Positions 1 to 64,000 of a stretch of DNA of 64,000 bases are shown one piece after another (the first letter of the stretch is position 1; each line of letters begins with the position of its first letter). Source of the stretch: Candidatus Gastranaerophilales bacterium. Its GTDB lineage: Bacteria; Cyanobacteriota; Vampirovibrionia; Gastranaerophilales; Gastranaerophilaceae. The notes below the pieces were generated by a model. The model made no database searches. It worked only from the letters and a program-made list of their open reading frames with translations, and was not told the DNA's origin. Both the position numbers and the translations under genes were made by a program. Location of the stretch: positions 1 through 64,000 of the forward strand of contig CANQNW010000012.1 in NCBI GenBank assembly GCA_947625305.1. Reading direction: 5' to 3'.

Positions 1-112
1 GCGCAAAATTCGCTGTCTTGAATTTTGCTCACTTAGAGCCTGCCGTTCCTTCACTTCGTTGTCGTCACTTCGGCTCTTTCGTTCTTCGGCTTTCAGCCTG
101 CGCAAAATTCGC
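1..112. repeat. GC-richer repeat-like patch with direct and inverted copies
   Basis: This patch is visibly richer in G and C than the surrounding AT-rich DNA. The 13-mer gcgcaaaattcgc occurs at 1-13 and again at 100-112. The 9-mer gcaaaattc at 3-11 has its reverse complement at 20-28. Between them lie several TTCG or TTCGG tetramers. I see no plausible gene. It looks like an interspersed intergenic repeat, but only one copy is in the window and its left end is cut off by the window edge. Confidence 0.45.
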
Positions 113-136
113 AAAAAAAGAGGGCAATATTGCCCT
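113..136 (-). terminator. Intrinsic terminator for minus-strand transcription
   Basis: The palindrome agggcaatattgccct spans 121-136. On the minus strand it is followed by C and seven T residues (complement of 113-120). The nearest minus-strand gene on its right is the ABC permease ending at 686, so this may stop read-through from it. From 137 to 347 I see only AT-rich DNA with no supported feature. Confidence 0.6.
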
Positions 137-347
137 ACTGTCTGGAATTAAGAATAGTTGGAAGTATGAAAAAGATACTTATATATAACGAAATAAATGA
201 CTTTTTAACAATTCGCCACATGGTCTAAAATAAATTATCCTTACGGGTAATATTTTTTTTGCTTATTAAGTGCTACAAATACACTTAATGCTTAATTGCT
301 TATTTTTATTGAATTTTAGAAATTTTATAAATTTAAAATAAAACCTA

Positions 348-376
348 TTGACAAAATAATTTTTCTAATTCATAAT
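348..376 (+). promoter_or_regulatory. Sigma-70 type promoter for the FK-leader gene
   Basis: A perfect TTGACA (348-353) is separated by 17 bases from CATAAT (371-376). Transcription would start near 383, leaving a leader of about 40 bases before the ribosome site cggagag (413-419) and the ATG at 426. Confidence 0.7.
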
Positions 377-425
377 GAATATATAAAATAAAGTGTATAT
401 TAAACACTTTAATCGGAGAGATAAA

Positions 426-689
426 ATGAAAGTAAATTCTATTAATACTATAAATACATTAAATAACAATTATTCTAAACTCAGTTTTAAGCACACTGCT
501 GTTCCTTATCCTGAATATGAGGCTGCTTATTATAATACAAACTCGCTTTTAGATTCTATTGTTGATAAAATTTCACAATTATTCAGTCCTAAAGTTTCAA
601 AGGAAGCTGATAAAATTAAAACTCAAATTGATAATATATATGACCAAAAGACAAACCCTAAAAAACAACTTTTATCTGTTTTGGCTTAA
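426..689 (+). CDS. Small orphan protein with FK-type N-terminal leader
   Basis: The protein has 87 residues and no recognised domain. I chose the ATG at 426 over an upstream in-frame ATG at 393 because cggagag sits 6 bases before it and a good promoter lies upstream. The N-terminus (MKVNSINTINTLNN, then SFKH) resembles the leaders of the proteins at 31287-32213 and 32367-33086, which carry PSFKS. The rest is mostly charged and probably helical, with no membrane segment. Its stop codon overlaps the 3' end of the convergent permease gene by 4 bases. Function is unknown. Confidence 0.6.
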   Translation: MKVNSINTINTLNNNYSKLSFKHTAVPYPEYEAAYYNTNSLLDSIVDKISQLFSPKVSKEADKIKTQIDNIYDQKTNPKKQLLSVLA

Positions 690-1564
690 TCTTTCTCATT
701 TATTACCCATTTCGTTCTCAGTTTCCATTGAATTATTGTAAGAATAAATATCAGAATGAATAATATGTATGCTGCTGCGGAGGCTTTTCCGATTTTAAAT
801 AATTCAAATGCGTTTTTATATAGCCAGTATACTATTACATTTGTTGAGTTTTCAGGCCCGCCCTGTGTCATTAAATATATTAAATCGAATATTTGAAATG
901 AACTTATTGTCGTTATCAGGATTACAAAAAATATCGTAGGACTTAATAGCGGTATGGTTATTCTAAAAAATGTTTTAATTTCCCCAGCTCCATCTATTCT
1001 GGCTGCTTCATATACCTGTGAATTTATTGATGACAATCCTGAAAGATAGATTATCATATTGTATCCGATTAATTTCCATACCGATACTATAATTAATACA
1101 GGCATAGCCGTATTTACGTCATATAACCATTCAAGATGTGTTTTCAACAGCATATTAACCGCACCTATATTTGGATCAAATATCCATTGCCATATCATTG
1201 CTATTACTATCATTGGTGTTATAAACGGCAAAAAATAGGCTGTCTTATAAAATTCTTTGTATCGTATCTTGTTATTTATTACGCATGCCAATATTAACGG
1301 TATTATTGCTGAAAATATTGTTACACTTACCGCATATAATATTGTATTAAACATTATTTGTTTAAATTCGGCAGAATTGATTAACTCTATATAATTGCTT
1401 AATCCTGTAAATTTTATTTCGTTTATTAAGTTCCAGCTGCAAAAACTTAATAAAAATGAGGCTATTGAGGGCAGAAATATAAATATCAAACACCCTAAAA
1501 ATGAAGGTAGTATAAATAACAATATTAATATTTTTGTATATTTATTTAAAAAGATTTCTTTCAT
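686..1564 (-). CDS. Sugar ABC transporter permease, MalF/UgpA type
   Basis: This 292-residue protein has about six hydrophobic segments and the inner-membrane permease loop near residues 184-203 (EAARIDGAGEIKTFFRITIP), which contacts the ATPase in this family. The family carries sugars or glycerol phosphate across the inner membrane together with a second permease, an ATPase and a binding protein. None of these partners is adjacent; the only related gene in the window is a binding protein at 10836-12035. The gene is divergent from manB. The substrate cannot be told from the sequence. Confidence 0.85.
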   Translation of the reverse strand: MKEIFLNKYTKILILLFILPSFLGCLIFIFLPSIASFLLSFCSWNLINEIKFTGLSNYIELINSAEFKQIMFNTILYAVSVTIFSAIIPLILACVINNKIRYKEFYKTAYFLPFITPMIVIAMIWQWIFDPNIGAVNMLLKTHLEWLYDVNTAMPVLIIVSVWKLIGYNMIIYLSGLSSINSQVYEAARIDGAGEIKTFFRITIPLLSPTIFFVILITTISSFQIFDLIYLMTQGGPENSTNVIVYWLYKNAFELFKIGKASAAAYILFILIFILTIIQWKLRTKWVINEKD

Positions 1565-1652
1565 AATTAATTTATTTTATAATATTACCTATAATATTGA
1601 GTATAATAGTTTTTTTAATTTACAACAACAGAATATTTATGAAGGAATAATG

Positions 1653-3143
1653 ATGACAAAAACTGCTGATTTTACCGCATTCGGGAAAAATGATATTAGA
1701 GGAATATACGGTGAAGATGTAACAGAAGAATTATTTTATTACACGGGAAAAGCTTTTGTTAAATATATTCAGGATAAAACAGGTTTACAGCCAAAAGATA
1801 TATGGATTTCATTGGCGCAGGATGCAAGACTTCATTCTCCTTCTTTGGCAAAAGTTCTTGCTAAGGGAATTGTACATATGGGTGCAAATGTTTTAAATCT
1901 TGATATTGTACCTACTCCGTTAGGATATTATTCGGAATTTGCCTCATACCCTGAAACTATCAGTAATAATGTTAAAATATCGGGAGCATTGATTGTTACG
2001 GCAAGTCATAATCCTCCGGAGTATAACGGATTAAAGCTTACATTTAATAAGGTTTCGATGAATGAAAATGATATAAAACTCTTAAAAGAGTACACAATGG
2101 AGCAAATGTCTAATGACATTACCTCCGTTAAGCACGGTGAATCCAGACTTTATAATATTGTTCCTCAATATATAGATACGATGATTTCAATGTTTGCAAG
2201 AATGGGTACGGGAATAAAAGTTGTTGTGGACAGCGCAAACGGCACTGCAGGTGTTGTAGCGCCTAAATTGTATCAGGAATTGGGATGTGAGGTCGTTGAA
2301 TTATATTCTGAACCTGACGGCAACTTCCCTAATCATCACCCTAATCCCAGTGATTTGTCTACTTTGGAGGATATTAAAAAGAAAGTAGTAGAAACACATG
2401 CAGATTTGGGAATTGCTTTTGATGGCGACTCGGACAGGCTCGGGGTTATTGATTCTGAAGGTAATGCTTTAACAGGTGATAAACTGTTATATATTTATGC
2501 TCAGGATATAATTAAAAATCTTGCGGTTAGAGGTGAACATCCTGTCATTGTTTCCGAGGTAAAAAGTTCTCAAGTCTTGTTTGATGAAATAAACAGGCTT
2601 GGAGGTAAAGCAGTTATATGTAAAACAGGGCATGGATATATAAAAGCAAAAATGAAAGAAGAAAATGCTATCCTTGCAGGCGAGGTATCGGGGCATATGT
2701 TTTTCAAAGACAGATATTACGGTTTTGATGATGCTGTTTATGCAGGGTGCAGAATAATTGAAATTGTTGCTAAGAATAAGTTATTAAATAAAGATTTTAA
2801 ATTGTCTGATTTGCTTTTACCCTTCAAGAATGTCTGCACACTTGATGAAGTCAGGTATAAATGCAAAAATGAATTAAAAAAATCCGTACTTGAGATAGTT
2901 ACTTCCGAAATAGAAAATGATAATAATATATTTGGTACAAAAATTAATGATATAGTAACATTAGACGGGCTGCGGATAATATTTACCGACGGTTTTGCTT
3001 TAATAAGACAAAGTAATACCGAACCTGTTTTTACTTTAAGATTTGAAGCACAAACTAAAAAACAAGCACAGCATTATAAAAATGTATTAGTCGATTTATT
3101 GGATCGTGCTATAACTAAATTGTCAGACAGTGAGGAAAAATGA
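1653..3143 (+). CDS. manB: Phosphomannomutase/phosphoglucomutase
   Basis: The enzyme moves phosphate between the 6- and 1-positions of mannose or glucose and supplies sugar nucleotide precursors for surface glycans. All four family signatures are visible: the active serine loop TASHNPPEYNG, the metal-binding loop DGDSDRLG, the sugar-binding loop GEVSGHMFF and the C-terminal phosphate-binding loop RQSNTEPVF. The length of 496 residues is normal. The reading frame stays open back to 1395, antisense to the permease, but the family start and an AAGGA at 1642-1646 point to ATG 1653 (or ATG 1650). It overlaps sppA by 4 bases (ATGA), so the two are probably translationally coupled. Mannose versus glucose preference is not resolved. 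Confidence 0.92.
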   Translation: MTKTADFTAFGKNDIRGIYGEDVTEELFYYTGKAFVKYIQDKTGLQPKDIWISLAQDARLHSPSLAKVLAKGIVHMGANVLNLDIVPTPLGYYSEFASYPETISNNVKISGALIVTASHNPPEYNGLKLTFNKVSMNENDIKLLKEYTMEQMSNDITSVKHGESRLYNIVPQYIDTMISMFARMGTGIKVVVDSANGTAGVVAPKLYQELGCEVVELYSEPDGNFPNHHPNPSDLSTLEDIKKKVVETHADLGIAFDGDSDRLGVIDSEGNALTGDKLLYIYAQDIIKNLAVRGEHPVIVSEVKSSQVLFDEINRLGGKAVICKTGHGYIKAKMKEENAILAGEVSGHMFFKDRYYGFDDAVYAGCRIIEIVAKNKLLNKDFKLSDLLLPFKNVCTLDEVRYKCKNELKKSVLEIVTSEIENDNNIFGTKINDIVTLDGLRIIFTDGFALIRQSNTEPVFTLRFEAQTKKQAQHYKNVLVDLLDRAITKLSDSEEK

Positions 3144-4138
3144 AAGCATCTTTAATATCTAAAATAATACTTGTAATTTGTATCTTATGTTTACTTTCAG
3201 GTTTCATAAGAATGGATAAGTACAAGCCTTATTCTGAAACCGATAGAAATAAAACAATAACTAACAGTAATAAAATAGCAGTTGTAGAATTGGATGGAAC
3301 AATTGCCTCTGCATATGAAAGCAGTTTCTTTGCAAGAGAGGCAAGTGCTCCTGCTCTATTAAAATCATTGGTTAATCTTCAAACAGATAATGAAATAAAA
3401 GGTGTTATTGTTAAAATAAATTCTCCCGGCGGTACCGTTGCAATGTCGCAGAATATATATAATCAAATAATAAAATTGCGCAGCAAAAAACCGGTTATTG
3501 TAGTTATGGACGATGTTGCAGCAAGCGGAGGTTATTATATAGCATCTGCTGCAGATAGAATAATTGCCCAGGAAGGCACTTTGACGGGAAGTATTGGTGT
3601 TATATTTTCTGTTATGGATTATCATAATCTTCTGACAAATAAGCTTTCAATAAAACCTGTTGTTATAAAAAGCGGACAATATAAGGATATCGGTTCAGGG
3701 TTAAGAGAAATGACCGCTGATGAGAAAAATCTTATGCAGGATATTATAAATGATTCATATCAACAGTTTATTGATGCTATAGTTAACGGAAGGATTGCCA
3801 GAAATGATAATTATGCCGTTGAAAAAACTGTTTTAACCAATGATAACTTATTAAAATATGCAGACGGAAGAGTTTTTACGGGCAGAATTGCCAAGAAACT
3901 CGGCTTTATTGATACACTCGGTGATATTGATACCGCTAAAAATGAAATTGAGATAATGTGCAGAGAAAGGTTTAATAATAAATTACCTGTAAAACTGATT
4001 GAATATAATAAGAAAAGTCCTTTTAGCGATTACTTTTCAAGTTTGGCGGAGTATAATTCAAAATCAAATCTTAAATTGACTGATTTTGTTCCTCAAAGTA
4101 TGATATTAAGCAGAAAGCCTTTGTATTTATGGGAATAA
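3140..4138 (+). CDS. sppA: Signal peptide peptidase SppA, short form
   Basis: This membrane-anchored serine protease degrades cleaved signal peptides. It has one N-terminal membrane segment (about residues 5-22) and a single protease domain, as in the short Gram-positive and cyanobacterial forms. The catalytic pair can be placed at Ser129 in ASGGYY and Lys182 in SGQYKDIGS; their separation of 53 residues matches the known Ser/Lys spacing of the short form. The SPGG motif near residue 95 is also present. The gene is second in the manB operon and overlaps the next gene by 10 bases. Confidence 0.93.
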   Translation: MKASLISKIILVICILCLLSGFIRMDKYKPYSETDRNKTITNSNKIAVVELDGTIASAYESSFFAREASAPALLKSLVNLQTDNEIKGVIVKINSPGGTVAMSQNIYNQIIKLRSKKPVIVVMDDVAASGGYYIASAADRIIAQEGTLTGSIGVIFSVMDYHNLLTNKLSIKPVVIKSGQYKDIGSGLREMTADEKNLMQDIINDSYQQFIDAIVNGRIARNDNYAVEKTVLTNDNLLKYADGRVFTGRIAKKLGFIDTLGDIDTAKNEIEIMCRERFNNKLPVKLIEYNKKSPFSDYFSSLAEYNSKSNLKLTDFVPQSMILSRKPLYLWE

Positions 4139-4704
4139 CTACTGATAATTTTTTTGAAAATATTTATAAAGTGATATTCACACCAAAATCTTTTTTCAAT
4201 AATGAAGATTCATGTGTCTCCGTAAGGCTGGCAGTTTTTATTGTTATGTTTGTTACGGCTTTTACTAAAACCACATCTGCAGTATTTAATTCCGATATTA
4301 ATTATTGGTTTTTGTTTTCATTAATAACAAGTATCATTTTTGTACTTGTAGTTTGGTTTTTAACCGCACTGTTTTTTGAATATGTCGCAAAAATTTTTGA
4401 TAAAAACGGAAGGCTTGATAAGCTGTTGTTTTATACTGCTTATGCCTCCATTCCGTATTTATTTTTTGCTCCTTTAAATTTATTGAAAAATATAGGACTT
4501 TTTGGCTATGTTTTAGGAAGTACTTTAGAATTCTTATTATACTTTTGGATTATTTTTCTGTTCGCCCTTGCACTAAGCGGGGTCTACAAAATAACAATTT
4601 CAAGAGGCTTTATGTTAATATTTCTTCCTTTTGGAGCTTTGTTCTTTTCTGTTTACTGGTTAATATGTTTTTGCACAAAAATCTGTTATATATTCTCAAT
4701 ATAG
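4129..4704 (+). CDS. Yip1-domain membrane protein
   Basis: This 191-residue protein has a short amphipathic N-terminus (FFENIYKVIFTPKSFF) followed by about five membrane segments, the pattern of bacterial Yip1-family proteins. In that family the N-terminus usually contains a phrase like VLFxPKxFF, which is seen here. The biochemical role in bacteria is unknown. It overlaps sppA by 10 bases and precedes a repeat protein by 9 bases, so it belongs to the same operon. Confidence 0.75.
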   Translation: MGITTDNFFENIYKVIFTPKSFFNNEDSCVSVRLAVFIVMFVTAFTKTTSAVFNSDINYWFLFSLITSIIFVLVVWFLTALFFEYVAKIFDKNGRLDKLLFYTAYASIPYLFFAPLNLLKNIGLFGYVLGSTLEFLLYFWIIFLFALALSGVYKITISRGFMLIFLPFGALFFSVYWLICFCTKICYIFSI

Positions 4705-4713
4705 AGAGAAAAA

Positions 4714-5589
4714 ATGATGAAACGAGTGATTGTAATAATTTTAATATTAATAACGGCGCAGATAGCATCTGCAGCATCTACATTGTCAAAAGGTATTTCT
4801 GATATTGAATCAACCGTGTTCGGCTTTGAATATTCAAATGAAAGTGATTCAACAAGGATTGAAAGACTAGAATCTTATTTATACGGTTCTAAAAAAAGCG
4901 GTAATCTTTCCAAAAGATTTGAAAATATACAAAATGATATGGGGTATGTAAAACCTGAAGAAAAAACTGCTCTTCAAAAAAATGAAACCGTCAATTCCGA
5001 TAAAAAGAGTGTAAAAAATGATACGACAGCATTAAAAGAAGATGCTACCGTTGAATATCCTATGGTTGATAAACTTGAAAATGAATTATTTAAAACAACT
5101 TATAAAAATGAAAGTATATATGACAGGTTAAACAGGCTTGAAGAAAAAGTTTTTAATGCCAGAAGTGATGAAGATTTAAGTGTAAGGGTTGATAAACTTG
5201 CATCTGTTGTAAATCCTAAAAATATTAAAAAAAGAATCCCCGCTTTTAATTATTCCGGCAATGATATGAATAATTATTATCAAAACAGCGGGCTTGAACC
5301 CGTTAATAACAATTCCCTGCCGTTTCAGCTTTCTGCATTGGAACAGGGTATTTTAAACAGTGATTTTCAGAATGATAATATATCAAATCGTTTAACAAGG
5401 CTTGAACAAACTATGTTTAACCGTACTTTTAACACAGATAGCGATGTTACAAGACTTCAAAGAATTATGGTTGCATATGATGCCAAAAAGAACAGTTATA
5501 AATATGATAATAACAGAGCAATGCAAAATGTAGCCGCAATTTCTCAATTTGGCGGTATTTTGCTTATGATTTTGGCTATGCTTCTTTAG
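4714..5589 (+). CDS. Secreted protein with three LE/RL repeats
   Basis: The protein has 291 residues. It starts with a signal peptide (hydrophobic residues 5-20, ending in ASAAS) and ends in a hydrophobic segment (about 275-291). In between are three degenerate repeats of about 50 residues with the pattern (I/L)xxLExx(V/L)F, then Y or F, then RLxRLExxxF, beginning near residues 25, 112 and 209. Lysine-rich linkers separate them. Repeats of this type occur in cyanobacterial-lineage envelope proteins, but I know of no assigned function. Two adjacent ATGs at 4714 and 4717 are possible starts. It is last in the manB operon and overlaps the convergent gene by 14 bases. Confidence 0.7.
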   Translation: MMKRVIVIILILITAQIASAASTLSKGISDIESTVFGFEYSNESDSTRIERLESYLYGSKKSGNLSKRFENIQNDMGYVKPEEKTALQKNETVNSDKKSVKNDTTALKEDATVEYPMVDKLENELFKTTYKNESIYDRLNRLEEKVFNARSDEDLSVRVDKLASVVNPKNIKKRIPAFNYSGNDMNNYYQNSGLEPVNNNSLPFQLSALEQGILNSDFQNDNISNRLTRLEQTMFNRTFNTDSDVTRLQRIMVAYDAKKNSYKYDNNRAMQNVAAISQFGGILLMILAMLL

Positions 5590-6214
5590 AATTTATATAA
5601 TCATCCATTTCGGAAAATATTTCTTCATCTATTTTATCGGTTAAATCTGTATTTGAAGTCTGTTCTAAGTTTTCCTTATTATCTTGTTTCTTAAATAATT
5701 TTCTTGCAATGTCAACGGCTTTGCCGGCAACTTTATTACCCATTGTATAACCGCCCATAGATGCAGTTATAAAGCATAATCCTTTTAGAATATACCAGCC
5801 GTATCTTAAATATTTATTAGATAAATTAACTTTTTTGGAAATAAGTTTTTCTAATTTTTTTATGCCTTTAACTTCCATATTTTCCATTAAACTCATGCAG
5901 ATAAGTCCTGTTGATTGTGAAATACCTGTTTTAACTTTATCTTTTGACTTTAATGTTGTTAATGCAGTAGACATTATAAATAATGGATATATGATTTTTC
6001 TTGATAATGCGGCAAGTTTACTAAAAACGGGTTTTATCGGGCTTAATACCCCATTAAGCATAGGTGAACATGCAACAGTTTGTGATGCGGTTATTGCATC
6101 AATTGTTCTTGCTGTTTGGGCAACTGCAACACCTTCTCTGAAGATATTATCATGCTTCAGTCCGTTTTCATGATTTAATGCAGCAAAGTATGCACACGAT
6201 ATTCCGTTTGGCAT
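5576..6214 (-). CDS. Orphan membrane-associated protein
   Basis: This 212-residue protein has no recognised domain. It starts MPNGISCAYFAALN, has weakly hydrophobic segments near residues 55-70, 75-100 and 145-165, the last rich in Gly and Met, and ends in an acidic, Asn-rich tail. The style (short amphipathic segments, lysine-rich linkers, no signal peptide) resembles the lineage-specific proteins at 9170-9586 and 32367-34093. It stands alone on the minus strand with a 156-base upstream gap. Confidence 0.6.
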   Translation of the reverse strand: MPNGISCAYFAALNHENGLKHDNIFREGVAVAQTARTIDAITASQTVACSPMLNGVLSPIKPVFSKLAALSRKIIYPLFIMSTALTTLKSKDKVKTGISQSTGLICMSLMENMEVKGIKKLEKLISKKVNLSNKYLRYGWYILKGLCFITASMGGYTMGNKVAGKAVDIARKLFKKQDNKENLEQTSNTDLTDKIDEEIFSEMDDYINSKEA

Positions 6215-6370
6215 TTTTACCTTCTTTTATATAACTTACCTATTAATATAAAAACAATTTCTTCCGTAAAATTTACCGAAATTAATTAATATTTAACAAA
6301 ATTAACAAATTATTAAATAAAAATTTAATTCATGCGAGAATAAAAATATTAGCTTTGGGAGATTATAATT

Positions 6371-7522
6371 ATGAAAGATAAAACATTTTTAATGATACCT
6401 GGGCCGACCCCCGTACCGGAGAGAGTATTGCTTGAAACAGCAAAACATCCTATCGGACATAGGAGCAGTGAATTTTCTAAAATTTTGGAATCTGTGTACA
6501 GAGATTTAAAATATGTTTTTCAAACGAAAAATGATGTAATTGTGTATACCGCAAGCGGAACAGGTGTAATGGATTCTGCTTTATCAAATCTTGTAAATGA
6601 AGGGGATAAGGTTTTATCGCTTGTTATAGGAAATTTTAGCAGAAGATTAGCTAAAATTGCTAAAGGTTTGGGTGCTGATGTTGAAATAATGGAAGTTGAG
6701 GCAGGTAAAGCAATAAATCCTCAAGCTTTAAAAGAAAGATTGGATAAAGATGTAAATAAAGAAATAAAGTTTGTTACTTTAATTCATAATGAAACTTCAA
6801 CAGGTGTAACAAACGACGTGAAAACATTGGTTTCAATCATTAAAACTCATGGCGCAATTTCTATTGTTGACGGTGTTACAAGTGTCGCTGCAATTGAATG
6901 TAAAATGGATGAATGGGGAATTGATGTATTATTTTCGGGTTCTCAAAAAGGATTTATGCTCCCGCCCGGGTTATCTTTTTTAGCTGCTAGTGAGAAAGCT
7001 TGGGAAGTTCATAAACAATGCAAAAGACCTGATTTTTATTTTAACTGGACTACAAACAGAAAATCAGTTTTGGAAAATTCAACCGCATTTACTCCTAACG
7101 TAAGTTTAATTTGCGGATTAAAAGTTGCGCTTGAAATGATAAAAGAGGAAGGTATTGAAAATATAACAGCCCGCCATACAAAACTGGCGCATGCACTAAG
7201 ATGTGCAATTAAGGCATTGGGTTTAAAGTTGTTTGTAGAAGATGATTCAATTGCATCAACTTCAATAACGGCAATACTTCCTCCTGAAGGAATTACTGTT
7301 CCCGACATAAGAAAAGTATTAAAAAATGATTATGATATAGTTGTTGCTAACGGGCAAAATGAACTAAAAGATAAAATATTCAGAATCGGAACTTTAGGGT
7401 TTGTCTCAGAGCGTGACGTAATAACAGCCGTTGGTGCTTTAGAAGCAGCTTTACATAAACTGGGTTATAAATTTGAACTTGGAACAGGTGTTGCGGCACT
7501 TATTAGAGAACTGAATAAATAG
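6371..7522 (+). CDS. Class V aminotransferase, alanine/serine-glyoxylate type
   Basis: This 383-residue PLP enzyme starts with the family signature IPGPTPVPERVL and shows SGTGVMDSAL (phosphate-binding region), VDGVTSVAA (PLP-binding Asp168) and the lysine loop SGSQKGFMLPPG with Lys193 as the probable PLP lysine. The family includes serine-glyoxylate and alanine-glyoxylate aminotransferases and the archaeal and Thermotoga enzymes that make phosphoserine. The gene lies 8 bases before serA and no classical serC is in the window, so I infer that it acts as the phosphoserine aminotransferase of serine synthesis. The ribosome site is tgggag upstream of ATG 6371. Confidence 0.85.
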   Translation: MKDKTFLMIPGPTPVPERVLLETAKHPIGHRSSEFSKILESVYRDLKYVFQTKNDVIVYTASGTGVMDSALSNLVNEGDKVLSLVIGNFSRRLAKIAKGLGADVEIMEVEAGKAINPQALKERLDKDVNKEIKFVTLIHNETSTGVTNDVKTLVSIIKTHGAISIVDGVTSVAAIECKMDEWGIDVLFSGSQKGFMLPPGLSFLAASEKAWEVHKQCKRPDFYFNWTTNRKSVLENSTAFTPNVSLICGLKVALEMIKEEGIENITARHTKLAHALRCAIKALGLKLFVEDDSIASTSITAILPPEGITVPDIRKVLKNDYDIVVANGQNELKDKIFRIGTLGFVSERDVITAVGALEAALHKLGYKFELGTGVAALIRELNK

Positions 7523-7530
7523 AGGTAAAA

Positions 7531-9123
7531 ATGAAAGTATTAATAACAGATAAAATAAATGAGGCGGCAGGCAAGATACTGGACGGAATTGCCCAAGTAG
7601 ATTTTGTTCCTACTTTGGCGGAAGATGAACTTGCACAAAAAATAGTTGATTATGATGCTTTAATGGTAAGAAGCCAGACAAAAGTTACAAGAAAAATTTT
7701 AGAGGCTGGTAAAAATTTAAAAATTGTAGGCAGAGCAGGTGTTGGGGTTGATAATATTGATATTGAGTCTGCCACTCAAAATGGGATTATAGTTGTAAAC
7801 TCACCTGACGGTAATACTAATGCGGCGGCTGAACACACACTTGCTTTAATGCTTGCTATGTCAAGAAACATTCCCTTAGCTGCACTTTCTACAAAAGAAG
7901 GTAAGTGGGAACGTTCTAAATTCACGGGAGTTGAAGTTTTCGGTAAAACATTAGGAATTATCGGATTTGGAAAAATAGGTCACCATGTGGCAAATGTAGC
8001 TTTGGCGCTCGGTATGCACGTTGTTGTATCAGACCCCTATACAACAAAAGAGGCTGTTGAAAAAATCGGGGCAAAATATGTTACAAGCCTTGATGAATTC
8101 TGGCCTCAATGTGATTATATTACAATCCATACTCCTAAAACCAAAGAAACAACTGCTCTTATAAATAAAAATACATTAAACAGAATGAAAAAAGGTGTAA
8201 GAATAATCAACTGCGCAAGAGGCGGAATAATTGATGAAGCCGCATTAAAAGATGCGCTTTTATCGGGGCAGGTTCATTCTGCGGCTATTGATGTTTTTGA
8301 AACAGAACCTGATATTACGGCATCTCCTTTATATAATTGTGATTGCAATATAACAATGACACCGCACTTGGGCGCAAGCACCGCTGAAGCTCAATTTAAT
8401 GTTGCAATAGATGTAGCTGAACAAATAAAAGAAGTTTTAACAGGCGGAAGTGCAAAAGCGGCTATAAATATTCCCGCTTTAAAAGCAGATGTGCTTGAGC
8501 CTGTTAAAGAATATATGGGGCTTGCTGAAAATCTCGGCTCTCTTGTACAACAGCTTTCAAAAGGCAATATAAAAAATGTAAATATAATTGTTAACGGTAA
8601 TCTGGCGGAACTTAATATTGCACCGTTAGAGGTTGCAGTCCAGAAGGGTATTTTCTCTAATACGGTTGAAGGTGTTAACTTTGTTAATGCTCCTTTAATC
8701 GCTAAAAAAAGAGGAATAGATATAATTACTTCAAAATCAGAAAAAGATTGCACTTTTATCGGTTCAATATCTGTTGCCCTGACTACTGATACTGAAGTAA
8801 ATACAGTTACAGGTGCATTAATAGCTAAAAATATGCCGAGAATTGTAAGAATCAACGATTACAATATGAGTATTGAGGCGGAAGAACATATGCTGATTGT
8901 TCCTCACGAAAATAAACCTTCTATGATTGCTAAAGTAGCTGCTGTTATCGGCGAAAATAACATTAATATTAACAGAATGCAGGTTGCTCAAAAATCTAAT
9001 AAAAAAGATAATGTATCTATTATGATTATTACAATAGATAAGGATGTTGATGATAAAACAATGGATACAATTAATAAGATTGACGGTATTCAAAATGCTC
9101 AATATATTAAATTAAACGCATAA
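7531..9123 (+). CDS. serA: D-3-phosphoglycerate dehydrogenase, long form
   Basis: The enzyme oxidises 3-phosphoglycerate to phosphohydroxypyruvate, the first step of serine synthesis. The NAD-binding loop is GFGKIG (145-150). The catalytic trio is Arg230 (NCARGG), Glu259 (FETEP) and His279 (TPHLGAST). After residue about 320 come the allosteric substrate-binding domain and a C-terminal ACT domain (from about residue 455), so the enzyme is the 530-residue long form and may respond to serine. It follows the aminotransferase by 8 bases and ends in a clear terminator. Confidence 0.96.
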   Translation: MKVLITDKINEAAGKILDGIAQVDFVPTLAEDELAQKIVDYDALMVRSQTKVTRKILEAGKNLKIVGRAGVGVDNIDIESATQNGIIVVNSPDGNTNAAAEHTLALMLAMSRNIPLAALSTKEGKWERSKFTGVEVFGKTLGIIGFGKIGHHVANVALALGMHVVVSDPYTTKEAVEKIGAKYVTSLDEFWPQCDYITIHTPKTKETTALINKNTLNRMKKGVRIINCARGGIIDEAALKDALLSGQVHSAAIDVFETEPDITASPLYNCDCNITMTPHLGASTAEAQFNVAIDVAEQIKEVLTGGSAKAAINIPALKADVLEPVKEYMGLAENLGSLVQQLSKGNIKNVNIIVNGNLAELNIAPLEVAVQKGIFSNTVEGVNFVNAPLIAKKRGIDIITSKSEKDCTFIGSISVALTTDTEVNTVTGALIAKNMPRIVRINDYNMSIEAEEHMLIVPHENKPSMIAKVAAVIGENNININRMQVAQKSNKKDNVSIMIITIDKDVDDKTMDTINKIDGIQNAQYIKLNA

Positions 9124-9128
9124 AAAAA

Positions 9129-9152
9129 GGCTCTCATTTGAGAGCCTTTTTT
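9129..9152. terminator. Terminator after serA, bidirectional
   Basis: The 8-bp stem ggctctca/tgagagcc (9129-9136 with 9139-9146) is flanked by A7 upstream and T6 downstream. It can end serA on the plus strand and, because of the A-tract, also the minus-strand gene that stops at 9170. Confidence 0.85.
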
Positions 9153-9169
9153 ATTTATGTCTGTTAAAC

Positions 9170-9586
9170 TTATTTAACTTCGTGCTGACCTTCAACTTTA
9201 CCGGCATGTGCGGTATTTGCTATGCCCATAATCGGAAGAACAACTGCTAATGCTGCACCGGCTGCTGCTATTGCAGCTTTTGCAGGAGCGGGTAATCCTT
9301 TAAATTTGGTAAGTACATCTGAGCCTAAGAAATTACCTATTTTTCCGAGAGCTTTTTCTACATGAGGTAATACTTTACCGGCAACTTTTTGTGCTTGACT
9401 TGGAACAAATTTGTCTGCTACTGCTGTTACCCCTGCTGCGGCACCTGCAACACCTGCAGGTACTGCAATCATTTTTGCTAAATCTTTAAAATTTTCTTTT
9501 GTTAATTCTTTTAAACAACCTTTTTTGTCTTCAACTTTTTTGTTTGTTAAAATGTGTGCAACTGATCCATAAACACCTATTGGCAT
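9170..9586 (-). CDS. Small alanine-rich orphan protein
   Basis: The protein has 138 residues. It starts MPIGVYGSVAHIL, has a charged lysine-rich stretch at 16-35, and then two alanine/glycine-rich hydrophobic segments (about 40-57 and 103-128, the second rich in Ala and Val). The pattern suggests membrane insertion or helical packing. There is no recognised domain and no signal peptide. It is a single gene with a ribosome site (gaaagg) before the ATG. Function is unknown; it is probably restricted to this lineage. Confidence 0.55.
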   Translation of the reverse strand: MPIGVYGSVAHILTNKKVEDKKGCLKELTKENFKDLAKMIAVPAGVAGAAAGVTAVADKFVPSQAQKVAGKVLPHVEKALGKIGNFLGSDVLTKFKGLPAPAKAAIAAAGAALAVVLPIMGIANTAHAGKVEGQHEVK

Positions 9587-9698
9587 ATTATTTTCCTTTC
9601 CTTAATATATTTTATTACCACCTTACTTGATTATTTAAAAGGAATATCAAATTTAAAAATTGCCTAATTTGTTTAAAATATTAAGATATGTTAACAAA

Positions 9699-10199
9699 TT
9701 ATTCATTAATATAAGTAGGTGCAGATTTAGGGCTCTTGCCTTTTATAACATTATGATAGTATGAATATGTCATTGGTGTTTTATCATCCATAATATCGCC
9801 GTTTAAAACATCGGCAATAAATACAGTATGGGTTGATGTTTCTGTTTTATTTGTAATTTTGCAGATAAGATAACCGCAGGCATCTTTTACTACGGGCAGA
9901 TTATCAACAACTTCATAGGGAATAATTTCAAATTTTTCACAATCTCTTCCGCTCCTAAAACCGAAGGTACCTATTGCAAGCGGATTTGATTTTTCTGAAA
10001 GTATTGAAATAGAGAACTCTTTTGTTTCTTCAAGGCATTTATGTGTGTAATTATCGTGGTTTACACTTAATGCAATTGATGCGGGTGATGAGGTAATCTG
10101 CATAATACTGTTTACTGTGCATCCTGTATATTTTCCGTTTATCTTACAGCCTACAATATATACTCCGTATGATAATTTGTTTAAAACATTATTATTCAT
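9699..10199 (-). CDS. Flavin reductase-like FMN-binding protein
   Basis: This 166-residue protein matches the flavin-reductase-like fold. The start (LNKLSYGVYIVG, then TGCTVNSIMQITSSP) corresponds to the FMN-binding region, followed by SISILSEKSNPLAIGTFG. In anaerobes such domains act alone or fused to rubredoxin as NAD(P)H:flavin or rubredoxin oxidoreductases; no rubredoxin domain is fused here. The gene lies 23 bases downstream of ferritin on the same strand, which suggests a role in reductive iron release or oxygen protection. That link is inferred from position. Confidence 0.82.
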   Translation of the reverse strand: MNNNVLNKLSYGVYIVGCKINGKYTGCTVNSIMQITSSPASIALSVNHDNYTHKCLEETKEFSISILSEKSNPLAIGTFGFRSGRDCEKFEIIPYEVVDNLPVVKDACGYLICKITNKTETSTHTVFIADVLNGDIMDDKTPMTYSYYHNVIKGKSPKSAPTYINE

Positions 10200-10222
10200 A
10201 TTACCTCACCTCCGCAAATAAA

Positions 10223-10732
10223 TTATCCGATAACAGGTGCAGTAAATGTTCTTGATGCAAGTTCTTTATCAAGCATAAACAAGCATTGTCTGTCATCACA
10301 TACAAGATTTAATGTTTTTAATACATTACCTACGTTTGATTCTTCTTCAACCTGCTCTTTTAAGTACCAGTCAAGGAATGATACGGCGGCACGGTCATGT
10401 ACTTCTTCCGCTACATCAAGTAATGCATTTATTTTAGATGTAACTAATTGTTCATGTTTTAATACATCTTCAAAAACTTCTCTTGGGCTTGACCAGTCTG
10501 TTTTTGGCTTTTCAATATTTTCAAGAACAACTTTTCCGCCTCTGTCTTGAAGATATTCAAATAAACCCATAGCATGAGCATGTTCTTCCTGCATTTGAAC
10601 ATTCATCCAGTTTTTAAAACCTTGAAGGTTCATTCTTTCAAAATAAGCATACATTGAAAGATAAAAATACTCCGAATAAAATTCTGCATTAATTTGGTCA
10701 TTAATTGCTTTTTCTAATTTTTCACTAATCAT
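10223..10732 (-). CDS. ftnA: Ferritin, bacterial non-haem type
   Basis: This 169-residue protein folds into the iron-storage cage that oxidises Fe(II). Ferroxidase ligands are visible: Glu17 (NAEFYSEYFYLSMYAYF), the EEHAHA motif with Glu50 and His53, and later Glu residues in the SFLDWYLKEQVEEE helix. It has the normal ferritin length and no haem-binding methionine pattern of bacterioferritin. A strong ribosome site (aaaggag) precedes the ATG. It is first in an operon with the flavin reductase-like gene. Confidence 0.95.
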   Translation of the reverse strand: MISEKLEKAINDQINAEFYSEYFYLSMYAYFERMNLQGFKNWMNVQMQEEHAHAMGLFEYLQDRGGKVVLENIEKPKTDWSSPREVFEDVLKHEQLVTSKINALLDVAEEVHDRAAVSFLDWYLKEQVEEESNVGNVLKTLNLVCDDRQCLFMLDKELASRTFTAPVIG

Positions 10733-10835
10733 GATTTATCTCCTTTACCTCTTTTAATTTTATTTTACTACGGAATTAAATAAATACATTATCCGATAAA
10801 TTATATTATAATAAATTTAATTGGAGTTTTTTTAA

Positions 10836-12035
10836 ATGAAACGTATTACTAAAATAATTATAACAGTTCTTATTATTATAATTATTCTTCCCTTTACATT
10901 TCAGTCAAATAAACAAAATGCGCAAAACGTAACAATTACCTTTTGGACACTTCAATTAGGCACTTTTGACAAATATATAAATAATATAATAAAAGAATAC
11001 GAAACATCGCATCAAAACGTAAAAATTAAATGGATAGATGTGCCGTACAGTGAGGGCGAAAAAAGAACTTTGGCATCAATTTTAACGGATAATCCGCCTG
11101 ACCTTGTTAATTTAACACCTGATTTCTCGCTCCTTCTGGCTCAAAAAAATGCTCTTTATACTTTTAATAAAGAAAAATTAAATCAATTTTTACCTTCTTT
11201 AATTGAAATACTAAAGTATGACGGCAAATATTTCGGAATACCTTTTTATGCAACTTCTGCCGTAACTTTATATAATTCTGCCTTGACTGGTAAAAAGCCT
11301 GAAACTTATGATGAACTGTTTCAATTGTCTGCTGATAACGGCACTTATTTAACCATGATAAATTTTGCCGAAAATGATACCCTTTTAAAAATATTAAATA
11401 AATATAATATAAATTCTCCTCAGACAATTAACAGTGAAAAAAGCATTCAACTTTTTAATGAGTTTAAAAGACTATATGATAAAAATCTTGTTCCAAAAGA
11501 AAGTATAACTCAAACCCACCGTGATGCTCTTGAAAAATATATGTCAGGGCAACTAAAGTATCTTGTAACAGGCGCAAATTTTATAAATATGATAAAAGAA
11601 AATGCACCCTCCGTGTATAAAAATACAAAAGTTCTTCCTCAGTTAACTGGTGATACAGGGCTTTATGACTATTCCTTAATGAACTTTGTAATTCCTAAAA
11701 AATCAAAACATCCTGATTTTGCACTGGATTTTGCTCTTTATTTTACAAATAAAATAAATCAACTGGAATTTGCAAAAATGACACCAATTCTTCCCGTTAA
11801 TAAAGAGGCTCTTGATGATGAGTATTTTAAAACAGCTGAAAATAATGATTTATCCGCTCAGTCAAGAATAATCAGCTCCCGTCAATTAGATAAACTCCAG
11901 CCTCCTTTAACTAATGTAAAAAATAAAAAAGAATTAAATACAATATGCGCAAATCATATTCAAAATATTTTAATTAATAATGCCGAGATTAAAGCTGCCC
12001 TTGATAATTTCAGTAAAGAATGGCAAAAACTATAA
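10836..12035 (+). CDS. Sugar ABC transporter substrate-binding protein
   Basis: This 399-residue protein belongs to the family 1 extracellular solute-binding proteins: VTITFWTLQ near residues 33-41 and the phrase ILTDNPPDLVNLTPDF are typical. The N-terminus is a signal anchor (residues 8-23) without a lipobox cysteine, so it is either secreted or held by the uncleaved helix. The matching permease may be the gene at 686-1564, but the two are 9 kb apart. A ttggag ribosome site precedes the ATG. Confidence 0.85.
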   Translation: MKRITKIIITVLIIIIILPFTFQSNKQNAQNVTITFWTLQLGTFDKYINNIIKEYETSHQNVKIKWIDVPYSEGEKRTLASILTDNPPDLVNLTPDFSLLLAQKNALYTFNKEKLNQFLPSLIEILKYDGKYFGIPFYATSAVTLYNSALTGKKPETYDELFQLSADNGTYLTMINFAENDTLLKILNKYNINSPQTINSEKSIQLFNEFKRLYDKNLVPKESITQTHRDALEKYMSGQLKYLVTGANFINMIKENAPSVYKNTKVLPQLTGDTGLYDYSLMNFVIPKKSKHPDFALDFALYFTNKINQLEFAKMTPILPVNKEALDDEYFKTAENNDLSAQSRIISSRQLDKLQPPLTNVKNKKELNTICANHIQNILINNAEIKAALDNFSKEWQKL

Positions 12036-12064
12036 TTGGAAAAATAAATTTTTTGTTTTAAAAT
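12036..12064 (+). promoter_or_regulatory. Promoter for lptF/G, placed for a leaderless transcript
   Basis: TTGGAA (12036-12041) is 17 bases from TAAAAT (12059-12064), and only six bases (ctactt) separate this -10 box from the ATG at 12071. No ribosome site exists. Transcription would therefore begin at or next to the start codon. Confidence 0.6.
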
Positions 12065-12070
12065 CTACTT

Positions 12071-13186
12071 ATGAATTATTTAAAAAATCTTACCATATTA
12101 GATAAATATGTTTTAAAACAAATTATTGAGGTATTTATTTTAGGTGTTATTGTTTTTACTTCAATTATTTTTGCATCTGATACTTTTATTTCATTAATCA
12201 AACAAATTTCTGAATTCGGTATGCCTTTACATATTGCGGTAATGCTTATAATGCTGAATCTTCCCTCGGTAATAGTTATGACTATTCCTATGAGTGTGTT
12301 ATTTTCAACAGTAATGACAGTTAATAAATTGTGTTTGCAATCAGAAATAACCGTAATGAAAGCTTGCGGAATAAGTATTAAAAGAATTGCAAAACCTATT
12401 TTCGCCTTTTCAATTATAATGGCAATTTTAACCTTCTTTATTAATGAAACAATAGTTCCTATAACTACTGCACAGTCTAAAACACTTGCCTTGTATGCGC
12501 TTGTTCAGCGAAATATTCCGGAAGGAAAACGTAATTTTACTATGAAGGAATTAAGAGAAGGTAATTTACTTAAAAGATTATTTTACGTTGAAAAATGTGA
12601 AGATAAACTTTTTGCAAATGTTTCAATACTTGATTTGTCGGATAATGATAAAATTCAAATATTACAGGCAAAAACAGGTACTTCAGTCGTTCAAGGCTGG
12701 CAGTTTGATAATGCCTCTGTGTATACAATTTCAAGAAGCGGAAAATCATTAAATACTTCATGGATTGAAAAAACAATTGTTGACTTTGGAAGTGATATAC
12801 AAGCTCAATTAGAAAAGAAAAATGATGGTTCGGATTATAATTTTATACAATTAATTCCTTATCTTTTCGGACAGCATAAGGATATGAATATTACAACATT
12901 AGCTAAATATCAGGTTAGATTTTGGGAAAAAATTGCGCTTCCGTTCACTACAATAGTTTTTGTATTATTGGGTATTCCTCTTGCAATTACCCCTCCAAGA
13001 GTAAGACATAACAGAGGTTTTTTATTCAGTATTGCTATAATTTTCTTTTATTATGTAGTCAGGGCATTTTCTATGTCGTTAGGTTATAACTATACTATAA
13101 ACCCATTTTTGGCAGCTAATTTACCTAATATTGTCTTAGGTATTGCAGGTTATTATTTGTATAAAAATAAATGCGAAAATATATAA
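12071..13186 (+). CDS. LptF/LptG family permease
   Basis: This 371-residue inner-membrane protein has the family layout: three N-terminal membrane segments, a periplasmic beta-rich domain (about residues 135-270) and three C-terminal segments. The start (LDKYVLKQIIEVFILG) and the loop LPSVIVMTIPMSVLFS are typical. In diderms LptF and LptG with LptB extract lipopolysaccharide from the inner membrane. Only one such gene is seen here, as in cyanobacteria where a single copy may form a homodimer. It has no ribosome site and its promoter suggests leaderless translation. Confidence 0.9.
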   Translation: MNYLKNLTILDKYVLKQIIEVFILGVIVFTSIIFASDTFISLIKQISEFGMPLHIAVMLIMLNLPSVIVMTIPMSVLFSTVMTVNKLCLQSEITVMKACGISIKRIAKPIFAFSIIMAILTFFINETIVPITTAQSKTLALYALVQRNIPEGKRNFTMKELREGNLLKRLFYVEKCEDKLFANVSILDLSDNDKIQILQAKTGTSVVQGWQFDNASVYTISRSGKSLNTSWIEKTIVDFGSDIQAQLEKKNDGSDYNFIQLIPYLFGQHKDMNITTLAKYQVRFWEKIALPFTTIVFVLLGIPLAITPPRVRHNRGFLFSIAIIFFYYVVRAFSMSLGYNYTINPFLAANLPNIVLGIAGYYLYKNKCENI

Positions 13187-13448
13187 TTGTAAAGTTTTGT
13201 AAAATATAAAAATTTTTATTTTATATAAAATATATATAAATTTTTTATACTAAAAATATATATGATATTGAATAAATATATGTATTTGAATATTGGGAAA
13301 TCGCCTTAAAGTCAATATCTATAGTATATTTGGCTATACTTGAGAAATTTAAGTTTTAAATAGTAAGCAATAAAGCAATTTTAAATAATGAAAATTTTTT
13401 ATATAGATGTGGGTTAGTTAAATATATATTAGAAATGGTAGGTTAGTT

Positions 13449-13967
13449 ATGGGGTACGCATTATTTGCACATCGTAAAATCTTTTACACAAATTTAGTTT
13501 TTACTCTGCAATCTAAGTTAGACAACATTATGCAGCAGAAACAAAGTATGTTAACTTTTTCTGCAAATATTGCAGATGGTAAGGTTACTGTTGATGAAAT
13601 GGCTCAGGATGCTACAAACTTTAGAAACTACGGTGAGTTTTTAACGGGGGCTCAAGCATACATTGATACTGCTGATGAAGATGGCGGTGCCGGTACAACA
13701 ATTTCTGAAATAGGTTCAATGGCAGCAGAGCAAAATAACAGTGAAGAATATCTTGCAGCTATAGCAGAAATGTTAAATCAAACAGTAAATGAAAAATATG
13801 CTCAGGCATATAACAAAAAATTAGAAGCAATTGAAAATCAATTAGATATGGAACAAAAGAAAATTGAAACAAAATTAACGGCAGCACAAAAAGAACTTGA
13901 AGCAGTTGAAGAGGCTGAAGGTCAGGCAATAGATAAAGCAACTCCAAAATATAACGGTGTAAGCTAA
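13449..13967 (+). CDS. Coiled-coil protein with conserved MGYALFA and PKYNGVS ends
   Basis: This 172-residue protein starts MGYALFAHRK and ends with LEAVEEAEG, two variable residues, IDKATPKYNGVS. The protein at 23485-23928 has almost the same ends (9 of 10 and 19 of 23 residues identical) while the middles are unrelated. The middle is helical, with a glycine patch (DGGAGT) near residue 77 and a coiled coil from about residue 115. There is no signal peptide or membrane segment. The 262-base gap upstream is AT-rich; its only structure is a weak hairpin (atattg with caatat near 13290-13318). The start is fixed by homology and by aggttagtt before the ATG. Function unknown. Confidence 0.75.
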   Translation: MGYALFAHRKIFYTNLVFTLQSKLDNIMQQKQSMLTFSANIADGKVTVDEMAQDATNFRNYGEFLTGAQAYIDTADEDGGAGTTISEIGSMAAEQNNSEEYLAAIAEMLNQTVNEKYAQAYNKKLEAIENQLDMEQKKIETKLTAAQKELEAVEEAEGQAIDKATPKYNGVS

Positions 13968-14008
13968 AAATATAACTAACCGAACTAATAACTAACTAAC
14001 CAAAAATA

Positions 14009-14039
14009 AAAGATGATTGAATTATCAATCATCTTTTTA
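14009..14039. terminator. Bidirectional terminator between convergent genes
   Basis: A 10-bp stem, agatgattga (14011-14020) with tcaatcatct (14025-14034), has a 4-base loop and is followed by T5. The A-rich left flank lets it also serve the minus-strand gene ending at 14037. Confidence 0.85.
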
Positions 14040-14747
14040 TTTGCCTGAAATCTTAGGGTTATAGCCTTTTTCTCTTAATTTAGCAATAAAAGCATCAGCT
14101 GTTTCTTTTTTTGAAAAAGAACCGAGTTGAACAATATATTTGTCATTTACTGCTTTAATAAACGGGACGGAATCCGGTATTTCAGCACTTATTTTTTCTT
14201 GTATTTTCATTGCTTCTTCAAGCGAGGCATAACTTCCTAAATATACTTTTGTCATGGAAGGAACACCTACGGGCGCAGGGGAAACGGCTTGTACTTGTTT
14301 TGCTGTTTCATTTCCCGAATTTAATTTAGTAAAGTCTTTCGGATTAAGGGGCTCGGGCTTATATTCCCTCGGTTTTTCAGGAAGTGGAATTATGGGCTCA
14401 TTTTTTATTTTTTCTTCTTTTGGAGTATCAACAATTTTATCTTCAAGTATGTCTTCAGTTTTATTTTTTTTATTTTCTCTCAAAGCGACAGAAGGCATTT
14501 CATCTTCTTCTTGAATCCATTTTAATCTTTCATCAATGCTTTTTATTTCAACATCCATATCTCCTTCACTTAAAGTTAAATCTTCTTTATTCCCTATTTC
14601 AACATCAACATCAGGTGAATATGATTTAACAAGATATGACATAAATGCTAAAGCGGCAGCAAAGACAAATGCAAATAAATATATATATCCCATTGCACTT
14701 TTTTTACTTTTCTTTTTTTTGAATTTTACTTCGTTGTCGTTGCTCAT
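14037..14747 (-). CDS. SPOR-domain membrane protein
   Basis: This 236-residue protein has a lysine-rich cytoplasmic start, one membrane helix (about residues 18-40), a long acidic and proline-rich linker, and a C-terminal SPOR domain (about 165-236) with KVYLGSYASLEEA and KYIVQLGSFSKKETA. SPOR domains bind glycan strands stripped of stem peptides at division sites, so a septal role is likely. The gene follows the DUF366-like gene by 2 bases and is last in the minus-strand operon. Confidence 0.85.
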   Translation of the reverse strand: MSNDNEVKFKKKKSKKSAMGYIYLFAFVFAAALAFMSYLVKSYSPDVDVEIGNKEDLTLSEGDMDVEIKSIDERLKWIQEEDEMPSVALRENKKNKTEDILEDKIVDTPKEEKIKNEPIIPLPEKPREYKPEPLNPKDFTKLNSGNETAKQVQAVSPAPVGVPSMTKVYLGSYASLEEAMKIQEKISAEIPDSVPFIKAVNDKYIVQLGSFSKKETADAFIAKLREKGYNPKISGK

Positions 14748-14749
14748 TA

Positions 14750-15313
14750 TTATATTACTCCTCTAACTTTGCAGGCAGCTTTGTTTATATCAATGACTTC
14801 TTCTTTATATAATTTAAGAAGTTCCTGTGAAAATTTTTTAATATCATTTATACCTGCATCATTAATTAAATCGGCTGCCTTAACAGGGGCTTTTTCGGCA
14901 TTAATATTAAGTCCGAAGTGTATTAATGTTGACGTTATTGATTTTGTTGCTATCGATACCGATAGTTTTTTATCATTTATATATAAATCATCCCCGTTTC
15001 TTATAATTTTAATATCAGGATTAATTTTTTCTATTAACTCTTTGGTTATTGTAACTAATAGTCTTTGTCTAAATACGGCTTCAACTAAGGTTGATGAAAA
15101 GTTTTCTTCTATAAAACTAAGCATTTTACTGCTGTAGATTGGTTCATTATTTATTACGTCTTCTATATCCACCATATGGTTAAGATTAACTTCGCATTCT
15201 CCGATAAATGAAACAATTGCATTCCCCATTATATTAAAATTTTTGTATATCCAATGCGGAGAAAGCTGTTCCCCCGTGTATTTTATTTCTTTATCAATAA
15301 ATAATGTTTCCAT
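14750..15313 (-). CDS. DUF366-like protein
   Basis: This 187-residue protein resembles the uncharacterised DUF366 family: KEIKYTGEQLSPHWIYKN at the start, then NAIVSFIGECEVNL, MVDIEDVINNEPIYSS and the basic motif FRQRLLVTITKEL. No catalytic residues are known. It sits 8 bases after queC and 2 bases before the SPOR gene. The position next to queC hints at a link with 7-deazapurine metabolism, but this is inference from context. The family call is from memory of the motif pattern and should be checked by profile search. Confidence 0.65.
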   Translation of the reverse strand: METLFIDKEIKYTGEQLSPHWIYKNFNIMGNAIVSFIGECEVNLNHMVDIEDVINNEPIYSSKMLSFIEENFSSTLVEAVFRQRLLVTITKELIEKINPDIKIIRNGDDLYINDKKLSVSIATKSITSTLIHFGLNINAEKAPVKAADLINDAGINDIKKFSQELLKLYKEEVIDINKAACKVRGVI

Positions 15314-15321
15314 TTTTTTCC

Positions 15322-16008
15322 TTATTCAAATATTTCTTTAATAATATCATACTTGTTATTTGCTTGTAATGCTCTTTTTAGTCTTAAGCAAGACTCACAT
15401 TGCCCGCAATGCTTTGTATTGTCTTTATAACAGCTGTATATGTCGTTAAAGGGAATATTTAATTCAATTCCTTTTTTTACTATTTCTGTTTTGTTAAAGT
15501 TTATCATTGGTGCAAGAACTTGAACGTTATTATTTGTTGAGTTTTTTAATGATAAATTTACTGCCGTTATAAACTCATTGGTATTGTCTTTAAACGTAGC
15601 ACCTTCTTCTTTGTTTGCCCCGATAATTATGTGCGAAAATCCTTGTGCATCGGCAATTGCTCCTGCGATATTAATAAATAATCCGTTTCTGTTCGGCACC
15701 CAGACAGCTTTTGCCGTTTCATTTGTTATACTTGTATTATCAAGATTATTATTGTTAATTTTTGGAATGTTTCCCCTTCCGTTAAGTGCAGAATTTGAAA
15801 TTTCGCTCAGCCAATCAAGTTTTATAACTTTGTGGTCGATTTTATAAAAATCCGTAATTTTTTTTGCCGAATTTATTTCCCTTTTAGCAGCTTTTTGTCC
15901 GTAATCAAAAGTCAGGGCAAGAGTAATATTATATTCTTCTTTTGAAATAGCAAGACTTACAACAGAATCAAGACCTGAAGACAGTAAAACAATTGATTTT
16001 TTATTCAT
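15322..16008 (-). CDS. queC: 7-cyano-7-deazaguanine synthase
   Basis: QueC converts 7-carboxy-7-deazaguanine to preQ0 using ATP and ammonia in queuosine synthesis. The PP-loop is present as LLSSGLDSV (the usual SGG is SSG here), followed by TFDYGQKA, VWVPNRNGLF and the zinc cluster CYKDNTKHCGQCESC near the C-terminus. I place the start at ATG 16008, with agg five bases upstream and an 8-base overlap with the HEAT gene; an in-frame ATG at 16035 lies inside that gene. Length is 228 residues, as usual. QueH from the same pathway is at 62474-63019. Confidence 0.94.
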   Translation of the reverse strand: MNKKSIVLLSSGLDSVVSLAISKEEYNITLALTFDYGQKAAKREINSAKKITDFYKIDHKVIKLDWLSEISNSALNGRGNIPKINNNNLDNTSITNETAKAVWVPNRNGLFINIAGAIADAQGFSHIIIGANKEEGATFKDNTNEFITAVNLSLKNSTNNNVQVLAPMINFNKTEIVKKGIELNIPFNDIYSCYKDNTKHCGQCESCLRLKRALQANNKYDIIKEIFE

Positions 16009-16978
16009 CACTGCCTGCTCCTGATTCAATATCATCTTCTTCTTTTAAATCTTCTTGAAGTTTAAGTGTTTCGGTTTTTGCTATATCCGGCATGCTTGAA
16101 TCATTAATAATTTCGTTTAATATATCATCACCGAGAATATTATATAAGGCGATGACAGCATTTTGTACTACGTCTCTATTTGAATCATTGAGCATTCCTT
16201 TAATTAAGTTAACGGCTCTATCATCATCAGAGTTCATTAATGCTTCAATGGCATTAATTCTTATTTGCGGTGATTCATCTCTAAGCGATTTAACAAGGGC
16301 ATTAAAAACTCTGTCCCCTTTAAAACTGATTTTATTTAAAGCCTCAAGCGCCCGTTCTTTTAAAAATGTAAATTTATCCAGTAACCCTTTTTTACTTTCA
16401 AGAATTGATACCAAAGAATCTACGGCCTTTTCATCACCTATCATTCCTAAAGCTGAAACGGCAGATTCCTTTACATATATTGAAGATTCATTTTCATCTT
16501 CAACAATGTTCATAAGTGGGAGTACGGCATATTTATCACCGATTTTGCCCAGGGCATCCGCACATGATAATTTTACTTTATAATTTTCATCCTTACTGTT
16601 TAAGCAGTATAAAAGCGGATAAACGGCTTGAGAATCTTTAGTATTTGCAAGAACTTTAGTTATGTTTATTCTTATTCTTGTTACTGTTTCACTGTCGGGT
16701 ATTCTTTGCGACAATTTATCCTTCATAACAAGAGAGTCAATTAAAACAGGTCTGCTTGATTTATCTTTATACTTATCTATTTTTTGAAGTACGAACATTA
16801 ATATTTCGTATGAATTGGATTTTTCAAAGAAATAATTATAAATAAGTATCAGGTGTTCACTGGGATAATTAGTGCTTAATGCGGTTATTTTTTCAATGGA
16901 ATCTTTAGGATTATGCGGGTCAACAACTTCACAATCCGAAATTAGTTTATCAAAAGGTAAGTTTAAGTTTTCTTCCAT
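16001..16978 (-). CDS. HEAT-repeat protein
   Basis: This 325-residue protein consists of HEAT or PBS-lyase type helical repeats from about residue 100, with repeated phrases such as ADALGKIGDKYAVLPLM, SALGMIGDEKAVDSLV and EALMNSDDDRAVNLI, and an acidic tail. Such repeats bind other proteins. It has no lyase-specific residues that I can recognise, so it is best called a scaffold. It is 20 bases downstream of pheS and overlaps queC by 8 bases. The partner is unknown. A second HEAT-like protein is at 51533-53152. Confidence 0.85.
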   Translation of the reverse strand: MEENLNLPFDKLISDCEVVDPHNPKDSIEKITALSTNYPSEHLILIYNYFFEKSNSYEILMFVLQKIDKYKDKSSRPVLIDSLVMKDKLSQRIPDSETVTRIRINITKVLANTKDSQAVYPLLYCLNSKDENYKVKLSCADALGKIGDKYAVLPLMNIVEDENESSIYVKESAVSALGMIGDEKAVDSLVSILESKKGLLDKFTFLKERALEALNKISFKGDRVFNALVKSLRDESPQIRINAIEALMNSDDDRAVNLIKGMLNDSNRDVVQNAVIALYNILGDDILNEIINDSSMPDIAKTETLKLQEDLKEEDDIESGAGSDE

Positions 16979-16998
16979 ATTCCAATTAAATTATAGCA

Positions 16999-18033
16999 TT
17001 AAAATTGATTTAAAAATCTTACATCATTGTTAAAGAATAACCTTATATCATTAATTGCATATTTAAGCATGGTAAGTCTTTCTACCCCCATGCCGAAGGC
17101 AAAGCCTGAATATATTTCAGGATCAATTCCGACATTTCTTAAAACATTGGCATGCACCATGCCGGCGCCGAGAACTTCCAGCCAGCCTGTACCTGAGCAT
17201 GTCCTGCATCCTTTACCTTGGCACATAATGCATTGAACATCCACTTCCGCGCTGGGTTCGGTAAAGGGGAAATAACTTGCTCTAAATCTTGTAGGTCTTG
17301 ATGAACCAAAGTATATTCTTACAAATTCGTTTAAAATTCCTTTTAAATCAGCAAAAGTAATATCTTTATCAACAAGAAGACCTTCTATCTGGTGGAAAAG
17401 ATTGTTTTTCCTTGCACTGACAGATTCACATCTGTATACTCTGCCGGGGGATATTACTCTGACAGGCGGAGCCTGATGAAGCATTTGTCTTATTTGTGCG
17501 CCTGATGTTTGGCTTCTTAGAATTACATTTGGCGCTGTTTTTGTGTAAAAAGTATCCTGCATATCCTTTGCAGGGTGGTTGGGCGGGAAATTTAACATGT
17601 CAAAGTTAATATATTCCGTTTCAACCTCGGGGCTGTCTTCTGATGCCATTACGGAAAATCCTAATCCTTGAAAAATTTCTACTATTTCATTTATTGTCTG
17701 CGTTAGGGGATGAACTTTCCCTTGAACTCTAAAATCAGACGGCAGTGTGATATCTATTTTTTCATCATTTAATTTTTTATTTAATTCAATTTTGTATAAT
17801 TCATCATTCTTTTTTGTAATTAATGAATCTAAGCTGTTATACACATTATTTGCAAGAGAACCTATAATTCTTTTATCTTCATCGGATAAATCTTTTAAAT
17901 TCTTTTTTATTGAAGTCAATTCGCCTTTTCTGCTTAAATATTTTACTTTAATTTCTTCTAAATCTTGTACGGTTTTTGCGTTATTTATTTCTTCTTCCCC
18001 GTTTTTTAAAATAAGTTCCAGTTTTTCTTTCAT
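16999..18033 (-). CDS. pheS: Phenylalanine-tRNA ligase alpha subunit
   Basis: The alpha subunit carries the catalytic class II core of Phe-tRNA synthetase. An N-terminal coiled coil (about residues 1-85) binds tRNA. Motif 2 is RVYRCESVSARKNNLFHQIEG and motif 3 is GFAFGMGVERLTMLKY. A cysteine cluster (CIMCQGKGCRTC) sits in the insertion before motif 3. The length of 344 is normal. The beta subunit gene pheT does not follow it, so the two subunits are encoded apart. A gagg ribosome site precedes the ATG, and TATAAT lies about 30 bases upstream. Confidence 0.96.
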   Translation of the reverse strand: MKEKLELILKNGEEEINNAKTVQDLEEIKVKYLSRKGELTSIKKNLKDLSDEDKRIIGSLANNVYNSLDSLITKKNDELYKIELNKKLNDEKIDITLPSDFRVQGKVHPLTQTINEIVEIFQGLGFSVMASEDSPEVETEYINFDMLNFPPNHPAKDMQDTFYTKTAPNVILRSQTSGAQIRQMLHQAPPVRVISPGRVYRCESVSARKNNLFHQIEGLLVDKDITFADLKGILNEFVRIYFGSSRPTRFRASYFPFTEPSAEVDVQCIMCQGKGCRTCSGTGWLEVLGAGMVHANVLRNVGIDPEIYSGFAFGMGVERLTMLKYAINDIRLFFNNDVRFLNQF

Positions 18034-18089
18034 AACAGCCTCTTTTGTCTTTCTTTCCTTAATTATAAGACAAATAAAAAATTAATTCA

Positions 18090-18098
18090 TGCTATAAT
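18090..18098 (+). promoter_or_regulatory. Extended -10 promoter for the GH13 gene
   Basis: TGCTATAAT (18090-18098) matches the extended -10 form TGnTATAAT. Transcription near 18105 would leave only about ten bases before the ATG at 18115, including the gggg that could act as ribosome site. Confidence 0.5.
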
Positions 18099-18114
18099 TT
18101 TTATGGGGATAATT

Positions 18115-19650
18115 ATGAAATTGAAGAAAATATTTCTTACTATATTTGTTTTATTATTTATCGTTACATCTGCTAATGCTGAAATTGGCAGTAATGATAA
18201 AAGTTTAAGAGAAATGTTTCAAAATAATGAAGCAGTAATTTATTCCGTAAATTTAAGAACATTTAATGCAAACGATAAAAACGGAAACGGGATTATTGAT
18301 TTTAATTTGGGAGAAACTTCGGGTTCTTTTATTAATGCAATAGAAAGACTTGATGAAATAAAAGCTCTGGGTGTTAATACTTTGCATTTATTGCCCATAA
18401 CCCCTGTAGGAAAAATTAAAGCTTTAGGAACGGCAGGTTCTTTGTATGCGTTATCGGATTTTACTTCTTTAAATCCTCAGCTTATGGATAATGAAAGTGA
18501 ATTGTCATTAAAAGAACAGGCGAAATTGTTTTTTGACGAGTGTCATAAAAGAGGATTAAAAGTTATAGTAGATTTGCCAAGCTGCGGAGCATACGACCTT
18601 TTTATTAATCGTCCTGATTTATTTAAGTTAAAAGAGGACGACTCGCCTTATGTACCATCAGACTGGTTTGATGTCAGACTTTTTAATGTTCCTGATGATA
18701 AAAAACTTTTAACTTCTGATATATTTGCACTCCATAAATTTTTTGTTTCGTACATGATGTATTTGGGTGCAGACGGAATAAGAGCCGATGTAGCTACAAT
18801 TAAACCTTATATTTTTTGGAAAGAATTAATTAAATTTGCAAGAAGTAAAAATAAGGATTTTATGTTTTTGGCGGAGGCCTCTGAGAATTGGACAACTCCC
18901 GCAACCGATAAGGCTTATTTTACGGATTATAAAAAGTTGCTTGAGGCAGGTTTTGACGGGTATTACGGAAATTATTTCGATTTAAAAAATTGGAAGACCA
19001 TGTCACAGCTTTCAGAATCTGTTTTAAATCAACAAAAAGTATTAAAAAAGTATCCTGAAAAAAAATCGGTAATAGGAAGTTTTGAAACCCATGACGAAGT
19101 AAGTCCTTTATTAATAGGCGGTGAGAATTTTTCTAAAATTATCATCTGGCTTAATGCAACACTGCCTTTAAATCCGTATTATGTTGACGGTTTTTTGCAG
19201 GCTGATGACTATTTTTATGAATATTCCAATAAAAAAGCATCTGAAACTTATACTGATGATGAATATTATTATGTTCACCAAGGGCAGATTGATATATTCA
19301 ATTTCTCAAGAAAACCCGGAACTGACAGCACTATTTTAATTGATGAGCAATTATCGGCTATGAAATTTAGAAATAAGTTTCTACCTCAAATAACAAAAGG
19401 AACTTTTGTTCCGTTAAAAACAAATAATGAAAAAGTATTTGCATATCAGCGCATGCTCGATAAAAAATCAGTGGTTGTAATTATTAACAGAAATTTAGCA
19501 AATTCTGAAGATGTTATTGTAAATGTAAAAAATATAAAACAAAAATCAAAAATATCTTTTATAAAACAACAAGACGGTATAGAACTTGTAAAATCAAGGA
19601 TTATAGGTAAATTAAGACCTGCATCTGTCGTTGTTTTTTCTGTTGAATAA
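18115..19650 (+). CDS. Secreted alpha-amylase family (GH13) glycoside hydrolase
   Basis: The enzyme should cleave alpha-glucans outside the inner membrane: a signal peptide ends near residue 22 (TSANAE). The barrel motifs are YSVNLRTFN at the start, GADGIRADVA with nucleophile Asp225, FLAEAS with acid Glu254, and SFETHDE with the His-Asp pair at 326-327. The first conserved region is atypical, with VDLPSCG in place of the usual DxVxNH. A small C-terminal beta domain closes the 511-residue protein. I prefer ATG 18115 to ATG 18103 because gggg lies six bases upstream and the signal peptide starts cleanly there. Confidence 0.88.
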   Translation: MKLKKIFLTIFVLLFIVTSANAEIGSNDKSLREMFQNNEAVIYSVNLRTFNANDKNGNGIIDFNLGETSGSFINAIERLDEIKALGVNTLHLLPITPVGKIKALGTAGSLYALSDFTSLNPQLMDNESELSLKEQAKLFFDECHKRGLKVIVDLPSCGAYDLFINRPDLFKLKEDDSPYVPSDWFDVRLFNVPDDKKLLTSDIFALHKFFVSYMMYLGADGIRADVATIKPYIFWKELIKFARSKNKDFMFLAEASENWTTPATDKAYFTDYKKLLEAGFDGYYGNYFDLKNWKTMSQLSESVLNQQKVLKKYPEKKSVIGSFETHDEVSPLLIGGENFSKIIIWLNATLPLNPYYVDGFLQADDYFYEYSNKKASETYTDDEYYYVHQGQIDIFNFSRKPGTDSTILIDEQLSAMKFRNKFLPQITKGTFVPLKTNNEKVFAYQRMLDKKSVVVIINRNLANSEDVIVNVKNIKQKSKISFIKQQDGIELVKSRIIGKLRPASVVVFSVE

Positions 19651-19702
19651 TAATATATTTGGACTATTTATTTGAAATTTCGGTAAATTTTTGTTAAACC
19701 TA

Positions 19703-19730
19703 TTGCCAAAACTTGAAATATAAGTATAAT
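19703..19730 (+). promoter_or_regulatory. Promoter of the HU gene
   Basis: TTGCCA (19703-19708) is 16 bases from TATAAT (19725-19730). The ribosome site aggagg follows before the ATG at 19759. The strong promoter and ribosome site fit an abundant protein. Confidence 0.7.
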
Positions 19731-19758
19731 TAAACTTGTAATACAAGAGGAGGTTCTT

Positions 19759-20031
19759 ATGAACAAAGAAGAATTAGTAAAAGAAGTTGCTAAAAAAGCA
19801 AAAGTTTCACAAAAAGCAGCAGCAGATGTTTTAAGTGCTACAATTGACACAGTACAAAAAACAGTTGCAAAAGGTAAGAAAGTTACTTTAGTTGGTTTTG
19901 GTACTTTTGAATCTCGCAAAAGAAAAGCTAGAACAGGTCGTAACCCTCAAACTGGCGCAGCTATCAAAATCGCTGCAAAAACAGTTCCTGCTTTCTCTGC
20001 CGGTAAAAAATTCAAAGATGCTGTAAAATAG
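19759..20031 (+). CDS. hup: HU-family DNA-binding protein
   Basis: This 90-residue protein bends and compacts DNA as a dimer. It starts MNKEELVKEVAKKAKVSQKA and contains the family arm signature VGFGTFESRKRKARTGRNP followed by PAFSAGKKFKDAVK. A strong aggagg site and a strong terminator surround the gene, and its codons use more Gln, Lys and Ala types typical of highly expressed genes. It is single-cistron. Confidence 0.97.
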   Translation: MNKEELVKEVAKKAKVSQKAAADVLSATIDTVQKTVAKGKKVTLVGFGTFESRKRKARTGRNPQTGAAIKIAAKTVPAFSAGKKFKDAVK

Positions 20032-20046
20032 TTTACTATTTACATA

Positions 20047-20083
20047 AAAGAACCGCTTATTAATTTAAGCGGTTCTTTTTTTA
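20047..20083. terminator. Terminator after hup, bidirectional
   Basis: The stem gaaccgctta (20050-20059) pairs with taagcggttc (20066-20075) around a 6-base loop, and T8 follows. The A-rich left side allows it to serve the minus-strand gene ending at 20084 as well. Confidence 0.88.
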
Positions 20084-20368
20084 TTAATTTAATTCTCTTT
20101 TACATTTCGGGCATGCCGTTGCTGTTACTTTTACTTTCGTATTGCAATACGGGCAAACCTTATATACTTCACCCATTTGAGGAGTATAGTTTTTATCTGC
20201 CTCCTCTTTCTTATCGGCTATAAGTTTATATATCATTTGAGCATAGTATGCAACAATTAAAATAATGGCAATTCCTACAAATACCCACCACAATTCCTTT
20301 ACAAGAAATAATATTAAAAGAAATATTAGTATGGATGTAAGACATCCTGAAAGTTCTATTCTATACAT
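20084..20368 (-). CDS. Small membrane protein with C-terminal zinc ribbon
   Basis: This 94-residue protein has two closely spaced membrane segments (about residues 8-46) and a C-terminal CPYCNTKVKVTATACPKCKREL, which is a CxxC-CxxC zinc ribbon facing the cytoplasm or periplasm. It overlaps the 3' end of tsaB by 8 bases, so it is probably expressed with tsaB and tsaE. The role is unknown. Confidence 0.75.
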   Translation of the reverse strand: MYRIELSGCLTSILIFLLILFLVKELWWVFVGIAIILIVAYYAQMIYKLIADKKEEADKNYTPQMGEVYKVCPYCNTKVKVTATACPKCKRELN

Positions 20369-21035
20369 TTTTTAATTCCTTCGGCTTTGTTATTGATGGA
20401 GGCTGTATGTACAAAGGTTTTACCTTCGCCCAATGATAATCATTTTCATTATTCTTTAGCTTGTCTTTTATTATATTTATTATATTTAATGCAAAATTTT
20501 CATTTGATTGTTCATAATTAAATGAATTCATATTGATTTCTTTAAGATATTCATGTATTGATAAATCGGAAATAACATAATCATTGTTTGTAATTTTACC
20601 CGATAATTCATCTTTCATAATAAGCAGGGGTTCTGTAATCGTATTTTTTTCTTTATATTTTGCATAGTATACTTTGTTTTTTCTTGCATCAAGAACCGTA
20701 ACGGTAGGTTTATCGGTTTTGTTAAGATAAGAAAGAATATTAAGTGAAGTTACGGGGATTATTTTAATATTAAACTGTTGAGCAAGAACTCTGGCAATTG
20801 TTATACCTGCTCTAATTCCGGTAAAACTTCCGGGGCCGATATTCACACCAATTATATCTATATCTCTTACAAAAAGATTATTATTTTTTAATATATCTCT
20901 TATTGAAGATATTAAAAAAGCACTATGGTAGTTTGAGTCGGTATTTTCTATAATTTTTGACTCAATTACTTTATTATCATTGCATAAAGCTAAATATGAT
21001 TTATTAAAACAAGTATCAAATGCCAATATTAACAT
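20361..21035 (-). CDS. tsaB: tRNA threonylcarbamoyladenosine synthesis protein TsaB
   Basis: TsaB is a non-catalytic partner of TsaD in making t6A at position 37 of tRNAs. The start LILAFDTCFNKSYLAL and the motif GVNIGPGSFTGIRAGI are diagnostic. The 224-residue length is normal. It overlaps tsaE by 20 bases. TsaD is not in the window. Confidence 0.94.
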   Translation of the reverse strand: MLILAFDTCFNKSYLALCNDNKVIESKIIENTDSNYHSAFLISSIRDILKNNNLFVRDIDIIGVNIGPGSFTGIRAGITIARVLAQQFNIKIIPVTSLNILSYLNKTDKPTVTVLDARKNKVYYAKYKEKNTITEPLLIMKDELSGKITNNDYVISDLSIHEYLKEINMNSFNYEQSNENFALNIINIIKDKLKNNENDYHWAKVKPLYIQPPSITKPKELKNV

Positions 21036-21498
21036 TATTCAGTTCTCTTATTATCTTGCTGCTTTTTTCACCGCAAGCAGTAAATTCAAATTCCCTTTTT
21101 GTATCATCAATATAAGTTATCGTCAATTCTATTCTATCAAAAGGAAGAGAATTTTGTGAAAATTCTGCCCATTCAACTAATGTAAGGATTTTGCCTTCCG
21201 AGTATTCTTCAAGTTCTGAAATAATCGTACTTATTCCTTCATTTTCCAATCTGTATAAATCAAAATGATATACAGGAATTATTCCGCTTTTATATTCATT
21301 TAAAATAACAAAACTTGGGCTTGTAACCTTTTCTTTTACATTAAGATATTTACAAATAAATTTTGAAAATGCTGTTTTACCTGCACCGACACTCCCGTAC
21401 AGACAAATAAAAGCACCTTCATTTTTAATGATATTTGCAAGATTTTCAGCAAGCTTTTCGGTATCTGATAGGTTATTACATAATATTTTAACAGACAT
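21016..21498 (-). CDS. tsaE: tRNA threonylcarbamoyladenosine synthesis ATPase TsaE
   Basis: TsaE is a small P-loop ATPase that works with TsaB and TsaD in t6A formation. The Walker A motif is LYGSVGAGKTAFSK, followed by TSPSFVILNEY and the conserved HFDLYRLE; LVEWAEF near residue 118 is also typical. Its start codon overlaps the end of the Omp85-family gene by 1 base, and it overlaps tsaB by 20. Confidence 0.94.
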   Translation of the reverse strand: MSVKILCNNLSDTEKLAENLANIIKNEGAFICLYGSVGAGKTAFSKFICKYLNVKEKVTSPSFVILNEYKSGIIPVYHFDLYRLENEGISTIISELEEYSEGKILTLVEWAEFSQNSLPFDRIELTITYIDDTKREFEFTACGEKSSKIIRELNNVNIGI

Positions 21499-23363
21499 TA
21501 GAATATGTCTCCGACCCCAAAGGAGAATGCCCCTCTTTTATTACCGCTTCCGACATTGGTAAACGGAATACCGTAATCAATAGATAACGGCCCTACCCCG
21601 GGGATAAACAATTTAATACCGACACCGCCTGCAATACCGTATTCAGGTCTGTTATACAGTTTGTTTGTTATGCTTCCGTTAAATAATTGTCCTGCATCAA
21701 CGAACATAGAAAATTTAATGTTATCCAAGAATTGAGCATTCTTTATTCTGTCTAAGAAGAAAAACGGTGTTGTTAGTTCGGCACTGCCCATCATAAATCC
21801 TTCACCTGTACCGATACTGCTCATTCTGTAACCTCTTACCGTATAAGGGCCGCCCATGCTGTATGCCATAACTTCAGGCATATCTCCGTGAACTCTGCCT
21901 GCAGCTCTCGCAGCCAGTGAGAAGGAAGACTTCTTCATTACGGGGAAGTATTTTTTAATTCCTGCTGATAGTGTGCCATGTGTATAATCTAAATCCGTCA
22001 TATTAATATTTTCGCTAAATCTTAACGAGGCAATAACACCGTTTCTCGGATTTAACATATTATCTCTTGTGTCATATACAAGACTTGGCCCTAAAGTTAA
22101 GTATGTACCGCCTTGAAGTTGTTTAGCTCTGTCTGCGATAGGAATATTGTGAGCTCTGTATAATGCGGAAATTTTTGCGTAATCTCCTTCTTTAACCCTT
22201 ATATGTTCGCCTCCGATTTTAAATGAAGCCATTAAATTTTTGTATGTCTTAAACGGTCTTGATAATACAACTTCTGCCCCGTATCTTTGTTCAATAGCTA
22301 AAGGTACCTGATAACTGCCGAAATCACGACCAAATGCTTTTACTAAAAGTGAATAATCCGTTCCTTTTAATCTGGGTTCAAAAAAACTGACCTCCGCCTG
22401 TAAATTTGCATGGTCTATTGTAGAACTGTCAGACATAATAACACCGGTACCTGCCATAAAGTTTATGCCAACCCTTTGACCGTTGCCCATAAAGTTATTT
22501 TCTACAAAACCTGCCTGCCCGAATAAACCTGTTGCGGTATCAATACCGCCTCCAAGAGATATTGTACCCGTCCTTTGTTCTTCAAGTACTATTGTTATAT
22601 CGTATAAATTATCACCTTTTTCACTTTTTTCAATTTTACGATTTACATCCCTAAATGCTTGAGTTGAGTATAATCTTGTTAAATCTGCTTTTAATGTATT
22701 TTCATTGTATACACTGCCCGGAGTTGAGAGAATATTTCTTTCTATTACAAAATCTTTAGTCTTTTTGTTTCCTTCAAAAGAAATTGAATTAATAATACCT
22801 TCTTCCATTTCAATATTAACGCATCCGTCAGGATCATCCTGAACATTAGCTACTTTTGCAAGTACATAACCCTTTGAAGCATATAAATCTTCAACTTGCG
22901 CTACGGCATCACCTAATGTTTTTAAATTTTGAGGCTGACCTTCAAGCGGGTTTAAAATACTTAATATTTCTCCGGTTGATACAACAGTATTTCCGCTTAC
23001 CGCAAAGTCTGTTATAGGTATATTTTCTTCCAAATATATTCTCAAAGTTAACGAATCAGAATCTGTCGGAATAGGAATTGCTTTCATTTTTTCCGAAAAA
23101 TTTCCCGTTTTATAAATTGCCTTCAGGTTTTGTTGAACCATTTCTTTGCTGTAAACATCGCCTATTTGCATATTCATGACTTTTACTATATCAGAATCAT
23201 TTATAAGATGATTTCCTTCAAATTCTATTTTTGTAATCTTAGAATCATCTGATATATCAGTTAATACGTTTTCATCTTCGGCAAAACAAATACCCTGTAA
23301 TTGCAGGATTATTGCACTTAATAATATTAAACTCGTAATTAAATTTTTATATTTAAATCTCAT
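21498..23363 (-). CDS. Omp85/BamA-family outer membrane assembly protein
   Basis: This 621-residue protein has a signal peptide (cleavage near residue 28, ICFAED), about three POTRA domains (roughly 40-115, 115-190 and 190-265) and a C-terminal 16-stranded beta-barrel region. The barrel ends in phenylalanine (FSFGVGDIF), the outer-membrane insertion signal, and contains the VRGY motif near residue 510 that lies in barrel loop 6 of the family. Its role is folding or secreting outer-membrane proteins. With three POTRAs it matches cyanobacterial Omp85 rather than the five of E. coli BamA. It leads the tsaE-tsaB operon. Confidence 0.92.
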   Translation of the reverse strand: MRFKYKNLITSLILLSAIILQLQGICFAEDENVLTDISDDSKITKIEFEGNHLINDSDIVKVMNMQIGDVYSKEMVQQNLKAIYKTGNFSEKMKAIPIPTDSDSLTLRIYLEENIPITDFAVSGNTVVSTGEILSILNPLEGQPQNLKTLGDAVAQVEDLYASKGYVLAKVANVQDDPDGCVNIEMEEGIINSISFEGNKKTKDFVIERNILSTPGSVYNENTLKADLTRLYSTQAFRDVNRKIEKSEKGDNLYDITIVLEEQRTGTISLGGGIDTATGLFGQAGFVENNFMGNGQRVGINFMAGTGVIMSDSSTIDHANLQAEVSFFEPRLKGTDYSLLVKAFGRDFGSYQVPLAIEQRYGAEVVLSRPFKTYKNLMASFKIGGEHIRVKEGDYAKISALYRAHNIPIADRAKQLQGGTYLTLGPSLVYDTRDNMLNPRNGVIASLRFSENINMTDLDYTHGTLSAGIKKYFPVMKKSSFSLAARAAGRVHGDMPEVMAYSMGGPYTVRGYRMSSIGTGEGFMMGSAELTTPFFFLDRIKNAQFLDNIKFSMFVDAGQLFNGSITNKLYNRPEYGIAGGVGIKLFIPGVGPLSIDYGIPFTNVGSGNKRGAFSFGVGDIF

Positions 23364-23434
23364 AATTTACCAAGATTACTCTCGACAAAATTATATCATA
23401 CATAAAAAAATAGAAAAATATTGTAAAAACCAAA

Positions 23435-23463
23435 AAAAGAGGAATTTTTTAATTCCTCTTTTT
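23435..23463. terminator. Terminator downstream of the MGYALFA gene
   Basis: The stem aagaggaatt (23437-23446) pairs with aattcctctt (23451-23460) with a T4 loop. Runs of A and T on both sides give a T-tract on either strand; on the minus strand it ends the gene stopping at 23485. Confidence 0.82.
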
Positions 23464-23484
23464 TGTATATTTTAATTTTTATAA

Positions 23485-23928
23485 TTAACTTATACCGTTG
23501 AACTTCGGTGTTGCTTTGTCTATACCGTCGCCTTCTGCTTCTTCTACAGCTTCCAGTTGTTTTTCAACTGCGGTTACTTCAGTATCAAGTCTTTTTACTG
23601 CCATTTCTATAGTATTTTCTTTGACTGATGTCTGATATATTTTTCTGTTAATTGCATCAAGTTCTGCCTGGAAATCTTCTTCCATTGCTTTTATATTTGC
23701 ATTAATGGCATCTCTTGCAGACTCACTGCTTGCTTGAGCTAACTTTTCATATTCACTTGCAAGTTCCGTTGATTGAGCTGCTTGTATACTTGACATTTGC
23801 TGCTGGAGACCTAAAGTTTCAGTTGCCAGTGCATATTGCTCGTTAGACCTTTGAGTCTGTTGCAGCTGTAAACAGTTTAGCTGTCCTTCTAATACTAATT
23901 TTCGCTGTGCAAATAATGCGTAACCCAT
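23485..23928 (-). CDS. Coiled-coil protein with conserved MGYALFA and PKFNGIS ends
   Basis: This 147-residue protein is the second member of the family seen at 13449-13967. It starts MGYALFAQRK and ends LEAVEEAEG, two variable residues, IDKATPKFNGIS. The middle is Gln- and Ala-rich and strongly helical, with a predicted coiled coil throughout. The frame is open to 23964, but I choose ATG 23928 because the paralogue starts there and gagg lies upstream. There is no signal peptide. It has its own terminator and is 90 bases after the radical SAM gene. Confidence 0.75.
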   Translation of the reverse strand: MGYALFAQRKLVLEGQLNCLQLQQTQRSNEQYALATETLGLQQQMSSIQAAQSTELASEYEKLAQASSESARDAINANIKAMEEDFQAELDAINRKIYQTSVKENTIEMAVKRLDTEVTAVEKQLEAVEEAEGDGIDKATPKFNGIS

Positions 23929-24018
23929 CTCTTTAGTTTCCTCGTTTTGTTCTCTTATATACATGAAAACTTTTGATTTTTAATTCATGCCTTTTTTATT
24001 TAAAATCTTAATAATTTG

Positions 24019-24873
24019 TTACAATTCTAATGAAAATAATTTTTTATTATAGGCGCTGCACTGCGCACAGTAAGAGGTTTCAAGATAATTTTTTGTTGTG
24101 AAATCAGTTAAATCATTTCCGCATTTCCCTCGATTATCACTTGATAACAGCGGGCATGAAAATATGCCGTTTAATGTTAGTGTTCTGCTCTTTGTACAGT
24201 CTACATTTAATTTTTCAAAGTCTATATCTTGAGATACTTCGCATTCTTTATTTTTATCTATATAAGGAATAATCTTAAAATTTATATCGGATGTTTCAAA
24301 ATTAAAAGATAAACATAATTCTTTAAATTTATTTTTAAGTTCGGTTTCATCTGCATTTTGGTAATTCACTATTGTAAGTATCGGATTAAAATCATATTTT
24401 ATAAGGCTCTGTATGGCGTGAACCGCTTTTCTGTAAGAGCCTCTTCCTCTTAATAAATCATTTTCTTTTTCAATATAGTGGTCTATGCTTATCATAAATA
24501 TTATTTCATTGCCAAGATTGTTTTCTTCTTCTACTTTTCGTAAAAATCTCGCTTTTTTATCATTAATATTTACTGCATTAGTATTTATTATTACTGATGA
24601 ATATTTTAAACATAACCTTAAAATATGATTAAAATCCGGGTGCATCATAGGTTCTGCGCCCGTAAGATATATGTATTTTAAATTCTCTTTATTAATTGCT
24701 GTTAATGCTTGTTTTACTTTTTCTATCGGAATAAAATCTTTTACTTTCTTATCCGTAAAATTAATATAACAGTGAGTGCATTTTAAATTACAGTTTTGTG
24801 CCGTCATTTCAATAAAAAGAGTTTCAAGTTCCGATAAATTTACGCATGGTGCTTTAATAATTGTATTACTCAT
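24019..24873 (-). CDS. Radical SAM protein with C-terminal cysteine cluster
   Basis: This 284-residue protein has the radical SAM motif CNLKCTHC (CxxxCxxC) near residue 32 and the glycine motif LTGAEPMMHPDF. The C-terminal part has further cysteines (CTKS, SCPLL, GKCGN and SYCAQC), which suggests a SPASM or twitch-like auxiliary iron-sulphur cluster. Such enzymes modify peptides or proteins, but no precursor is obvious beside it. The start at ATG 24873 has gagga five bases upstream; ATG 24885 has no proper spacing. The gene at 25040 is divergent. Confidence 0.85.
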   Translation of the reverse strand: MSNTIIKAPCVNLSELETLFIEMTAQNCNLKCTHCYINFTDKKVKDFIPIEKVKQALTAINKENLKYIYLTGAEPMMHPDFNHILRLCLKYSSVIINTNAVNINDKKARFLRKVEEENNLGNEIIFMISIDHYIEKENDLLRGRGSYRKAVHAIQSLIKYDFNPILTIVNYQNADETELKNKFKELCLSFNFETSDINFKIIPYIDKNKECEVSQDIDFEKLNVDCTKSRTLTLNGIFSCPLLSSDNRGKCGNDLTDFTTKNYLETSYCAQCSAYNKKLFSLEL

Positions 24874-24923
24874 AATGTTCCTCATCCTCCGTAGATTTCA
24901 AATATTATTTAACATCTAAGTTT

Positions 24924-24951
24924 TTGAGGATAAATTAGACAGTTGTATAAA
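24924..24951 (+). promoter_or_regulatory. Possible promoter of the 57-residue gene
   Basis: TTGAGG (24924-24929) lies 16 bases from TATAAA (24946-24951) and would give a leader of about 80 bases. The match is moderate only. Confidence 0.35.
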
Positions 24952-25039
24952 ATTAGAAAATTTATTTATAGCCTGAAAGGAGTATTTTATTTAAGGTTTT
25001 TTTTATTAAGCCGATTTATTTTTAAGGAGGTATAAAGTT

Positions 25040-25213
25040 ATGGCATTTATTGTGGAAAATAAAAACGGAAGAAGAATTATAAGATTAAATACGGAGGATA
25101 TTATTAACATAGTAAGAGAATATCAAAATATAACTTGTAATTCATATTCTTACAGTGAAATAAGAGAAAAGCTAAATAAAAATGAATTGTATATTCCTGA
25201 GGATGTATATTAA
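25040..25213 (+). CDS. 57-residue orphan protein with strong ribosome site
   Basis: The reading frame starts with ATG at 25040 and ends with TAA at 25211-25213. The near-perfect ribosome site aaggagg lies nine bases upstream. The protein begins MAFIVENKNGRRIIRL, then TEDIINIVREYQ, and ends with EIREKLNKNELYIPEDVY; it has one cysteine. It looks like a small alpha/beta or helix-containing domain with charged surface and no membrane segment. It is divergent from the radical SAM gene and precedes the thioredoxin-like gene by 94 bases. No function is known to me. Confidence 0.7.
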   Translation: MAFIVENKNGRRIIRLNTEDIINIVREYQNITCNSYSYSEIREKLNKNELYIPEDVY

Positions 25214-25307
25214 TTTATATATATATAATTATAATATTATATTATACCTACTTAGATAATTTAGTTTATACTAACATAGTGTAATGTTTATTCCGGGAGG
25301 AAAAATT

Positions 25308-25700
25308 ATGAAGAACATTATTACTGTATTATTAATTTTAATTGTGCCTGTTTGTGTATATTTATTCATGAGCAGGAGTTCTGTAGATATAATGGCGAAT
25401 GCTAAAGAAAATAATCTGCCGGTACTTATGACGTTTACATCTTCTATGTGTATGGACTGCCAGAAGATGAAAGGAGTTATAAAAGAAGTTGAAGGTGATT
25501 ATTCAGACAGGATAAACTTTATAAATATAAATGCTCTTGATAAAGACAGAAAAGTTAAAGAGTATATAAAAAAGTATAATGTAGTACTTGTACCTACAAT
25601 GATATTTTTAGATGAAAACGGTAATCAAATCAATAAAATAGAAGGTGCCGTTACTAAAGAAGTTTTAATAAATGAGATAGAGGAAGCTATTAATGGATAA
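25308..25700 (+). CDS. Membrane-anchored thioredoxin-fold protein
   Basis: This 130-residue protein has an N-terminal membrane anchor (residues 4-20) and a thioredoxin-like domain with the redox pair CMDC (SSMCMDCQKM) and the cis-proline loop LVPTMIFLD. It should act in the periplasm, passing electrons to substrate disulfides. The start at ATG 25308 follows gggagg by eight bases. It overlaps the CcdA gene by 8 bases, and the two together resemble a split DsbD system. Confidence 0.88.
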   Translation: MKNIITVLLILIVPVCVYLFMSRSSVDIMANAKENNLPVLMTFTSSMCMDCQKMKGVIKEVEGDYSDRINFININALDKDRKVKEYIKKYNVVLVPTMIFLDENGNQINKIEGAVTKEVLINEIEEAING

Positions 25701-26403
25701 CCTCTTACAGGCATTTTCCGTGTATTCAAGCGGGAATACTATGATAATGCCGATACTGATAGTAATTGCATTTTTTGCAGGGGTGCTGGCATCGCTATCT
25801 CCCTGCAGTTTGGGAATATTGCCTCTTATTATAGGTTATGTCGGCGGATATTCTAAAGTAAGTAATAAACGGTTATTTGTTCAAATGCTCTTTTTTTCTT
25901 TGGGATTATCTTCTGTTCTTAGCATAATTGGAGTATTGTGTGCAATAACGGGCAGAGCATTTACAAGTTTTGCTTCGCCTATAGTTATATTATTATTTGC
26001 TTCCGTAATAATTATAATGGGGTTAAATCTTTTAGGGTTTATTGATATTAATTTCCCCGCAATAGTTAAGAAAATGCCTCAAAATAAAAACGGAAGTCTG
26101 TTCTTATTTCCTTTTTTAGTCGGAGCATTTTTTGCTTTAGCATCAAGTCCCTGCTCATCGCCCATATTGGCAAGTATTATGGCAGTTGCAACAATATCAA
26201 CAAATATTATGTTTTCCATTGCACTTTTATTTGCATTTGCACTCGGGCAATGTGTAATAATAATTCTTTTTGCATTATTTACATCAACATTAAAACACAC
26301 GGGTACTCTTGTTAAATACTCTGAAATCTTAATGAAAATAAGCGGAATAATATTAATCCTTGCAGGATTATTTATATATTATTCAATATTCAGCAGTATT
26401 TAA
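25693..26403 (+). CDS. ccdA: CcdA-like thiol electron transporter
   Basis: This 236-residue inner-membrane protein has six membrane segments and the two family motifs SPCSLGILPLIIGY (near residue 34) and SSPCSSPILASI (near residue 153), each with the conserved Pro-Cys. CcdA/DsbD-type proteins move electrons from cytoplasmic thioredoxin to periplasmic thioredoxin-fold proteins. The immediate upstream gene encodes exactly such a protein. The stop codon directly abuts the end of the convergent gene at 26404. Confidence 0.92.
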   Translation: MDNLLQAFSVYSSGNTMIMPILIVIAFFAGVLASLSPCSLGILPLIIGYVGGYSKVSNKRLFVQMLFFSLGLSSVLSIIGVLCAITGRAFTSFASPIVILLFASVIIIMGLNLLGFIDINFPAIVKKMPQNKNGSLFLFPFLVGAFFALASSPCSSPILASIMAVATISTNIMFSIALLFAFALGQCVIIILFALFTSTLKHTGTLVKYSEILMKISGIILILAGLFIYYSIFSSI

Positions 26404-26799
26404 TTATGCTGATAAATATAGATTTTTTGCTAAAATTCTTTGGGTTTGTTTAGGCGAACAAACTCTTAATTTATTTTTGCCGTTTTCATCTTTTGTTCTT
26501 ACCCAGAATAATTTATCTGAAACAAAGGATTGTACTTCTGTTTCTTTTCTTCCGTCTTGAATTGTAGCGCCGATAAACTTAGGCGGATTTGTCAAAGACT
26601 TTAACTGCTTTGTTATTTCTGCTTCTGCAAGTTCAGGTGATATGGTGCATATTACGGACTTGTTATTTTGATTAATAACATTTCTTGTATAATAACCATC
26701 CGGCCTTTCTTTATGAATTACACAGGTATATTCTTTATGCGGGAATATACGACCTTTTGTCTTATTCTGGAATAAGAAACCTACTGCAGAAACCTTCAT
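26404..26799 (-). CDS. Orphan 131-residue protein
   Basis: The protein starts MKVSAVGFLF, contains a basic beta-rich middle (YTCVIHKERPDGYYTRNV) and a lysine/arginine-rich C-terminus, and has no membrane segment after the first residues. The frame is open to 26895, but ATG 26799 has ggagag upstream, a TATAAT about 20 bases ahead, and a lineage-typical MKVSA start. No domain is recognised. Tail-to-tail with ccdA with no gap. Confidence 0.6.
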   Translation of the reverse strand: MKVSAVGFLFQNKTKGRIFPHKEYTCVIHKERPDGYYTRNVINQNNKSVICTISPELAEAEITKQLKSLTNPPKFIGATIQDGRKETEVQSFVSDKLFWVRTKDENGKNKLRVCSPKQTQRILAKNLYLSA

Positions 26800-26835
26800 A
26801 TAAACTCTCCATTTCTGATTATATATTACAACAAA

Positions 26836-27022
26836 TTGGAGTAAATGTCCATACTTTTTTTGAAAAAAATTAAAAAATGCAAAAATTTTTTTCAAATTCT
26901 TAATTTTTTATCTGCAAAATTAGAGATTTTACAAGTTAAAAATGCAAAAAATTATAAAAAATTTTGCAATTTTGCAAAAAGTGCACAAAAATAACTTAAA
27001 TTTACTCCAAAAAATTGTGCAC
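26836..27022. repeat. AT-rich gap with nested inverted repeats
   Basis: The 302-base gap (26800-27101) between alr and the gene starting at 26799 is AT-rich and holds two features. The 11-mer ttggagtaaat (26836-26846) has a perfect reverse complement at 27000-27010. An inner 8-bp inverted pair, gtgcacaa (26981-26988) and ttgtgcac (27015-27022), can form a hairpin. Many TGCAAAA copies lie between. The first arm overlaps where the -35 box of the 26799 gene would be, so an operator pair is possible. Confidence 0.4.
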
Positions 27023-27101
27023 ATTTTGTTATTTTGGTTAATTTTTTTATAAAAACCGTAATTTTTAGAAGTTTGGCAAATTTTTTGTATAAAAATTATT
27101 A

Positions 27102-28238
27102 TTATCTTGTATAAACTCTTGAAAGACGGGCTTTTAGCCTGCATATTAATTCATAATTAATAGTGCCTAAAATTTTTGCCCATTCGTTAATTAACAGTGT
27201 TTCATTTCCGTCAGTACCAAGAAGGGTTATTACATCGCCTTCATTAGCATCAATGCCCGTTATGTCAAACATCATTTGATCCATTGTTATGTTGCCGATT
27301 TGAGGTACTTTAATTCCGTTTAAAATACCGTAAATTTTATTTGAAAGCCTTCTATCAGCACCATCTGCGTAACCTATTGGAATTGTCGCAATTTTTGTTT
27401 CTTTTTTCGCTTTAAATGTGTGACTGTAGCTTACTCCGCTTCCTTTATGCGCCGTATGTATGTTCGTAATCCTTCCTTTTAAACTCATAGCGGGAATTAA
27501 ATTCGGAATTTTTTTTGTAAACTTAGGCAAATCAGGTAATAAACCGTATAATGCCAAGCCGAGCCTTACCATATTATATTCATCTTCTTTATACTGAGCT
27601 ATTGCAGCTGCAGTATTAAAGCAGTGAAGTAGTAACCCCTTTGTATCCGAATTTTTTATTATTTCATTCCAAATATTTAATTGTTCGTTTGTTATTTCTT
27701 CATCTTCCGCGCAGGCAAAGTGGGTAAAAATCCCTTGAAGTTCTATGGCTTCTGATTTTTGAACTCTTTTTATGTAATTTAGTGCTTCTTCTTTTTGAAC
27801 ACCTATTCTGTTCATTCCTGTATCAAGTTTTATGTGGGCTTTCGTTTTTAATCCCGTTTTTTTATAGGTTAATTCCGCAGCCTCTATATGATTATCGGAA
27901 AAAAGCGAAAGTGAAATGTTATTTTGTGCTGCATAATCAAATGCCCAAACGGGGGCTGCACCTAATACAAGAATGGGACAAGTAAATTTGTTATTTCTTA
28001 ATTCCATTCCTTCATCTATTGAAGCGACACCGAGATAATCAACACCTGATGCCAAAAGTGTCGGGGCTATCATTATACTGCCGTGTCCGTAAGCATCTGC
28101 TTTTACAACTGCAAGTATTTTGCTGTCTTTTCGTATAAATGTTTTTAATTCATTTATATTCTTTTCTATTGCATCAAGGTTTATTTCAACCCACGCATCT
28201 CTTTTTGTATTTATATTTGATAATCTTTGAAATTTCAT
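27102..28238 (-). CDS. alr: Alanine racemase
   Basis: This PLP enzyme makes D-alanine for peptidoglycan. The PLP lysine is Lys46 in AVVKADAYGHG, and the catalytic tyrosine is in IPIGYADGADR near residue 285. The HFACAEDEE and VRLGLALYGLLP motifs are also present. The length of 378 is normal. No ribosome site is seen; TATTAT lies six bases before the ATG, so translation may be leaderless. It is divergent from the GT-C gene with 44 bases between starts. Confidence 0.95.
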   Translation of the reverse strand: MKFQRLSNINTKRDAWVEINLDAIEKNINELKTFIRKDSKILAVVKADAYGHGSIMIAPTLLASGVDYLGVASIDEGMELRNNKFTCPILVLGAAPVWAFDYAAQNNISLSLFSDNHIEAAELTYKKTGLKTKAHIKLDTGMNRIGVQKEEALNYIKRVQKSEAIELQGIFTHFACAEDEEITNEQLNIWNEIIKNSDTKGLLLHCFNTAAAIAQYKEDEYNMVRLGLALYGLLPDLPKFTKKIPNLIPAMSLKGRITNIHTAHKGSGVSYSHTFKAKKETKIATIPIGYADGADRRLSNKIYGILNGIKVPQIGNITMDQMMFDITGIDANEGDVITLLGTDGNETLLINEWAKILGTINYELICRLKARLSRVYTR

Positions 28239-28266
28239 ACTTTAATAATAACTTAAAAAAATATTT

Positions 28267-28275
28267 TGTTATAAT
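28267..28275 (+). promoter_or_regulatory. Extended -10 promoter for the GT-C gene, leaderless geometry
   Basis: TGTTATAAT (28267-28275) is an extended -10 element. Seven bases (taataat) separate it from ATG 28283, and no ribosome site is present. Confidence 0.55.
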
Positions 28276-28282
28276 TAATAAT

Positions 28283-29794
28283 ATGAAAAATTCAATAATT
28301 CATATTTCAATAATTTCCATAATAACAATAATTTTATTTTATATTTTCTTCGGAAATATATATTCACCTTTATCTGACATCAGCAGAGAATTGTATATAA
28401 CGGAAGAATTATTAAACGGACAAGTGTTATATAAAGATGTTTTAAATGTTTATCCTCCTTTAGGATATATGTTAAATTTTTTCATTGTTAAAATTTTTGG
28501 CAGTTCGTTAAATGTTTTTTATTTTATCGGGCTTATTTTATCTTTATTAACAGTTAATGCCTGTTATTTAATATCAGGTTTTTATCTTAGTAAAATTAAT
28601 TCTTTTTTTACGGCACTTGTTATAATCCCCGTATGTATTTATTTTCCGAGCATATCAAATTATATAACACCTTATTCTTATTCAATTTTGTATGCTTTAT
28701 GCGCCCTGCTTTATGCTTTTTATTTTTTAATTAAATATCTTAATACCGAAAATAAGAGGTATTTGGCGGTTTCATGTATACTTTACGGATTTTCCCTATC
28801 CTGTAAATTAGAATTTGCGGGATTTATATTAGTATTACTATTATCACTTTTACACAATAAGAAAAATATTAAATACTTATTTTATGTTTTAGTATTTCCT
28901 TGTTTAAGTTATATTTTATTGTTATTTCAACATTGCAATATATCGGATTTAGTTTTTTCGGGTAAATTAATATATAAATTATTAAATTCTTCAAGTGTTT
29001 TGTTTTTTTATTCTTTTTGTAATTTTGTTCCAAATGGTGAATCATTAGTAAACAGTTCTTATTCTTTAATAAATTTTAGTTTTGATACAATATTTTTCTC
29101 TTTAGGTTATATATGTTTATTTTTATTTATAATTTCTCTAAGAAATATAAAAAACGATGTAAAATATTTTATATTAAATCTAACGGCTGTTGTAATCTCA
29201 TTAAAAGTAATAGGCTGTATCAGGCTTGAAATATACGGTACTTTCTTTTTCCCTCTGCTGTTTATTTCATTTATTGCATTTATAAATAAATATATTCCGA
29301 AAGTAAAAGGTATATTTATTCCTATATTTTGTATTATTATATTTTCCGCTTTTCTTTCATATGATATAAGCCAAAATCATCTGATACCCGTTAAAACGGA
29401 TAAGGGGATTTTAAAAATCAGACCGATTTTTTATCCGACATTCATAAAAACGATAGATTATATTAATACAAAAATAAACAAAACGGATAAAATATTAATA
29501 TTACCTGAAGGCGCACTGTTAAATTATCTTACGGAAAGAAAATCGGATGATTATTTATATTATTTAATTCCTCCGAATATAGAAATATTGGGGAATGATT
29601 ATATAATAAGCAGAATAAATTCAAATCTGCCCGAGTATATATTTGTATCGAATATATTATACCCATGGTTTAACGAAACTACATTTTATAAGGGAAGCGG
29701 AAAAGAAATATATAATTTTATTCAAAATAAATATAAAGAAATTGATATTATTGGTGATGACATTCAATTTTTTGTATTTAAACGTAATGAGTAA
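28283..29794 (+). CDS. Polytopic GT-C type glycosyltransferase-like protein
   Basis: This 503-residue protein has about ten to twelve membrane segments. Early in the first loop it shows SDISRELYITEELLNG followed by LYKDVLNVYPPLGY, which is the acidic and lipid-facing loop pattern of ArnT/PMT-type (GT-C) transferases that use polyprenyl-linked sugars. A soluble C-terminal domain starts near residue 385. Substrate is unknown. The frame is open upstream to 28139, antisense to alr, but promoter position and the hydrophobic start favour ATG 28283. Confidence 0.7.
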   Translation: MKNSIIHISIISIITIILFYIFFGNIYSPLSDISRELYITEELLNGQVLYKDVLNVYPPLGYMLNFFIVKIFGSSLNVFYFIGLILSLLTVNACYLISGFYLSKINSFFTALVIIPVCIYFPSISNYITPYSYSILYALCALLYAFYFLIKYLNTENKRYLAVSCILYGFSLSCKLEFAGFILVLLLSLLHNKKNIKYLFYVLVFPCLSYILLLFQHCNISDLVFSGKLIYKLLNSSSVLFFYSFCNFVPNGESLVNSSYSLINFSFDTIFFSLGYICLFLFIISLRNIKNDVKYFILNLTAVVISLKVIGCIRLEIYGTFFFPLLFISFIAFINKYIPKVKGIFIPIFCIIIFSAFLSYDISQNHLIPVKTDKGILKIRPIFYPTFIKTIDYINTKINKTDKILILPEGALLNYLTERKSDDYLYYLIPPNIEILGNDYIISRINSNLPEYIFVSNILYPWFNETTFYKGSGKEIYNFIQNKYKEIDIIGDDIQFFVFKRNE

Positions 29795-29829
29795 ATATGT
29801 TATACTTATTGTATAAAACGGGAATAAAT

Positions 29830-30150
29830 ATGAATAAAGAAGAACAATTAAAAATAATAGAGGATATGCAGGCTGTAGTAGAACAGATGAGATTGGATGA
29901 TATAGAAGAAGATTCTTCTCTGGCAGATGAAATGTTTGAGTGTTCCTGCTGCGGAAAGACAATGCCGTTAGCAGGCTCCATCCAGTACAATAAATACAGA
30001 TTATGTAATAATTGTGTGCTTTTAGCGGAAACGGGTTTTGCAATAGGTAAGTTTAAAAATGCGGATGAGCTCATAAAAGCAATGGAAGATACAAGACTTG
30101 AAGAAATGTGCGAGTTTATTAAACAAGAAGAAAACAAACAAAAAAATTAA
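29830..30150 (+). CDS. Small zinc-finger-like protein
   Basis: This 106-residue protein has a highly acidic helical start (residues 1-37), then CSCCGKTMPLAGS and a second CNNC about 25 residues later, a likely four-cysteine zinc site. The rest is helical and acidic. It ends one base before the metalloprotease start, so the two are co-translated. The start at ATG 29830 has ggga upstream. No named family is recognised. Confidence 0.65.
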   Translation: MNKEEQLKIIEDMQAVVEQMRLDDIEEDSSLADEMFECSCCGKTMPLAGSIQYNKYRLCNNCVLLAETGFAIGKFKNADELIKAMEDTRLEEMCEFIKQEENKQKN

Positions 30151-30930
30151 ATGCATAGAATTACATATTTAAATGAACATTTAAAAAACGGAAAGCTGAT
30201 AAGATGGCCTGATCAGTGTTTGCCTCTGCCTGTATATATTGCGCCTTGTACATTTTATTCAATGAATGAGGCGGATAAATATGCATATAAGAATATGGTT
30301 ATTGAAGCATTCTCTTTCTGGGAGCAGGCTAGCGGAGGGAAAGTAGGATTTTATATTGTAAATACGTTAAATGAATCACAAATAAATGTTGAGTGGCGCA
30401 GAGTTGACAGGAAGTCACTTGGTAATTGTTCTTTTAATTTTGATGCGGATTCAAGACTTTATTCAGCAGAAGTATCAATCGGTATATCAGATGGTATTCT
30501 TCACAGACAGTATATGGATGAAAATGAAGTATATCATACAATATTGCACGAAATCGGGCATGCATTGGGATTAGGGCATTCACCCGATACGGGAGATATA
30601 ATGTATACTCCTCACCAGTACGGACAGGTCAGATTGTCGCAAAGGGATATTAATTCTATAAGATGGTTATATTCTCTGCCGTACGGTACTTCGGCTCAAA
30701 GTCTCGGGAATTTGTACTCTGTTCAATATGATAATATTGATGATGTAATACTTCATATTGCAACAGGAAAAGCCGAATCGGCATTTCAAAAAACAATGAA
30801 AAGTATGTCGATAAAAACAAGAGATTTAGAGGATGAACAGGCAAAACTTGCTCAAATGAAAAAATTCCAAATGTCTATTCAAGATATAAAATTGCCTAAG
30901 GAAATTGCTGATAAATTTAAAGACAGATAA
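30151..30930 (+). CDS. Matrixin-like zinc metalloprotease without signal peptide
   Basis: This 259-residue protein contains the full metzincin signature HEIGHALGLGH (133-143) and the Met-turn DIMY (149-152), so it should be an active peptidase of the M10 matrixin type. The N-terminal half (RWPDQCLPLPVYIAP, FSFWEQASGGKVGF) resembles cyanobacterial matrixins. There is no signal peptide or prodomain, which is unusual because most matrixins are secreted. A charged helical tail follows from about residue 205. The gene follows the zinc-finger gene immediately and ends 20 bases before RNase P RNA. Confidence 0.82.
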   Translation: MHRITYLNEHLKNGKLIRWPDQCLPLPVYIAPCTFYSMNEADKYAYKNMVIEAFSFWEQASGGKVGFYIVNTLNESQINVEWRRVDRKSLGNCSFNFDADSRLYSAEVSIGISDGILHRQYMDENEVYHTILHEIGHALGLGHSPDTGDIMYTPHQYGQVRLSQRDINSIRWLYSLPYGTSAQSLGNLYSVQYDNIDDVILHIATGKAESAFQKTMKSMSIKTRDLEDEQAKLAQMKKFQMSIQDIKLPKEIADKFKDR

Positions 30931-30944
30931 TTTTTTAGTATAAT
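30916..30944 (+). promoter_or_regulatory. Promoter of rnpB
   Basis: TATAAT (30939-30944) lies seven bases before the RNA 5' end at 30951. The -35 hexamer 17 bases upstream (tttaaa at 30916) is weak. It overlaps the end of the metalloprotease gene. Confidence 0.5.
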
Positions 30945-30950
30945 AAAATA

Positions 30951-31284
30951 GAGAGTATCTGAACAATCGCGTATAAGAAATTATATGAGGAAAGTCCGGA
31001 CACCTAAGGGCAGAACGACGGATAACATCCGCCTGGGGCGACCCAAGGACCAGTGCCACAGAAAAGTAAACAACCGTTTTATTACGGTTCAGGTGCAACG
31101 GTAGTGTAAAAGACTACAGGGGATATCGAAAGGTATCTGCCGGGTAAACTCCGTTCGGGTGCAAGATTGATTAAAAGGTTAAGGTGACCCGCCGTCTTTT
31201 GAAAATCGCAAAGAACTGCAAGGTAACTTTCAGTCAAGACAGATGATTGTTTTAAAACAGAATCCGGCTTACGGGGTACTCTCT
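30951..31284 (+). ncRNA. rnpB: RNase P RNA, bacterial type A
   Basis: This is the catalytic RNA that trims tRNA 5' ends. The universally conserved blocks are in order: gaggaaagtccggac near 30990, cagtgccacagaaa near 31050, gggtaaactcc near 31142 and acagaatccggctta near 31257. The 5' gagagtatc (30951-30959) pairs with ggtactctc (31275-31283) to form the terminal P1 helix. The T-run after it probably ends the transcript. It lies convergent to the gene ending at 31287. Confidence 0.96.
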
Positions 31285-31286
31285 TT

Positions 31287-32213
31287 TTATTCTTCAACTA
31301 AATCTTCACTGTTTTCAAGTGTCATTCCAACTTCACGCATATAATCATGGACTTCTTCTATTCTTTTTAGATTTTCTTCCATATTCGGATATTTTTCTAT
31401 TGCAAATGCACAAATATCAAGCATTTCGGAATTTTTAGTTGTTTTATCGGGTTTTTTTGAAAGACTTGTTGTTAAATCAAGCCTTCTGCTTTGAGTTAGT
31501 CTTGATTGTATTTTAGGATAGTTAGATGCATAAATCTGCCTTGCGGAGGCTCTATCGGACAGGGCTAAATATGCACATTCAACTAAATATCTTGTTACTG
31601 CTACTTCTATATCTTTTACGGCTTTATGCGCTTTTTCCATTAAGCCTTCACCGCCAAAATCAACATCTTCATTTTTACCGATAATATCTAAAATCTGGTA
31701 TTTCTTTTCAAGTATTTTTTTATGAACTTCATAACCCGCTTGAACCGTATATGCCAATGAAGGGTTTGTTGATATATAAGAGGGTGTTCCTATAATGAAG
31801 TTTAAATCATCATTAGGGTATATTATAAGCGGAATACAGGGGTAATCTTTATCGGTATATTCAATTTCCATTTTGTACACCGGAGCAAGTGTTCTTTCAA
31901 AAGGCTGCACCTGCATTGGACGTTCTCGGTATTCCAGACGTGGCCTGCCTGCAAAACCTTCACATATAAAACAATCCTGATTAGGATATAAATATGAAAT
32001 TTCATTTAATGCCAAAGAGTCCTGAGGCTTAAACCGTGCAGGATACATGCCCTCTTTAGCAAGCCCTACGTCAGCAACATAATCAACATAGATACTTTTA
32101 AAAGAAGGAGTATTTACTGTCTTATTGCCTTCCTTTTTATGTGTATATTTTTTTAAGGCATTTTGTGAACTTTTATATGTATAATTTCTCGTATTAATCG
32201 GTGAAATTTTCAT
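31287..32213 (-). CDS. Orphan protein with FK-type N-terminal leader
   Basis: The 308-residue protein starts MKISPINTRNYTYKSS and carries PSFKSIYVDYVAD near residue 40, the lineage-typical leader. The rest has no recognised domain: a beta-rich middle (LAPVYKMEIEYTDKDYPCIPL) and a helical C-terminal half with a basic patch (SRLTQSRRLDL) and an acidic end. The ATG at 32213 with caggag upstream is preferred to ATG 32246. No signal peptide is visible, so the leader is not a classical Sec signal. Function unknown. Confidence 0.65.
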   Translation of the reverse strand: MKISPINTRNYTYKSSQNALKKYTHKKEGNKTVNTPSFKSIYVDYVADVGLAKEGMYPARFKPQDSLALNEISYLYPNQDCFICEGFAGRPRLEYRERPMQVQPFERTLAPVYKMEIEYTDKDYPCIPLIIYPNDDLNFIIGTPSYISTNPSLAYTVQAGYEVHKKILEKKYQILDIIGKNEDVDFGGEGLMEKAHKAVKDIEVAVTRYLVECAYLALSDRASARQIYASNYPKIQSRLTQSRRLDLTTSLSKKPDKTTKNSEMLDICAFAIEKYPNMEENLKRIEEVHDYMREVGMTLENSEDLVEE

Positions 32214-32366
32214 GAAATGCTCCTGACTGATATTTTTAAAAATCATGATTTAAAATTTTGCGTTTTATGTTAATTCTTGTAAAGAAAAATTAACATTTTA
32301 AAATAATTTGTCAAAATATTTATTCTCTTTATTTTAAGACATACGATAGTAAGCCGGCATAAATTT

Positions 32367-33086
32367 ATGAAAATAAGTTCTTTCCCTTATAAATCAGACA
32401 AGAATAATTACTCTTGTCCATCATTTAAAAGTTTTCCTCAGCATCCTAAATATTTTCCCGAAATAATGGCAACAATAGCAAAGGTGGGCGGGGAATATAT
32501 AAGTATGCCCGAGCAGAGGTTATTTTTGGCGGTAACTGCATTATTTATGCAGCCTTTAATAGATTTAAAATTTGCCTCAGAGGATAAAAAGGTTGATTCT
32601 GCAATAAAGTCGGCTTCAAAGGCTATGGTGGGCGGCTGTACCGGTATTGCTATCCGTTCGTTATTTATTAAGTTGACTAATAAAAGCATTGCACCGTTAA
32701 AAGATAATTTTCTGTACAGATATTTCTTGCCGGATAAAATACAGAAAATGTTTGAATTTGAACCGTTAATGGCAAAAAAACTGCTTAAACAGTACAATTC
32801 ATCTTTAGGAACGATTTTTGCAATTGCATTTATGGTATTATTTTCTAATGCTAATATAGATGCACCGTTAACAAGCGATGTGCAGGACTTACTATCGGGG
32901 GTTATTAAAGAAAATAAGACTTGGGAGGATTCTTTTAAAACCGTTATAAAATCAAGATGCAGAAAGGTTAGAATTTGGTTTAAACATAAAAAGGATTTTG
33001 TCCTTAAAGTATATGAAAAATTAAGGAAAATATCTGAAATATTAAAGAGCGATGATACTAAAAAAACGAATGGCGGTAGCAAATGA
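32367..33086 (+). CDS. FK-leader membrane protein, first of a pair
   Basis: This 239-residue protein starts MKISSFPYKSDKNN and has CPSFKSFPQHPKYF near residue 17. It then has hydrophobic stretches (about 47-65, 85-105 and 145-165) that may cross or dip into a membrane, with lysine-rich ends. The glycine-rich GGCTGIAIRSLF motif is notable. No domain is recognised. It overlaps the next gene by 4 bases (ATGA), so the two are translationally coupled and may form a complex. Confidence 0.65.
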   Translation: MKISSFPYKSDKNNYSCPSFKSFPQHPKYFPEIMATIAKVGGEYISMPEQRLFLAVTALFMQPLIDLKFASEDKKVDSAIKSASKAMVGGCTGIAIRSLFIKLTNKSIAPLKDNFLYRYFLPDKIQKMFEFEPLMAKKLLKQYNSSLGTIFAIAFMVLFSNANIDAPLTSDVQDLLSGVIKENKTWEDSFKTVIKSRCRKVRIWFKHKKDFVLKVYEKLRKISEILKSDDTKKTNGGSK

Positions 33087-34093
33087 AAATGCCGTTTGAT
33101 TTTTTAAGTAAAAAAATAGTTGGTCCGCTTTACAGGTTCCGCATTAAATATTTCAGCAGAAGTGCTTTATATACTTACTGCAATTCGATGGCTAATTTTA
33201 TCTTTGAAAAGAGTAAAGATATTCCTGTTATAATGATTGCTTTAAATGCAATTAGTATTTTTTCAAGCCATCTTGCGCAAATAGGTTCGCTAAAAAAGAG
33301 TAATCGAGAGAATAAAGATTATTTAATAAATCAGGAAAGAATAGAACTGGGATTGGATTTGGTACTTACCACCGTATTTCCTTCCATGATAAATAATGCG
33401 CTCAGGAAGAAGCTGGAGGGCGGTGAATTTACAACAAGAATGACGGAATATAATCTTAAAAATGTTGTTGCTCCTGCAGCAGGTGTTACTGAAAAAGAAC
33501 TATGCGATACAAGCCATATTCTGCCATTTTGGAAGAGTGTTAAAAATGCAATTAACTCTATCGGGCTTGCAATTAAGCATAAAATGAAATCACAGCCTAA
33601 AGAGTTATGGAACTTTCTAAAAGTTAAAGAACCCGATTTAAATGCGGCAGTTCCGACAGCTAAACTCTTTGATATTGCTGTTGATGCTGATGCATCTAAA
33701 AAATCGGGATTTAAAAATTTATATAACCATAAAGCTTTTGATGATATGGTTGGTGCGGTTGACGGTACACTTATTATTACTACAATTCTTTATCTTATTC
33801 TTGTAAGTAACATTGTTATGCCGATTATCAAAAACCTGATGGCAAACAGGGCTTATAAAAAACAGCTTGAAAAATCCGGTGAAACTCCTGAAAGTTTAAA
33901 AAGAAAAATGAAATATAATTCATTAAAAACAGATATTTCTATAAGTGACAGTAAGGTTTTTGGAGAATTCGTAAATAATAATTCCATTAAGTCTGCCTCA
34001 GGTAACTTATCTTACAAAAAAGCCGATGCCAATATGTATAAAAGTAATATATTTAAAGAATTCAACAATTTTAATTCAAATTTGAGAATTTAA
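33083..34093 (+). CDS. Orphan membrane-associated protein, second of a pair
   Basis: The 336-residue protein has hydrophobic segments near residues 45-65, 88-105 and 228-253; the last is a clear membrane helix. The region between (about 105-220) is soluble and contains AAGVTEKELCDTSH. A lysine-rich C-terminal tail follows. It is coupled by a 4-base overlap to the FK-leader gene and is followed by tRNA-Arg. Function is unknown. Confidence 0.6.
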   Translation: MKMPFDFLSKKIVGPLYRFRIKYFSRSALYTYCNSMANFIFEKSKDIPVIMIALNAISIFSSHLAQIGSLKKSNRENKDYLINQERIELGLDLVLTTVFPSMINNALRKKLEGGEFTTRMTEYNLKNVVAPAAGVTEKELCDTSHILPFWKSVKNAINSIGLAIKHKMKSQPKELWNFLKVKEPDLNAAVPTAKLFDIAVDADASKKSGFKNLYNHKAFDDMVGAVDGTLIITTILYLILVSNIVMPIIKNLMANRAYKKQLEKSGETPESLKRKMKYNSLKTDISISDSKVFGEFVNNNSIKSASGNLSYKKADANMYKSNIFKEFNNFNSNLRI

Positions 34094-34120
34094 TTTGATT
34101 ATTATATTATTGTTTTATGA

Positions 34121-34194
34121 GTGTCCGTAGCTTAACAGGATAGAGCAAAGATCTCCGAAGTCTTTAGATGTGGGTTCAACTCCCATCGGGCACA
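34121..34194 (+). tRNA. tRNA-Arg (anticodon CCG)
   Basis: A complete cloverleaf can be drawn. The acceptor stem is gtgtccg with cgggcac, the D-stem is gctt with gagc, and the anticodon stem is aagat with gtctt around the loop ctccgaa, giving anticodon CCG. The T-arm is gtggg-ttcaact-cccat. The discriminator base is A and CCA is not encoded. It would read CGG arginine codons. Confidence 0.92.
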
Positions 34195-34247
34195 AGTTTT
34201 TTTAAAAATTTTCTTGAAAAGTGCTGTAAATAGACAATTATCACTAA

Positions 34248-34276
34248 TTGCAAAAGGATAAGTATTGATATATAAT
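34248..34276 (+). promoter_or_regulatory. Promoter for the TupA-like gene, leaderless geometry
   Basis: TTGCAA (34248-34253) is 17 bases from a perfect TATAAT (34271-34276), which is six bases (ttactt) before ATG 34283. Transcription would start at the initiation codon. Confidence 0.65.
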
Positions 34277-34282
34277 TTACTT

Positions 34283-35257
34283 ATGAGTAAATTATTAAGC
34301 ACCATTTCAGATTTTTTTCAATCAGGAAAACGTAATCAATATCCGGAACGGCTCAGAAACAACGGTAAAAGTGTTTTTGATTATCCTGTTATTATGGCTT
34401 TAGATGAAAAGGAATATCCTCAATATTTAAAAGATGCTTATTATATTAAGTTCGGTCAAAAATTAAATTTAAGACATCCTAAAAATATAAATGAAAAAAT
34501 TCAATGGTTAAAAATTTATGATAATTTACCTATTAAAACTCAATTAACTGATAAATTGCTCGTTAGAGATTGGGTTAAGGATAAAATCGGAGAAAAATAC
34601 CTAAAACCTGTATTATGGATTGGTGCTAAATTTGAAGATATTCCTTTTGAAAATCTGCCTGATGATTTTGTAATTAAATGCAACCATGGCTGTAAATGGC
34701 AATTCATAATAAAAAATAAAGATAAATTTATTAAAACAAAATCTATATATGAATATACAAAAAATAAGCTGGTCAATTGGTTAAACGAATCTTTTTTCGG
34801 TTGGAGTGATTTTGAAACACAGTATAAAAATATTCGGCCGAAAATTATTATAGAACCGTTCCTTGTTGAAGAAAATGAACATACACCTTTAGAAATAGAA
34901 GTATGGTGTTTTAACGGTAAACCAAAAATTATACAAAGAATTAAAGAAACGGTTGAAAATAATAAAATATGTAAAATAGTTAATTCTTTTGATGAAAATT
35001 TTAATTTTATGGATATAAAATTTTATTTTGCAGATGAAATTGTTCCGGCTGAACCTGATGAAAAAATAAAACTGGCTAGAGATTTAAGTGAAATCTTATC
35101 TAAAAATTTCAAATTGGTTAGAGTAGACTGGATGATATATGATAATAAATTATATTTCAATGAAATGACATTTACTCCTTATTCCGGTTTTATTGTATTC
35201 CCGCCTAATAATTATCAGTACTATAATATATTAGGTAAAATGTTAAATTTAAAGTAA
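34283..35257 (+). CDS. TupA-like ATP-grasp glycan biosynthesis protein
   Basis: The 324-residue protein matches the ATP-grasp family linked to teichuronopeptide and capsule synthesis. Recognisable parts are RHPKNINEKIQWLKIYD at the start, PDDFVIKCNHGCKWQ (ATP-binding region), IIIEPFLVEENEHTPLEIEVWCFNGK and the metal-binding VDWMIYDNKLYFNEMTFTP near the C-terminus. It probably attaches an amino acid or similar group to a surface polysaccharide. A TTG at 34265 with aagga upstream is a possible alternative start, but TATAAT lies just before ATG 34283. Confidence 0.85.
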   Translation: MSKLLSTISDFFQSGKRNQYPERLRNNGKSVFDYPVIMALDEKEYPQYLKDAYYIKFGQKLNLRHPKNINEKIQWLKIYDNLPIKTQLTDKLLVRDWVKDKIGEKYLKPVLWIGAKFEDIPFENLPDDFVIKCNHGCKWQFIIKNKDKFIKTKSIYEYTKNKLVNWLNESFFGWSDFETQYKNIRPKIIIEPFLVEENEHTPLEIEVWCFNGKPKIIQRIKETVENNKICKIVNSFDENFNFMDIKFYFADEIVPAEPDEKIKLARDLSEILSKNFKLVRVDWMIYDNKLYFNEMTFTPYSGFIVFPPNNYQYYNILGKMLNLK

Positions 35258-35353
35258 ATCTAATAAGACGGTTGTCTGTATTAATGTAATTATAGTAAAA
35301 ACTCTTGAATTTAAATTTACAGCAGTGTCAGATAAATATAAATGTAACAAATG

Positions 35354-35382
35354 TTGAAAAATTGTTTATCAAATAATATAAT
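35354..35382 (+). promoter_or_regulatory. Promoter for the DUF6812-like/GT9 genes
   Basis: TTGAAA (35354-35359) and TATAAT (35377-35382) are separated by 17 bases. The leader to ATG 35414 is about 25 bases and contains aggtgaag as ribosome site. Confidence 0.72.
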
Positions 35383-35413
35383 CTTTTTGTAGTTTATGCA
35401 AAACAGGTGAAGA

Positions 35414-35761
35414 ATGGCTAAAGAATTAGATACTGTTCCAATAGAGGTAATTATACTTACGGCTGACCATGAAATAAAAGGTACCGTACATGTTTCAAAA
35501 TATACAAAAACAAACAGGGAACTTACCGATTTATTAAATGATAAAGATAAAAGATTTATTGCTGTTACCAATGCGGAAATTTTAGAAAGAAATTCAAATG
35601 TTCCGCCAAGAAGATATAATTTTCTTGAAATTCATATTGACTGCATAATGATGGTTCATCCTTCAAGTCAGGTTGTGTTTAGAGAAACCGGCAAGGCGCA
35701 GGAGGATATTGCTCGTTTCAGAGAACTCAGAAAAAAATTAAATCAAACGAAACCTTTCTAG
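35414..35761 (+). CDS. DUF6812-like small protein
   Basis: This 115-residue beta-rich protein has the layout VPIEVIILTADHEIKGTVHV, then RFIAVTNAEILER and FLEIHIDCIMMVHP. It resembles the uncharacterised DUF6812 family found in cyanobacterial and related genomes. It has no membrane segment. It ends one base before the GT9 gene. The family call is from memory; function is unknown. Confidence 0.6.
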   Translation: MAKELDTVPIEVIILTADHEIKGTVHVSKYTKTNRELTDLLNDKDKRFIAVTNAEILERNSNVPPRRYNFLEIHIDCIMMVHPSSQVVFRETGKAQEDIARFRELRKKLNQTKPF

Positions 35762-35762
35762 T

Positions 35763-36782
35763 ATGAAACAATTTAAAAATATTTTATTAATTAACTTTGG
35801 CGGAATTGGTGATGAAATTTTATTTCTGCCGGTTATTCAGAGTTTAAGAAAAACTTATCCTGATTCTAAAATAACTCTTTGCCTTGAAGGAAGAAGTAAA
35901 AGTTTTTTAAATCTTACTGATTTATTGAATGATTATTTTTGTGTTGATATTAAAACTAAAAATAAATATCTTGAAATGTTAAAATTATATTTTAAAGCAC
36001 TAACAGGCAGATATGATTTGGTTATATCTTCGGGGGCTAATTCGTTAATCCCGATTTTACTGTTTTTTACGGGAATTAAAACAAGAATAGCTTATAAATC
36101 TTCTAAATTGAGTGAAAAATTATTAACATATGCAGTTCCTTTAAATAAAAATCAATATGCTTCAAAAATGTATTTTGATTTAGTAAAACCTGTTTCTGAT
36201 TTAGAATTTGAACTTCCTTGTATTAAAACGGAGGAGTACGAAAAACTGAAAAATTCTGTTTTAATTCATCCCGGAGTTAGTAAAATCAGTATTCAAAAAC
36301 AAATAATAAAAACAATTACTGCTGAAAAATGGGCTGAACTTGTAAAAAAACTTCTTTTGAACGGCAAAAATGTTTATCTGGCAGGCGGTCCTGACGATGA
36401 AGATGTTATTATTCAGATTAAAAAAGAATTAGCCGAAGTTGATTTAACCAATTTTACTGATATGTACGGTAAAACAAAAAACATATCTGAGCTTGCTCAA
36501 TTAATAAAAAAATCGGAGGTTCTTATATGTTCTGACTCCGCTCCAATGCATATTGGTGTTGCAACAGGTACTAAAACTATTGCTATCTTTGGTCCGACCG
36601 ATGAAAAAAAATTATTGCCGAAATCAGATAAATTTATTGCAGTAACAAATAATTCAGACTGCCGTCCCTGCTTATGGGAAAAAAGACAAACAACCTGCAA
36701 TCAATTATCCTGTATTAATATTAAAATTGATGATATTATAAAATTAATTTATTTTGAGGTTAATAATGAAAACAATATTTAA
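35763..36782 (+). CDS. Glycosyltransferase family 9 (heptosyltransferase-like)
   Basis: This 339-residue protein has the GT9 pattern: ILLINFGGIGDEILFLPVIQSLRKTYP at the start, VLIHPGVSK in the middle, VYLAGGPDDEDVI and CSDSAPMHIGVATGTKTIAIFGPTD near the C-terminus, the nucleotide-sugar site. GT9 enzymes add heptose or similar sugars to the lipopolysaccharide core in the cytoplasm. No ribosome site is needed as the stop of the previous gene is next to its start. It overlaps the next gene by 17 bases. Confidence 0.9.
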   Translation: MKQFKNILLINFGGIGDEILFLPVIQSLRKTYPDSKITLCLEGRSKSFLNLTDLLNDYFCVDIKTKNKYLEMLKLYFKALTGRYDLVISSGANSLIPILLFFTGIKTRIAYKSSKLSEKLLTYAVPLNKNQYASKMYFDLVKPVSDLEFELPCIKTEEYEKLKNSVLIHPGVSKISIQKQIIKTITAEKWAELVKKLLLNGKNVYLAGGPDDEDVIIQIKKELAEVDLTNFTDMYGKTKNISELAQLIKKSEVLICSDSAPMHIGVATGTKTIAIFGPTDEKKLLPKSDKFIAVTNNSDCRPCLWEKRQTTCNQLSCINIKIDDIIKLIYFEVNNENNI

Positions 36783-37695
36783 TGTGGTGCTTGTTAATTT
36801 AATAGTAATTCTTTTTATAATTTTGTATTTTTGTTTATATAATTTGGAAACAAAAATATTTAAAGATAATATAAAATTATCAGCATTTTGCAGGGATACT
36901 CAAAATTGTAAACAAGTATATGTTTTTGGTAAACCATTTGTATATGGTTTATATTGGTCAAATTATACAAAACTTGAATTTAAGGAAAGGAATAATGATA
37001 ATCCTATATTGTTATTTGGGTCTTCTTTCATAAATTCCGGCAGTGAAGGAAATATCAATTCTTTTGCATATGTATGTTCTAAATATATGAAAAAAACTGT
37101 TATTGATTATTCATTCCCGGGCGGGGGTATTCAAAATATGTATTTTATGTCTGAAAATAAAAATTTTTTTGAGGATGCACCAAAAACAAATAATGTTATA
37201 TATTTCTTATGTGAAAGAGATTTAGAGACACTTTTAACCCCCATATCAATTCCTGTTTCCGAGAACTCTTTTAAACTGCATTATAGTATTAAGAATAATA
37301 AAATTGTTATGGCTGATTATAAAAGTAAATTTAAAAATTATATAAGATCCTTATATACGGTAAAATATATAACAAATTGGTATGTTACTCGTTATATAAA
37401 CAATCCTCGTAATGCAGAAAAAATTACAGATACAGAATTGTTATATTTTAAAGAAACAAGGAAAAATTTTGAAAAAGAATGGAATAACAAAATTAATTTT
37501 ACCGTATTGTTATATGGATATATCCCTTATCGTGATTTATTAATTAAAAAATTAAAACAAGCTGATTTTAATGCTATTAGAGCGGAAGAATTAACAGATA
37601 AAAATTTTTATAATGAAGAATATTTAACCAATTACAAACCAAATCAAAAATTGTGGAAATTACTAATGCCAAATTTAAGTAAAGCATTAAAATAA
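36766..37695 (+). CDS. Membrane-anchored orphan, possibly SGNH-like
   Basis: The 309-residue protein has one N-terminal membrane helix (residues 3-25) and a large extracytoplasmic part. The phrase NPILLFGSSFINSG near residue 80 and SFPGGGIQNMYF near residue 120 recall the first blocks of SGNH/AlgX-type acyl-esterase folds, but I cannot find a clear Asp-His pair, so activity is doubtful. The start ATG 36766 has gagg five bases upstream; TTG 36754 is less likely. It overlaps the GT9 gene, so a glycan role is likely by context. Confidence 0.5.
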   Translation: MKTIFNVVLVNLIVILFIILYFCLYNLETKIFKDNIKLSAFCRDTQNCKQVYVFGKPFVYGLYWSNYTKLEFKERNNDNPILLFGSSFINSGSEGNINSFAYVCSKYMKKTVIDYSFPGGGIQNMYFMSENKNFFEDAPKTNNVIYFLCERDLETLLTPISIPVSENSFKLHYSIKNNKIVMADYKSKFKNYIRSLYTVKYITNWYVTRYINNPRNAEKITDTELLYFKETRKNFEKEWNNKINFTVLLYGYIPYRDLLIKKLKQADFNAIRAEELTDKNFYNEEYLTNYKPNQKLWKLLMPNLSKALK

Positions 37696-37793
37696 TTATT
37701 TAATCAAAATGCTTATGATTAACTAATATGTTTTATTTTTTGTGTTAAGATTATAATTATAAAGGAATTAGACAAGAGAGTGAGAGAATTATA

Positions 37794-40280
37794 GTGCTTA
37801 AAGACAGATATTTTCCTCAGGAAATTGAAAAAAAATGGCAGAAACATTGGGACGAAACAAAATTAAATAAAGTATATAACGACAATGATAAAGAAAAATA
37901 TTATGTATTATCAATGCTCCCGTATCCGTCAGGGAAATTACATATGGGACATGTCAGAAACTATACAATTTCTGATGTTATTGCCCGCTATAAAAGAATG
38001 AACGGATATAATGTACTTCACCCCATGGGGTGGGATAGTTTCGGGCTTCCTGCGGAAAATGCAGCTATTCAGCACGGTGCTAATCCTAAAAAATGGACAC
38101 TTGATAATATTGCATATATGAAAAAGCAATTAAAAGAACTTGGGTTAATGGTAGATTGGGATAGAGAAGTTACTACTTGCCTTCCTGAATATTATAAGTG
38201 GACACAATATTTCTTTATACAGATGTTTAAAAAGGGCTTGGCTTATAAAAAAGAAGCTGCCGTTAACTGGTGCAATAACTGTGCTACAGTATTAGCAAAC
38301 GAGCAGGTTATTGACGGAAAATGCTGGAGATGTGACGGTGAAGTTGAGAAAAAATACTTATCTCAATGGTTTTTAAAAATAACAGACTATGCTCAGGAAT
38401 TATTAGATGATATAGATAAACTCAAAGGCTGGCCTGATAGTGTTAAAATAATGCAGAAAAATTGGATTGACCGTTCAACCGGTGCTATCTTAAGATTTAA
38501 AGTTAAAGAAATAGATGGCTTAGAAGTTCCCGTCTATACCACAAGACCTGATACTGCTTATGGTATAACATATTTGGTTGTTGCGCCCGAATATAAAGAT
38601 ATTGAAAAATTAACAACACCTGAAAATAAAGATGCAGTTGAAACATACAGACAAAATGCAAGAAAAATGTCTGAAATTGAAAGACTTTCAAATGAAAGAA
38701 TAAAAACCGGTGTACCATTAGGTACTCATTTAATAAACCCTTTAAATGGTGAAGAATTCCCGATTTGGACAGCAGATTATGCATTGGCAGAGTACGGAAC
38801 GGGCGCTGTTATGGCTGTTCCTGCCCACGATGAAAGAGATTTCGCTTTTGCAAAAAAATATAATCTGCCTATAAAAATTGTTATTCAAAATCCTGAAAAT
38901 CCTTTAAATGAATTAAATGAGGCATACACGGAAAAAGGTGTGCTTGTAAATTCACTTGATTGCAACGGTTTGGATAATGAAAAAGCAAAACAGGTAATTA
39001 TAGATAAAGCTGTTAAAGGCGGATTTGGTGAGGCTAAAGTTCAATATAGGCTCCGAGATTGGCTTATTTCAAGACAAAGATACTGGGGAACACCAATTCC
39101 TATTGTATATTGTCCAAAATGCGGGGCAGTCCCGGTTGATGAAAAAGATTTGCCCGTACTTTTGCCTGAAGATGTTGATTTTAGTGTAAAAGGTATGTCG
39201 CCCGTTAAAACCTCAGAAAGCTTTAAATATACAACATGCCCGATATGCGGAGGCAGGGCTGAAAGAGAAACAGATACCATGGATACATTTATGTGTTCAA
39301 ACTGGTATTTTTACAGATATACCGATGCAAGAAATCAAAATGCGCCTTTTGATAAAGACATACTCCATTATTGGGCGCCTGTTGACCAGTATGTCGGCGG
39401 TATTGAACATGCTATTTTGCACTTATTATATTCAAGATTTTTCACTAAAGCTTTAAGAGATTTAGGAATAATTAATATAGATGAACCATTTAAAAATCTT
39501 TTAACCCAAGGTATGGTGTTAAAAGACGGGTCAAAAATGTCAAAATCTAAAGGGAATACTGTTGACCCCGATGAAATATTTGCAAACTACGGAGCAGATA
39601 CGGCAAGATTGTTCATCCTTTCAGATTCTCCGCCGAACAGGGACTTCGACTGGTCTGATGCGGGTGTTGAAGGCTGTTATAAATTTTTAAACAGATTGTG
39701 GAGATTATATTCAGATAATCAAAATAATATTGATTTAAACTATACTCTGCCTGATGTTAAATCGTTATCTAAAGAAAATAACGATTTAGTCCGCAATGTA
39801 CATATGACAATTAAAAAGGTGTCGCAAGATATTGCCAATGAATTTCAATTTAATACCGTAATATCTAAGTATAGAGAATTTGCAAACTTTTTAACTGATT
39901 ATCTCAATAAGAAAAATGAACTTAATGAAGAAGATAAAAATGTTTTAAGTTATGCAATGATAAGCTATTTGAAGATGCTTTCGCCTGTTGTTCCTCATAT
40001 GACGGAGGAAATCTATGAAGGATTAGGCGGAAATGATTCCGTTCATAAACTCAAGTGGCCCGAGTTTGACGAAAATCTTGCAAAATCAAGTACAATTACA
40101 TTGGTTGTCCAAATTAACGGCAAGGTAAAGGAAAAAATCGAAGTTGATGCTGAAGCATCTAAAGAAGAACTCGAAAAAACAGCATTAAACAGCAATAGAA
40201 TAAAAGAACTTACTACAGGCAAAGAAATAGTAAAAGTTATTGTAGTTCCTTCTAAACTTGTTAATATAGTTGTTAAATAA
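37794..40280 (+). CDS. leuS: Leucine-tRNA ligase
   Basis: LeuS charges tRNA-Leu. Class I motifs are PYPSGKLHMGH (HMGH at 50-53) and DGSKMSKSKGN (KMSKS at 581-585). The editing domain shows TTRPDTAYGITYLVVAPEY and GTGAVMAVPAHDERD. Zinc cysteines lie near 135-150 and again near 440-490. The length of 828 is typical. It starts with GTG at 37794; the leader holds gagag and no T-box or other riboswitch that I can see. Confidence 0.97.
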   Translation: MLKDRYFPQEIEKKWQKHWDETKLNKVYNDNDKEKYYVLSMLPYPSGKLHMGHVRNYTISDVIARYKRMNGYNVLHPMGWDSFGLPAENAAIQHGANPKKWTLDNIAYMKKQLKELGLMVDWDREVTTCLPEYYKWTQYFFIQMFKKGLAYKKEAAVNWCNNCATVLANEQVIDGKCWRCDGEVEKKYLSQWFLKITDYAQELLDDIDKLKGWPDSVKIMQKNWIDRSTGAILRFKVKEIDGLEVPVYTTRPDTAYGITYLVVAPEYKDIEKLTTPENKDAVETYRQNARKMSEIERLSNERIKTGVPLGTHLINPLNGEEFPIWTADYALAEYGTGAVMAVPAHDERDFAFAKKYNLPIKIVIQNPENPLNELNEAYTEKGVLVNSLDCNGLDNEKAKQVIIDKAVKGGFGEAKVQYRLRDWLISRQRYWGTPIPIVYCPKCGAVPVDEKDLPVLLPEDVDFSVKGMSPVKTSESFKYTTCPICGGRAERETDTMDTFMCSNWYFYRYTDARNQNAPFDKDILHYWAPVDQYVGGIEHAILHLLYSRFFTKALRDLGIINIDEPFKNLLTQGMVLKDGSKMSKSKGNTVDPDEIFANYGADTARLFILSDSPPNRDFDWSDAGVEGCYKFLNRLWRLYSDNQNNIDLNYTLPDVKSLSKENNDLVRNVHMTIKKVSQDIANEFQFNTVISKYREFANFLTDYLNKKNELNEEDKNVLSYAMISYLKMLSPVVPHMTEEIYEGLGGNDSVHKLKWPEFDENLAKSSTITLVVQINGKVKEKIEVDAEASKEELEKTALNSNRIKELTTGKEIVKVIVVPSKLVNIVVK

Positions 40281-40293
40281 ATGAGGATAAGTA

Positions 40294-41331
40294 ATGAGAT
40301 ATAAATTTTGCCAGCAGATAGACAGACATTTATGTTTTAACATAAATAATATATACAGCTGTACTGTTGGTAATAACACAAACGGACATTCTCTTCCGTT
40401 GATTTATGAAAATTACAACGGTGAGATAATTGATTGGGATAAATTCTTTGAAGAAAGAGAAAAAATTAAACAGAATTTTAAAGAGGGTAAACCTCTTGAA
40501 AACTGCAAGGACTGCTTTTTTCTTCATGAACTTGAGTGGGATAATATAAATCAAAAAAGGGAATTTAAGTATATTCAATTTTCTCATTGGCTTATGTGTA
40601 ATTCAAAATGTATCTATTGCACAAATCATACGGAATATGATAAGTCTAAAAAAACAGATACTTTTGATTCCGTTCCTGTTCTTAAAGATATGATTGAGCG
40701 GGGGTATGTTAATGAAAAAACAAAAATCGACTTTGCCGGCGGAGAACCCACGTTATATTATCATTTTAATGAATTATTAAAAATGTTAATTGATAATAAT
40801 ATCAGAGATATTATTATTCACTCTAATGTAATTAACTACTCAAAAGTAATTGAAGACGGTATAAAAAAAGGATATGTAAGCCTTTGTGTATCTGTTGATG
40901 CCGGCTCTAAAAAAGTTCACGAAAAAGTTAAAGGTGTCCGCTCTTATGATAAAGTGTGGAAACATATTAAAAAGTATGCTTCCGTAAAAAATCCTTTAAC
41001 AAAAAATGAATTATCATTAAAATATATTATTATTCCCGATATTAATGATACTCAAGATGAAATTGAATTATGGCTTCAAAAATCAATTAATGCGGGTATA
41101 AATAAAGTCGTTTTGAATGCCGATAATAATATATTTATAAAGTCCAATTGGGATGAAGAACATCATAAGCAGAGTTTAGCGCAGATGCAAAAAGTTGTAG
41201 ATTTAACCGAATATTTTGTTAAAAGAGTTAGAGAATTAAATCTTCATGCATTCTTAGAGTTTAATGTAACCGCATCTTATAAAACATTAAATAAAGAAGT
41301 TCCGGCTTTAGATTATTATTATTACTTATAA
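40294..41331 (+). CDS. Radical SAM protein with N-terminal cysteine region
   Basis: The 345-residue protein has the radical SAM cluster CNSKCIYC (CxxxCxxC) near residue 100 and the motif FAGGEPTLYYHF. Ahead of it lies an N-terminal region with FCQQ, LCFN, YSC and CKDCFFLHELEW, that is, six cysteines before the core. The gene at 42491-43477 has the same layout (WDK/WKKFF, ECKNCIYLEEKEWD, CNEHCVYC). No maturation partner or substrate peptide is adjacent. It follows leuS by 13 bases. Confidence 0.85.
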   Translation: MRYKFCQQIDRHLCFNINNIYSCTVGNNTNGHSLPLIYENYNGEIIDWDKFFEEREKIKQNFKEGKPLENCKDCFFLHELEWDNINQKREFKYIQFSHWLMCNSKCIYCTNHTEYDKSKKTDTFDSVPVLKDMIERGYVNEKTKIDFAGGEPTLYYHFNELLKMLIDNNIRDIIIHSNVINYSKVIEDGIKKGYVSLCVSVDAGSKKVHEKVKGVRSYDKVWKHIKKYASVKNPLTKNELSLKYIIIPDINDTQDEIELWLQKSINAGINKVVLNADNNIFIKSNWDEEHHKQSLAQMQKVVDLTEYFVKRVRELNLHAFLEFNVTASYKTLNKEVPALDYYYYL

Positions 41332-41332
41332 A

Positions 41333-41361
41333 AAAATACCGCATATTAAATGCGGTATTTT
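41333..41361. terminator. Terminator between convergent genes
   Basis: The stem aaataccgcat (41334-41344) pairs with atgcggtattt (41350-41360) around attaa, with A and T runs on the outsides. It ends the radical SAM gene and, on the minus strand, the aquaporin gene. Confidence 0.85.
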
Positions 41362-41376
41362 TATGATCTAAATTAA

Positions 41377-42021
41377 TTATTCTTCTGTATAAGTTAATTT
41401 AAATGCAATAGCAGCGCAAACTGCACCTATAAGATTTGCTCCGATTGTATACCATACTAATGAGAACGGAATAATTCCGAGCATACCTACAGAAATGGCA
41501 ACAGCAGGATTAAAAGCACCTGCACATAAACTTCCGCCGACTGCAAATGCACCTGTTAAAACTGTAAAGCCAATAGCTAAACCGTAATATGAGTTTCCTT
41601 GAGTGTTCTTTGTTGTTGCAGTTTGAAGAACAACATAGCAAAGAGCAAAGGTAAATAAGAATTCAGCTATTAATAAACCTTTTAAATTGAAGTTTGTACC
41701 GTCAACAATCATAATGGAATCTTTAGCCATTATTGTAAATATCCACACAGCTAAAATACCGCCTAAAACCTGTGCTATGATGTATGGAATAACCTGTTTC
41801 CATGATAATGCACCTCTAATTGCAGCAGCTAATGATACAGAAGGGTTATAATGTCCGCCTGAAATATGTCCGCCTGCATATACCATAATCATCAATGCTG
41901 AAGCTATTGCCAAAGGTGCAATTACTCCGTCAACCCCAAGCAGCCCCGTACAAGCAACAGTCAGAACAAGGAAAAATGCTCCTATAAGTTCTACCAAGTA
42001 CTTTTTCAAATTTTCTTTCAT
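41377..42021 (-). CDS. Aquaporin/glycerol channel, MIP family
   Basis: The 214-residue protein has six membrane segments and the two half-helix motifs SGGHYNPSVSLA (first NPS) and AGAFNPAVAISVG (second NPA). The first box has Ser in place of Ala (NPS), which occurs in some divergent aquaporins. It should conduct water or small neutral solutes. Water versus glycerol preference is not clear. A strong aaaggagg lies before the ATG. Confidence 0.92.
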   Translation of the reverse strand: MKENLKKYLVELIGAFFLVLTVACTGLLGVDGVIAPLAIASALMIMVYAGGHISGGHYNPSVSLAAAIRGALSWKQVIPYIIAQVLGGILAVWIFTIMAKDSIMIVDGTNFNLKGLLIAEFLFTFALCYVVLQTATTKNTQGNSYYGLAIGFTVLTGAFAVGGSLCAGAFNPAVAISVGMLGIIPFSLVWYTIGANLIGAVCAAIAFKLTYTEE

Positions 42022-42082
42022 TTAATATCCTCCTTTTAAAAGAACATATTTAGTTTAGCATTTTTCCTTGATTATGTAAAAT

Positions 42083-42430
42083 TTATGCTTTTTTAAATAA
42101 TGTAATTTTATCAATAAACGGATATATTACAGATAACATTAAAGCTCCGAAAAATCCGCTCCAAAATCCTTCTATTTGAAATCCGGGCGAGAATTTTGCA
42201 ACCAGCAGAAATAACAGTGCATTAATAATTAAACTGAATATACCTAAAGTTAATACATTTAACGGTAAAGATATCAACTGTACCAGTGGTCTTATAAGCA
42301 AGTTTACTACACTTAAGACAAGAACTACCACCATTGCACTTAAAAATCCTGAAATCGTAATTCCTGGAATTACCCAAGCTATCAGCATAATTAATAATGC
42401 TAAAAGTACCCATTTTACTAACATATTCAT
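42083..42430 (-). CDS. Phage-holin superfamily IV membrane protein
   Basis: This 115-residue protein has four membrane segments with WVIPGITISGFLSA, VVNLLIRPLVQLISLPLNVLT and FWSGFFGALMLSVI, the pattern of the 4-TMS holin-like family found on many bacterial chromosomes. It is not evidence of a phage: there are no phage genes nearby. The role is unknown. aaggag precedes the ATG. Confidence 0.85.
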   Translation of the reverse strand: MNMLVKWVLLALLIMLIAWVIPGITISGFLSAMVVVLVLSVVNLLIRPLVQLISLPLNVLTLGIFSLIINALLFLLVAKFSPGFQIEGFWSGFFGALMLSVIYPFIDKITLFKKA

Positions 42431-42490
42431 AATGTTTTTCTCCTTTTTTTTAAATTTAACTCATTTTATAGAGAAAAAAATTATCCTTCG

Positions 42491-43477
42491 TTATATTCTG
42501 TTTAACTGTTCAAGTTCCTTTGAAATTCTAAAACCTCTATCAATTAACTCTAATGCCGGTCCTTTTGATTTTATTTCTTTTATTGCATATTCAAATAAAT
42601 CATATAAATATTCGGGTATATTATCTTTGTTTGCATCATAATACATCATTTCTAAATCAAGAGTAAGATGTTTTATTCCGCTTTCGATTGATTTATTTAT
42701 CCAAGAATCAATTTCTTCTTTATTATCATTAACATTAGGAATTACAATATATTTAGTCTTAACTCTGTCAGGGAAGGGTTGAACAGATGCATATCTTTTT
42801 AAATTTTCCCAGACTTTATCATAAAAATCTTTTCTTTTTATTTTTATAAATGTTTCTTTTGTACCTGAATCTACTGAAACAACAATGTTAATTCTGCCCT
42901 CTTTAATTCCCTTTTCAACTACGGGAGAATATATTGTAGCATTTGTAAGTATTCTTATGTTTGATAAGTCATTATCCAAAAATAAATTAATTAAATCATT
43001 AAACTCCGGTGCAGTGCAAGGCTCTCCGCCTGCTATTGTAATATGTCCGCCTTTTCTTAAATATCCTTTTTCTGCCATATCTTTTATTGCGGGATATATA
43101 TTATATTGTTTCTGATGGGGTCTGTCTTCATCGTTTAACCAGCAATATACACAGTGTTCATTGCATATTGTCCAGTTATTAAAATTTATATATGAAATAT
43201 AATCCTCACTATCCCATTCTTTTTCTTCCAAATAAATACAATTTTTGCACTCGGGAATTATATCTCCTTTTTTCATTTGGTTTCTGTATTCTCGTTTTAT
43301 TGCAAAAAATTTTTTCCAGTCTATTTTTTCTCCGTAATAATTTTCTAATATTTTTTTATATCCTTTATCGGTAGGCGGAATTCTGCAGCAAAAGTTTATA
43401 CTATCGGTAAAAAAATCAAGTCCGTGTTCAATTAAATTACAACTTACATATTTTTTATTTTTATTGAAAAAAAACAT
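42491..43477 (-). CDS. Radical SAM protein with N-terminal cysteine region, paralogue
   Basis: The 328-residue protein has CNEHCVYC (CxxxCxxC) near residue 105 and the motif IAGGEPCTAPEF. The N-terminus has SCNLIE, FCCRIPPT, then WKKFF and ECKNCIYLEEKEWD, parallel to the protein at 40294-41331. The two are clear paralogues with the same C-terminal phrase KYIVIPNVND or KYIIIPDIND. It follows recJ by 4 bases with aagga upstream, so it shares recJ's operon. Substrate unknown. Confidence 0.85.
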   Translation of the reverse strand: MFFFNKNKKYVSCNLIEHGLDFFTDSINFCCRIPPTDKGYKKILENYYGEKIDWKKFFAIKREYRNQMKKGDIIPECKNCIYLEEKEWDSEDYISYINFNNWTICNEHCVYCWLNDEDRPHQKQYNIYPAIKDMAEKGYLRKGGHITIAGGEPCTAPEFNDLINLFLDNDLSNIRILTNATIYSPVVEKGIKEGRINIVVSVDSGTKETFIKIKRKDFYDKVWENLKRYASVQPFPDRVKTKYIVIPNVNDNKEEIDSWINKSIESGIKHLTLDLEMMYYDANKDNIPEYLYDLFEYAIKEIKSKGPALELIDRGFRISKELEQLNRI

Positions 43478-43481
43478 TTAT

Positions 43482-45884
43482 TTATCCTTGTATGAGTTCT
43501 TTTATTTCATCCGTTGTTGAATTCAGGTAAAATTTTCTGAATTCGTTAATTTCTTTTATTTTATCATCTATTGTTAAATACAAATCATCTTGTTTTATTT
43601 TAGATAATTCAATCGGATGTAGGTATGTTATTTTGGCAGTATCATTTCCTGTTTTATTATAGTCTGTCATATTACAATTCTCAAACAAATTTAAAATCCC
43701 TTCAAGTGTTTCAATATCTATATATAAAGCATTTGCCAATTTAGATAAATTGAATTCTCCGTTTAAGTTTGACAGTGCATATTTAAGCATCCCTGACAGC
43801 TTGGAGATTATAATATCCGTACTTATTGAAGGTATATTAAAATTCATAAGGTGGACAATTTTTGCATCAGAATGTTTTATTATTTTATAAAATTCGCTTT
43901 CGCAGTTAGGACAGTCAAAAAACATTATCTGTTCGGTATCAGAGGGTATATTTTCAGAGGTAAAAAGTTTATTTTCTATGTTTTTTGGTAAATTTAACCG
44001 GGCTTTCAGTGTTGAATTTTCTATGAATATTGCGGTTGTCTTTTTTGTTGAGTTTATAAAATCCAAAACCTGCATTATTATGTTTTTTTTGTTTCTGTGA
44101 TCTAATATTTTTATTTCATTTTTCTGTTCTTTTTTATTTAATAAGTCTGATTTGATGTCTGAAATAATCAGCTGAATATTTACTTCTCCGTTAAATTCGT
44201 TAACTGAAGGAGAAAATAATATATCAAGTTTTGAATTTAGTGGAAGATTAAAATCGGGAGTATTCCATTTTACGGCTTCAAATTGGGGTGAATTATTTTT
44301 TGATAGAAACAATTTAAGATGATTATTATTCTGCCCCATTAATCTGAAGTTTTCCAGATTTAAATCATTCATAACAAAGAGAGGTGACGGATTTGCCTGT
44401 CCAAAAGGCTGAAGTTTATTTATAGTTTCAATTGTTTCAAAAGTTAAATCTTCTATATTAAGTTCCATATCAGCTTCAAGTTTTGTGCTTGAAAAGTCAA
44501 AATCCTGCGTATATTCTTCTATTGTTTCGGATAGAAGCTGTTTAAATTTATCAAAAGAAATTTTTGTTTTATCAAAAGAAAATCCTGCAGCCATTTTATG
44601 CCCGCCAAAACCTTCAAATAAGTCCTTATGTTCAGATAATATTGAGTGAATATTAACTCCTTGAATGCTTCTTGATGAGCATTTTATTATATCGGGGTTA
44701 TTTTCATCCGCTGTCATTAAGAATACGGGTTTATTAAATTCCTCAACCAGTTTTGAAGCAGCGATGCCGATTATTCCTATGTGCCAGGAGGGCGAGTATA
44801 ATATTATACTTTTTTTATTCTCATTTATTTTTGCTAAATACATAGATTTAGCTTCGTTATATACTTGGTTGCATAAATCCTGTCTTTTAAGATTTAAGTC
44901 ATTAAGTATTTTAACTGAGGAGTTAATTTGTTCTTCCTCCTCAGATATTAAAAGATTTATTGCAGATATCGGATTATCCAGTCTGCCCGAGGCATTTAGT
45001 CTTGGTACAACCGTAAAAGCTATTGTTTCTGATGTGACTGAGCTAAGGTCATTTATTTCTGCAGAGTTTAAAAGTTTTGTGATTCCTTTATGTCTGCCTT
45101 TTTTTATTAGTTCAAGCCCCATTGAAACGATAGTTCTGTTTTCTCCAAGTAATTCAACGACATCACCTATAGTACCTATTGCCGTGAGCGGAAGGATTTC
45201 ATAGACAAAATCTTCTTGCTTATAGAAGTTAAGAAGTGCGCATGCCAGTTTAAAGGCAACTCCTGCGCCTGAGAGGTAATTTAAGCTTTCAAGTTCATCT
45301 AAAGATAAATCCGATTTTAAAGAATCCTGTGCTTTAGGGTTGATAATCGCAAAAGCCTCGGGAAGTATTTCAGGGGCTTCGTGGTGGTCGGTTATTATTA
45401 CGTCAGCTTTAAATCCTTTTGCAAAGTTTACCTCGTCTTTATTTGATATTCCGCAATCAACCGTAATTATCAGTTTTGATTTGCGTTTAGCAATTATGTT
45501 AACGAGCGCTTTTGTGTTTAATCCGTGGCTTTCCGTCATTCTGTCAGGCAGATAAAAATCAACATTTGCACCTATTTTTTTTAAGGTTAAATATAAAATT
45601 GAAGTTGATGTAATTCCATCTGCGTCAAAGTCGCCGTATATTGTTATATTTTCCTTATTATCAACGGCTTGCTTTATCCTCAATACGGATTTTTCTATAT
45701 CGTTAAAAACATCCGCCGAACTTAAAGGGGCTTTTAACGGGTTAAGAAAGTTTTTAATCTTCTCCTCAGTATTAATTCCTCTGTTACCGAGCAATACTGC
45801 AAGTATGCGGTTATTACCGCACAGCTTTAATATATTTTCATCAGGAGTTGATGTTTTTATATCCCAAATCTTGCGCACTCGCAT
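43482..45884 (-). CDS. recJ: Single-stranded-DNA exonuclease RecJ
   Basis: RecJ degrades single-stranded DNA 5' to 3' in repair. The DHH-family motifs are YGDFDADGITS (DFDADG at 85-90), TVDCGI (142-147) and the DHH triad (166-168), followed by a DHHA1 domain with FGGHKMAAGFSF near residue 430. The 800-residue length reflects an extra C-terminal domain of about 200 residues seen in cyanobacterial-lineage RecJ. It has no ribosome site; TAATAT or TATAAT lies 4-7 bases before the ATG. It is followed by the radical SAM gene. Confidence 0.94.
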   Translation of the reverse strand: MRVRKIWDIKTSTPDENILKLCGNNRILAVLLGNRGINTEEKIKNFLNPLKAPLSSADVFNDIEKSVLRIKQAVDNKENITIYGDFDADGITSTSILYLTLKKIGANVDFYLPDRMTESHGLNTKALVNIIAKRKSKLIITVDCGISNKDEVNFAKGFKADVIITDHHEAPEILPEAFAIINPKAQDSLKSDLSLDELESLNYLSGAGVAFKLACALLNFYKQEDFVYEILPLTAIGTIGDVVELLGENRTIVSMGLELIKKGRHKGITKLLNSAEINDLSSVTSETIAFTVVPRLNASGRLDNPISAINLLISEEEEQINSSVKILNDLNLKRQDLCNQVYNEAKSMYLAKINENKKSIILYSPSWHIGIIGIAASKLVEEFNKPVFLMTADENNPDIIKCSSRSIQGVNIHSILSEHKDLFEGFGGHKMAAGFSFDKTKISFDKFKQLLSETIEEYTQDFDFSSTKLEADMELNIEDLTFETIETINKLQPFGQANPSPLFVMNDLNLENFRLMGQNNNHLKLFLSKNNSPQFEAVKWNTPDFNLPLNSKLDILFSPSVNEFNGEVNIQLIISDIKSDLLNKKEQKNEIKILDHRNKKNIIMQVLDFINSTKKTTAIFIENSTLKARLNLPKNIENKLFTSENIPSDTEQIMFFDCPNCESEFYKIIKHSDAKIVHLMNFNIPSISTDIIISKLSGMLKYALSNLNGEFNLSKLANALYIDIETLEGILNLFENCNMTDYNKTGNDTAKITYLHPIELSKIKQDDLYLTIDDKIKEINEFRKFYLNSTTDEIKELIQG

Positions 45885-45908
45885 ATGAATTATATTATTA
45901 TCCTTTAA

Positions 45909-46331
45909 TTATTTTTCATTGTTTGAATCGTTAAAAAAGTTTTCTTGTTCAAGTTCTCTTTTTAATTCTTCAACATCCTTGTCTTCTTTTATTTTTTCAA
46001 TTACTATTTTTGCCATTTCTTTTGCGAGAAGTTTTTGAGTTTCTGGAGGTGAATTTTCGAGCATATTAATAGCCGTTCTGACCGTTCTGTCAATATCGTA
46101 CCATCTTGAATTTGCTCTTTCATCCATACCTTCTTCAACTGCTTCTATTATTTCGTTAACGTCAGTATATTCGCTGAAGGCAATATTATGCTCGGCAATT
46201 ATTTTTATTAGATTTAATGCAACTTTAATTTGAGTTTCATCATCGGATGCTTCAAGAGTTTTCATTGATTTTGATAAGATAGGGTCTTTATCATACCATC
46301 TTCTCTGTTTGTTGTTGTATTCTTCTTTCAT
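45909..46331 (-). CDS. Acidic helical protein with internal duplication
   Basis: This 140-residue protein contains two copies of a motif of about 40 residues: RRWYDKDPILSKSMKTLE with ETQIKVALNLIKIIAE (from residue 10) and SRWYDIDRTVRTAINMLE with ETQKLLAKEMAKIVIE (from residue 75). It is helical and acidic, has no membrane segment, and ends in an Asn-rich tail. It lies 17 bases downstream of fixX on the same strand. Function is unknown. Confidence 0.65.
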   Translation of the reverse strand: MKEEYNNKQRRWYDKDPILSKSMKTLEASDDETQIKVALNLIKIIAEHNIAFSEYTDVNEIIEAVEEGMDERANSRWYDIDRTVRTAINMLENSPPETQKLLAKEMAKIVIEKIKEDKDVEELKRELEQENFFNDSNNEK

Positions 46332-46348
46332 AAATTCCCTCCTCTCTT

Positions 46349-46624
46349 TTAACCGTTCTTAAATTTAACACCGTATTCGGTTTTAGGATATTCCCATTTA
46401 ATATTTTTCTTTTCGCAGGCAATTTTGCATGCTCCGCATTCAAGACAATTTTCATATCTTATAGTCATTATACATTTTTTTTCGTTCCATTCATATACGT
46501 TTGCGGGACAAATATATGTACAAAATTTATCATTGCATCTCATACATATATCATTATCAACCGAAAGGTGGCTTTCAGGCGCTTTGTTATTTTTTACAAG
46601 TGCTAATTTCTCATCTATATTCAT
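46349..46624 (-). CDS. fixX: Ferredoxin-like protein FixX
   Basis: FixX carries electrons with FixC in electron-bifurcating flavoprotein systems. The 91-residue protein has CMRCNDKFCTYICPANVY and CLECGACKIACEKKNI, two cysteine sets typical of a FixX ferredoxin. I choose ATG 46624 because it overlaps the fixC stop by 4 bases (ATGA); ATG 46636 lacks spacing. FixA and FixB are not in the window. Confidence 0.9.
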   Translation of the reverse strand: MNIDEKLALVKNNKAPESHLSVDNDICMRCNDKFCTYICPANVYEWNEKKCIMTIRYENCLECGACKIACEKKNIKWEYPKTEYGVKFKNG

Positions 46625-47916
46625 TTTTTTATACATCTTTCCATTGCAAATAATCCCAAAGGAATACTTTTTTGAATAACTCCGCTTTTTAAAATTGTGG
46701 ATAAAAATCTTCTGTATCTTGCCCGTTTTGGGATTTCATCGGCTGTAGTCAGAACTTCAAAAAATTGTTCCGCCAACTCAGGGTATAATTCGGTAATTGT
46801 TTTTATATGCTTTTTTATAAACGGAATAGTGTCTTTATGTGTTTTCATATCCTTGAGTATTATGCTGTTTTGAAGTTTTTTATAATATAAAGACAGAACG
46901 GAAGCGGAGCAATCGCCTTTTTCGAGTGCGAATACTGCGGTTTCTGCTGCAAGTTTTCCGCTGAGCATAGCAAGATTTGTGCCTTCCATATGGATATTAT
47001 CAACCATCATGGCAGCATCACCTATTACCATTACCCTGTTATCATATATTTTAGGCATAGAGTTAAATCCGCCTTCAGGTATTAAATGCGCAGAGTATTC
47101 TATTGATTCTCCGTCTTTTATGTACCTGTATATTGAAGGGTGTGATTTTAATTCTTCTAATAGTTCATATGGCTTTATTTTCTTTTCTTTAAGTTCATCT
47201 AAGCCGATACCGAATCCGAGGGTTATTGTATCTTTATTTGTGAACATAAACCCCAGTGCAAGCGAATTTTTTAAAGGCCCGCCTATAATTTTACAGGCAC
47301 ATCCTTCATCCTTGGCAATTGTAAATCTGTCTTCAATAACTTTTTGAGGAAGTTTTATTACTTCTTTTACATTTACCGTAACATCCGTATCTTTATGTTC
47401 GTTTCTTAATCCGAGTTGTTTTGCAAGTAATGAATTTACTCCGTCTGCAATTATAACTATATCGGAATAAAAATTTTCGTATTCTGTTTTAATTCCCGCA
47501 ACTTTTCCGTTTTCAATTAAGATTTCTTTTACACAGGTTTTAGGAGCATAGTATACACCTTCTTTTTCAGCCTGTTCAACGCACCATCTGTCCCATTTTG
47601 AGCGGTTAACGGTAAATGCCTTATATGCTGCTTTCGAGGAATTATTATTTTCAATTATTGTTGAATTGAAATCCGTGAGCATGAATATTTTTTGATTATT
47701 TACAGGTCGTTCAATAGGTGCGGTTTCCCAAAATTTTGGGAATATATCGGCAGTTTGTTTTGCATAAATACATCCGCCGAACATATTTTTATCGCCTGCA
47801 TTATCGCCCTTTTCTACAAGCAGAACTTTTTTCCCTGCTCTTGCAAGTGTTATTGCGCAGCTTACACCTGCTGGGCCTGCTCCTATAACTATTACTTCTA
47901 TTTTATTCTCGTCCAT
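46621..47916 (-). CDS. fixC: FixC-type flavoprotein-quinone oxidoreductase
   Basis: The 431-residue protein binds FAD through VIVIGAGPAGVSCAITLARAG at residues 8-28, and shows the second motif MVIGDAAMMVDNIHMEGTNLA near residue 310. FixC takes electrons from FixAB and passes them to quinone or FixX. FixX follows by 4-base overlap, but no fixAB genes are near. The signature alone also fits geranylgeranyl-reductase-like flavoproteins, though the FixX partner favours FixC. A aagagg site precedes the ATG. Confidence 0.9.
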   Translation of the reverse strand: MDENKIEVIVIGAGPAGVSCAITLARAGKKVLLVEKGDNAGDKNMFGGCIYAKQTADIFPKFWETAPIERPVNNQKIFMLTDFNSTIIENNNSSKAAYKAFTVNRSKWDRWCVEQAEKEGVYYAPKTCVKEILIENGKVAGIKTEYENFYSDIVIIADGVNSLLAKQLGLRNEHKDTDVTVNVKEVIKLPQKVIEDRFTIAKDEGCACKIIGGPLKNSLALGFMFTNKDTITLGFGIGLDELKEKKIKPYELLEELKSHPSIYRYIKDGESIEYSAHLIPEGGFNSMPKIYDNRVMVIGDAAMMVDNIHMEGTNLAMLSGKLAAETAVFALEKGDCSASVLSLYYKKLQNSIILKDMKTHKDTIPFIKKHIKTITELYPELAEQFFEVLTTADEIPKRARYRRFLSTILKSGVIQKSIPLGLFAMERCIKK

Positions 47917-47987
47917 TTTTCCTCTTTTAATGTATTATACTATGCTTTACTTACTTATAGCAAAGGCGGTTAAGTTTGTTAAGCAAT

Positions 47988-48016
47988 TTGATTATATTAT
48001 TTTTATATTTTAAACT
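47988..48016 (+). promoter_or_regulatory. Possible promoter for the amidase, leaderless geometry
   Basis: TTGATT (47988-47993) is 17 bases from TAAACT (48011-48016), with six bases before ATG 48023. The -10 match is only 4 of 6, so confidence is low. Confidence 0.35.
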
Positions 48017-48022
48017 TATTTT

Positions 48023-49432
48023 ATGATTAGAAACATTTTAATAACATTCTCTTTGTTACTATCTTTAGGGCTATATTCATATGCTTATGTAGATATTGTT
48101 TATCCTTCAAGTCAAAATTTAACAGTTAATTCAGATGTTATGTTTTTTTCGGGTAATACGGACGGGACTGTTGCTATTAATTCAACCCCCGTAAAATTGT
48201 GGGAAAATAAATTTTTTGTGCATACAGTTCCTCTTGAGTACGGAAAAAATCTGATTAAAATATCAGCCTGTAAGAACGGTAAATCTGAAGAAAAAATTTA
48301 TACTATAACAAGAAATAAACCCGTTCAAAGTACTTTATCAAAATCTAAAAATCAATATATTGCATTTTCTGACGGTATTTTATATTCAAAAACAATAAAT
48401 AATAACTCGACAATCAGGGATTTACCGTCTTCAAGAGGTAATAGAATTATTGATTTACCTAAAGATGTTATTTTATATTTTGAAGGTAAACAGGGTGATT
48501 ATTATAAAATTAAGGAAATATCAGATACTCAATTATGGATTCATAAATCAAATATTGATAATCCCGTAAAACTTGCAGATAAGATAAAAACCACTGTAAA
48601 TAATATTGAAACGACCTCTGATAAAAATTATGAATATAAAAAATTTCATTTATCTTATCCCGTAATGTTTACTTTAAAACAAACGGATAAACAGCTAAAA
48701 CTGATACTTTACGGAATTTATGATGAGAAAGCACAAAATATTAAAAATGCTGAATATATTTTTGATTATGCCGCCCCTCAATTAGGATATGATTGTTATT
48801 ATGAGGGAAATACTTTAATATTCAGAAAGGCAAAACTCCCGGAAAATATTGATGAAAGTTCACCTTTAAGGGGAATAAATATATTTATTGATGCTGGTCA
48901 CGGCGGACATGAAAAAGGGACTATCAGTCCTGAAAGAATTTATGAAAAAGATATTAATCTTGATATAGCTTTGGATTTAACAGATATGCTTAAAGCTTCG
49001 GGTGCAAATGTTTCATATTCCCGTTCACACGATACAAAAGTAGGACTTTATGAAAGAGTTCAGCTGGCTAAAAAAAATAATGCCCTAATTTCAATAAGCA
49101 TTCATTGTAATTCGCTGCCTTTGGGTAAAAACCCCTATGACAGGCATGGAACAGAGGTTCATTATTACAACGATAATGCTAAAATGCTTGCGGATATTAT
49201 TAATAAAAATATGGCAAATGACCTGAGTATAAAATTAAACGGCATACATAAATCAAATTTTGCACTGACAAGGTCAACAAATCCCGTTTCCGTATTAGTA
49301 GAAACCGCATACATGATTTATCCGAGCGAATATATTCTCTTAAAAAATAAATATTTTAGGCGGAATATTGCAAAATCAATAAAAAAGAGTTTAGAGGAAT
49401 ACATATTGTGGATAAGAAACAATAAGTCATGA
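48023..49432 (+). CDS. N-acetylmuramoyl-L-alanine amidase
   Basis: The 469-residue protein has a signal peptide (residues 4-20) and an N-terminal beta-rich part (about 25-280) with an SH3-like segment. The amidase_3 catalytic domain begins at IFIDAGHGGHEKGT near residue 288, with zinc ligands His293, a Glu near 308 and His in SISIHCNSLP near 358, and ends with VLVETAYMIYPSEYILL. It cuts the bond between muramic acid and the stem peptide, mostly in daughter-cell separation. No ribosome site is visible. Confidence 0.93.
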   Translation: MIRNILITFSLLLSLGLYSYAYVDIVYPSSQNLTVNSDVMFFSGNTDGTVAINSTPVKLWENKFFVHTVPLEYGKNLIKISACKNGKSEEKIYTITRNKPVQSTLSKSKNQYIAFSDGILYSKTINNNSTIRDLPSSRGNRIIDLPKDVILYFEGKQGDYYKIKEISDTQLWIHKSNIDNPVKLADKIKTTVNNIETTSDKNYEYKKFHLSYPVMFTLKQTDKQLKLILYGIYDEKAQNIKNAEYIFDYAAPQLGYDCYYEGNTLIFRKAKLPENIDESSPLRGINIFIDAGHGGHEKGTISPERIYEKDINLDIALDLTDMLKASGANVSYSRSHDTKVGLYERVQLAKKNNALISISIHCNSLPLGKNPYDRHGTEVHYYNDNAKMLADIINKNMANDLSIKLNGIHKSNFALTRSTNPVSVLVETAYMIYPSEYILLKNKYFRRNIAKSIKKSLEEYILWIRNNKS

Positions 49433-49438
49433 TATAAT
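49430..49438 (+). promoter_or_regulatory. Extended -10 promoter for gdhA
   Basis: TGATATAAT (49430-49438) fits the extended -10 form. The leader of about 30 bases carries aaggaag before ATG 49477. Confidence 0.55.
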
Positions 49439-49458
49439 TATTAACCGAAAGCAGTTAA

Positions 49459-50829
<1,371 letters not shown>

Positions 50830-50832
50830 TAT

Positions 50833-50858
50833 AAAAAGCCCCTTATGGGGCTTTTTTT
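50833..50858. terminator. Terminator after gdhA, bidirectional
   Basis: The stem aaaaagcccc (50833-50842) pairs with ggggcttttt (50847-50856) around ttat. It sits between the convergent genes gdhA and the DUF1292-like gene. Confidence 0.88.
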
Positions 50859-51129
50859 ATTCTTCTATTTCGTCTTCAAGTTCTTCTATATATTCAGCTA
50901 TGCGATTAAATTCCTCATCATCTTCAATAGCTTCAAAAGAAAATTCTTCGCCTTCTTTTTTGAGCCTCATAACGAGAATTTCACCTTCTTCCGAATCTTC
51001 TTTGCTATTGACGGGTAATAATAGTGCATATTCAACATTATCAACCGTGACAATATCAAGAAGTTCAAAAGTTACTTTTTTCCCCTCTTCATCTATTGTT
51101 TCAATTAACTGTTCATTTTTTTCCGCCAT
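50857..51129 (-). CDS. DUF1292-like acidic protein
   Basis: This 90-residue acidic protein has the pattern LIETIDEEGKKVTFELLDIVTVDNVEYALLLPV and then LVMRLKKEGEEFSFEAIEDDEEF, the DUF1292/YrzB arrangement often next to ruvX. It is 6 bases downstream of ruvX. Function is unknown. A gagttttt-type weak ribosome site precedes the ATG. Confidence 0.85.
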   Translation of the reverse strand: MAEKNEQLIETIDEEGKKVTFELLDIVTVDNVEYALLLPVNSKEDSEEGEILVMRLKKEGEEFSFEAIEDDEEFNRIAEYIEELEDEIEE

Positions 51130-51135
51130 AAAAAC

Positions 51136-51540
51136 TCACTTTCTATCAAGATATTGTTGTAATATAATACACGCACTTTTTAAATCAACAAGCTGTTTAT
51201 TTTTTGTATACTTCCTGCCTGTTTGAGCAAGAATATATTCCGCCTGCCTGCTTGTTAGTCTTTCATCTTCAAAAATAATTTCAAATTCATTTTCAAAGTT
51301 TTTTGCAAAGTTAATACAGTCTTGAGCTTGTTCTCCTATTGTATTATTCATATTTTTAGGCAAGCCTGCTACTATTTTTTTTACGTCATTATCTTTGCAA
51401 ATCTTTTTAATTTTTTCAATAGCTGAACTTTCGGGCTCTCTGGATATTGTTTCAACAGGATGAGCAATTAACCCCATTACATCGCTTATTGATATTCCTA
51501 TTCTTTTTTTCCCTATATCTAAACCCAGAATTTTATTCAT
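51136..51540 (-). CDS. ruvX: Holliday junction resolvase-like RuvX
   Basis: The 134-residue protein is RNase H-like: ILGLDIGKKRIGISISD at the start carries the first catalytic aspartate, FEDERLTSRQAE the middle glutamate region, and DLKSACIILQQYLD the C-terminal Asp. RuvX (YqgF) processes pre-16S rRNA ends. It overlaps the HEAT-like gene by 8 bases and precedes the DUF1292 gene, the usual order in many genomes. Confidence 0.94.
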   Translation of the reverse strand: MNKILGLDIGKKRIGISISDVMGLIAHPVETISREPESSAIEKIKKICKDNDVKKIVAGLPKNMNNTIGEQAQDCINFAKNFENEFEIIFEDERLTSRQAEYILAQTGRKYTKNKQLVDLKSACIILQQYLDRK

Positions 51541-53152
51541 TTATCCAATTTCTCTTTAATACTTTTAGTACTTCGTCAATTTGTTTTATATTATATGTAT
51601 TTTCCGGTTGAGTTTTCCTTCTGAATATATTTATTGTCTTTTTATTCTCTTCCTGTGAATTTTTTATTATGGCAAGATTAAATACTATACTTCTTTGTAA
51701 GATTATTGAAAGGAATAAATCAAATGTATCTTTGTTATTTGCAATATATAAAAATTTATCGGCAATTTCAAGTTTATCGTTTTCGGATAAAATATATGAA
51801 AGTTCAAATAAACGATTTTTCCATATATCTTTTATTTCATTATTAAATATGTCGTTTTTAACTTGATTAAACATTTGATTTATTGTTTCTATATCAGGTT
51901 TTTCAAGCTTGCATATATTATCTGTTAAATCCTTGAGTATTTTATTTTCTTCGGTTGTAATAAACCATCTGTATGTATATTTTAATGTTAAAACCTCAAG
52001 TATTTTATCTTTTTTGTAATTTTTTTTATTGGTTGTAATAATATCTTTTTTAGGCTCAATATCAGCCAAAAGTGTATTCCATGCAATAAATTCATAAGGA
52101 AGTGTTTTTTTTAACTTTTCTGAAAGTTTAAAAGCGCTGTTAGTTTGAAATTTAATATATTCGGGGCTTACTTTATATTGACCCTCCGAGTTAAAGAATT
52201 TTTCTGTTATTTTATTAAATTCGCTTTCAGGTATATCATAAAATCCAAAACAGTCTATTATTCCCGATATATCATTAACTACAACTGCGGAGAAGGAATA
52301 TTTTTTGTTTTTGTTTATTCTTGAACTTAATAATGCCTGATTGCCGTTTCCATCAGGTATTGTGGTATAAAACTCTGCAGGTTTTGAATCTTTTATTATA
52401 TTTTTAAAGTATTCTTGTGCTTTTTCTTCTGAGGCGCCGGATAATTGCAGTTTTTTTAAAGCTAAATTGCAAGCCTGTTTTACTTTTTCATCATCGGAAA
52501 TATTTATTAAATACTTTATTGCAGGTATAGCAACCGAAGATTTTGAATCACTTAAAAGTTCTACTGCCTGAATTTTAAATTTTTCATCAAAGTCCGCATA
52601 TAGTATCGGATAAATTATATTAGACAGAAAATCTCCCTTATAGTCCTCTTTTATTGAGTTTAAAAGCAGATGTTTGTCTTTATCTGTTACGGTATATATA
52701 AAATCTAAAAAATCAAGCATTGATTCGGGATTATACACCGCATTTTCCATAAGTTTTTGAGTTTCTAAATCAATAACTTCCTCGGGATTATCAAAATATT
52801 TCGGGATTGCATCAACCGCATCAGTCGAACCTATTGTTCTTAAAAGCTGTACAAATTTATATTTTGCCTCGTCAGAATATGTATTGGATTTAAGTTCTTC
52901 AAATGTTTTTTCCTGAATATATTCTTTTGGAACTATAGAATTTAATATATACGATGAATACATATATTCATCTTCATCCATTTTGACAAACTCTTTAAGA
53001 AAGATATCAAACAGAGTTTTTGTATCTTGTATATCTTTTAAATCTTGGACAATTTTAATAAACAGTTCTTCATTTAAATTTTTGGCAGATTTTATTTCCG
53101 AAACTGCACAAAGGACTTTAGCTCTGATTTGGAGTTTTGAAAGTTCCGCCAT
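51533..53152 (-). CDS. Large HEAT-like protein
   Basis: The 539-residue protein is mostly helical with degenerate HEAT-type repeats over about residues 60-235 (YKFVQLLRTIGSTDAVDAIPKYF; AVELLSDSKSSVAIPAIKYLI). The C-terminal half has no recognised domain. No membrane segment. It overlaps the ClpX-type zinc finger gene by 1 base and ruvX by 8 bases, so all three are co-translated. Function unknown; a scaffold role is inferred from the repeats. Confidence 0.75.
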   Translation of the reverse strand: MAELSKLQIRAKVLCAVSEIKSAKNLNEELFIKIVQDLKDIQDTKTLFDIFLKEFVKMDEDEYMYSSYILNSIVPKEYIQEKTFEELKSNTYSDEAKYKFVQLLRTIGSTDAVDAIPKYFDNPEEVIDLETQKLMENAVYNPESMLDFLDFIYTVTDKDKHLLLNSIKEDYKGDFLSNIIYPILYADFDEKFKIQAVELLSDSKSSVAIPAIKYLINISDDEKVKQACNLALKKLQLSGASEEKAQEYFKNIIKDSKPAEFYTTIPDGNGNQALLSSRINKNKKYSFSAVVVNDISGIIDCFGFYDIPESEFNKITEKFFNSEGQYKVSPEYIKFQTNSAFKLSEKLKKTLPYEFIAWNTLLADIEPKKDIITTNKKNYKKDKILEVLTLKYTYRWFITTEENKILKDLTDNICKLEKPDIETINQMFNQVKNDIFNNEIKDIWKNRLFELSYILSENDKLEIADKFLYIANNKDTFDLFLSIILQRSIVFNLAIIKNSQEENKKTINIFRRKTQPENTYNIKQIDEVLKVLKRNWINE

Positions 53153-53424
53153 TATTTAATTTTGCTCCAGAAAATATCAAGTATTTTTTGAGCTTCGGCT
53201 GAGGGGATTTTATCTTCAAGTATTAAATATTGAACGGCAATCATAGTGCATTCCGAGCATATATTAACCCCGGGACCCTGTACCATTTTAACAACCTGTG
53301 TATTTGGTCTTCCGCAGAAACTGCAGTATACAAGTTCAGAAGACTGCGTTTTTTCTTCTTTTTTTACTTCTTTTGTTTTATTTCTTGCGCTTTTTAAAGA
53401 AACTATTTTTTCTGAATCGCTCAT
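53152..53424 (-). CDS. Stand-alone ClpX-type zinc-binding domain protein
   Basis: This 90-residue protein has a lysine-rich disordered start (about 1-25) and then CSFCGRPNTQVVKMVQGPGV with a second pair CSEC about 20 residues later, which matches the N-terminal C4 zinc-binding domain of ClpX. There is no AAA+ domain. In ClpX this domain binds substrates and adaptors. A free-standing copy next to a HEAT protein could be an adaptor, but that is inference. Confidence 0.85.
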   Translation of the reverse strand: MSDSEKIVSLKSARNKTKEVKKEEKTQSSELVYCSFCGRPNTQVVKMVQGPGVNICSECTMIAVQYLILEDKIPSAEAQKILDIFWSKIK

Positions 53425-53530
53425 TTTATATCTCTTTTTACTAATACTCTAAATATTGTATAATATTTTAAAAATATTGCAAAATTTTCAATTTAAGTTT
53501 ATATTATAAAAAGTATTTGGGGAGAACTTA

Positions 53531-54142
53531 ATGAAAAAAGTATTGTTATTCTTTACAATATTGTTTGTATCGGTAATAACAACAGCATGTATAAATAATT
53601 TAGCCGTACAAGAACTTAATAATAAAGCTGCAGACTATATGGATAAAGGCGATACGGAAACTGCTATATGCAGATTAAAGTCAAGCCTTGATTTAGATGA
53701 GGAAATTTATCAAACTCATTATAATCTTGCAGTAGCATACAATAATATCGGGAATTATGAAGGAACAATTGAAGAGGCAAAAAGAGCCTTGGAAATTAAT
53801 CCTGAGTGTTTTGATGCTTATTATACCATGGCTGTAGCTAAAGAAGCTCTTGCTTATCGAATTATAGAAAAACAACCCGATGAAAACGGCATCACCCCGG
53901 AATTAACACTTGATGAAATATCTGCATTTAATTCTGCAGCACAAGAGGCTGTTGATACTTATAATGAATATCTCGTTAAAAAAGTAGATGCAGAAGAAAC
54001 TGAGCAAGTTAACAATAAAATTGCGGAATTAAATGCGAAAATAAAAGAGTTTACTCAAAGGTTAGATAATACACCTGCGCCAACTCAAACTCAGCAGTTT
54101 GAACAGCAATTACCTGCCGATAATCAGCCTGTGGAACAATAA
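53531..54142 (+). CDS. TPR lipoprotein
   Basis: The 203-residue protein has a lipoprotein signal (TTAC lipobox with Cys20) and about two TPR units (residues 35-105: AVAYNNIGNYEGTIEEAKRALEINPECFDAYYTMAVAKEAL, split into several repeats). A Gln/Pro-rich C-terminal tail follows. It should face the periplasm. The next gene, lgt, which lipidates such proteins, overlaps it by 1 base. gggg-agaac precedes the ATG. Confidence 0.88.
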   Translation: MKKVLLFFTILFVSVITTACINNLAVQELNNKAADYMDKGDTETAICRLKSSLDLDEEIYQTHYNLAVAYNNIGNYEGTIEEAKRALEINPECFDAYYTMAVAKEALAYRIIEKQPDENGITPELTLDEISAFNSAAQEAVDTYNEYLVKKVDAEETEQVNNKIAELNAKIKEFTQRLDNTPAPTQTQQFEQQLPADNQPVEQ

Positions 54143-54933
54143 TGTTTAGGTCTCCGGGTAATATCGCATTTTCTCTCGGTATTTTTGATGTTCATTGGTA
54201 TGGCATTATAATGTCATTATCAATTTTATTAGGTTTAATTGTTATTTTTTTAATTGCAAAAAAATATTTTAAAGATGTTTCATCAGATACTATTTGTGAT
54301 ATCTCGTTCCTGTTAATTATATTCGGAATAATTTTTGCAAGACTTTATTATGTTATATTGGATTATAAGTTTTTCCTTAAGTATCCCTTTGAAATTCCTG
54401 CCGTATGGAACGGCGGTATTGCAATTCAGGGCGCAATTGTCGGAGGAATTTTAATCGGATATTGTTATGTTAGGGATAATAATTTATCTTTCTTAAGACT
54501 TGCGGATTTATTTACCTTTGGTCTTGTTTTCGGGCAAATTATCGGAAGATGGGGAAATTTCTTTAACTCTGAAGCCTTCGGACTTCCTACCATGCTTCCA
54601 TGGAAATTATATATCCCGTTTAACTACAGACCACTTGAATATAGAGGCTTTGAATACTTCCATCCGGCTTTTTTGTATGAGTCTATTCTTAATATAATTG
54701 TATTTTGTATACTTTTTTATATTTTAAAAAAATCGGGTGATGACAGAAAAAACGGTGTAATTTTCTTTTCTTATTTAATTTTGTATTCAATAATCAGACT
54801 TTTGGTTGAAACAATAAGAATTGACAGTGTCTTAAATATTTCAATATTCCATATAGCCCATATTGCTTCATTTTTATTTTTAATCGCAGGAATTATCGGG
54901 TTAAAGAAAATTTTAAATCAAAAAACTTCATAA
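54142..54933 (+). CDS. lgt: Prolipoprotein diacylglyceryl transferase
   Basis: Lgt attaches diacylglycerol to the lipobox cysteine in the inner membrane. The 263-residue protein has about seven membrane segments. The signature GRWGNFFNSEAFG near residue 134 and HWYGIIMSLSILLG near the start are diagnostic, and HPAFLYES is present near residue 173. It overlaps the lipoprotein gene by 1 base. Confidence 0.96.
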   Translation: MFRSPGNIAFSLGIFDVHWYGIIMSLSILLGLIVIFLIAKKYFKDVSSDTICDISFLLIIFGIIFARLYYVILDYKFFLKYPFEIPAVWNGGIAIQGAIVGGILIGYCYVRDNNLSFLRLADLFTFGLVFGQIIGRWGNFFNSEAFGLPTMLPWKLYIPFNYRPLEYRGFEYFHPAFLYESILNIIVFCILFYILKKSGDDRKNGVIFFSYLILYSIIRLLVETIRIDSVLNISIFHIAHIASFLFLIAGIIGLKKILNQKTS

Positions 54934-54935
54934 TT

Positions 54936-54964
54936 TTTGTAATAAATTTGATTTGTTTTATAAT
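54936..54964 (+). promoter_or_regulatory. Promoter for mlaD, leaderless geometry
   Basis: TTTGTA (54936-54941) lies 17 bases from a perfect TATAAT (54959-54964); reading TTGTAA at 54937 gives 16. Six bases (gttttt) separate the -10 box from ATG 54971. No ribosome site is present. Confidence 0.55.
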
Positions 54965-54970
54965 GTTTTT

Positions 54971-55648
54971 ATGAAGAAAAAATATATATGGCTTACAGAA
55001 TTAATAGTATGGCTGGTTATTCTGGTATTAGGGTTTTACTTCTTTATTTATAATACAACAGTTAAAGAAAGTACAAAAAATATATACTATATGTTTATTG
55101 ACGATGCCGCAGGACTTGTTAAGGGTTCTCCCGTCAGAATAATGGGAATAAACGTCGGATATGTAAGGCTTGTAAAAATTTTTGATAATAAAGTATTTGT
55201 ATCATTTCTTGTTACTGAGGATAATGTTAAAATCCCTCATAGAGCAACTGCACAAATTGAATTTTACGGACTTGGCGGTTCTACCTCGCTAGAACTTTAT
55301 CCTAAAACTTCTAATGATAAGGACGATAAAGAGGCATTATTAATCGGTAAATCGTATAGAGTAGCTGATTTTTGGAAGGGAAGTGCTCAGGTATCCGATG
55401 TATTAATTAATATATATGGCAGTTTTGGCAGAATGATTAAAAAAACCGATTTACTTAATCATAAAGATTGGCTTAAGCAAAATCCCCTTATTGAGAATAT
55501 TATTACCCAAACCGATAATATTAATACGGCTCAATCCGTTATTATATATAAAATGACAGAAGATGAAATGAAAAGATTAAAAGATAATAAATTAGAATTA
55601 CCTGAAGAAGTTAATGAAACCGTAGAAGAGGCAGAAAATAATGAATAA
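54971..55648 (+). CDS. MlaD/MCE-family lipid transport protein
   Basis: The 225-residue protein has one N-terminal membrane helix (about residues 8-28) and a single MCE domain (about 40-130) with AGLVKGSPVRIMGINVGYV and the loop YGLGGSTSLELYP. Single-domain MCE proteins such as MlaD bind phospholipid in the periplasm as hexameric rings for lipid transport between membranes. MlaE and MlaF are not in the window. It overlaps upp by 8 bases. Confidence 0.9.
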   Translation: MKKKYIWLTELIVWLVILVLGFYFFIYNTTVKESTKNIYYMFIDDAAGLVKGSPVRIMGINVGYVRLVKIFDNKVFVSFLVTEDNVKIPHRATAQIEFYGLGGSTSLELYPKTSNDKDDKEALLIGKSYRVADFWKGSAQVSDVLINIYGSFGRMIKKTDLLNHKDWLKQNPLIENIITQTDNINTAQSVIIYKMTEDEMKRLKDNKLELPEEVNETVEEAENNE

Positions 55649-56303
55649 TTATAAAAATGTTTTTGTTGTAAATCACCCCTTATGCTGTCATAACCTTAGT
55701 ATAATAAGGGATAAGAATACTACTGCTGAAGTTTTTAGAAATGCAATAAGAAGAATTACATATTTATTATTTTATAAGGCAACTGAGGACTTGGAACTTG
55801 AAGATTGCTCTATTGAAACTCCGCTTGAAAACTGCATTTGCCAAAGATTAAACAGTAAAAAGGAAATTATAATTGCTCCTATATTAAGAGCAGGTTTGAT
55901 TTTCTCTGATATAGCAAATGAAATTATGCCCTATGCAACTGTAAGACATATAGGAATGTATAGAGATGAAGATACTTTAACTCCCGTATGGTATTACAAT
56001 AAAATTCCCGTAGAATTTGATAATCCCGAGGATAAAATTATCTTGATTTTAGACCCTATGCTAGCAACGGGTAATTCTGCCATTGATGCAATAAAACTTT
56101 TTGCAAATAAAAAAGTTCCGCATAAAAATATTCGTTTTGTAAGCTTAATTAGTGCGCCTGAAGGTTTAAAAAAAGTTCAAAACCTGTATCCTGATGTAAA
56201 AATAATTACGGCAAGTATTGATAACTGCCTGAATTCCTCGGGTTATATAAGGCCGGGACTTGGTGATGCAGGTGACAGAATATTTAATACGGTTATAAAT
56301 TAA
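55641..56303 (+). CDS. upp: Uracil phosphoribosyltransferase
   Basis: The enzyme makes UMP from uracil and PRPP. The 220-residue protein has the uracil-loop phrase APILRAGLIFSDIANEIMPYA and the PRPP loop ILDPMLATGNSAIDAI. The usual PRPP loop has GGS; here GNS. A C-terminal GDAGDRIFNT is typical. It overlaps the mlaD gene by 8 and the pgeF gene by 1 base. Confidence 0.93.
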   Translation: MNNYKNVFVVNHPLCCHNLSIIRDKNTTAEVFRNAIRRITYLLFYKATEDLELEDCSIETPLENCICQRLNSKKEIIIAPILRAGLIFSDIANEIMPYATVRHIGMYRDEDTLTPVWYYNKIPVEFDNPEDKIILILDPMLATGNSAIDAIKLFANKKVPHKNIRFVSLISAPEGLKKVQNLYPDVKIITASIDNCLNSSGYIRPGLGDAGDRIFNTVIN

Positions 56304-57031
56304 TGTTTTATTTTGATGATTTTTACGGAAAAAAAGTATTAAAATCCTCTCTGCTGGAAGATATTGACTGCTTTTTTACAACAAGAGAATTTGTTTTAAC
56401 CTATTCTTCAAGAGAAGATTTAAAAGAAATATCAGAAAAAAACAGAGAGTTTTTACTTGATAAATTAAATACGGATAAACTCATAACCGCAAAGCAAATC
56501 CATAGTTCTAATATTGAAATTGTAAAAGAAAATATTAATTTTTATGATAACACGGATGCTTTAATTTCAAATATACGAAATACATTGCTGTTATTGAATT
56601 TTGCCGATTGTATTCCCGTAATTTTATATTCAAAAAAAGATAAAACAGGGGCGATAATTCATGCGGGCTGGCGGGGAACGGCTGATAATATTGCAGGTAA
56701 GACGGTTCTAAAAATGGAGAAAGATTTAAATATTAATCCTAAAAATATTACTGCAATTATCGGACCGGGGATTGACAAATGCTGTTTTGAGACCGATTAT
56801 GATGTTTTTGAAAAATTAGTAAAAAATAAATCTGATAAAAACATCTATGAACAAAAAGAAAACAAATTTTTTATAGATTTAAAATTATTAAATGCTAATC
56901 AGTTGTCCGAATGCGGAATAAAAAATATAGACATTTGCAGATATTGCACATGCTGTATGTCTGATATATTTTTTTCATATAGAAAAGAAAACGGTTATAC
57001 TGCAAGACATTCTGCAGTTATAAAAATATAA
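56303..57031 (+). CDS. pgeF: Purine nucleoside phosphorylase-like YfiH/PgeF protein
   Basis: The 242-residue protein belongs to the copper- or zinc-binding laccase-domain family. The family landmarks are DCIPVILYS, HAGWRGTADNIAG, GPGIDKCCFETDY and CTCCMSDIFFSYRKENG with the conserved final RHSAVI. Members edit UDP-MurNAc in peptidoglycan synthesis (PgeF) or cleave purine nucleosides. Which activity applies here is not resolved. It is in operon with upp. Confidence 0.9.
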   Translation: MFYFDDFYGKKVLKSSLLEDIDCFFTTREFVLTYSSREDLKEISEKNREFLLDKLNTDKLITAKQIHSSNIEIVKENINFYDNTDALISNIRNTLLLLNFADCIPVILYSKKDKTGAIIHAGWRGTADNIAGKTVLKMEKDLNINPKNITAIIGPGIDKCCFETDYDVFEKLVKNKSDKNIYEQKENKFFIDLKLLNANQLSECGIKNIDICRYCTCCMSDIFFSYRKENGYTARHSAVIKI

Positions 57032-57042
57032 AGGGGATAGTT

Positions 57043-58350
57043 ATGTCAGTAATAGAAAAATTAGCGGTTATTTCAGATACAATTACAAAATTAATGAATT
57101 TTGTTTCCACCAATGAAACGGTTAAACCTGATTTTGAAGAATATATAAAAACAGTTTCAGCTAATAATCAAGGAAATGTCAGAATTCAAGCCTTAATGAT
57201 TCCGTACATTTTTGAGAGAAGATTGACAAAAGACAGAAAAACAATAATTGAACTGTATGAAAATTCAAATTCGGGAATATCAAAAGAGGAAAAAGAAATT
57301 TTAAACTGTCTTTCTATGTCATTATCTTCCGTTTTTGAAGTGAGAAGAGTATTAAGCAGCGGATTTGAACTTTATAATCTTCTCAATGAAAAAATGTATA
57401 AAGTACTGTCACTTGTTAAAATGAATAACTTTAGAGGTATAACTCCTGGTCAGTTTGCTATGTGCAGAATATTCCCTATGAAAGATGAATATTATCTTTT
57501 AGAGGTTTCAAATGTAATATCAAGCTACAATAAAGATGAAGTTTATAAATTTGTTATTGCTAAAATTATTGAAAAACCTGAAGATGCCTATGAGGGAAAT
57601 TCGAAAAAGCAAGAACAAATTGAAAAACTTGTGGATGATTTTGGCAAAAAATTTTTAGATTGTTTTAAAACTGATGAAGTTATAACAACAAATCATTATG
57701 CCGATAATCTTATTAATATGTTTAATATTTATTGCGATAACGGTGAAAAACCTTCTCAGGATGATATTAATGCTAATATAAAGTCTGTTGAAAATAATCG
57801 TTATTTTACCGTTGATGATTTTAAAAATTCATATTCCAATTTTATGGAAAAATCATTAGAGGGCTTTTCTTCTCACAATTCAACTTATGATATAGGTATT
57901 GTGTACGATAAAGAACTCGGATTATTTGTTCTTCCTTTTTATCAAACTTTTTGCAAAATATATGAGGTTGAAGATTATAAAACCATTCAAGGTTATAAAG
58001 ATTGTGTCAAAAATTTCCTTGAAAATGACAAAGTACCCGCAAACATTATAAAAAGAATTGCAGGGAAATATAATAATTTTATTGACCGTACCAATGAAAT
58101 TTTGCAGACTTCATACAGCTTAGATGAATTGTTAAATTACTACAAAGCAGATTCTATGGATAAAAAGATATATTCCTCTTCAAATGTTTTATATGCCTCA
58201 AAAGTATTTGAGCAGATGATGACTATGGTCACTCAAAAAGAAGAAAATAAAACCAAAGAAGGGATTGATTATTCGCATGTAGGCAGAAATGATAAATGCC
58301 CTTGCGGGAGCGGAAAAAAATATAAAAATTGCTGTATGTTAAAAAATTAA
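57043..58350 (+). CDS. SEC-C motif protein
   Basis: The 435-residue protein is mostly helical and ends in the zinc motif VGRNDKCPCGSGKKYKNCC, the SEC-C signature, with CxC...CC cysteine spacing. Before it the sequence resembles no known domain, with several lysine-rich helices. SEC-C tails occur on SecA and on many proteins of unknown function. It is 11 bases after pgeF with aaaggggat as ribosome site. Function unknown. Confidence 0.85.
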   Translation: MSVIEKLAVISDTITKLMNFVSTNETVKPDFEEYIKTVSANNQGNVRIQALMIPYIFERRLTKDRKTIIELYENSNSGISKEEKEILNCLSMSLSSVFEVRRVLSSGFELYNLLNEKMYKVLSLVKMNNFRGITPGQFAMCRIFPMKDEYYLLEVSNVISSYNKDEVYKFVIAKIIEKPEDAYEGNSKKQEQIEKLVDDFGKKFLDCFKTDEVITTNHYADNLINMFNIYCDNGEKPSQDDINANIKSVENNRYFTVDDFKNSYSNFMEKSLEGFSSHNSTYDIGIVYDKELGLFVLPFYQTFCKIYEVEDYKTIQGYKDCVKNFLENDKVPANIIKRIAGKYNNFIDRTNEILQTSYSLDELLNYYKADSMDKKIYSSSNVLYASKVFEQMMTMVTQKEENKTKEGIDYSHVGRNDKCPCGSGKKYKNCCMLKN

Positions 58351-58396
58351 TATCACTTATAAATGTTAAATATAATTACATAAACATGTTATAATT

Positions 58397-58425
58397 TTCA
58401 TAAACATGTAATAATGTGATATAAT
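58397..58425 (+). promoter_or_regulatory. Promoter of the candidate small RNA
   Basis: TTCATA (58397-58402) is 17 bases from TATAAT (58420-58425), which is preceded by TGa to give an extended -10. The predicted start is near 58432. No protein gene follows on this strand. Confidence 0.45.
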
Positions 58426-58431
58426 CTAATA

Positions 58432-58540
58432 AAAAATAAAGTTTGAATAAAACTTTAAAATAATATCCTAAAGTAAAGATATAACAGTCTTTACATCTTA
58501 ATTTCAACTAAGCAGAACATATGTTCTGCTGTTTTCTTTT
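58432..58540 (+). ncRNA. Candidate intergenic small RNA
   Basis: Downstream of the promoter at 58397-58425 lie three stem-loops: aaagttt (58438-58444) with aaacttt (58450-58456); gtaaaga (58473-58479) with tctttac (58488-58494); and a 20-base palindrome agcagaacat-atgttctgct (58511-58530) followed by a T-rich run that looks like a terminator. There is no open frame of useful length. The region lies between two convergent genes, so it is not a leader of either. I know of no matching RNA family. Confidence 0.4.
58511..58540. terminator. Terminator between SEC-C gene and nth
   Basis: The perfect 20-base palindrome at 58511-58530 is followed by gttttctttttt. It could end the SEC-C gene, the candidate small RNA, and on the other strand nth. 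Confidence 0.65.
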
Positions 58541-59178
58541 TATGTATCAAGATACATTTTACAGTAACTTGCCAGTTTACATTTTTTGCAATCAGGCTTA
58601 GTCGGTTTACAAATGTTCTGTCCTAAAGTAACAAATAATGTATTTATTTCGCTCCAGCAAGATTTTGGAAGGTTGCTTTTTAGTGCAAATTCGGTTTCTT
58701 CGGGTTCTTTTGTACAAACAAGTCCTAATCTGTTGGAAATTCTATGTACGTGTACATCCACACAAATACTTGGAAGTCCGTATCCCTTTGATTGTACAAG
58801 ATTAGCGGTTTTTCTTCCGACCCCTTTAAATTTTATCAGTTCTTCTATTTCTTTAGGTACTATATTGTTATGATTATGATAGAGTTCATAAGCAATATCA
58901 AGTATCTGCTTAGCTTTATTTTTATAAAATCCGACAGGGTATATTGCTTTTTCTAAATCTTCAAGTTTTACATTTAAAAAATCTTTTGGGGTTTTTCCCA
59001 GTTTTAACATCCTCATTGTTGCAGGATATGTTGTTTTATCATTTGTTCTGAGGGACAAAATGCAGGCTATTAAAACAATAAACGGGTCATGAATATCCTC
59101 CATAAACCTCACAAATTCTGTTTGAGGAAGATTCATATCCTTAATTCCCTGTATTATATTTTTAAAGTTTTTAATCAT
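58540..59178 (-). CDS. nth: Endonuclease III
   Basis: Nth removes oxidised pyrimidines and cuts at the abasic site. The 212-residue protein has the helix-hairpin-helix FKGVGRKTANLV with catalytic Lys, the Asp in ICVDVHVHRI, and the four-cysteine iron-sulphur loop with 6, 2 and 5 residues between cysteines (C-KPTKPD-C-KK-C-KLASY-C). Normal length. Convergent with the SEC-C gene and the terminator. No ribosome site is obvious. Confidence 0.95.
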   Translation of the reverse strand: MIKNFKNIIQGIKDMNLPQTEFVRFMEDIHDPFIVLIACILSLRTNDKTTYPATMRMLKLGKTPKDFLNVKLEDLEKAIYPVGFYKNKAKQILDIAYELYHNHNNIVPKEIEELIKFKGVGRKTANLVQSKGYGLPSICVDVHVHRISNRLGLVCTKEPEETEFALKSNLPKSCWSEINTLFVTLGQNICKPTKPDCKKCKLASYCKMYLDT

Positions 59179-59244
59179 ATATAAATTTATGTTTTTGTTA
59201 TACTATAAAATTATAGAATAAAAATCGGGATTGAGGAAATAGTT

Positions 59245-60420
59245 ATGTTTGATAAGTTTTTTTCTGAAAGAATAAAAAATACACCTTCATCTTTTATAAG
59301 AGAGATACTAAAGGTTACACAAAATTCAGACATTATATCTTTTGCCGGAGGTCTGCCAAATCCTGTATCTTTTCCGCAGGAGGAATTAAAAATTTCTATG
59401 AACAGGATTGCAGATAAATTCGGTGCAAAAATTTATCAATATTCTACGACAATGGGGCTTGATACTTTAAGACAGTATATAGTTGACAGGTATAAAAAAA
59501 TCTGGAATATGGATATAACAATTGATAATGTAATAATAACAACAGGGTCCCAGCAGGCACTTGATTTAATCGGAAAAGTTTTTGTTAATGAAGGCGACAA
59601 TGTTATGGTGGAAAAACCTTCATATCTTGGTTTACTTCAAGCATTTTGTTTATACAGAGCAAACTTTGTACAGGTAAAATTAAATGATGACGGACTTGAT
59701 ATTGATGATTTAAAAAGAGTTATTTCGGAATATAAACCGAAAGTTGCTTATTTAATTCCTAATTTTCAAAATCCGACAGGGCTTACCTATACAAAAGAAA
59801 ACAGAGAAAAAGTTTTTGATGTAATTAAAGATGAAGATTTAATATTAGTTCAAGATGATCCTTATGGTGAATTGAGATTTGAAGAAGGTGAAAGAATTCC
59901 ATACATCGGATTAAATCAATCAGAGAAAAATATTTATTTGGGGTCTTTTTCTAAAATTGTAACACCCGGAATGCGCCTTGGGTACATAATTGCAAATAAA
60001 GAAATAATTAAAATGCTTGAAACGGCTAAACAAGCATCTGACCTGCATTCCAATATATTCGGCCAATACTTGATTTCAGATTATTTATACAATAATGATT
60101 TGGATAAACATATTGAAAAAATAAAAAAATTATATAAATCTCAAGCAAATGCAATGGTTAGAGCAATGGAGGAATATTTTCCTAAAGAAATTAAATTTAC
60201 AAGACCAAAAGGCGGAATGTTCTCTTGGGTAACTTTAAAAGAAGGGACAGATGTCCTTAAGCTTTTTGATAAAGCAATTGCACAAAAAGTAGCATTTGTC
60301 CCCGGGCACCCTTTCTATGTAAAACCTGAAAATGTTAATACTTTGAGGCTTAATTATACAAATGCTGATGAAAATACAATAAGAACAGGTATTAAAAGAC
60401 TTTCTGAGGTTATTGAATAA
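59245..60420 (+). CDS. PLP-dependent aminotransferase, class I/II (LysN/MocR-like)
   Basis: The 391-residue enzyme has ISFAGGLPNPVSFP near residue 35, TTGSQQALDLIGKVFVNEGD, PNFQNPTGLTYT and the lysine loop LGSFSKIVTPGMRLGY with the PLP lysine. The layout matches 2-aminoadipate-type or multi-substrate aminotransferases; the exact substrate is unclear. It is followed by the acetyltransferase gene after 4 bases. A ggattgagga ribosome site precedes ATG 59245. Confidence 0.88.
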   Translation: MFDKFFSERIKNTPSSFIREILKVTQNSDIISFAGGLPNPVSFPQEELKISMNRIADKFGAKIYQYSTTMGLDTLRQYIVDRYKKIWNMDITIDNVIITTGSQQALDLIGKVFVNEGDNVMVEKPSYLGLLQAFCLYRANFVQVKLNDDGLDIDDLKRVISEYKPKVAYLIPNFQNPTGLTYTKENREKVFDVIKDEDLILVQDDPYGELRFEEGERIPYIGLNQSEKNIYLGSFSKIVTPGMRLGYIIANKEIIKMLETAKQASDLHSNIFGQYLISDYLYNNDLDKHIEKIKKLYKSQANAMVRAMEEYFPKEIKFTRPKGGMFSWVTLKEGTDVLKLFDKAIAQKVAFVPGHPFYVKPENVNTLRLNYTNADENTIRTGIKRLSEVIE

Positions 60421-60424
60421 TAAA

Positions 60425-61137
60425 ATGATTGATAAATTTTTTTCAATAAAAAAAGTTTCAAGCAGAATAATTATAAAATTCTTTTGTATAAAATTTTCTT
60501 TTAAAATAAGAAGTATAGATTCTGCCGGAAAAAATAATATAATAGATATTGATAAAAATATAAAGGCTGTTGTTAAAATTTCAGGTAACAATAATACTCT
60601 GATTATAAAAAGCCTGACTTCCCCCCCCCATTTGAAATTCAATCTAAAAAATGTCTGTCTGATATAAAAATAAATATTAACGGAAATAATAACAGTATTA
60701 TTATAGAGGATATATATAACAGTAAGCTTGAAATTGATATAGGAAATGCTGTAGGCGCCGATAATGTTAATATAAAAATCGGTAAAGAATTTCAAAGTAT
60801 AGGTCTTGTTATATTAGCACATCAAAATTCAGTTCCCGTAACTATCGGTGACAATTGTTTAATTTCTAAGAACGTTACAATAAGAACGGGGGAGTTACCG
60901 CATAAAATTTTCGATAAAGATACACATGAAGATTTAGATAATTCAAACGGGGTTATAATAGGAAATCATGTTTGGATAGGTGAGAGTGTGTATATAATGA
61001 AAAAAGTAAGGATAGCGGATAATTCAGTTGTCGGTAGTGCAAGTGTTGTTACTAAAAAATTTGATGAAGAAAACGTTGTTATAGCCGGAAATCCCGCTAA
61101 AATATGCCGAAGAAATATTATGTGGGAAAAATATTAA
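60425..61137 (+). pseudogene. Acetyltransferase gene (hexapeptide type) out of frame at a C9 tract
   Basis: The first part reads from ATG 60425 to TAA 60667 and ends early because of nine C residues at 60621-60629. One added C (or loss of two) joins it to a second frame (60630-61137) coding for a left-handed beta-helix acetyltransferase with NNNSIIIEDIY, VTIGDNCLISKNVTIRTGE, GVIIGNHVWIGESVYI, VVGSASVVTKKF and IAGNPAKI. The joined protein would be 237 residues. Residues after the tract are intact with no extra stop, which suggests a recent or reversible event rather than decay. Phase variation or an assembly error must be told apart. The start is 5 bases after the aminotransferase stop. Confidence 0.7.
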
Positions 61138-61275
61138 TATTTTTAAAATAATTTTATAATTATAGTTTTGGTAATAAAATTAAAAATATACTGATTACTT
61201 AATTAGTACATGTAAAATTCTCTATTGTCGGGTATAATTAAGTATAATTTATTGTAGATAATATAAATTGATTGG

Positions 61276-62481
61276 ATGAAATATATGACAAATAAAAAAC
61301 GAATAATTCTTGTAATATTATGCTTAATAGGCTTAGGACTATCCTTTGAGTTGTGTAAAGTATTTTATAACGCAAACTTTTCAGAAACTTCCGTAAAAAG
61401 TATATGCGCTATTAATGATATGTTTGACTGTGATGCCGTTGCAAAAACCTCATATTCTCAGTTTTTAGGCATTCCTCTTGCTCTTTGGGGTGTCATATTG
61501 TATTTGTTTGTATTATTTATGCTTTTTGTTGATAAAATAAAAAATATTAAATTCTTAGGGTTTTTAGGTGTATTTAAAAATCCCGCATCATATATATTTT
61601 GTGTTTCATTGTTATCTTTTTGTATTTCTATGGTGTTAGGTTGTATATCAATATTTAAAATTAATTCCGTTTGTATATTTTGTTTTATGACCTATTTTAT
61701 AGATTTATTGATAGCTCTATGTGCTAAAGATTGGCATAACGGAATATTTTACGAGATAAAGAACTCGGTTAATGATTTTATAGAAGCAATTAAAGTAAGA
61801 AGATATGCCTTCTGGTTTATAATGATAATGCTTTTAGTTGCGTCAGTTTTATTTTATACTGCTTCAACAAATGTTTTATCACCTCAAATAGTAAAAAGAA
61901 ATCAAATGATACAAGAATTTAGTACATATAAAAATATTGTTAAAGACAATACAATGGGGCCTGAAAATGCGGAAATTGTTATAGATGAATTTATAGATTT
62001 TAACTGCGGCGGATGTTTTTTAGCTAATTTATATCTCCATAGAATTGTGAATGAATTTGAAAATGTAAAAGTAGTACAGCATAATGTGCCTTTAGATATA
62101 ACATGTAATCCTAAAATGATGCATGAAGGTCATAAGAATTCTTGTTTAAAGGCAAGATATGTTATTGCTGCAGGTAAACAGAATAAATATTGGCAAATGT
62201 CTGATATATTATTTACTCAAAATCCTGAAAATGAAAAAGAAATTATTGAACAAGCTCGACTTTTTGATTTTGATGTTAAAAAATTAAAAACTGATGCAAA
62301 CAGTGAAGAAGTAAATGAAGAAATAAAGAAATCGCTTGAGTACGCAGGTGAAAAAGATGTAGTCGGAACTCCAACCATATATATAGGTATGAAAAAATTA
62401 TTAGGTGTTGGTTCATATCCTGATTTTAGAAAATTGGTACAAGAATTAGGCGGAAGGTTAAAAACCCAAGTTAATGAATAA
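61276..62481 (+). CDS. VKOR-DsbA fusion, disulfide-forming membrane protein
   Basis: The 401-residue protein joins a vitamin K epoxide reductase-like membrane domain to a C-terminal thioredoxin-fold domain. The VKOR part has Cys44 and Cys52 in the loop (ICAINDMFDCDAV), YSQFLGIPLALWG and the active pair CIFC (133-136). The DsbA-like part has the pair CGGC (244-247) and a conserved VVGTPTIYIG. VKOR-type fusions make disulfides in the periplasm with a quinone as final acceptor, as in cyanobacteria. It could instead start at ATG 61285. It overlaps queH by 8 bases. Confidence 0.93.
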   Translation: MKYMTNKKRIILVILCLIGLGLSFELCKVFYNANFSETSVKSICAINDMFDCDAVAKTSYSQFLGIPLALWGVILYLFVLFMLFVDKIKNIKFLGFLGVFKNPASYIFCVSLLSFCISMVLGCISIFKINSVCIFCFMTYFIDLLIALCAKDWHNGIFYEIKNSVNDFIEAIKVRRYAFWFIMIMLLVASVLFYTASTNVLSPQIVKRNQMIQEFSTYKNIVKDNTMGPENAEIVIDEFIDFNCGGCFLANLYLHRIVNEFENVKVVQHNVPLDITCNPKMMHEGHKNSCLKARYVIAAGKQNKYWQMSDILFTQNPENEKEIIEQARLFDFDVKKLKTDANSEEVNEEIKKSLEYAGEKDVVGTPTIYIGMKKLLGVGSYPDFRKLVQELGGRLKTQVNE

Positions 62482-63019
62482 TAATAAAAATGTACTGGTT
62501 CATGTCTGCTGCGCTGTATGCAGTGCATATCCAATAGAAAAACTAAAAGAAGACGGATACAATCCTGTTTTATATTTTTTTAATCCGAATATATTCCCGC
62601 CCGAAGAGTATAATAGAAGGCTTGATGAATTAATAAAATATTCAAAAAAAAAGGATGTTGAATTAATAATAGACAGACAGGATTCAGAGGGCTGGTATAA
62701 TTGTATTATCGGGCTTGAAAATGAGCCTGAAAGGGGCAAAAGGTGTTTAAGGTGTTTTGAATACAGATTGTTATTCACGGTTTTAAAAGCTTTTCAGCTG
62801 GAGTATCAATATTTTACAACAACCCTAACGGTAAGCCCGCATAAAAACTCAAAAGATATATTTAAAATAGCTCAAGAACTTGCTAATAAGTATGAACTTA
62901 CATTTTTGGATTATGATTTTAAGAAAAATGACGGTTTCTTAAAAACTATGAAAATAGCTAAAGAAGAAGGTTTTTACAGGCAAAACTACTGCGGGTGTGA
63001 ATTTAGTATGTTTAGTTAG
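62474..63019 (+). CDS. queH: Epoxyqueuosine reductase QueH
   Basis: QueH converts epoxyqueuosine in tRNA to queuosine without cobalamin. The 181-residue protein has VHVCCAVCSAYP near residue 8, KRCLRCFEYR in the middle and YCGCEFSMF at the C-terminus, which together supply the iron-sulphur and metal sites. FFNPNIFPPEEY is the family signature. It overlaps the VKOR gene by 8 bases and the U32-like gene by 8 bases at its 3' end. Confidence 0.93.
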   Translation: MNNNKNVLVHVCCAVCSAYPIEKLKEDGYNPVLYFFNPNIFPPEEYNRRLDELIKYSKKKDVELIIDRQDSEGWYNCIIGLENEPERGKRCLRCFEYRLLFTVLKAFQLEYQYFTTTLTVSPHKNSKDIFKIAQELANKYELTFLDYDFKKNDGFLKTMKIAKEEGFYRQNYCGCEFSMFS

Positions 63020-64000
63020 TTATTTTTTTATCTAATGCGAATATTAAAGCAGCTTTTTTATTATATTGAATCATTCTTGCTGATATTAGGTCTATTTTAT
63101 TTCTTATTTCTTCTTTTGATATGTTTTTATTAAAAAAGTGGTCGTATAATTCATCAAATAATTCATCAAATTTTTTATGTCTGCCTTGCAGTTTTATTTT
63201 TCTTACTCCTATATCTATTAATTGAGCAACTTGTTCATCTGTCATGCAGACACTTTTATATTCTATATTTTGTTTTTTGGGGCAATGTCTCTTTACTTCT
63301 TTATCCATTGCCTCTATTTTTTCAATTTCTTCTTTACTTATAATATTTTGTGAAAAATAGGTGTTATTTATTTTATTAATCAATATGTAATCAAATTTAT
63401 GATATTTGCAGTCATATAAGCAATGTTGATTAATTAAAACCTCAATTCTTGATATATCACTTATTAATTTATCAAGTTTATCAATGTTTTCTATTGTATA
63501 TTCAGGTCTTATAACAACAACGTCATATTTATCAAGCATTTCATTATAGAATTTTGTTTCATCAAAATCTTTATCATCGATTTTTTTACAAATAGGATTT
63601 ATAACGCTGCAATGCATTTTGGCATTAGGATATCTTGATTTTATATGATTATAAAGAGCATCAGTTGCTACAATGAAATGAGCATGGTTTTCCTGTGCTA
63701 TATCTAACAAATTATTAGTATTTTCATCGTTTAATTTATCTTCTATATTATTTATGTTGTTAAAGGTAAATGTCGGAATAATATTACGACATTTTAATGA
63801 TTTTAAATAAAGATCAACCCGAGCAAGATTATTGACTTTGTCATATGTTCTTCTACCTCCCTGCCACGCACAATCAGGACATCCGTATACATATTTGACA
63901 GGATTTATTTCATCTTTTAGTAATTCATCCAAAATGGGTATAAATAAATCATTGCAGTAGAAAAATGGCATGAAATACTCTACATTGTCATATTTTACAT
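63012..64000 (-). CDS. U32-peptidase-like protein, 5' end cut by the window
   Basis: The frame from ATG 63971 stays open upstream to the window edge at 64000 with no stop (ending in VKYDNVEYF before the Met), so the true start is probably outside. The visible protein is at least 329 residues. It has ATDALYNHIKSRYPNAKMHCSV, then LINQHCLYDCKYHKFDY and a later CMTDEQVAQLIDIGVRKIKLQGR, which recall the iron-sulphur and C-terminal regions of the U32 family (UbiU/UbiV-like). Substrate is unknown. The family call is tentative. Confidence 0.55.
   Translation of the reverse strand, partial: VKYDNVEYFMPFFYCNDLFIPILDELLKDEINPVKYVYGCPDCAWQGGRRTYDKVNNLARVDLYLKSLKCRNIIPTFTFNNINNIEDKLNDENTNNLLDIAQENHAHFIVATDALYNHIKSRYPNAKMHCSVINPICKKIDDKDFDETKFYNEMLDKYDVVVIRPEYTIENIDKLDKLISDISRIEVLINQHCLYDCKYHKFDYILINKINNTYFSQNIISKEEIEKIEAMDKEVKRHCPKKQNIEYKSVCMTDEQVAQLIDIGVRKIKLQGRHKKFDELFDELYDHFFNKNISKEEIRNKIDLISARMIQYNKKAALIFALDKKITN

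Follow-up and report, generated by a model that had tools for sequence, protein, structure and literature searches.

A poly-C tract as a probable phase-variation switch of an O-acetyltransferase gene in a gut-dwelling Gastranaerophilaceae bacterium whose genome carries 74 poly-C/G tracts

What does a run of nine C residues do inside an acetyltransferase gene, at the very point where its reading frame breaks? The question arises in a member of the Gastranaerophilales, a non-photosynthetic and mainly gut-dwelling cyanobacterial group also called Melainabacteria, and most of what is known of slippery C/G tracts comes from a small number of mucosal pathogens and the species closest to them. Here, we propose that the tract is a contingency switch of a NeuO/OatWY-like O-acetyltransferase gene, a reading to which we give a probability of about 0.87.

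The window, by which we mean the whole 64,000-nucleotide stretch of DNA analysed here, has a GC content of 31%, and the C9 tract at 60621-60629 on the + strand is its only C/G run of more than five bases; a Markov model of the window predicts 0.006-0.011, or about 0.01, C runs of at least nine bases. The first-pass annotation had described the tract as improbable by chance and as lying exactly where the frame shifts, and the letters themselves bear out its position and place the two halves of the gene in different frames. The upstream half (60425-60667, + strand) opens with the ATG at 60425, five bases 3' of the stop of an aminotransferase gene, and encodes 80 residues, crossing the C tract out of frame before it reaches a stop. 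The downstream half (60631-61137, + strand; 168 codons plus a stop) carries a NeuO/OatWY-like left-handed beta-helix O-acetyltransferase domain, in a frame without a stop from the C tract until 61137. The two frames join at a tract length of 1 mod 3, so that 10 or 7 C would, as had been proposed, yield a single product of 237 residues; since the flanks are open in different frames, a change of one unit at C9 would switch the product. The earliest start codon of the downstream frame lies 358 nt 3' of the tract, past the codons for the active-site His and Trp, and the assembled state therefore yields no product with a catalytic centre. The aminotransferase gene directly upstream (59245-60420, + strand) is probably on one transcript with the acetyltransferase gene, and in a search for a local promoter of the latter, consensus matches were no more frequent than in shuffled sequence. 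Within the window, the acetyltransferase gene stands outside any recognisable polysaccharide cluster. Elsewhere in the window, a gene at 34265-35257 that lacks a C/G tract resembles by eye the TupA-like ATP-grasp gene of a tract locus on another contig (C1:116085), and is possibly its constant paralog.

The identity of the enzyme is consistent with a surface role. The second half matches the Pfam Hexapep model (5.7e-10), in keeping with its initial assignment as a hexapeptide acetyltransferase, and matches to the NCBIfam WbbJ and maltose acetyltransferase models fall below cut-off. By sequence, in searches that included a profile search, its nearest solved relatives are OatWY (2.6e-21 for the window's second half, 4.9e-22 for an in-frame ortholog from genome G210) and NeuO (1.9e-19 and 2.8e-16, respectively), for which the active-site residues have been named, and NeuO is phase-variable through heptanucleotide repeats (PMC3046976). 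The putative catalytic His codon at 60901-60903 (+ strand) aligns with OatWY His121 and NeuO His119/147, and a second active-site residue, the Trp codon at 60973-60975 (+ strand), aligns with OatWY Trp145; both residues are invariant among 26 homologs, and the intact downstream frame that had been claimed retains a left-handed beta-helix hexapeptide domain together with its catalytic His and Trp. The OatWY pocket residue Trp195 is also matched. Among the six active-site residues common to NeuO and OatWY, three are thus matched and two differ, with OatWY Met108 replaced by Leu and Arg148 by Glu, and OatWY Arg197 lies outside the alignment; because Met108 and Arg148 are not kept, the glycan acceptor may differ from that of OatWY. 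In an AlphaFold model built for the G210 ortholog (pLDDT 79, pTM 0.83), the prolines encoded by the tract fall within a loop that lies between strands and is modelled at low confidence (residues 38-52); by this model, an extra residue there should be tolerated. A Foldseek search with the model ranks OatWY first with weak scores, and the family assignment therefore rests on sequence. Homology to OatWY and NeuO suggests a role in surface modification. Genome G000, to which the window belongs, has two strong NeuB matches near tract clusters on contigs C11 and C15; by these matches it may make nonulosonic acids, and a nonulosonic acid is a possible acceptor for the enzyme.

Taken as a switch, the locus would work as follows. 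Slipped-strand mispairing at replication would add or remove one C in the tract, and this gain or loss would open or close the O-acetyltransferase reading frame. The assembled sequence would represent the OFF state, which encodes an 80-residue peptide that lacks the active site, and in the ON state the enzyme would probably transfer an acetyl group from acetyl-CoA to a surface glycan. Slippage within a population would then produce a mixture of acetylated and non-acetylated cells, and the putative benefit would be evasion of phage or host.

Comparison with relatives, which the first-pass annotation had suggested, shows that the C run is conserved in place and variable in length. Five syntenic orthologs, the window's included, share the aminotransferase neighbour, and each has an unbroken run of C at the equivalent position: C9 out of frame in G000, C10 out of frame in G257, C8 in frame in G208, and C9 in frame in both G210 and G294, with frame states read from single assemblies, one genome per species. 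Protein identity between the window's second half and the orthologs is 56-76%. The tract length that opens the frame differs from species to species among the five, implying that flanking indels were gained and lost while the C run persisted. The tract is thus a pure repeat, long enough to slip and far above chance expectation, that is conserved in position and varies in length between close relatives. Homologs of the acetyltransferase at other loci carry tracts as well: G288 has two tandem homologs with tracts at positions other than the window's, the tract lies near the C-terminus in G128 and near the N-terminus in G299, and a homolog in G013, from another family of the order, has a 12-base run. 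These differing positions point to repeated origins of tracts in acetyltransferase homologs.

Length changes extend to other loci in the closest relative, G257, which shares about a dozen orthologous tracts with G000, most of them of changed length, at 82-96% DNA identity at these other loci. A transketolase-like gene has G10 and is in frame in G000 vs G9 and out of frame in G257, and the flanks match at 47 of 48 bases; a methyltransferase tract is 10 and in frame in G000 vs 9 and out in G257, and a short-chain dehydrogenase tract is 9 and in frame vs 10 and out. The MBOAT tract changes in the other direction, from 8 and out of frame in G000 to 9 and in frame in G257. Two contigs of G257, C57 and C104, overlap at the 3' end of locus L154 and the 5' end of L162 by 103 bases at 98% identity with a differing C tract, which is suggestive of two tract lengths met in one sample, a pattern that a repeat could mimic. 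In the same genome, a stretch with a G10 tract is repeated several times at 93-96% identity, with some copies at contig starts (L152:1-220 and L163:1-160, matching parts of L121, L148 and L149); to judge from these repeats, tracts may spread when an entire module at the 5' end of a gene is duplicated.

The window's tract is one of many. Genome G000 (1.97 Mb, 26 contigs, 97% complete) contains 74 C/G runs of at least 7 bases, the window's C9 included, with lengths of 7 (n=3), 8 (n=6), 9 (n=40), 10 (n=20) and 11 (n=5) and a maximum of 11; runs of at least 9 number 65, against about 1 expected. No weight was placed on two G7 runs, one in a D12 DNA methyltransferase gene (C15:7266) and one at C5:47022, which may simply be normal coding sequence. 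Well inside genes, with coding sequence on either side, lie 26 of the 74 tracts, 15 in frame and 11 out, and the window's C9 belongs to this in-gene class. By Pfam and NCBIfam annotation, the tract genes encode transferases (glycosyltransferase families 2, 8 and 61, RgpF and DUF4422/DXD), four FkbM methyltransferases, WbqC, WbuX and TupA-like ATP-grasp proteins, a PEP mutase with cytidylyltransferase, a nucleotidyltransferase, a DegT aminotransferase and a PIG-L deacetylase, as well as UDP-galactopyranose mutase, MBOAT, AlgX-like and LicD proteins, short-chain dehydrogenases, a transketolase, LuxC and several radical SAM proteins. About 23-25 of these genes fall, by family annotation only, to glycan assembly or decoration, and by analogy with known systems glycan genes are the usual cargo of contingency loci. 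Acting together, the 74 tracts probably cause the cell surface of the bacterium to vary at random in the gut.

One tract locus has a different kind of content. At L082:3002-3385 (contig C8 of G000, about 25.5-25.9 kb), two tandem short peptide genes have near-identical leaders (LSISEINQLFSDIIE), each separated by a C11 or C9 tract from a variable core that ends in Cys-Gly-Gly; both genes are out of frame in the assembly, and 3' of them, at L082:3402-4625, lies a gene for a radical SAM protein similar to peptide maturases. Judged by its sequence, the locus is an apparent cluster for a ribosomally synthesised peptide whose core would be phase-variable.

A further group of tracts lies beside candidate promoters. 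Read on the G strand, 12 of the 74 tracts are followed by a TATAAT no more than 20 bases downstream, vs about 1.9 expected from the frequency of TATAAT in the window, and the corresponding comparison on the C strand gave 4 cases. Three of the 12 are in genes (the window's C9 and two others), which leaves about nine real candidates. Five of these candidates share one form, a TTG-like box followed by G8 or G9, nine bases and TATAAT, in which the tract looks like a spacer that sets the distance between promoter boxes. The five sites are C1:102302, C1:229162, C3:106073, C3:121666 and C14:1910 (loci L067, L070, L073, L074 and L058); the nine bases between tract and TATAAT are TAAAARTGG-like, and two of the downstream genes code for Kelch-repeat proteins. 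Both this promoter motif and the acetyltransferase were absent from the viral contigs searched for replicate sequences. Neisseria has poly-G spacer promoters of this type at porA and opc, which the small group of G000 tracts with G8-G10 directly before TATAAT resembles; the window's tract differs from them in lying inside a coding frame.

We surveyed runs of at least 8 bases over 286 genomes of the order, and the tract trait is mainly that of one family and is variable inside it, even within the window's genus. In that genus, 13 of 23 genomes have at least 20 tracts and 9 of 23 have at most 5, with a range from 0 to 121. Genus g2 is almost uniformly tract-rich, with 179 tracts in one genome; genera g18 and g19 mostly have zero, and these two genera also give the weakest MutS domain-I matches. 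The 22 genomes outside the family have a median of 2.5 tracts and a maximum of 15. We lean towards the view that the Gastranaerophilaceae independently built one of the largest known poly-C/G phase-variation repertoires, with up to 179 tracts of at least 8 bases, mixing frame switches in glycan genes, promoter spacer switches and peptide leader/core switches, with MutS kept and with repeated gain and loss inside the family.

Several other explanations of the split gene must be weighed against a switch. An assembly or sequencing error, under which the true tract would keep the gene open and the gene would be ordinary and constant, had been named at the outset as the main competitor. Homopolymers are the commonest site of indel errors and the species is represented by a single assembly, but dozens of A/T runs of 7-9 bases within the window sit in intact open reading frames (e.g. 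A9 at 62644), indicating that the assembly is not generally indel-prone, and each of five genomes, assembled separately, has the tract, with lengths and open-frame phases that differ between them. G000 holds 73 further tracts, and a miscount would leave the tract itself standing. We therefore consider it unlikely that error explains everything. The true count could be one more or less than nine, or nine could be the majority of a mixture, and our conclusion is independent of that count. Least probable of all is that a decaying pseudogene, its frame broken at the tract, is on its way out: the gene is out of frame in both G000 and its closest relative G257, but its 168-codon downstream half is without a stop, keeps the active site and is 56-76% identical to its orthologs, three of which are intact, and the C run stays uninterrupted as its flanks diverge.

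The remaining two explanations accept the tract and deny that it is a genetic switch, and we regard each as very improbable, somewhat more so than error. The tract could be a programmed or tolerated frameshift site, at which a slipping ribosome or polymerase yields some full-length enzyme; polymerase slippage rescues frameshifted poly-A genes in Buchnera (PMC2831843), and the two out-of-frame orthologs here would require an identical direction of shift. Against this, three of the five orthologs are in frame and require no shift, at other loci it is sometimes G000 and sometimes G257 that is in frame, and slippage during expression leaves the promoter-side tracts unexplained. Mutation bias alone, for example through weak mismatch repair, would make the tracts a functionless build-up of C/G runs, and such a process fits the wide spread in tract number among related genomes; many of the identified tract genes are nonetheless glycan genes, and the tracts adjoin TATAAT above expectation and hold their positions across species. 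Loss of MutS as the cause of the tracts was rejected, with MutS1 present in 279 of the order's 286 genomes, whether these are rich or poor in tracts. The evidence instead supports phase variation, as the first-pass annotation had read the locus, through the 8-10 C of the five orthologs, the 74 tracts of the genome, and the changes of length and frame between G000 and G257.

The proposed switch has counterparts in well-studied bacteria. Like the loci of Campylobacter jejuni, those of G000 lie in an AT-rich, host-associated genome and consist of C/G runs, mostly of 8-11 bases, within surface-glycan genes whose frames are opened or closed by tract length (PMC4965091). C. jejuni has 12-29 C/G runs of at least 7 bases per genome (PMC4965091), whereas G000 has 74, belongs to an unrelated phylum, and has its putative switching read from assemblies. 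NeuO, the polysialic acid O-acetyltransferase of E. coli K1, shares with the window's enzyme its family, the catalytic His/Trp and, by our proposal, a simple-repeat switch; in contrast, NeuO is prophage-borne and has heptanucleotide repeats at its N-terminus, while the window's gene is chromosomal, differs at two active-site residues, and carries a mononucleotide run that falls in a loop of the helix domain. OatWY, which acts on the W/Y capsule of Neisseria meningitidis, is the closest solved structure by sequence, alike in His121, Trp145 and Trp195 and unlike in the two residues that are Leu and Glu here. Within the open-access literature, with subscription papers and preprints largely outside the search, we found no paper that mentions both phase variation and Gastranaerophilales, and the sole paper found to mention Melainabacteria together with phase variation concerns flagellins and does not link the two. 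A homopolymer survey of 99 genomes found C/G runs of 7-8 bases over-represented in about ten, and the word cyanobacteria is absent from its text (PMC2831843). The mechanism is already known; the lineage, the scale and this locus are, as far as can be told, new.

The presence of a tract set more than twice that of Campylobacter in a gut commensal from the cyanobacterial lineage suggests that switching the surface at random is a general answer to life in the gut, with its phages and antibodies, and one reached independently. Our analysis provides definite loci at which existing metagenome reads would allow switching to be counted. Finally, many split genes in assemblies of this group may represent OFF states, and be neither pseudogenes nor errors.
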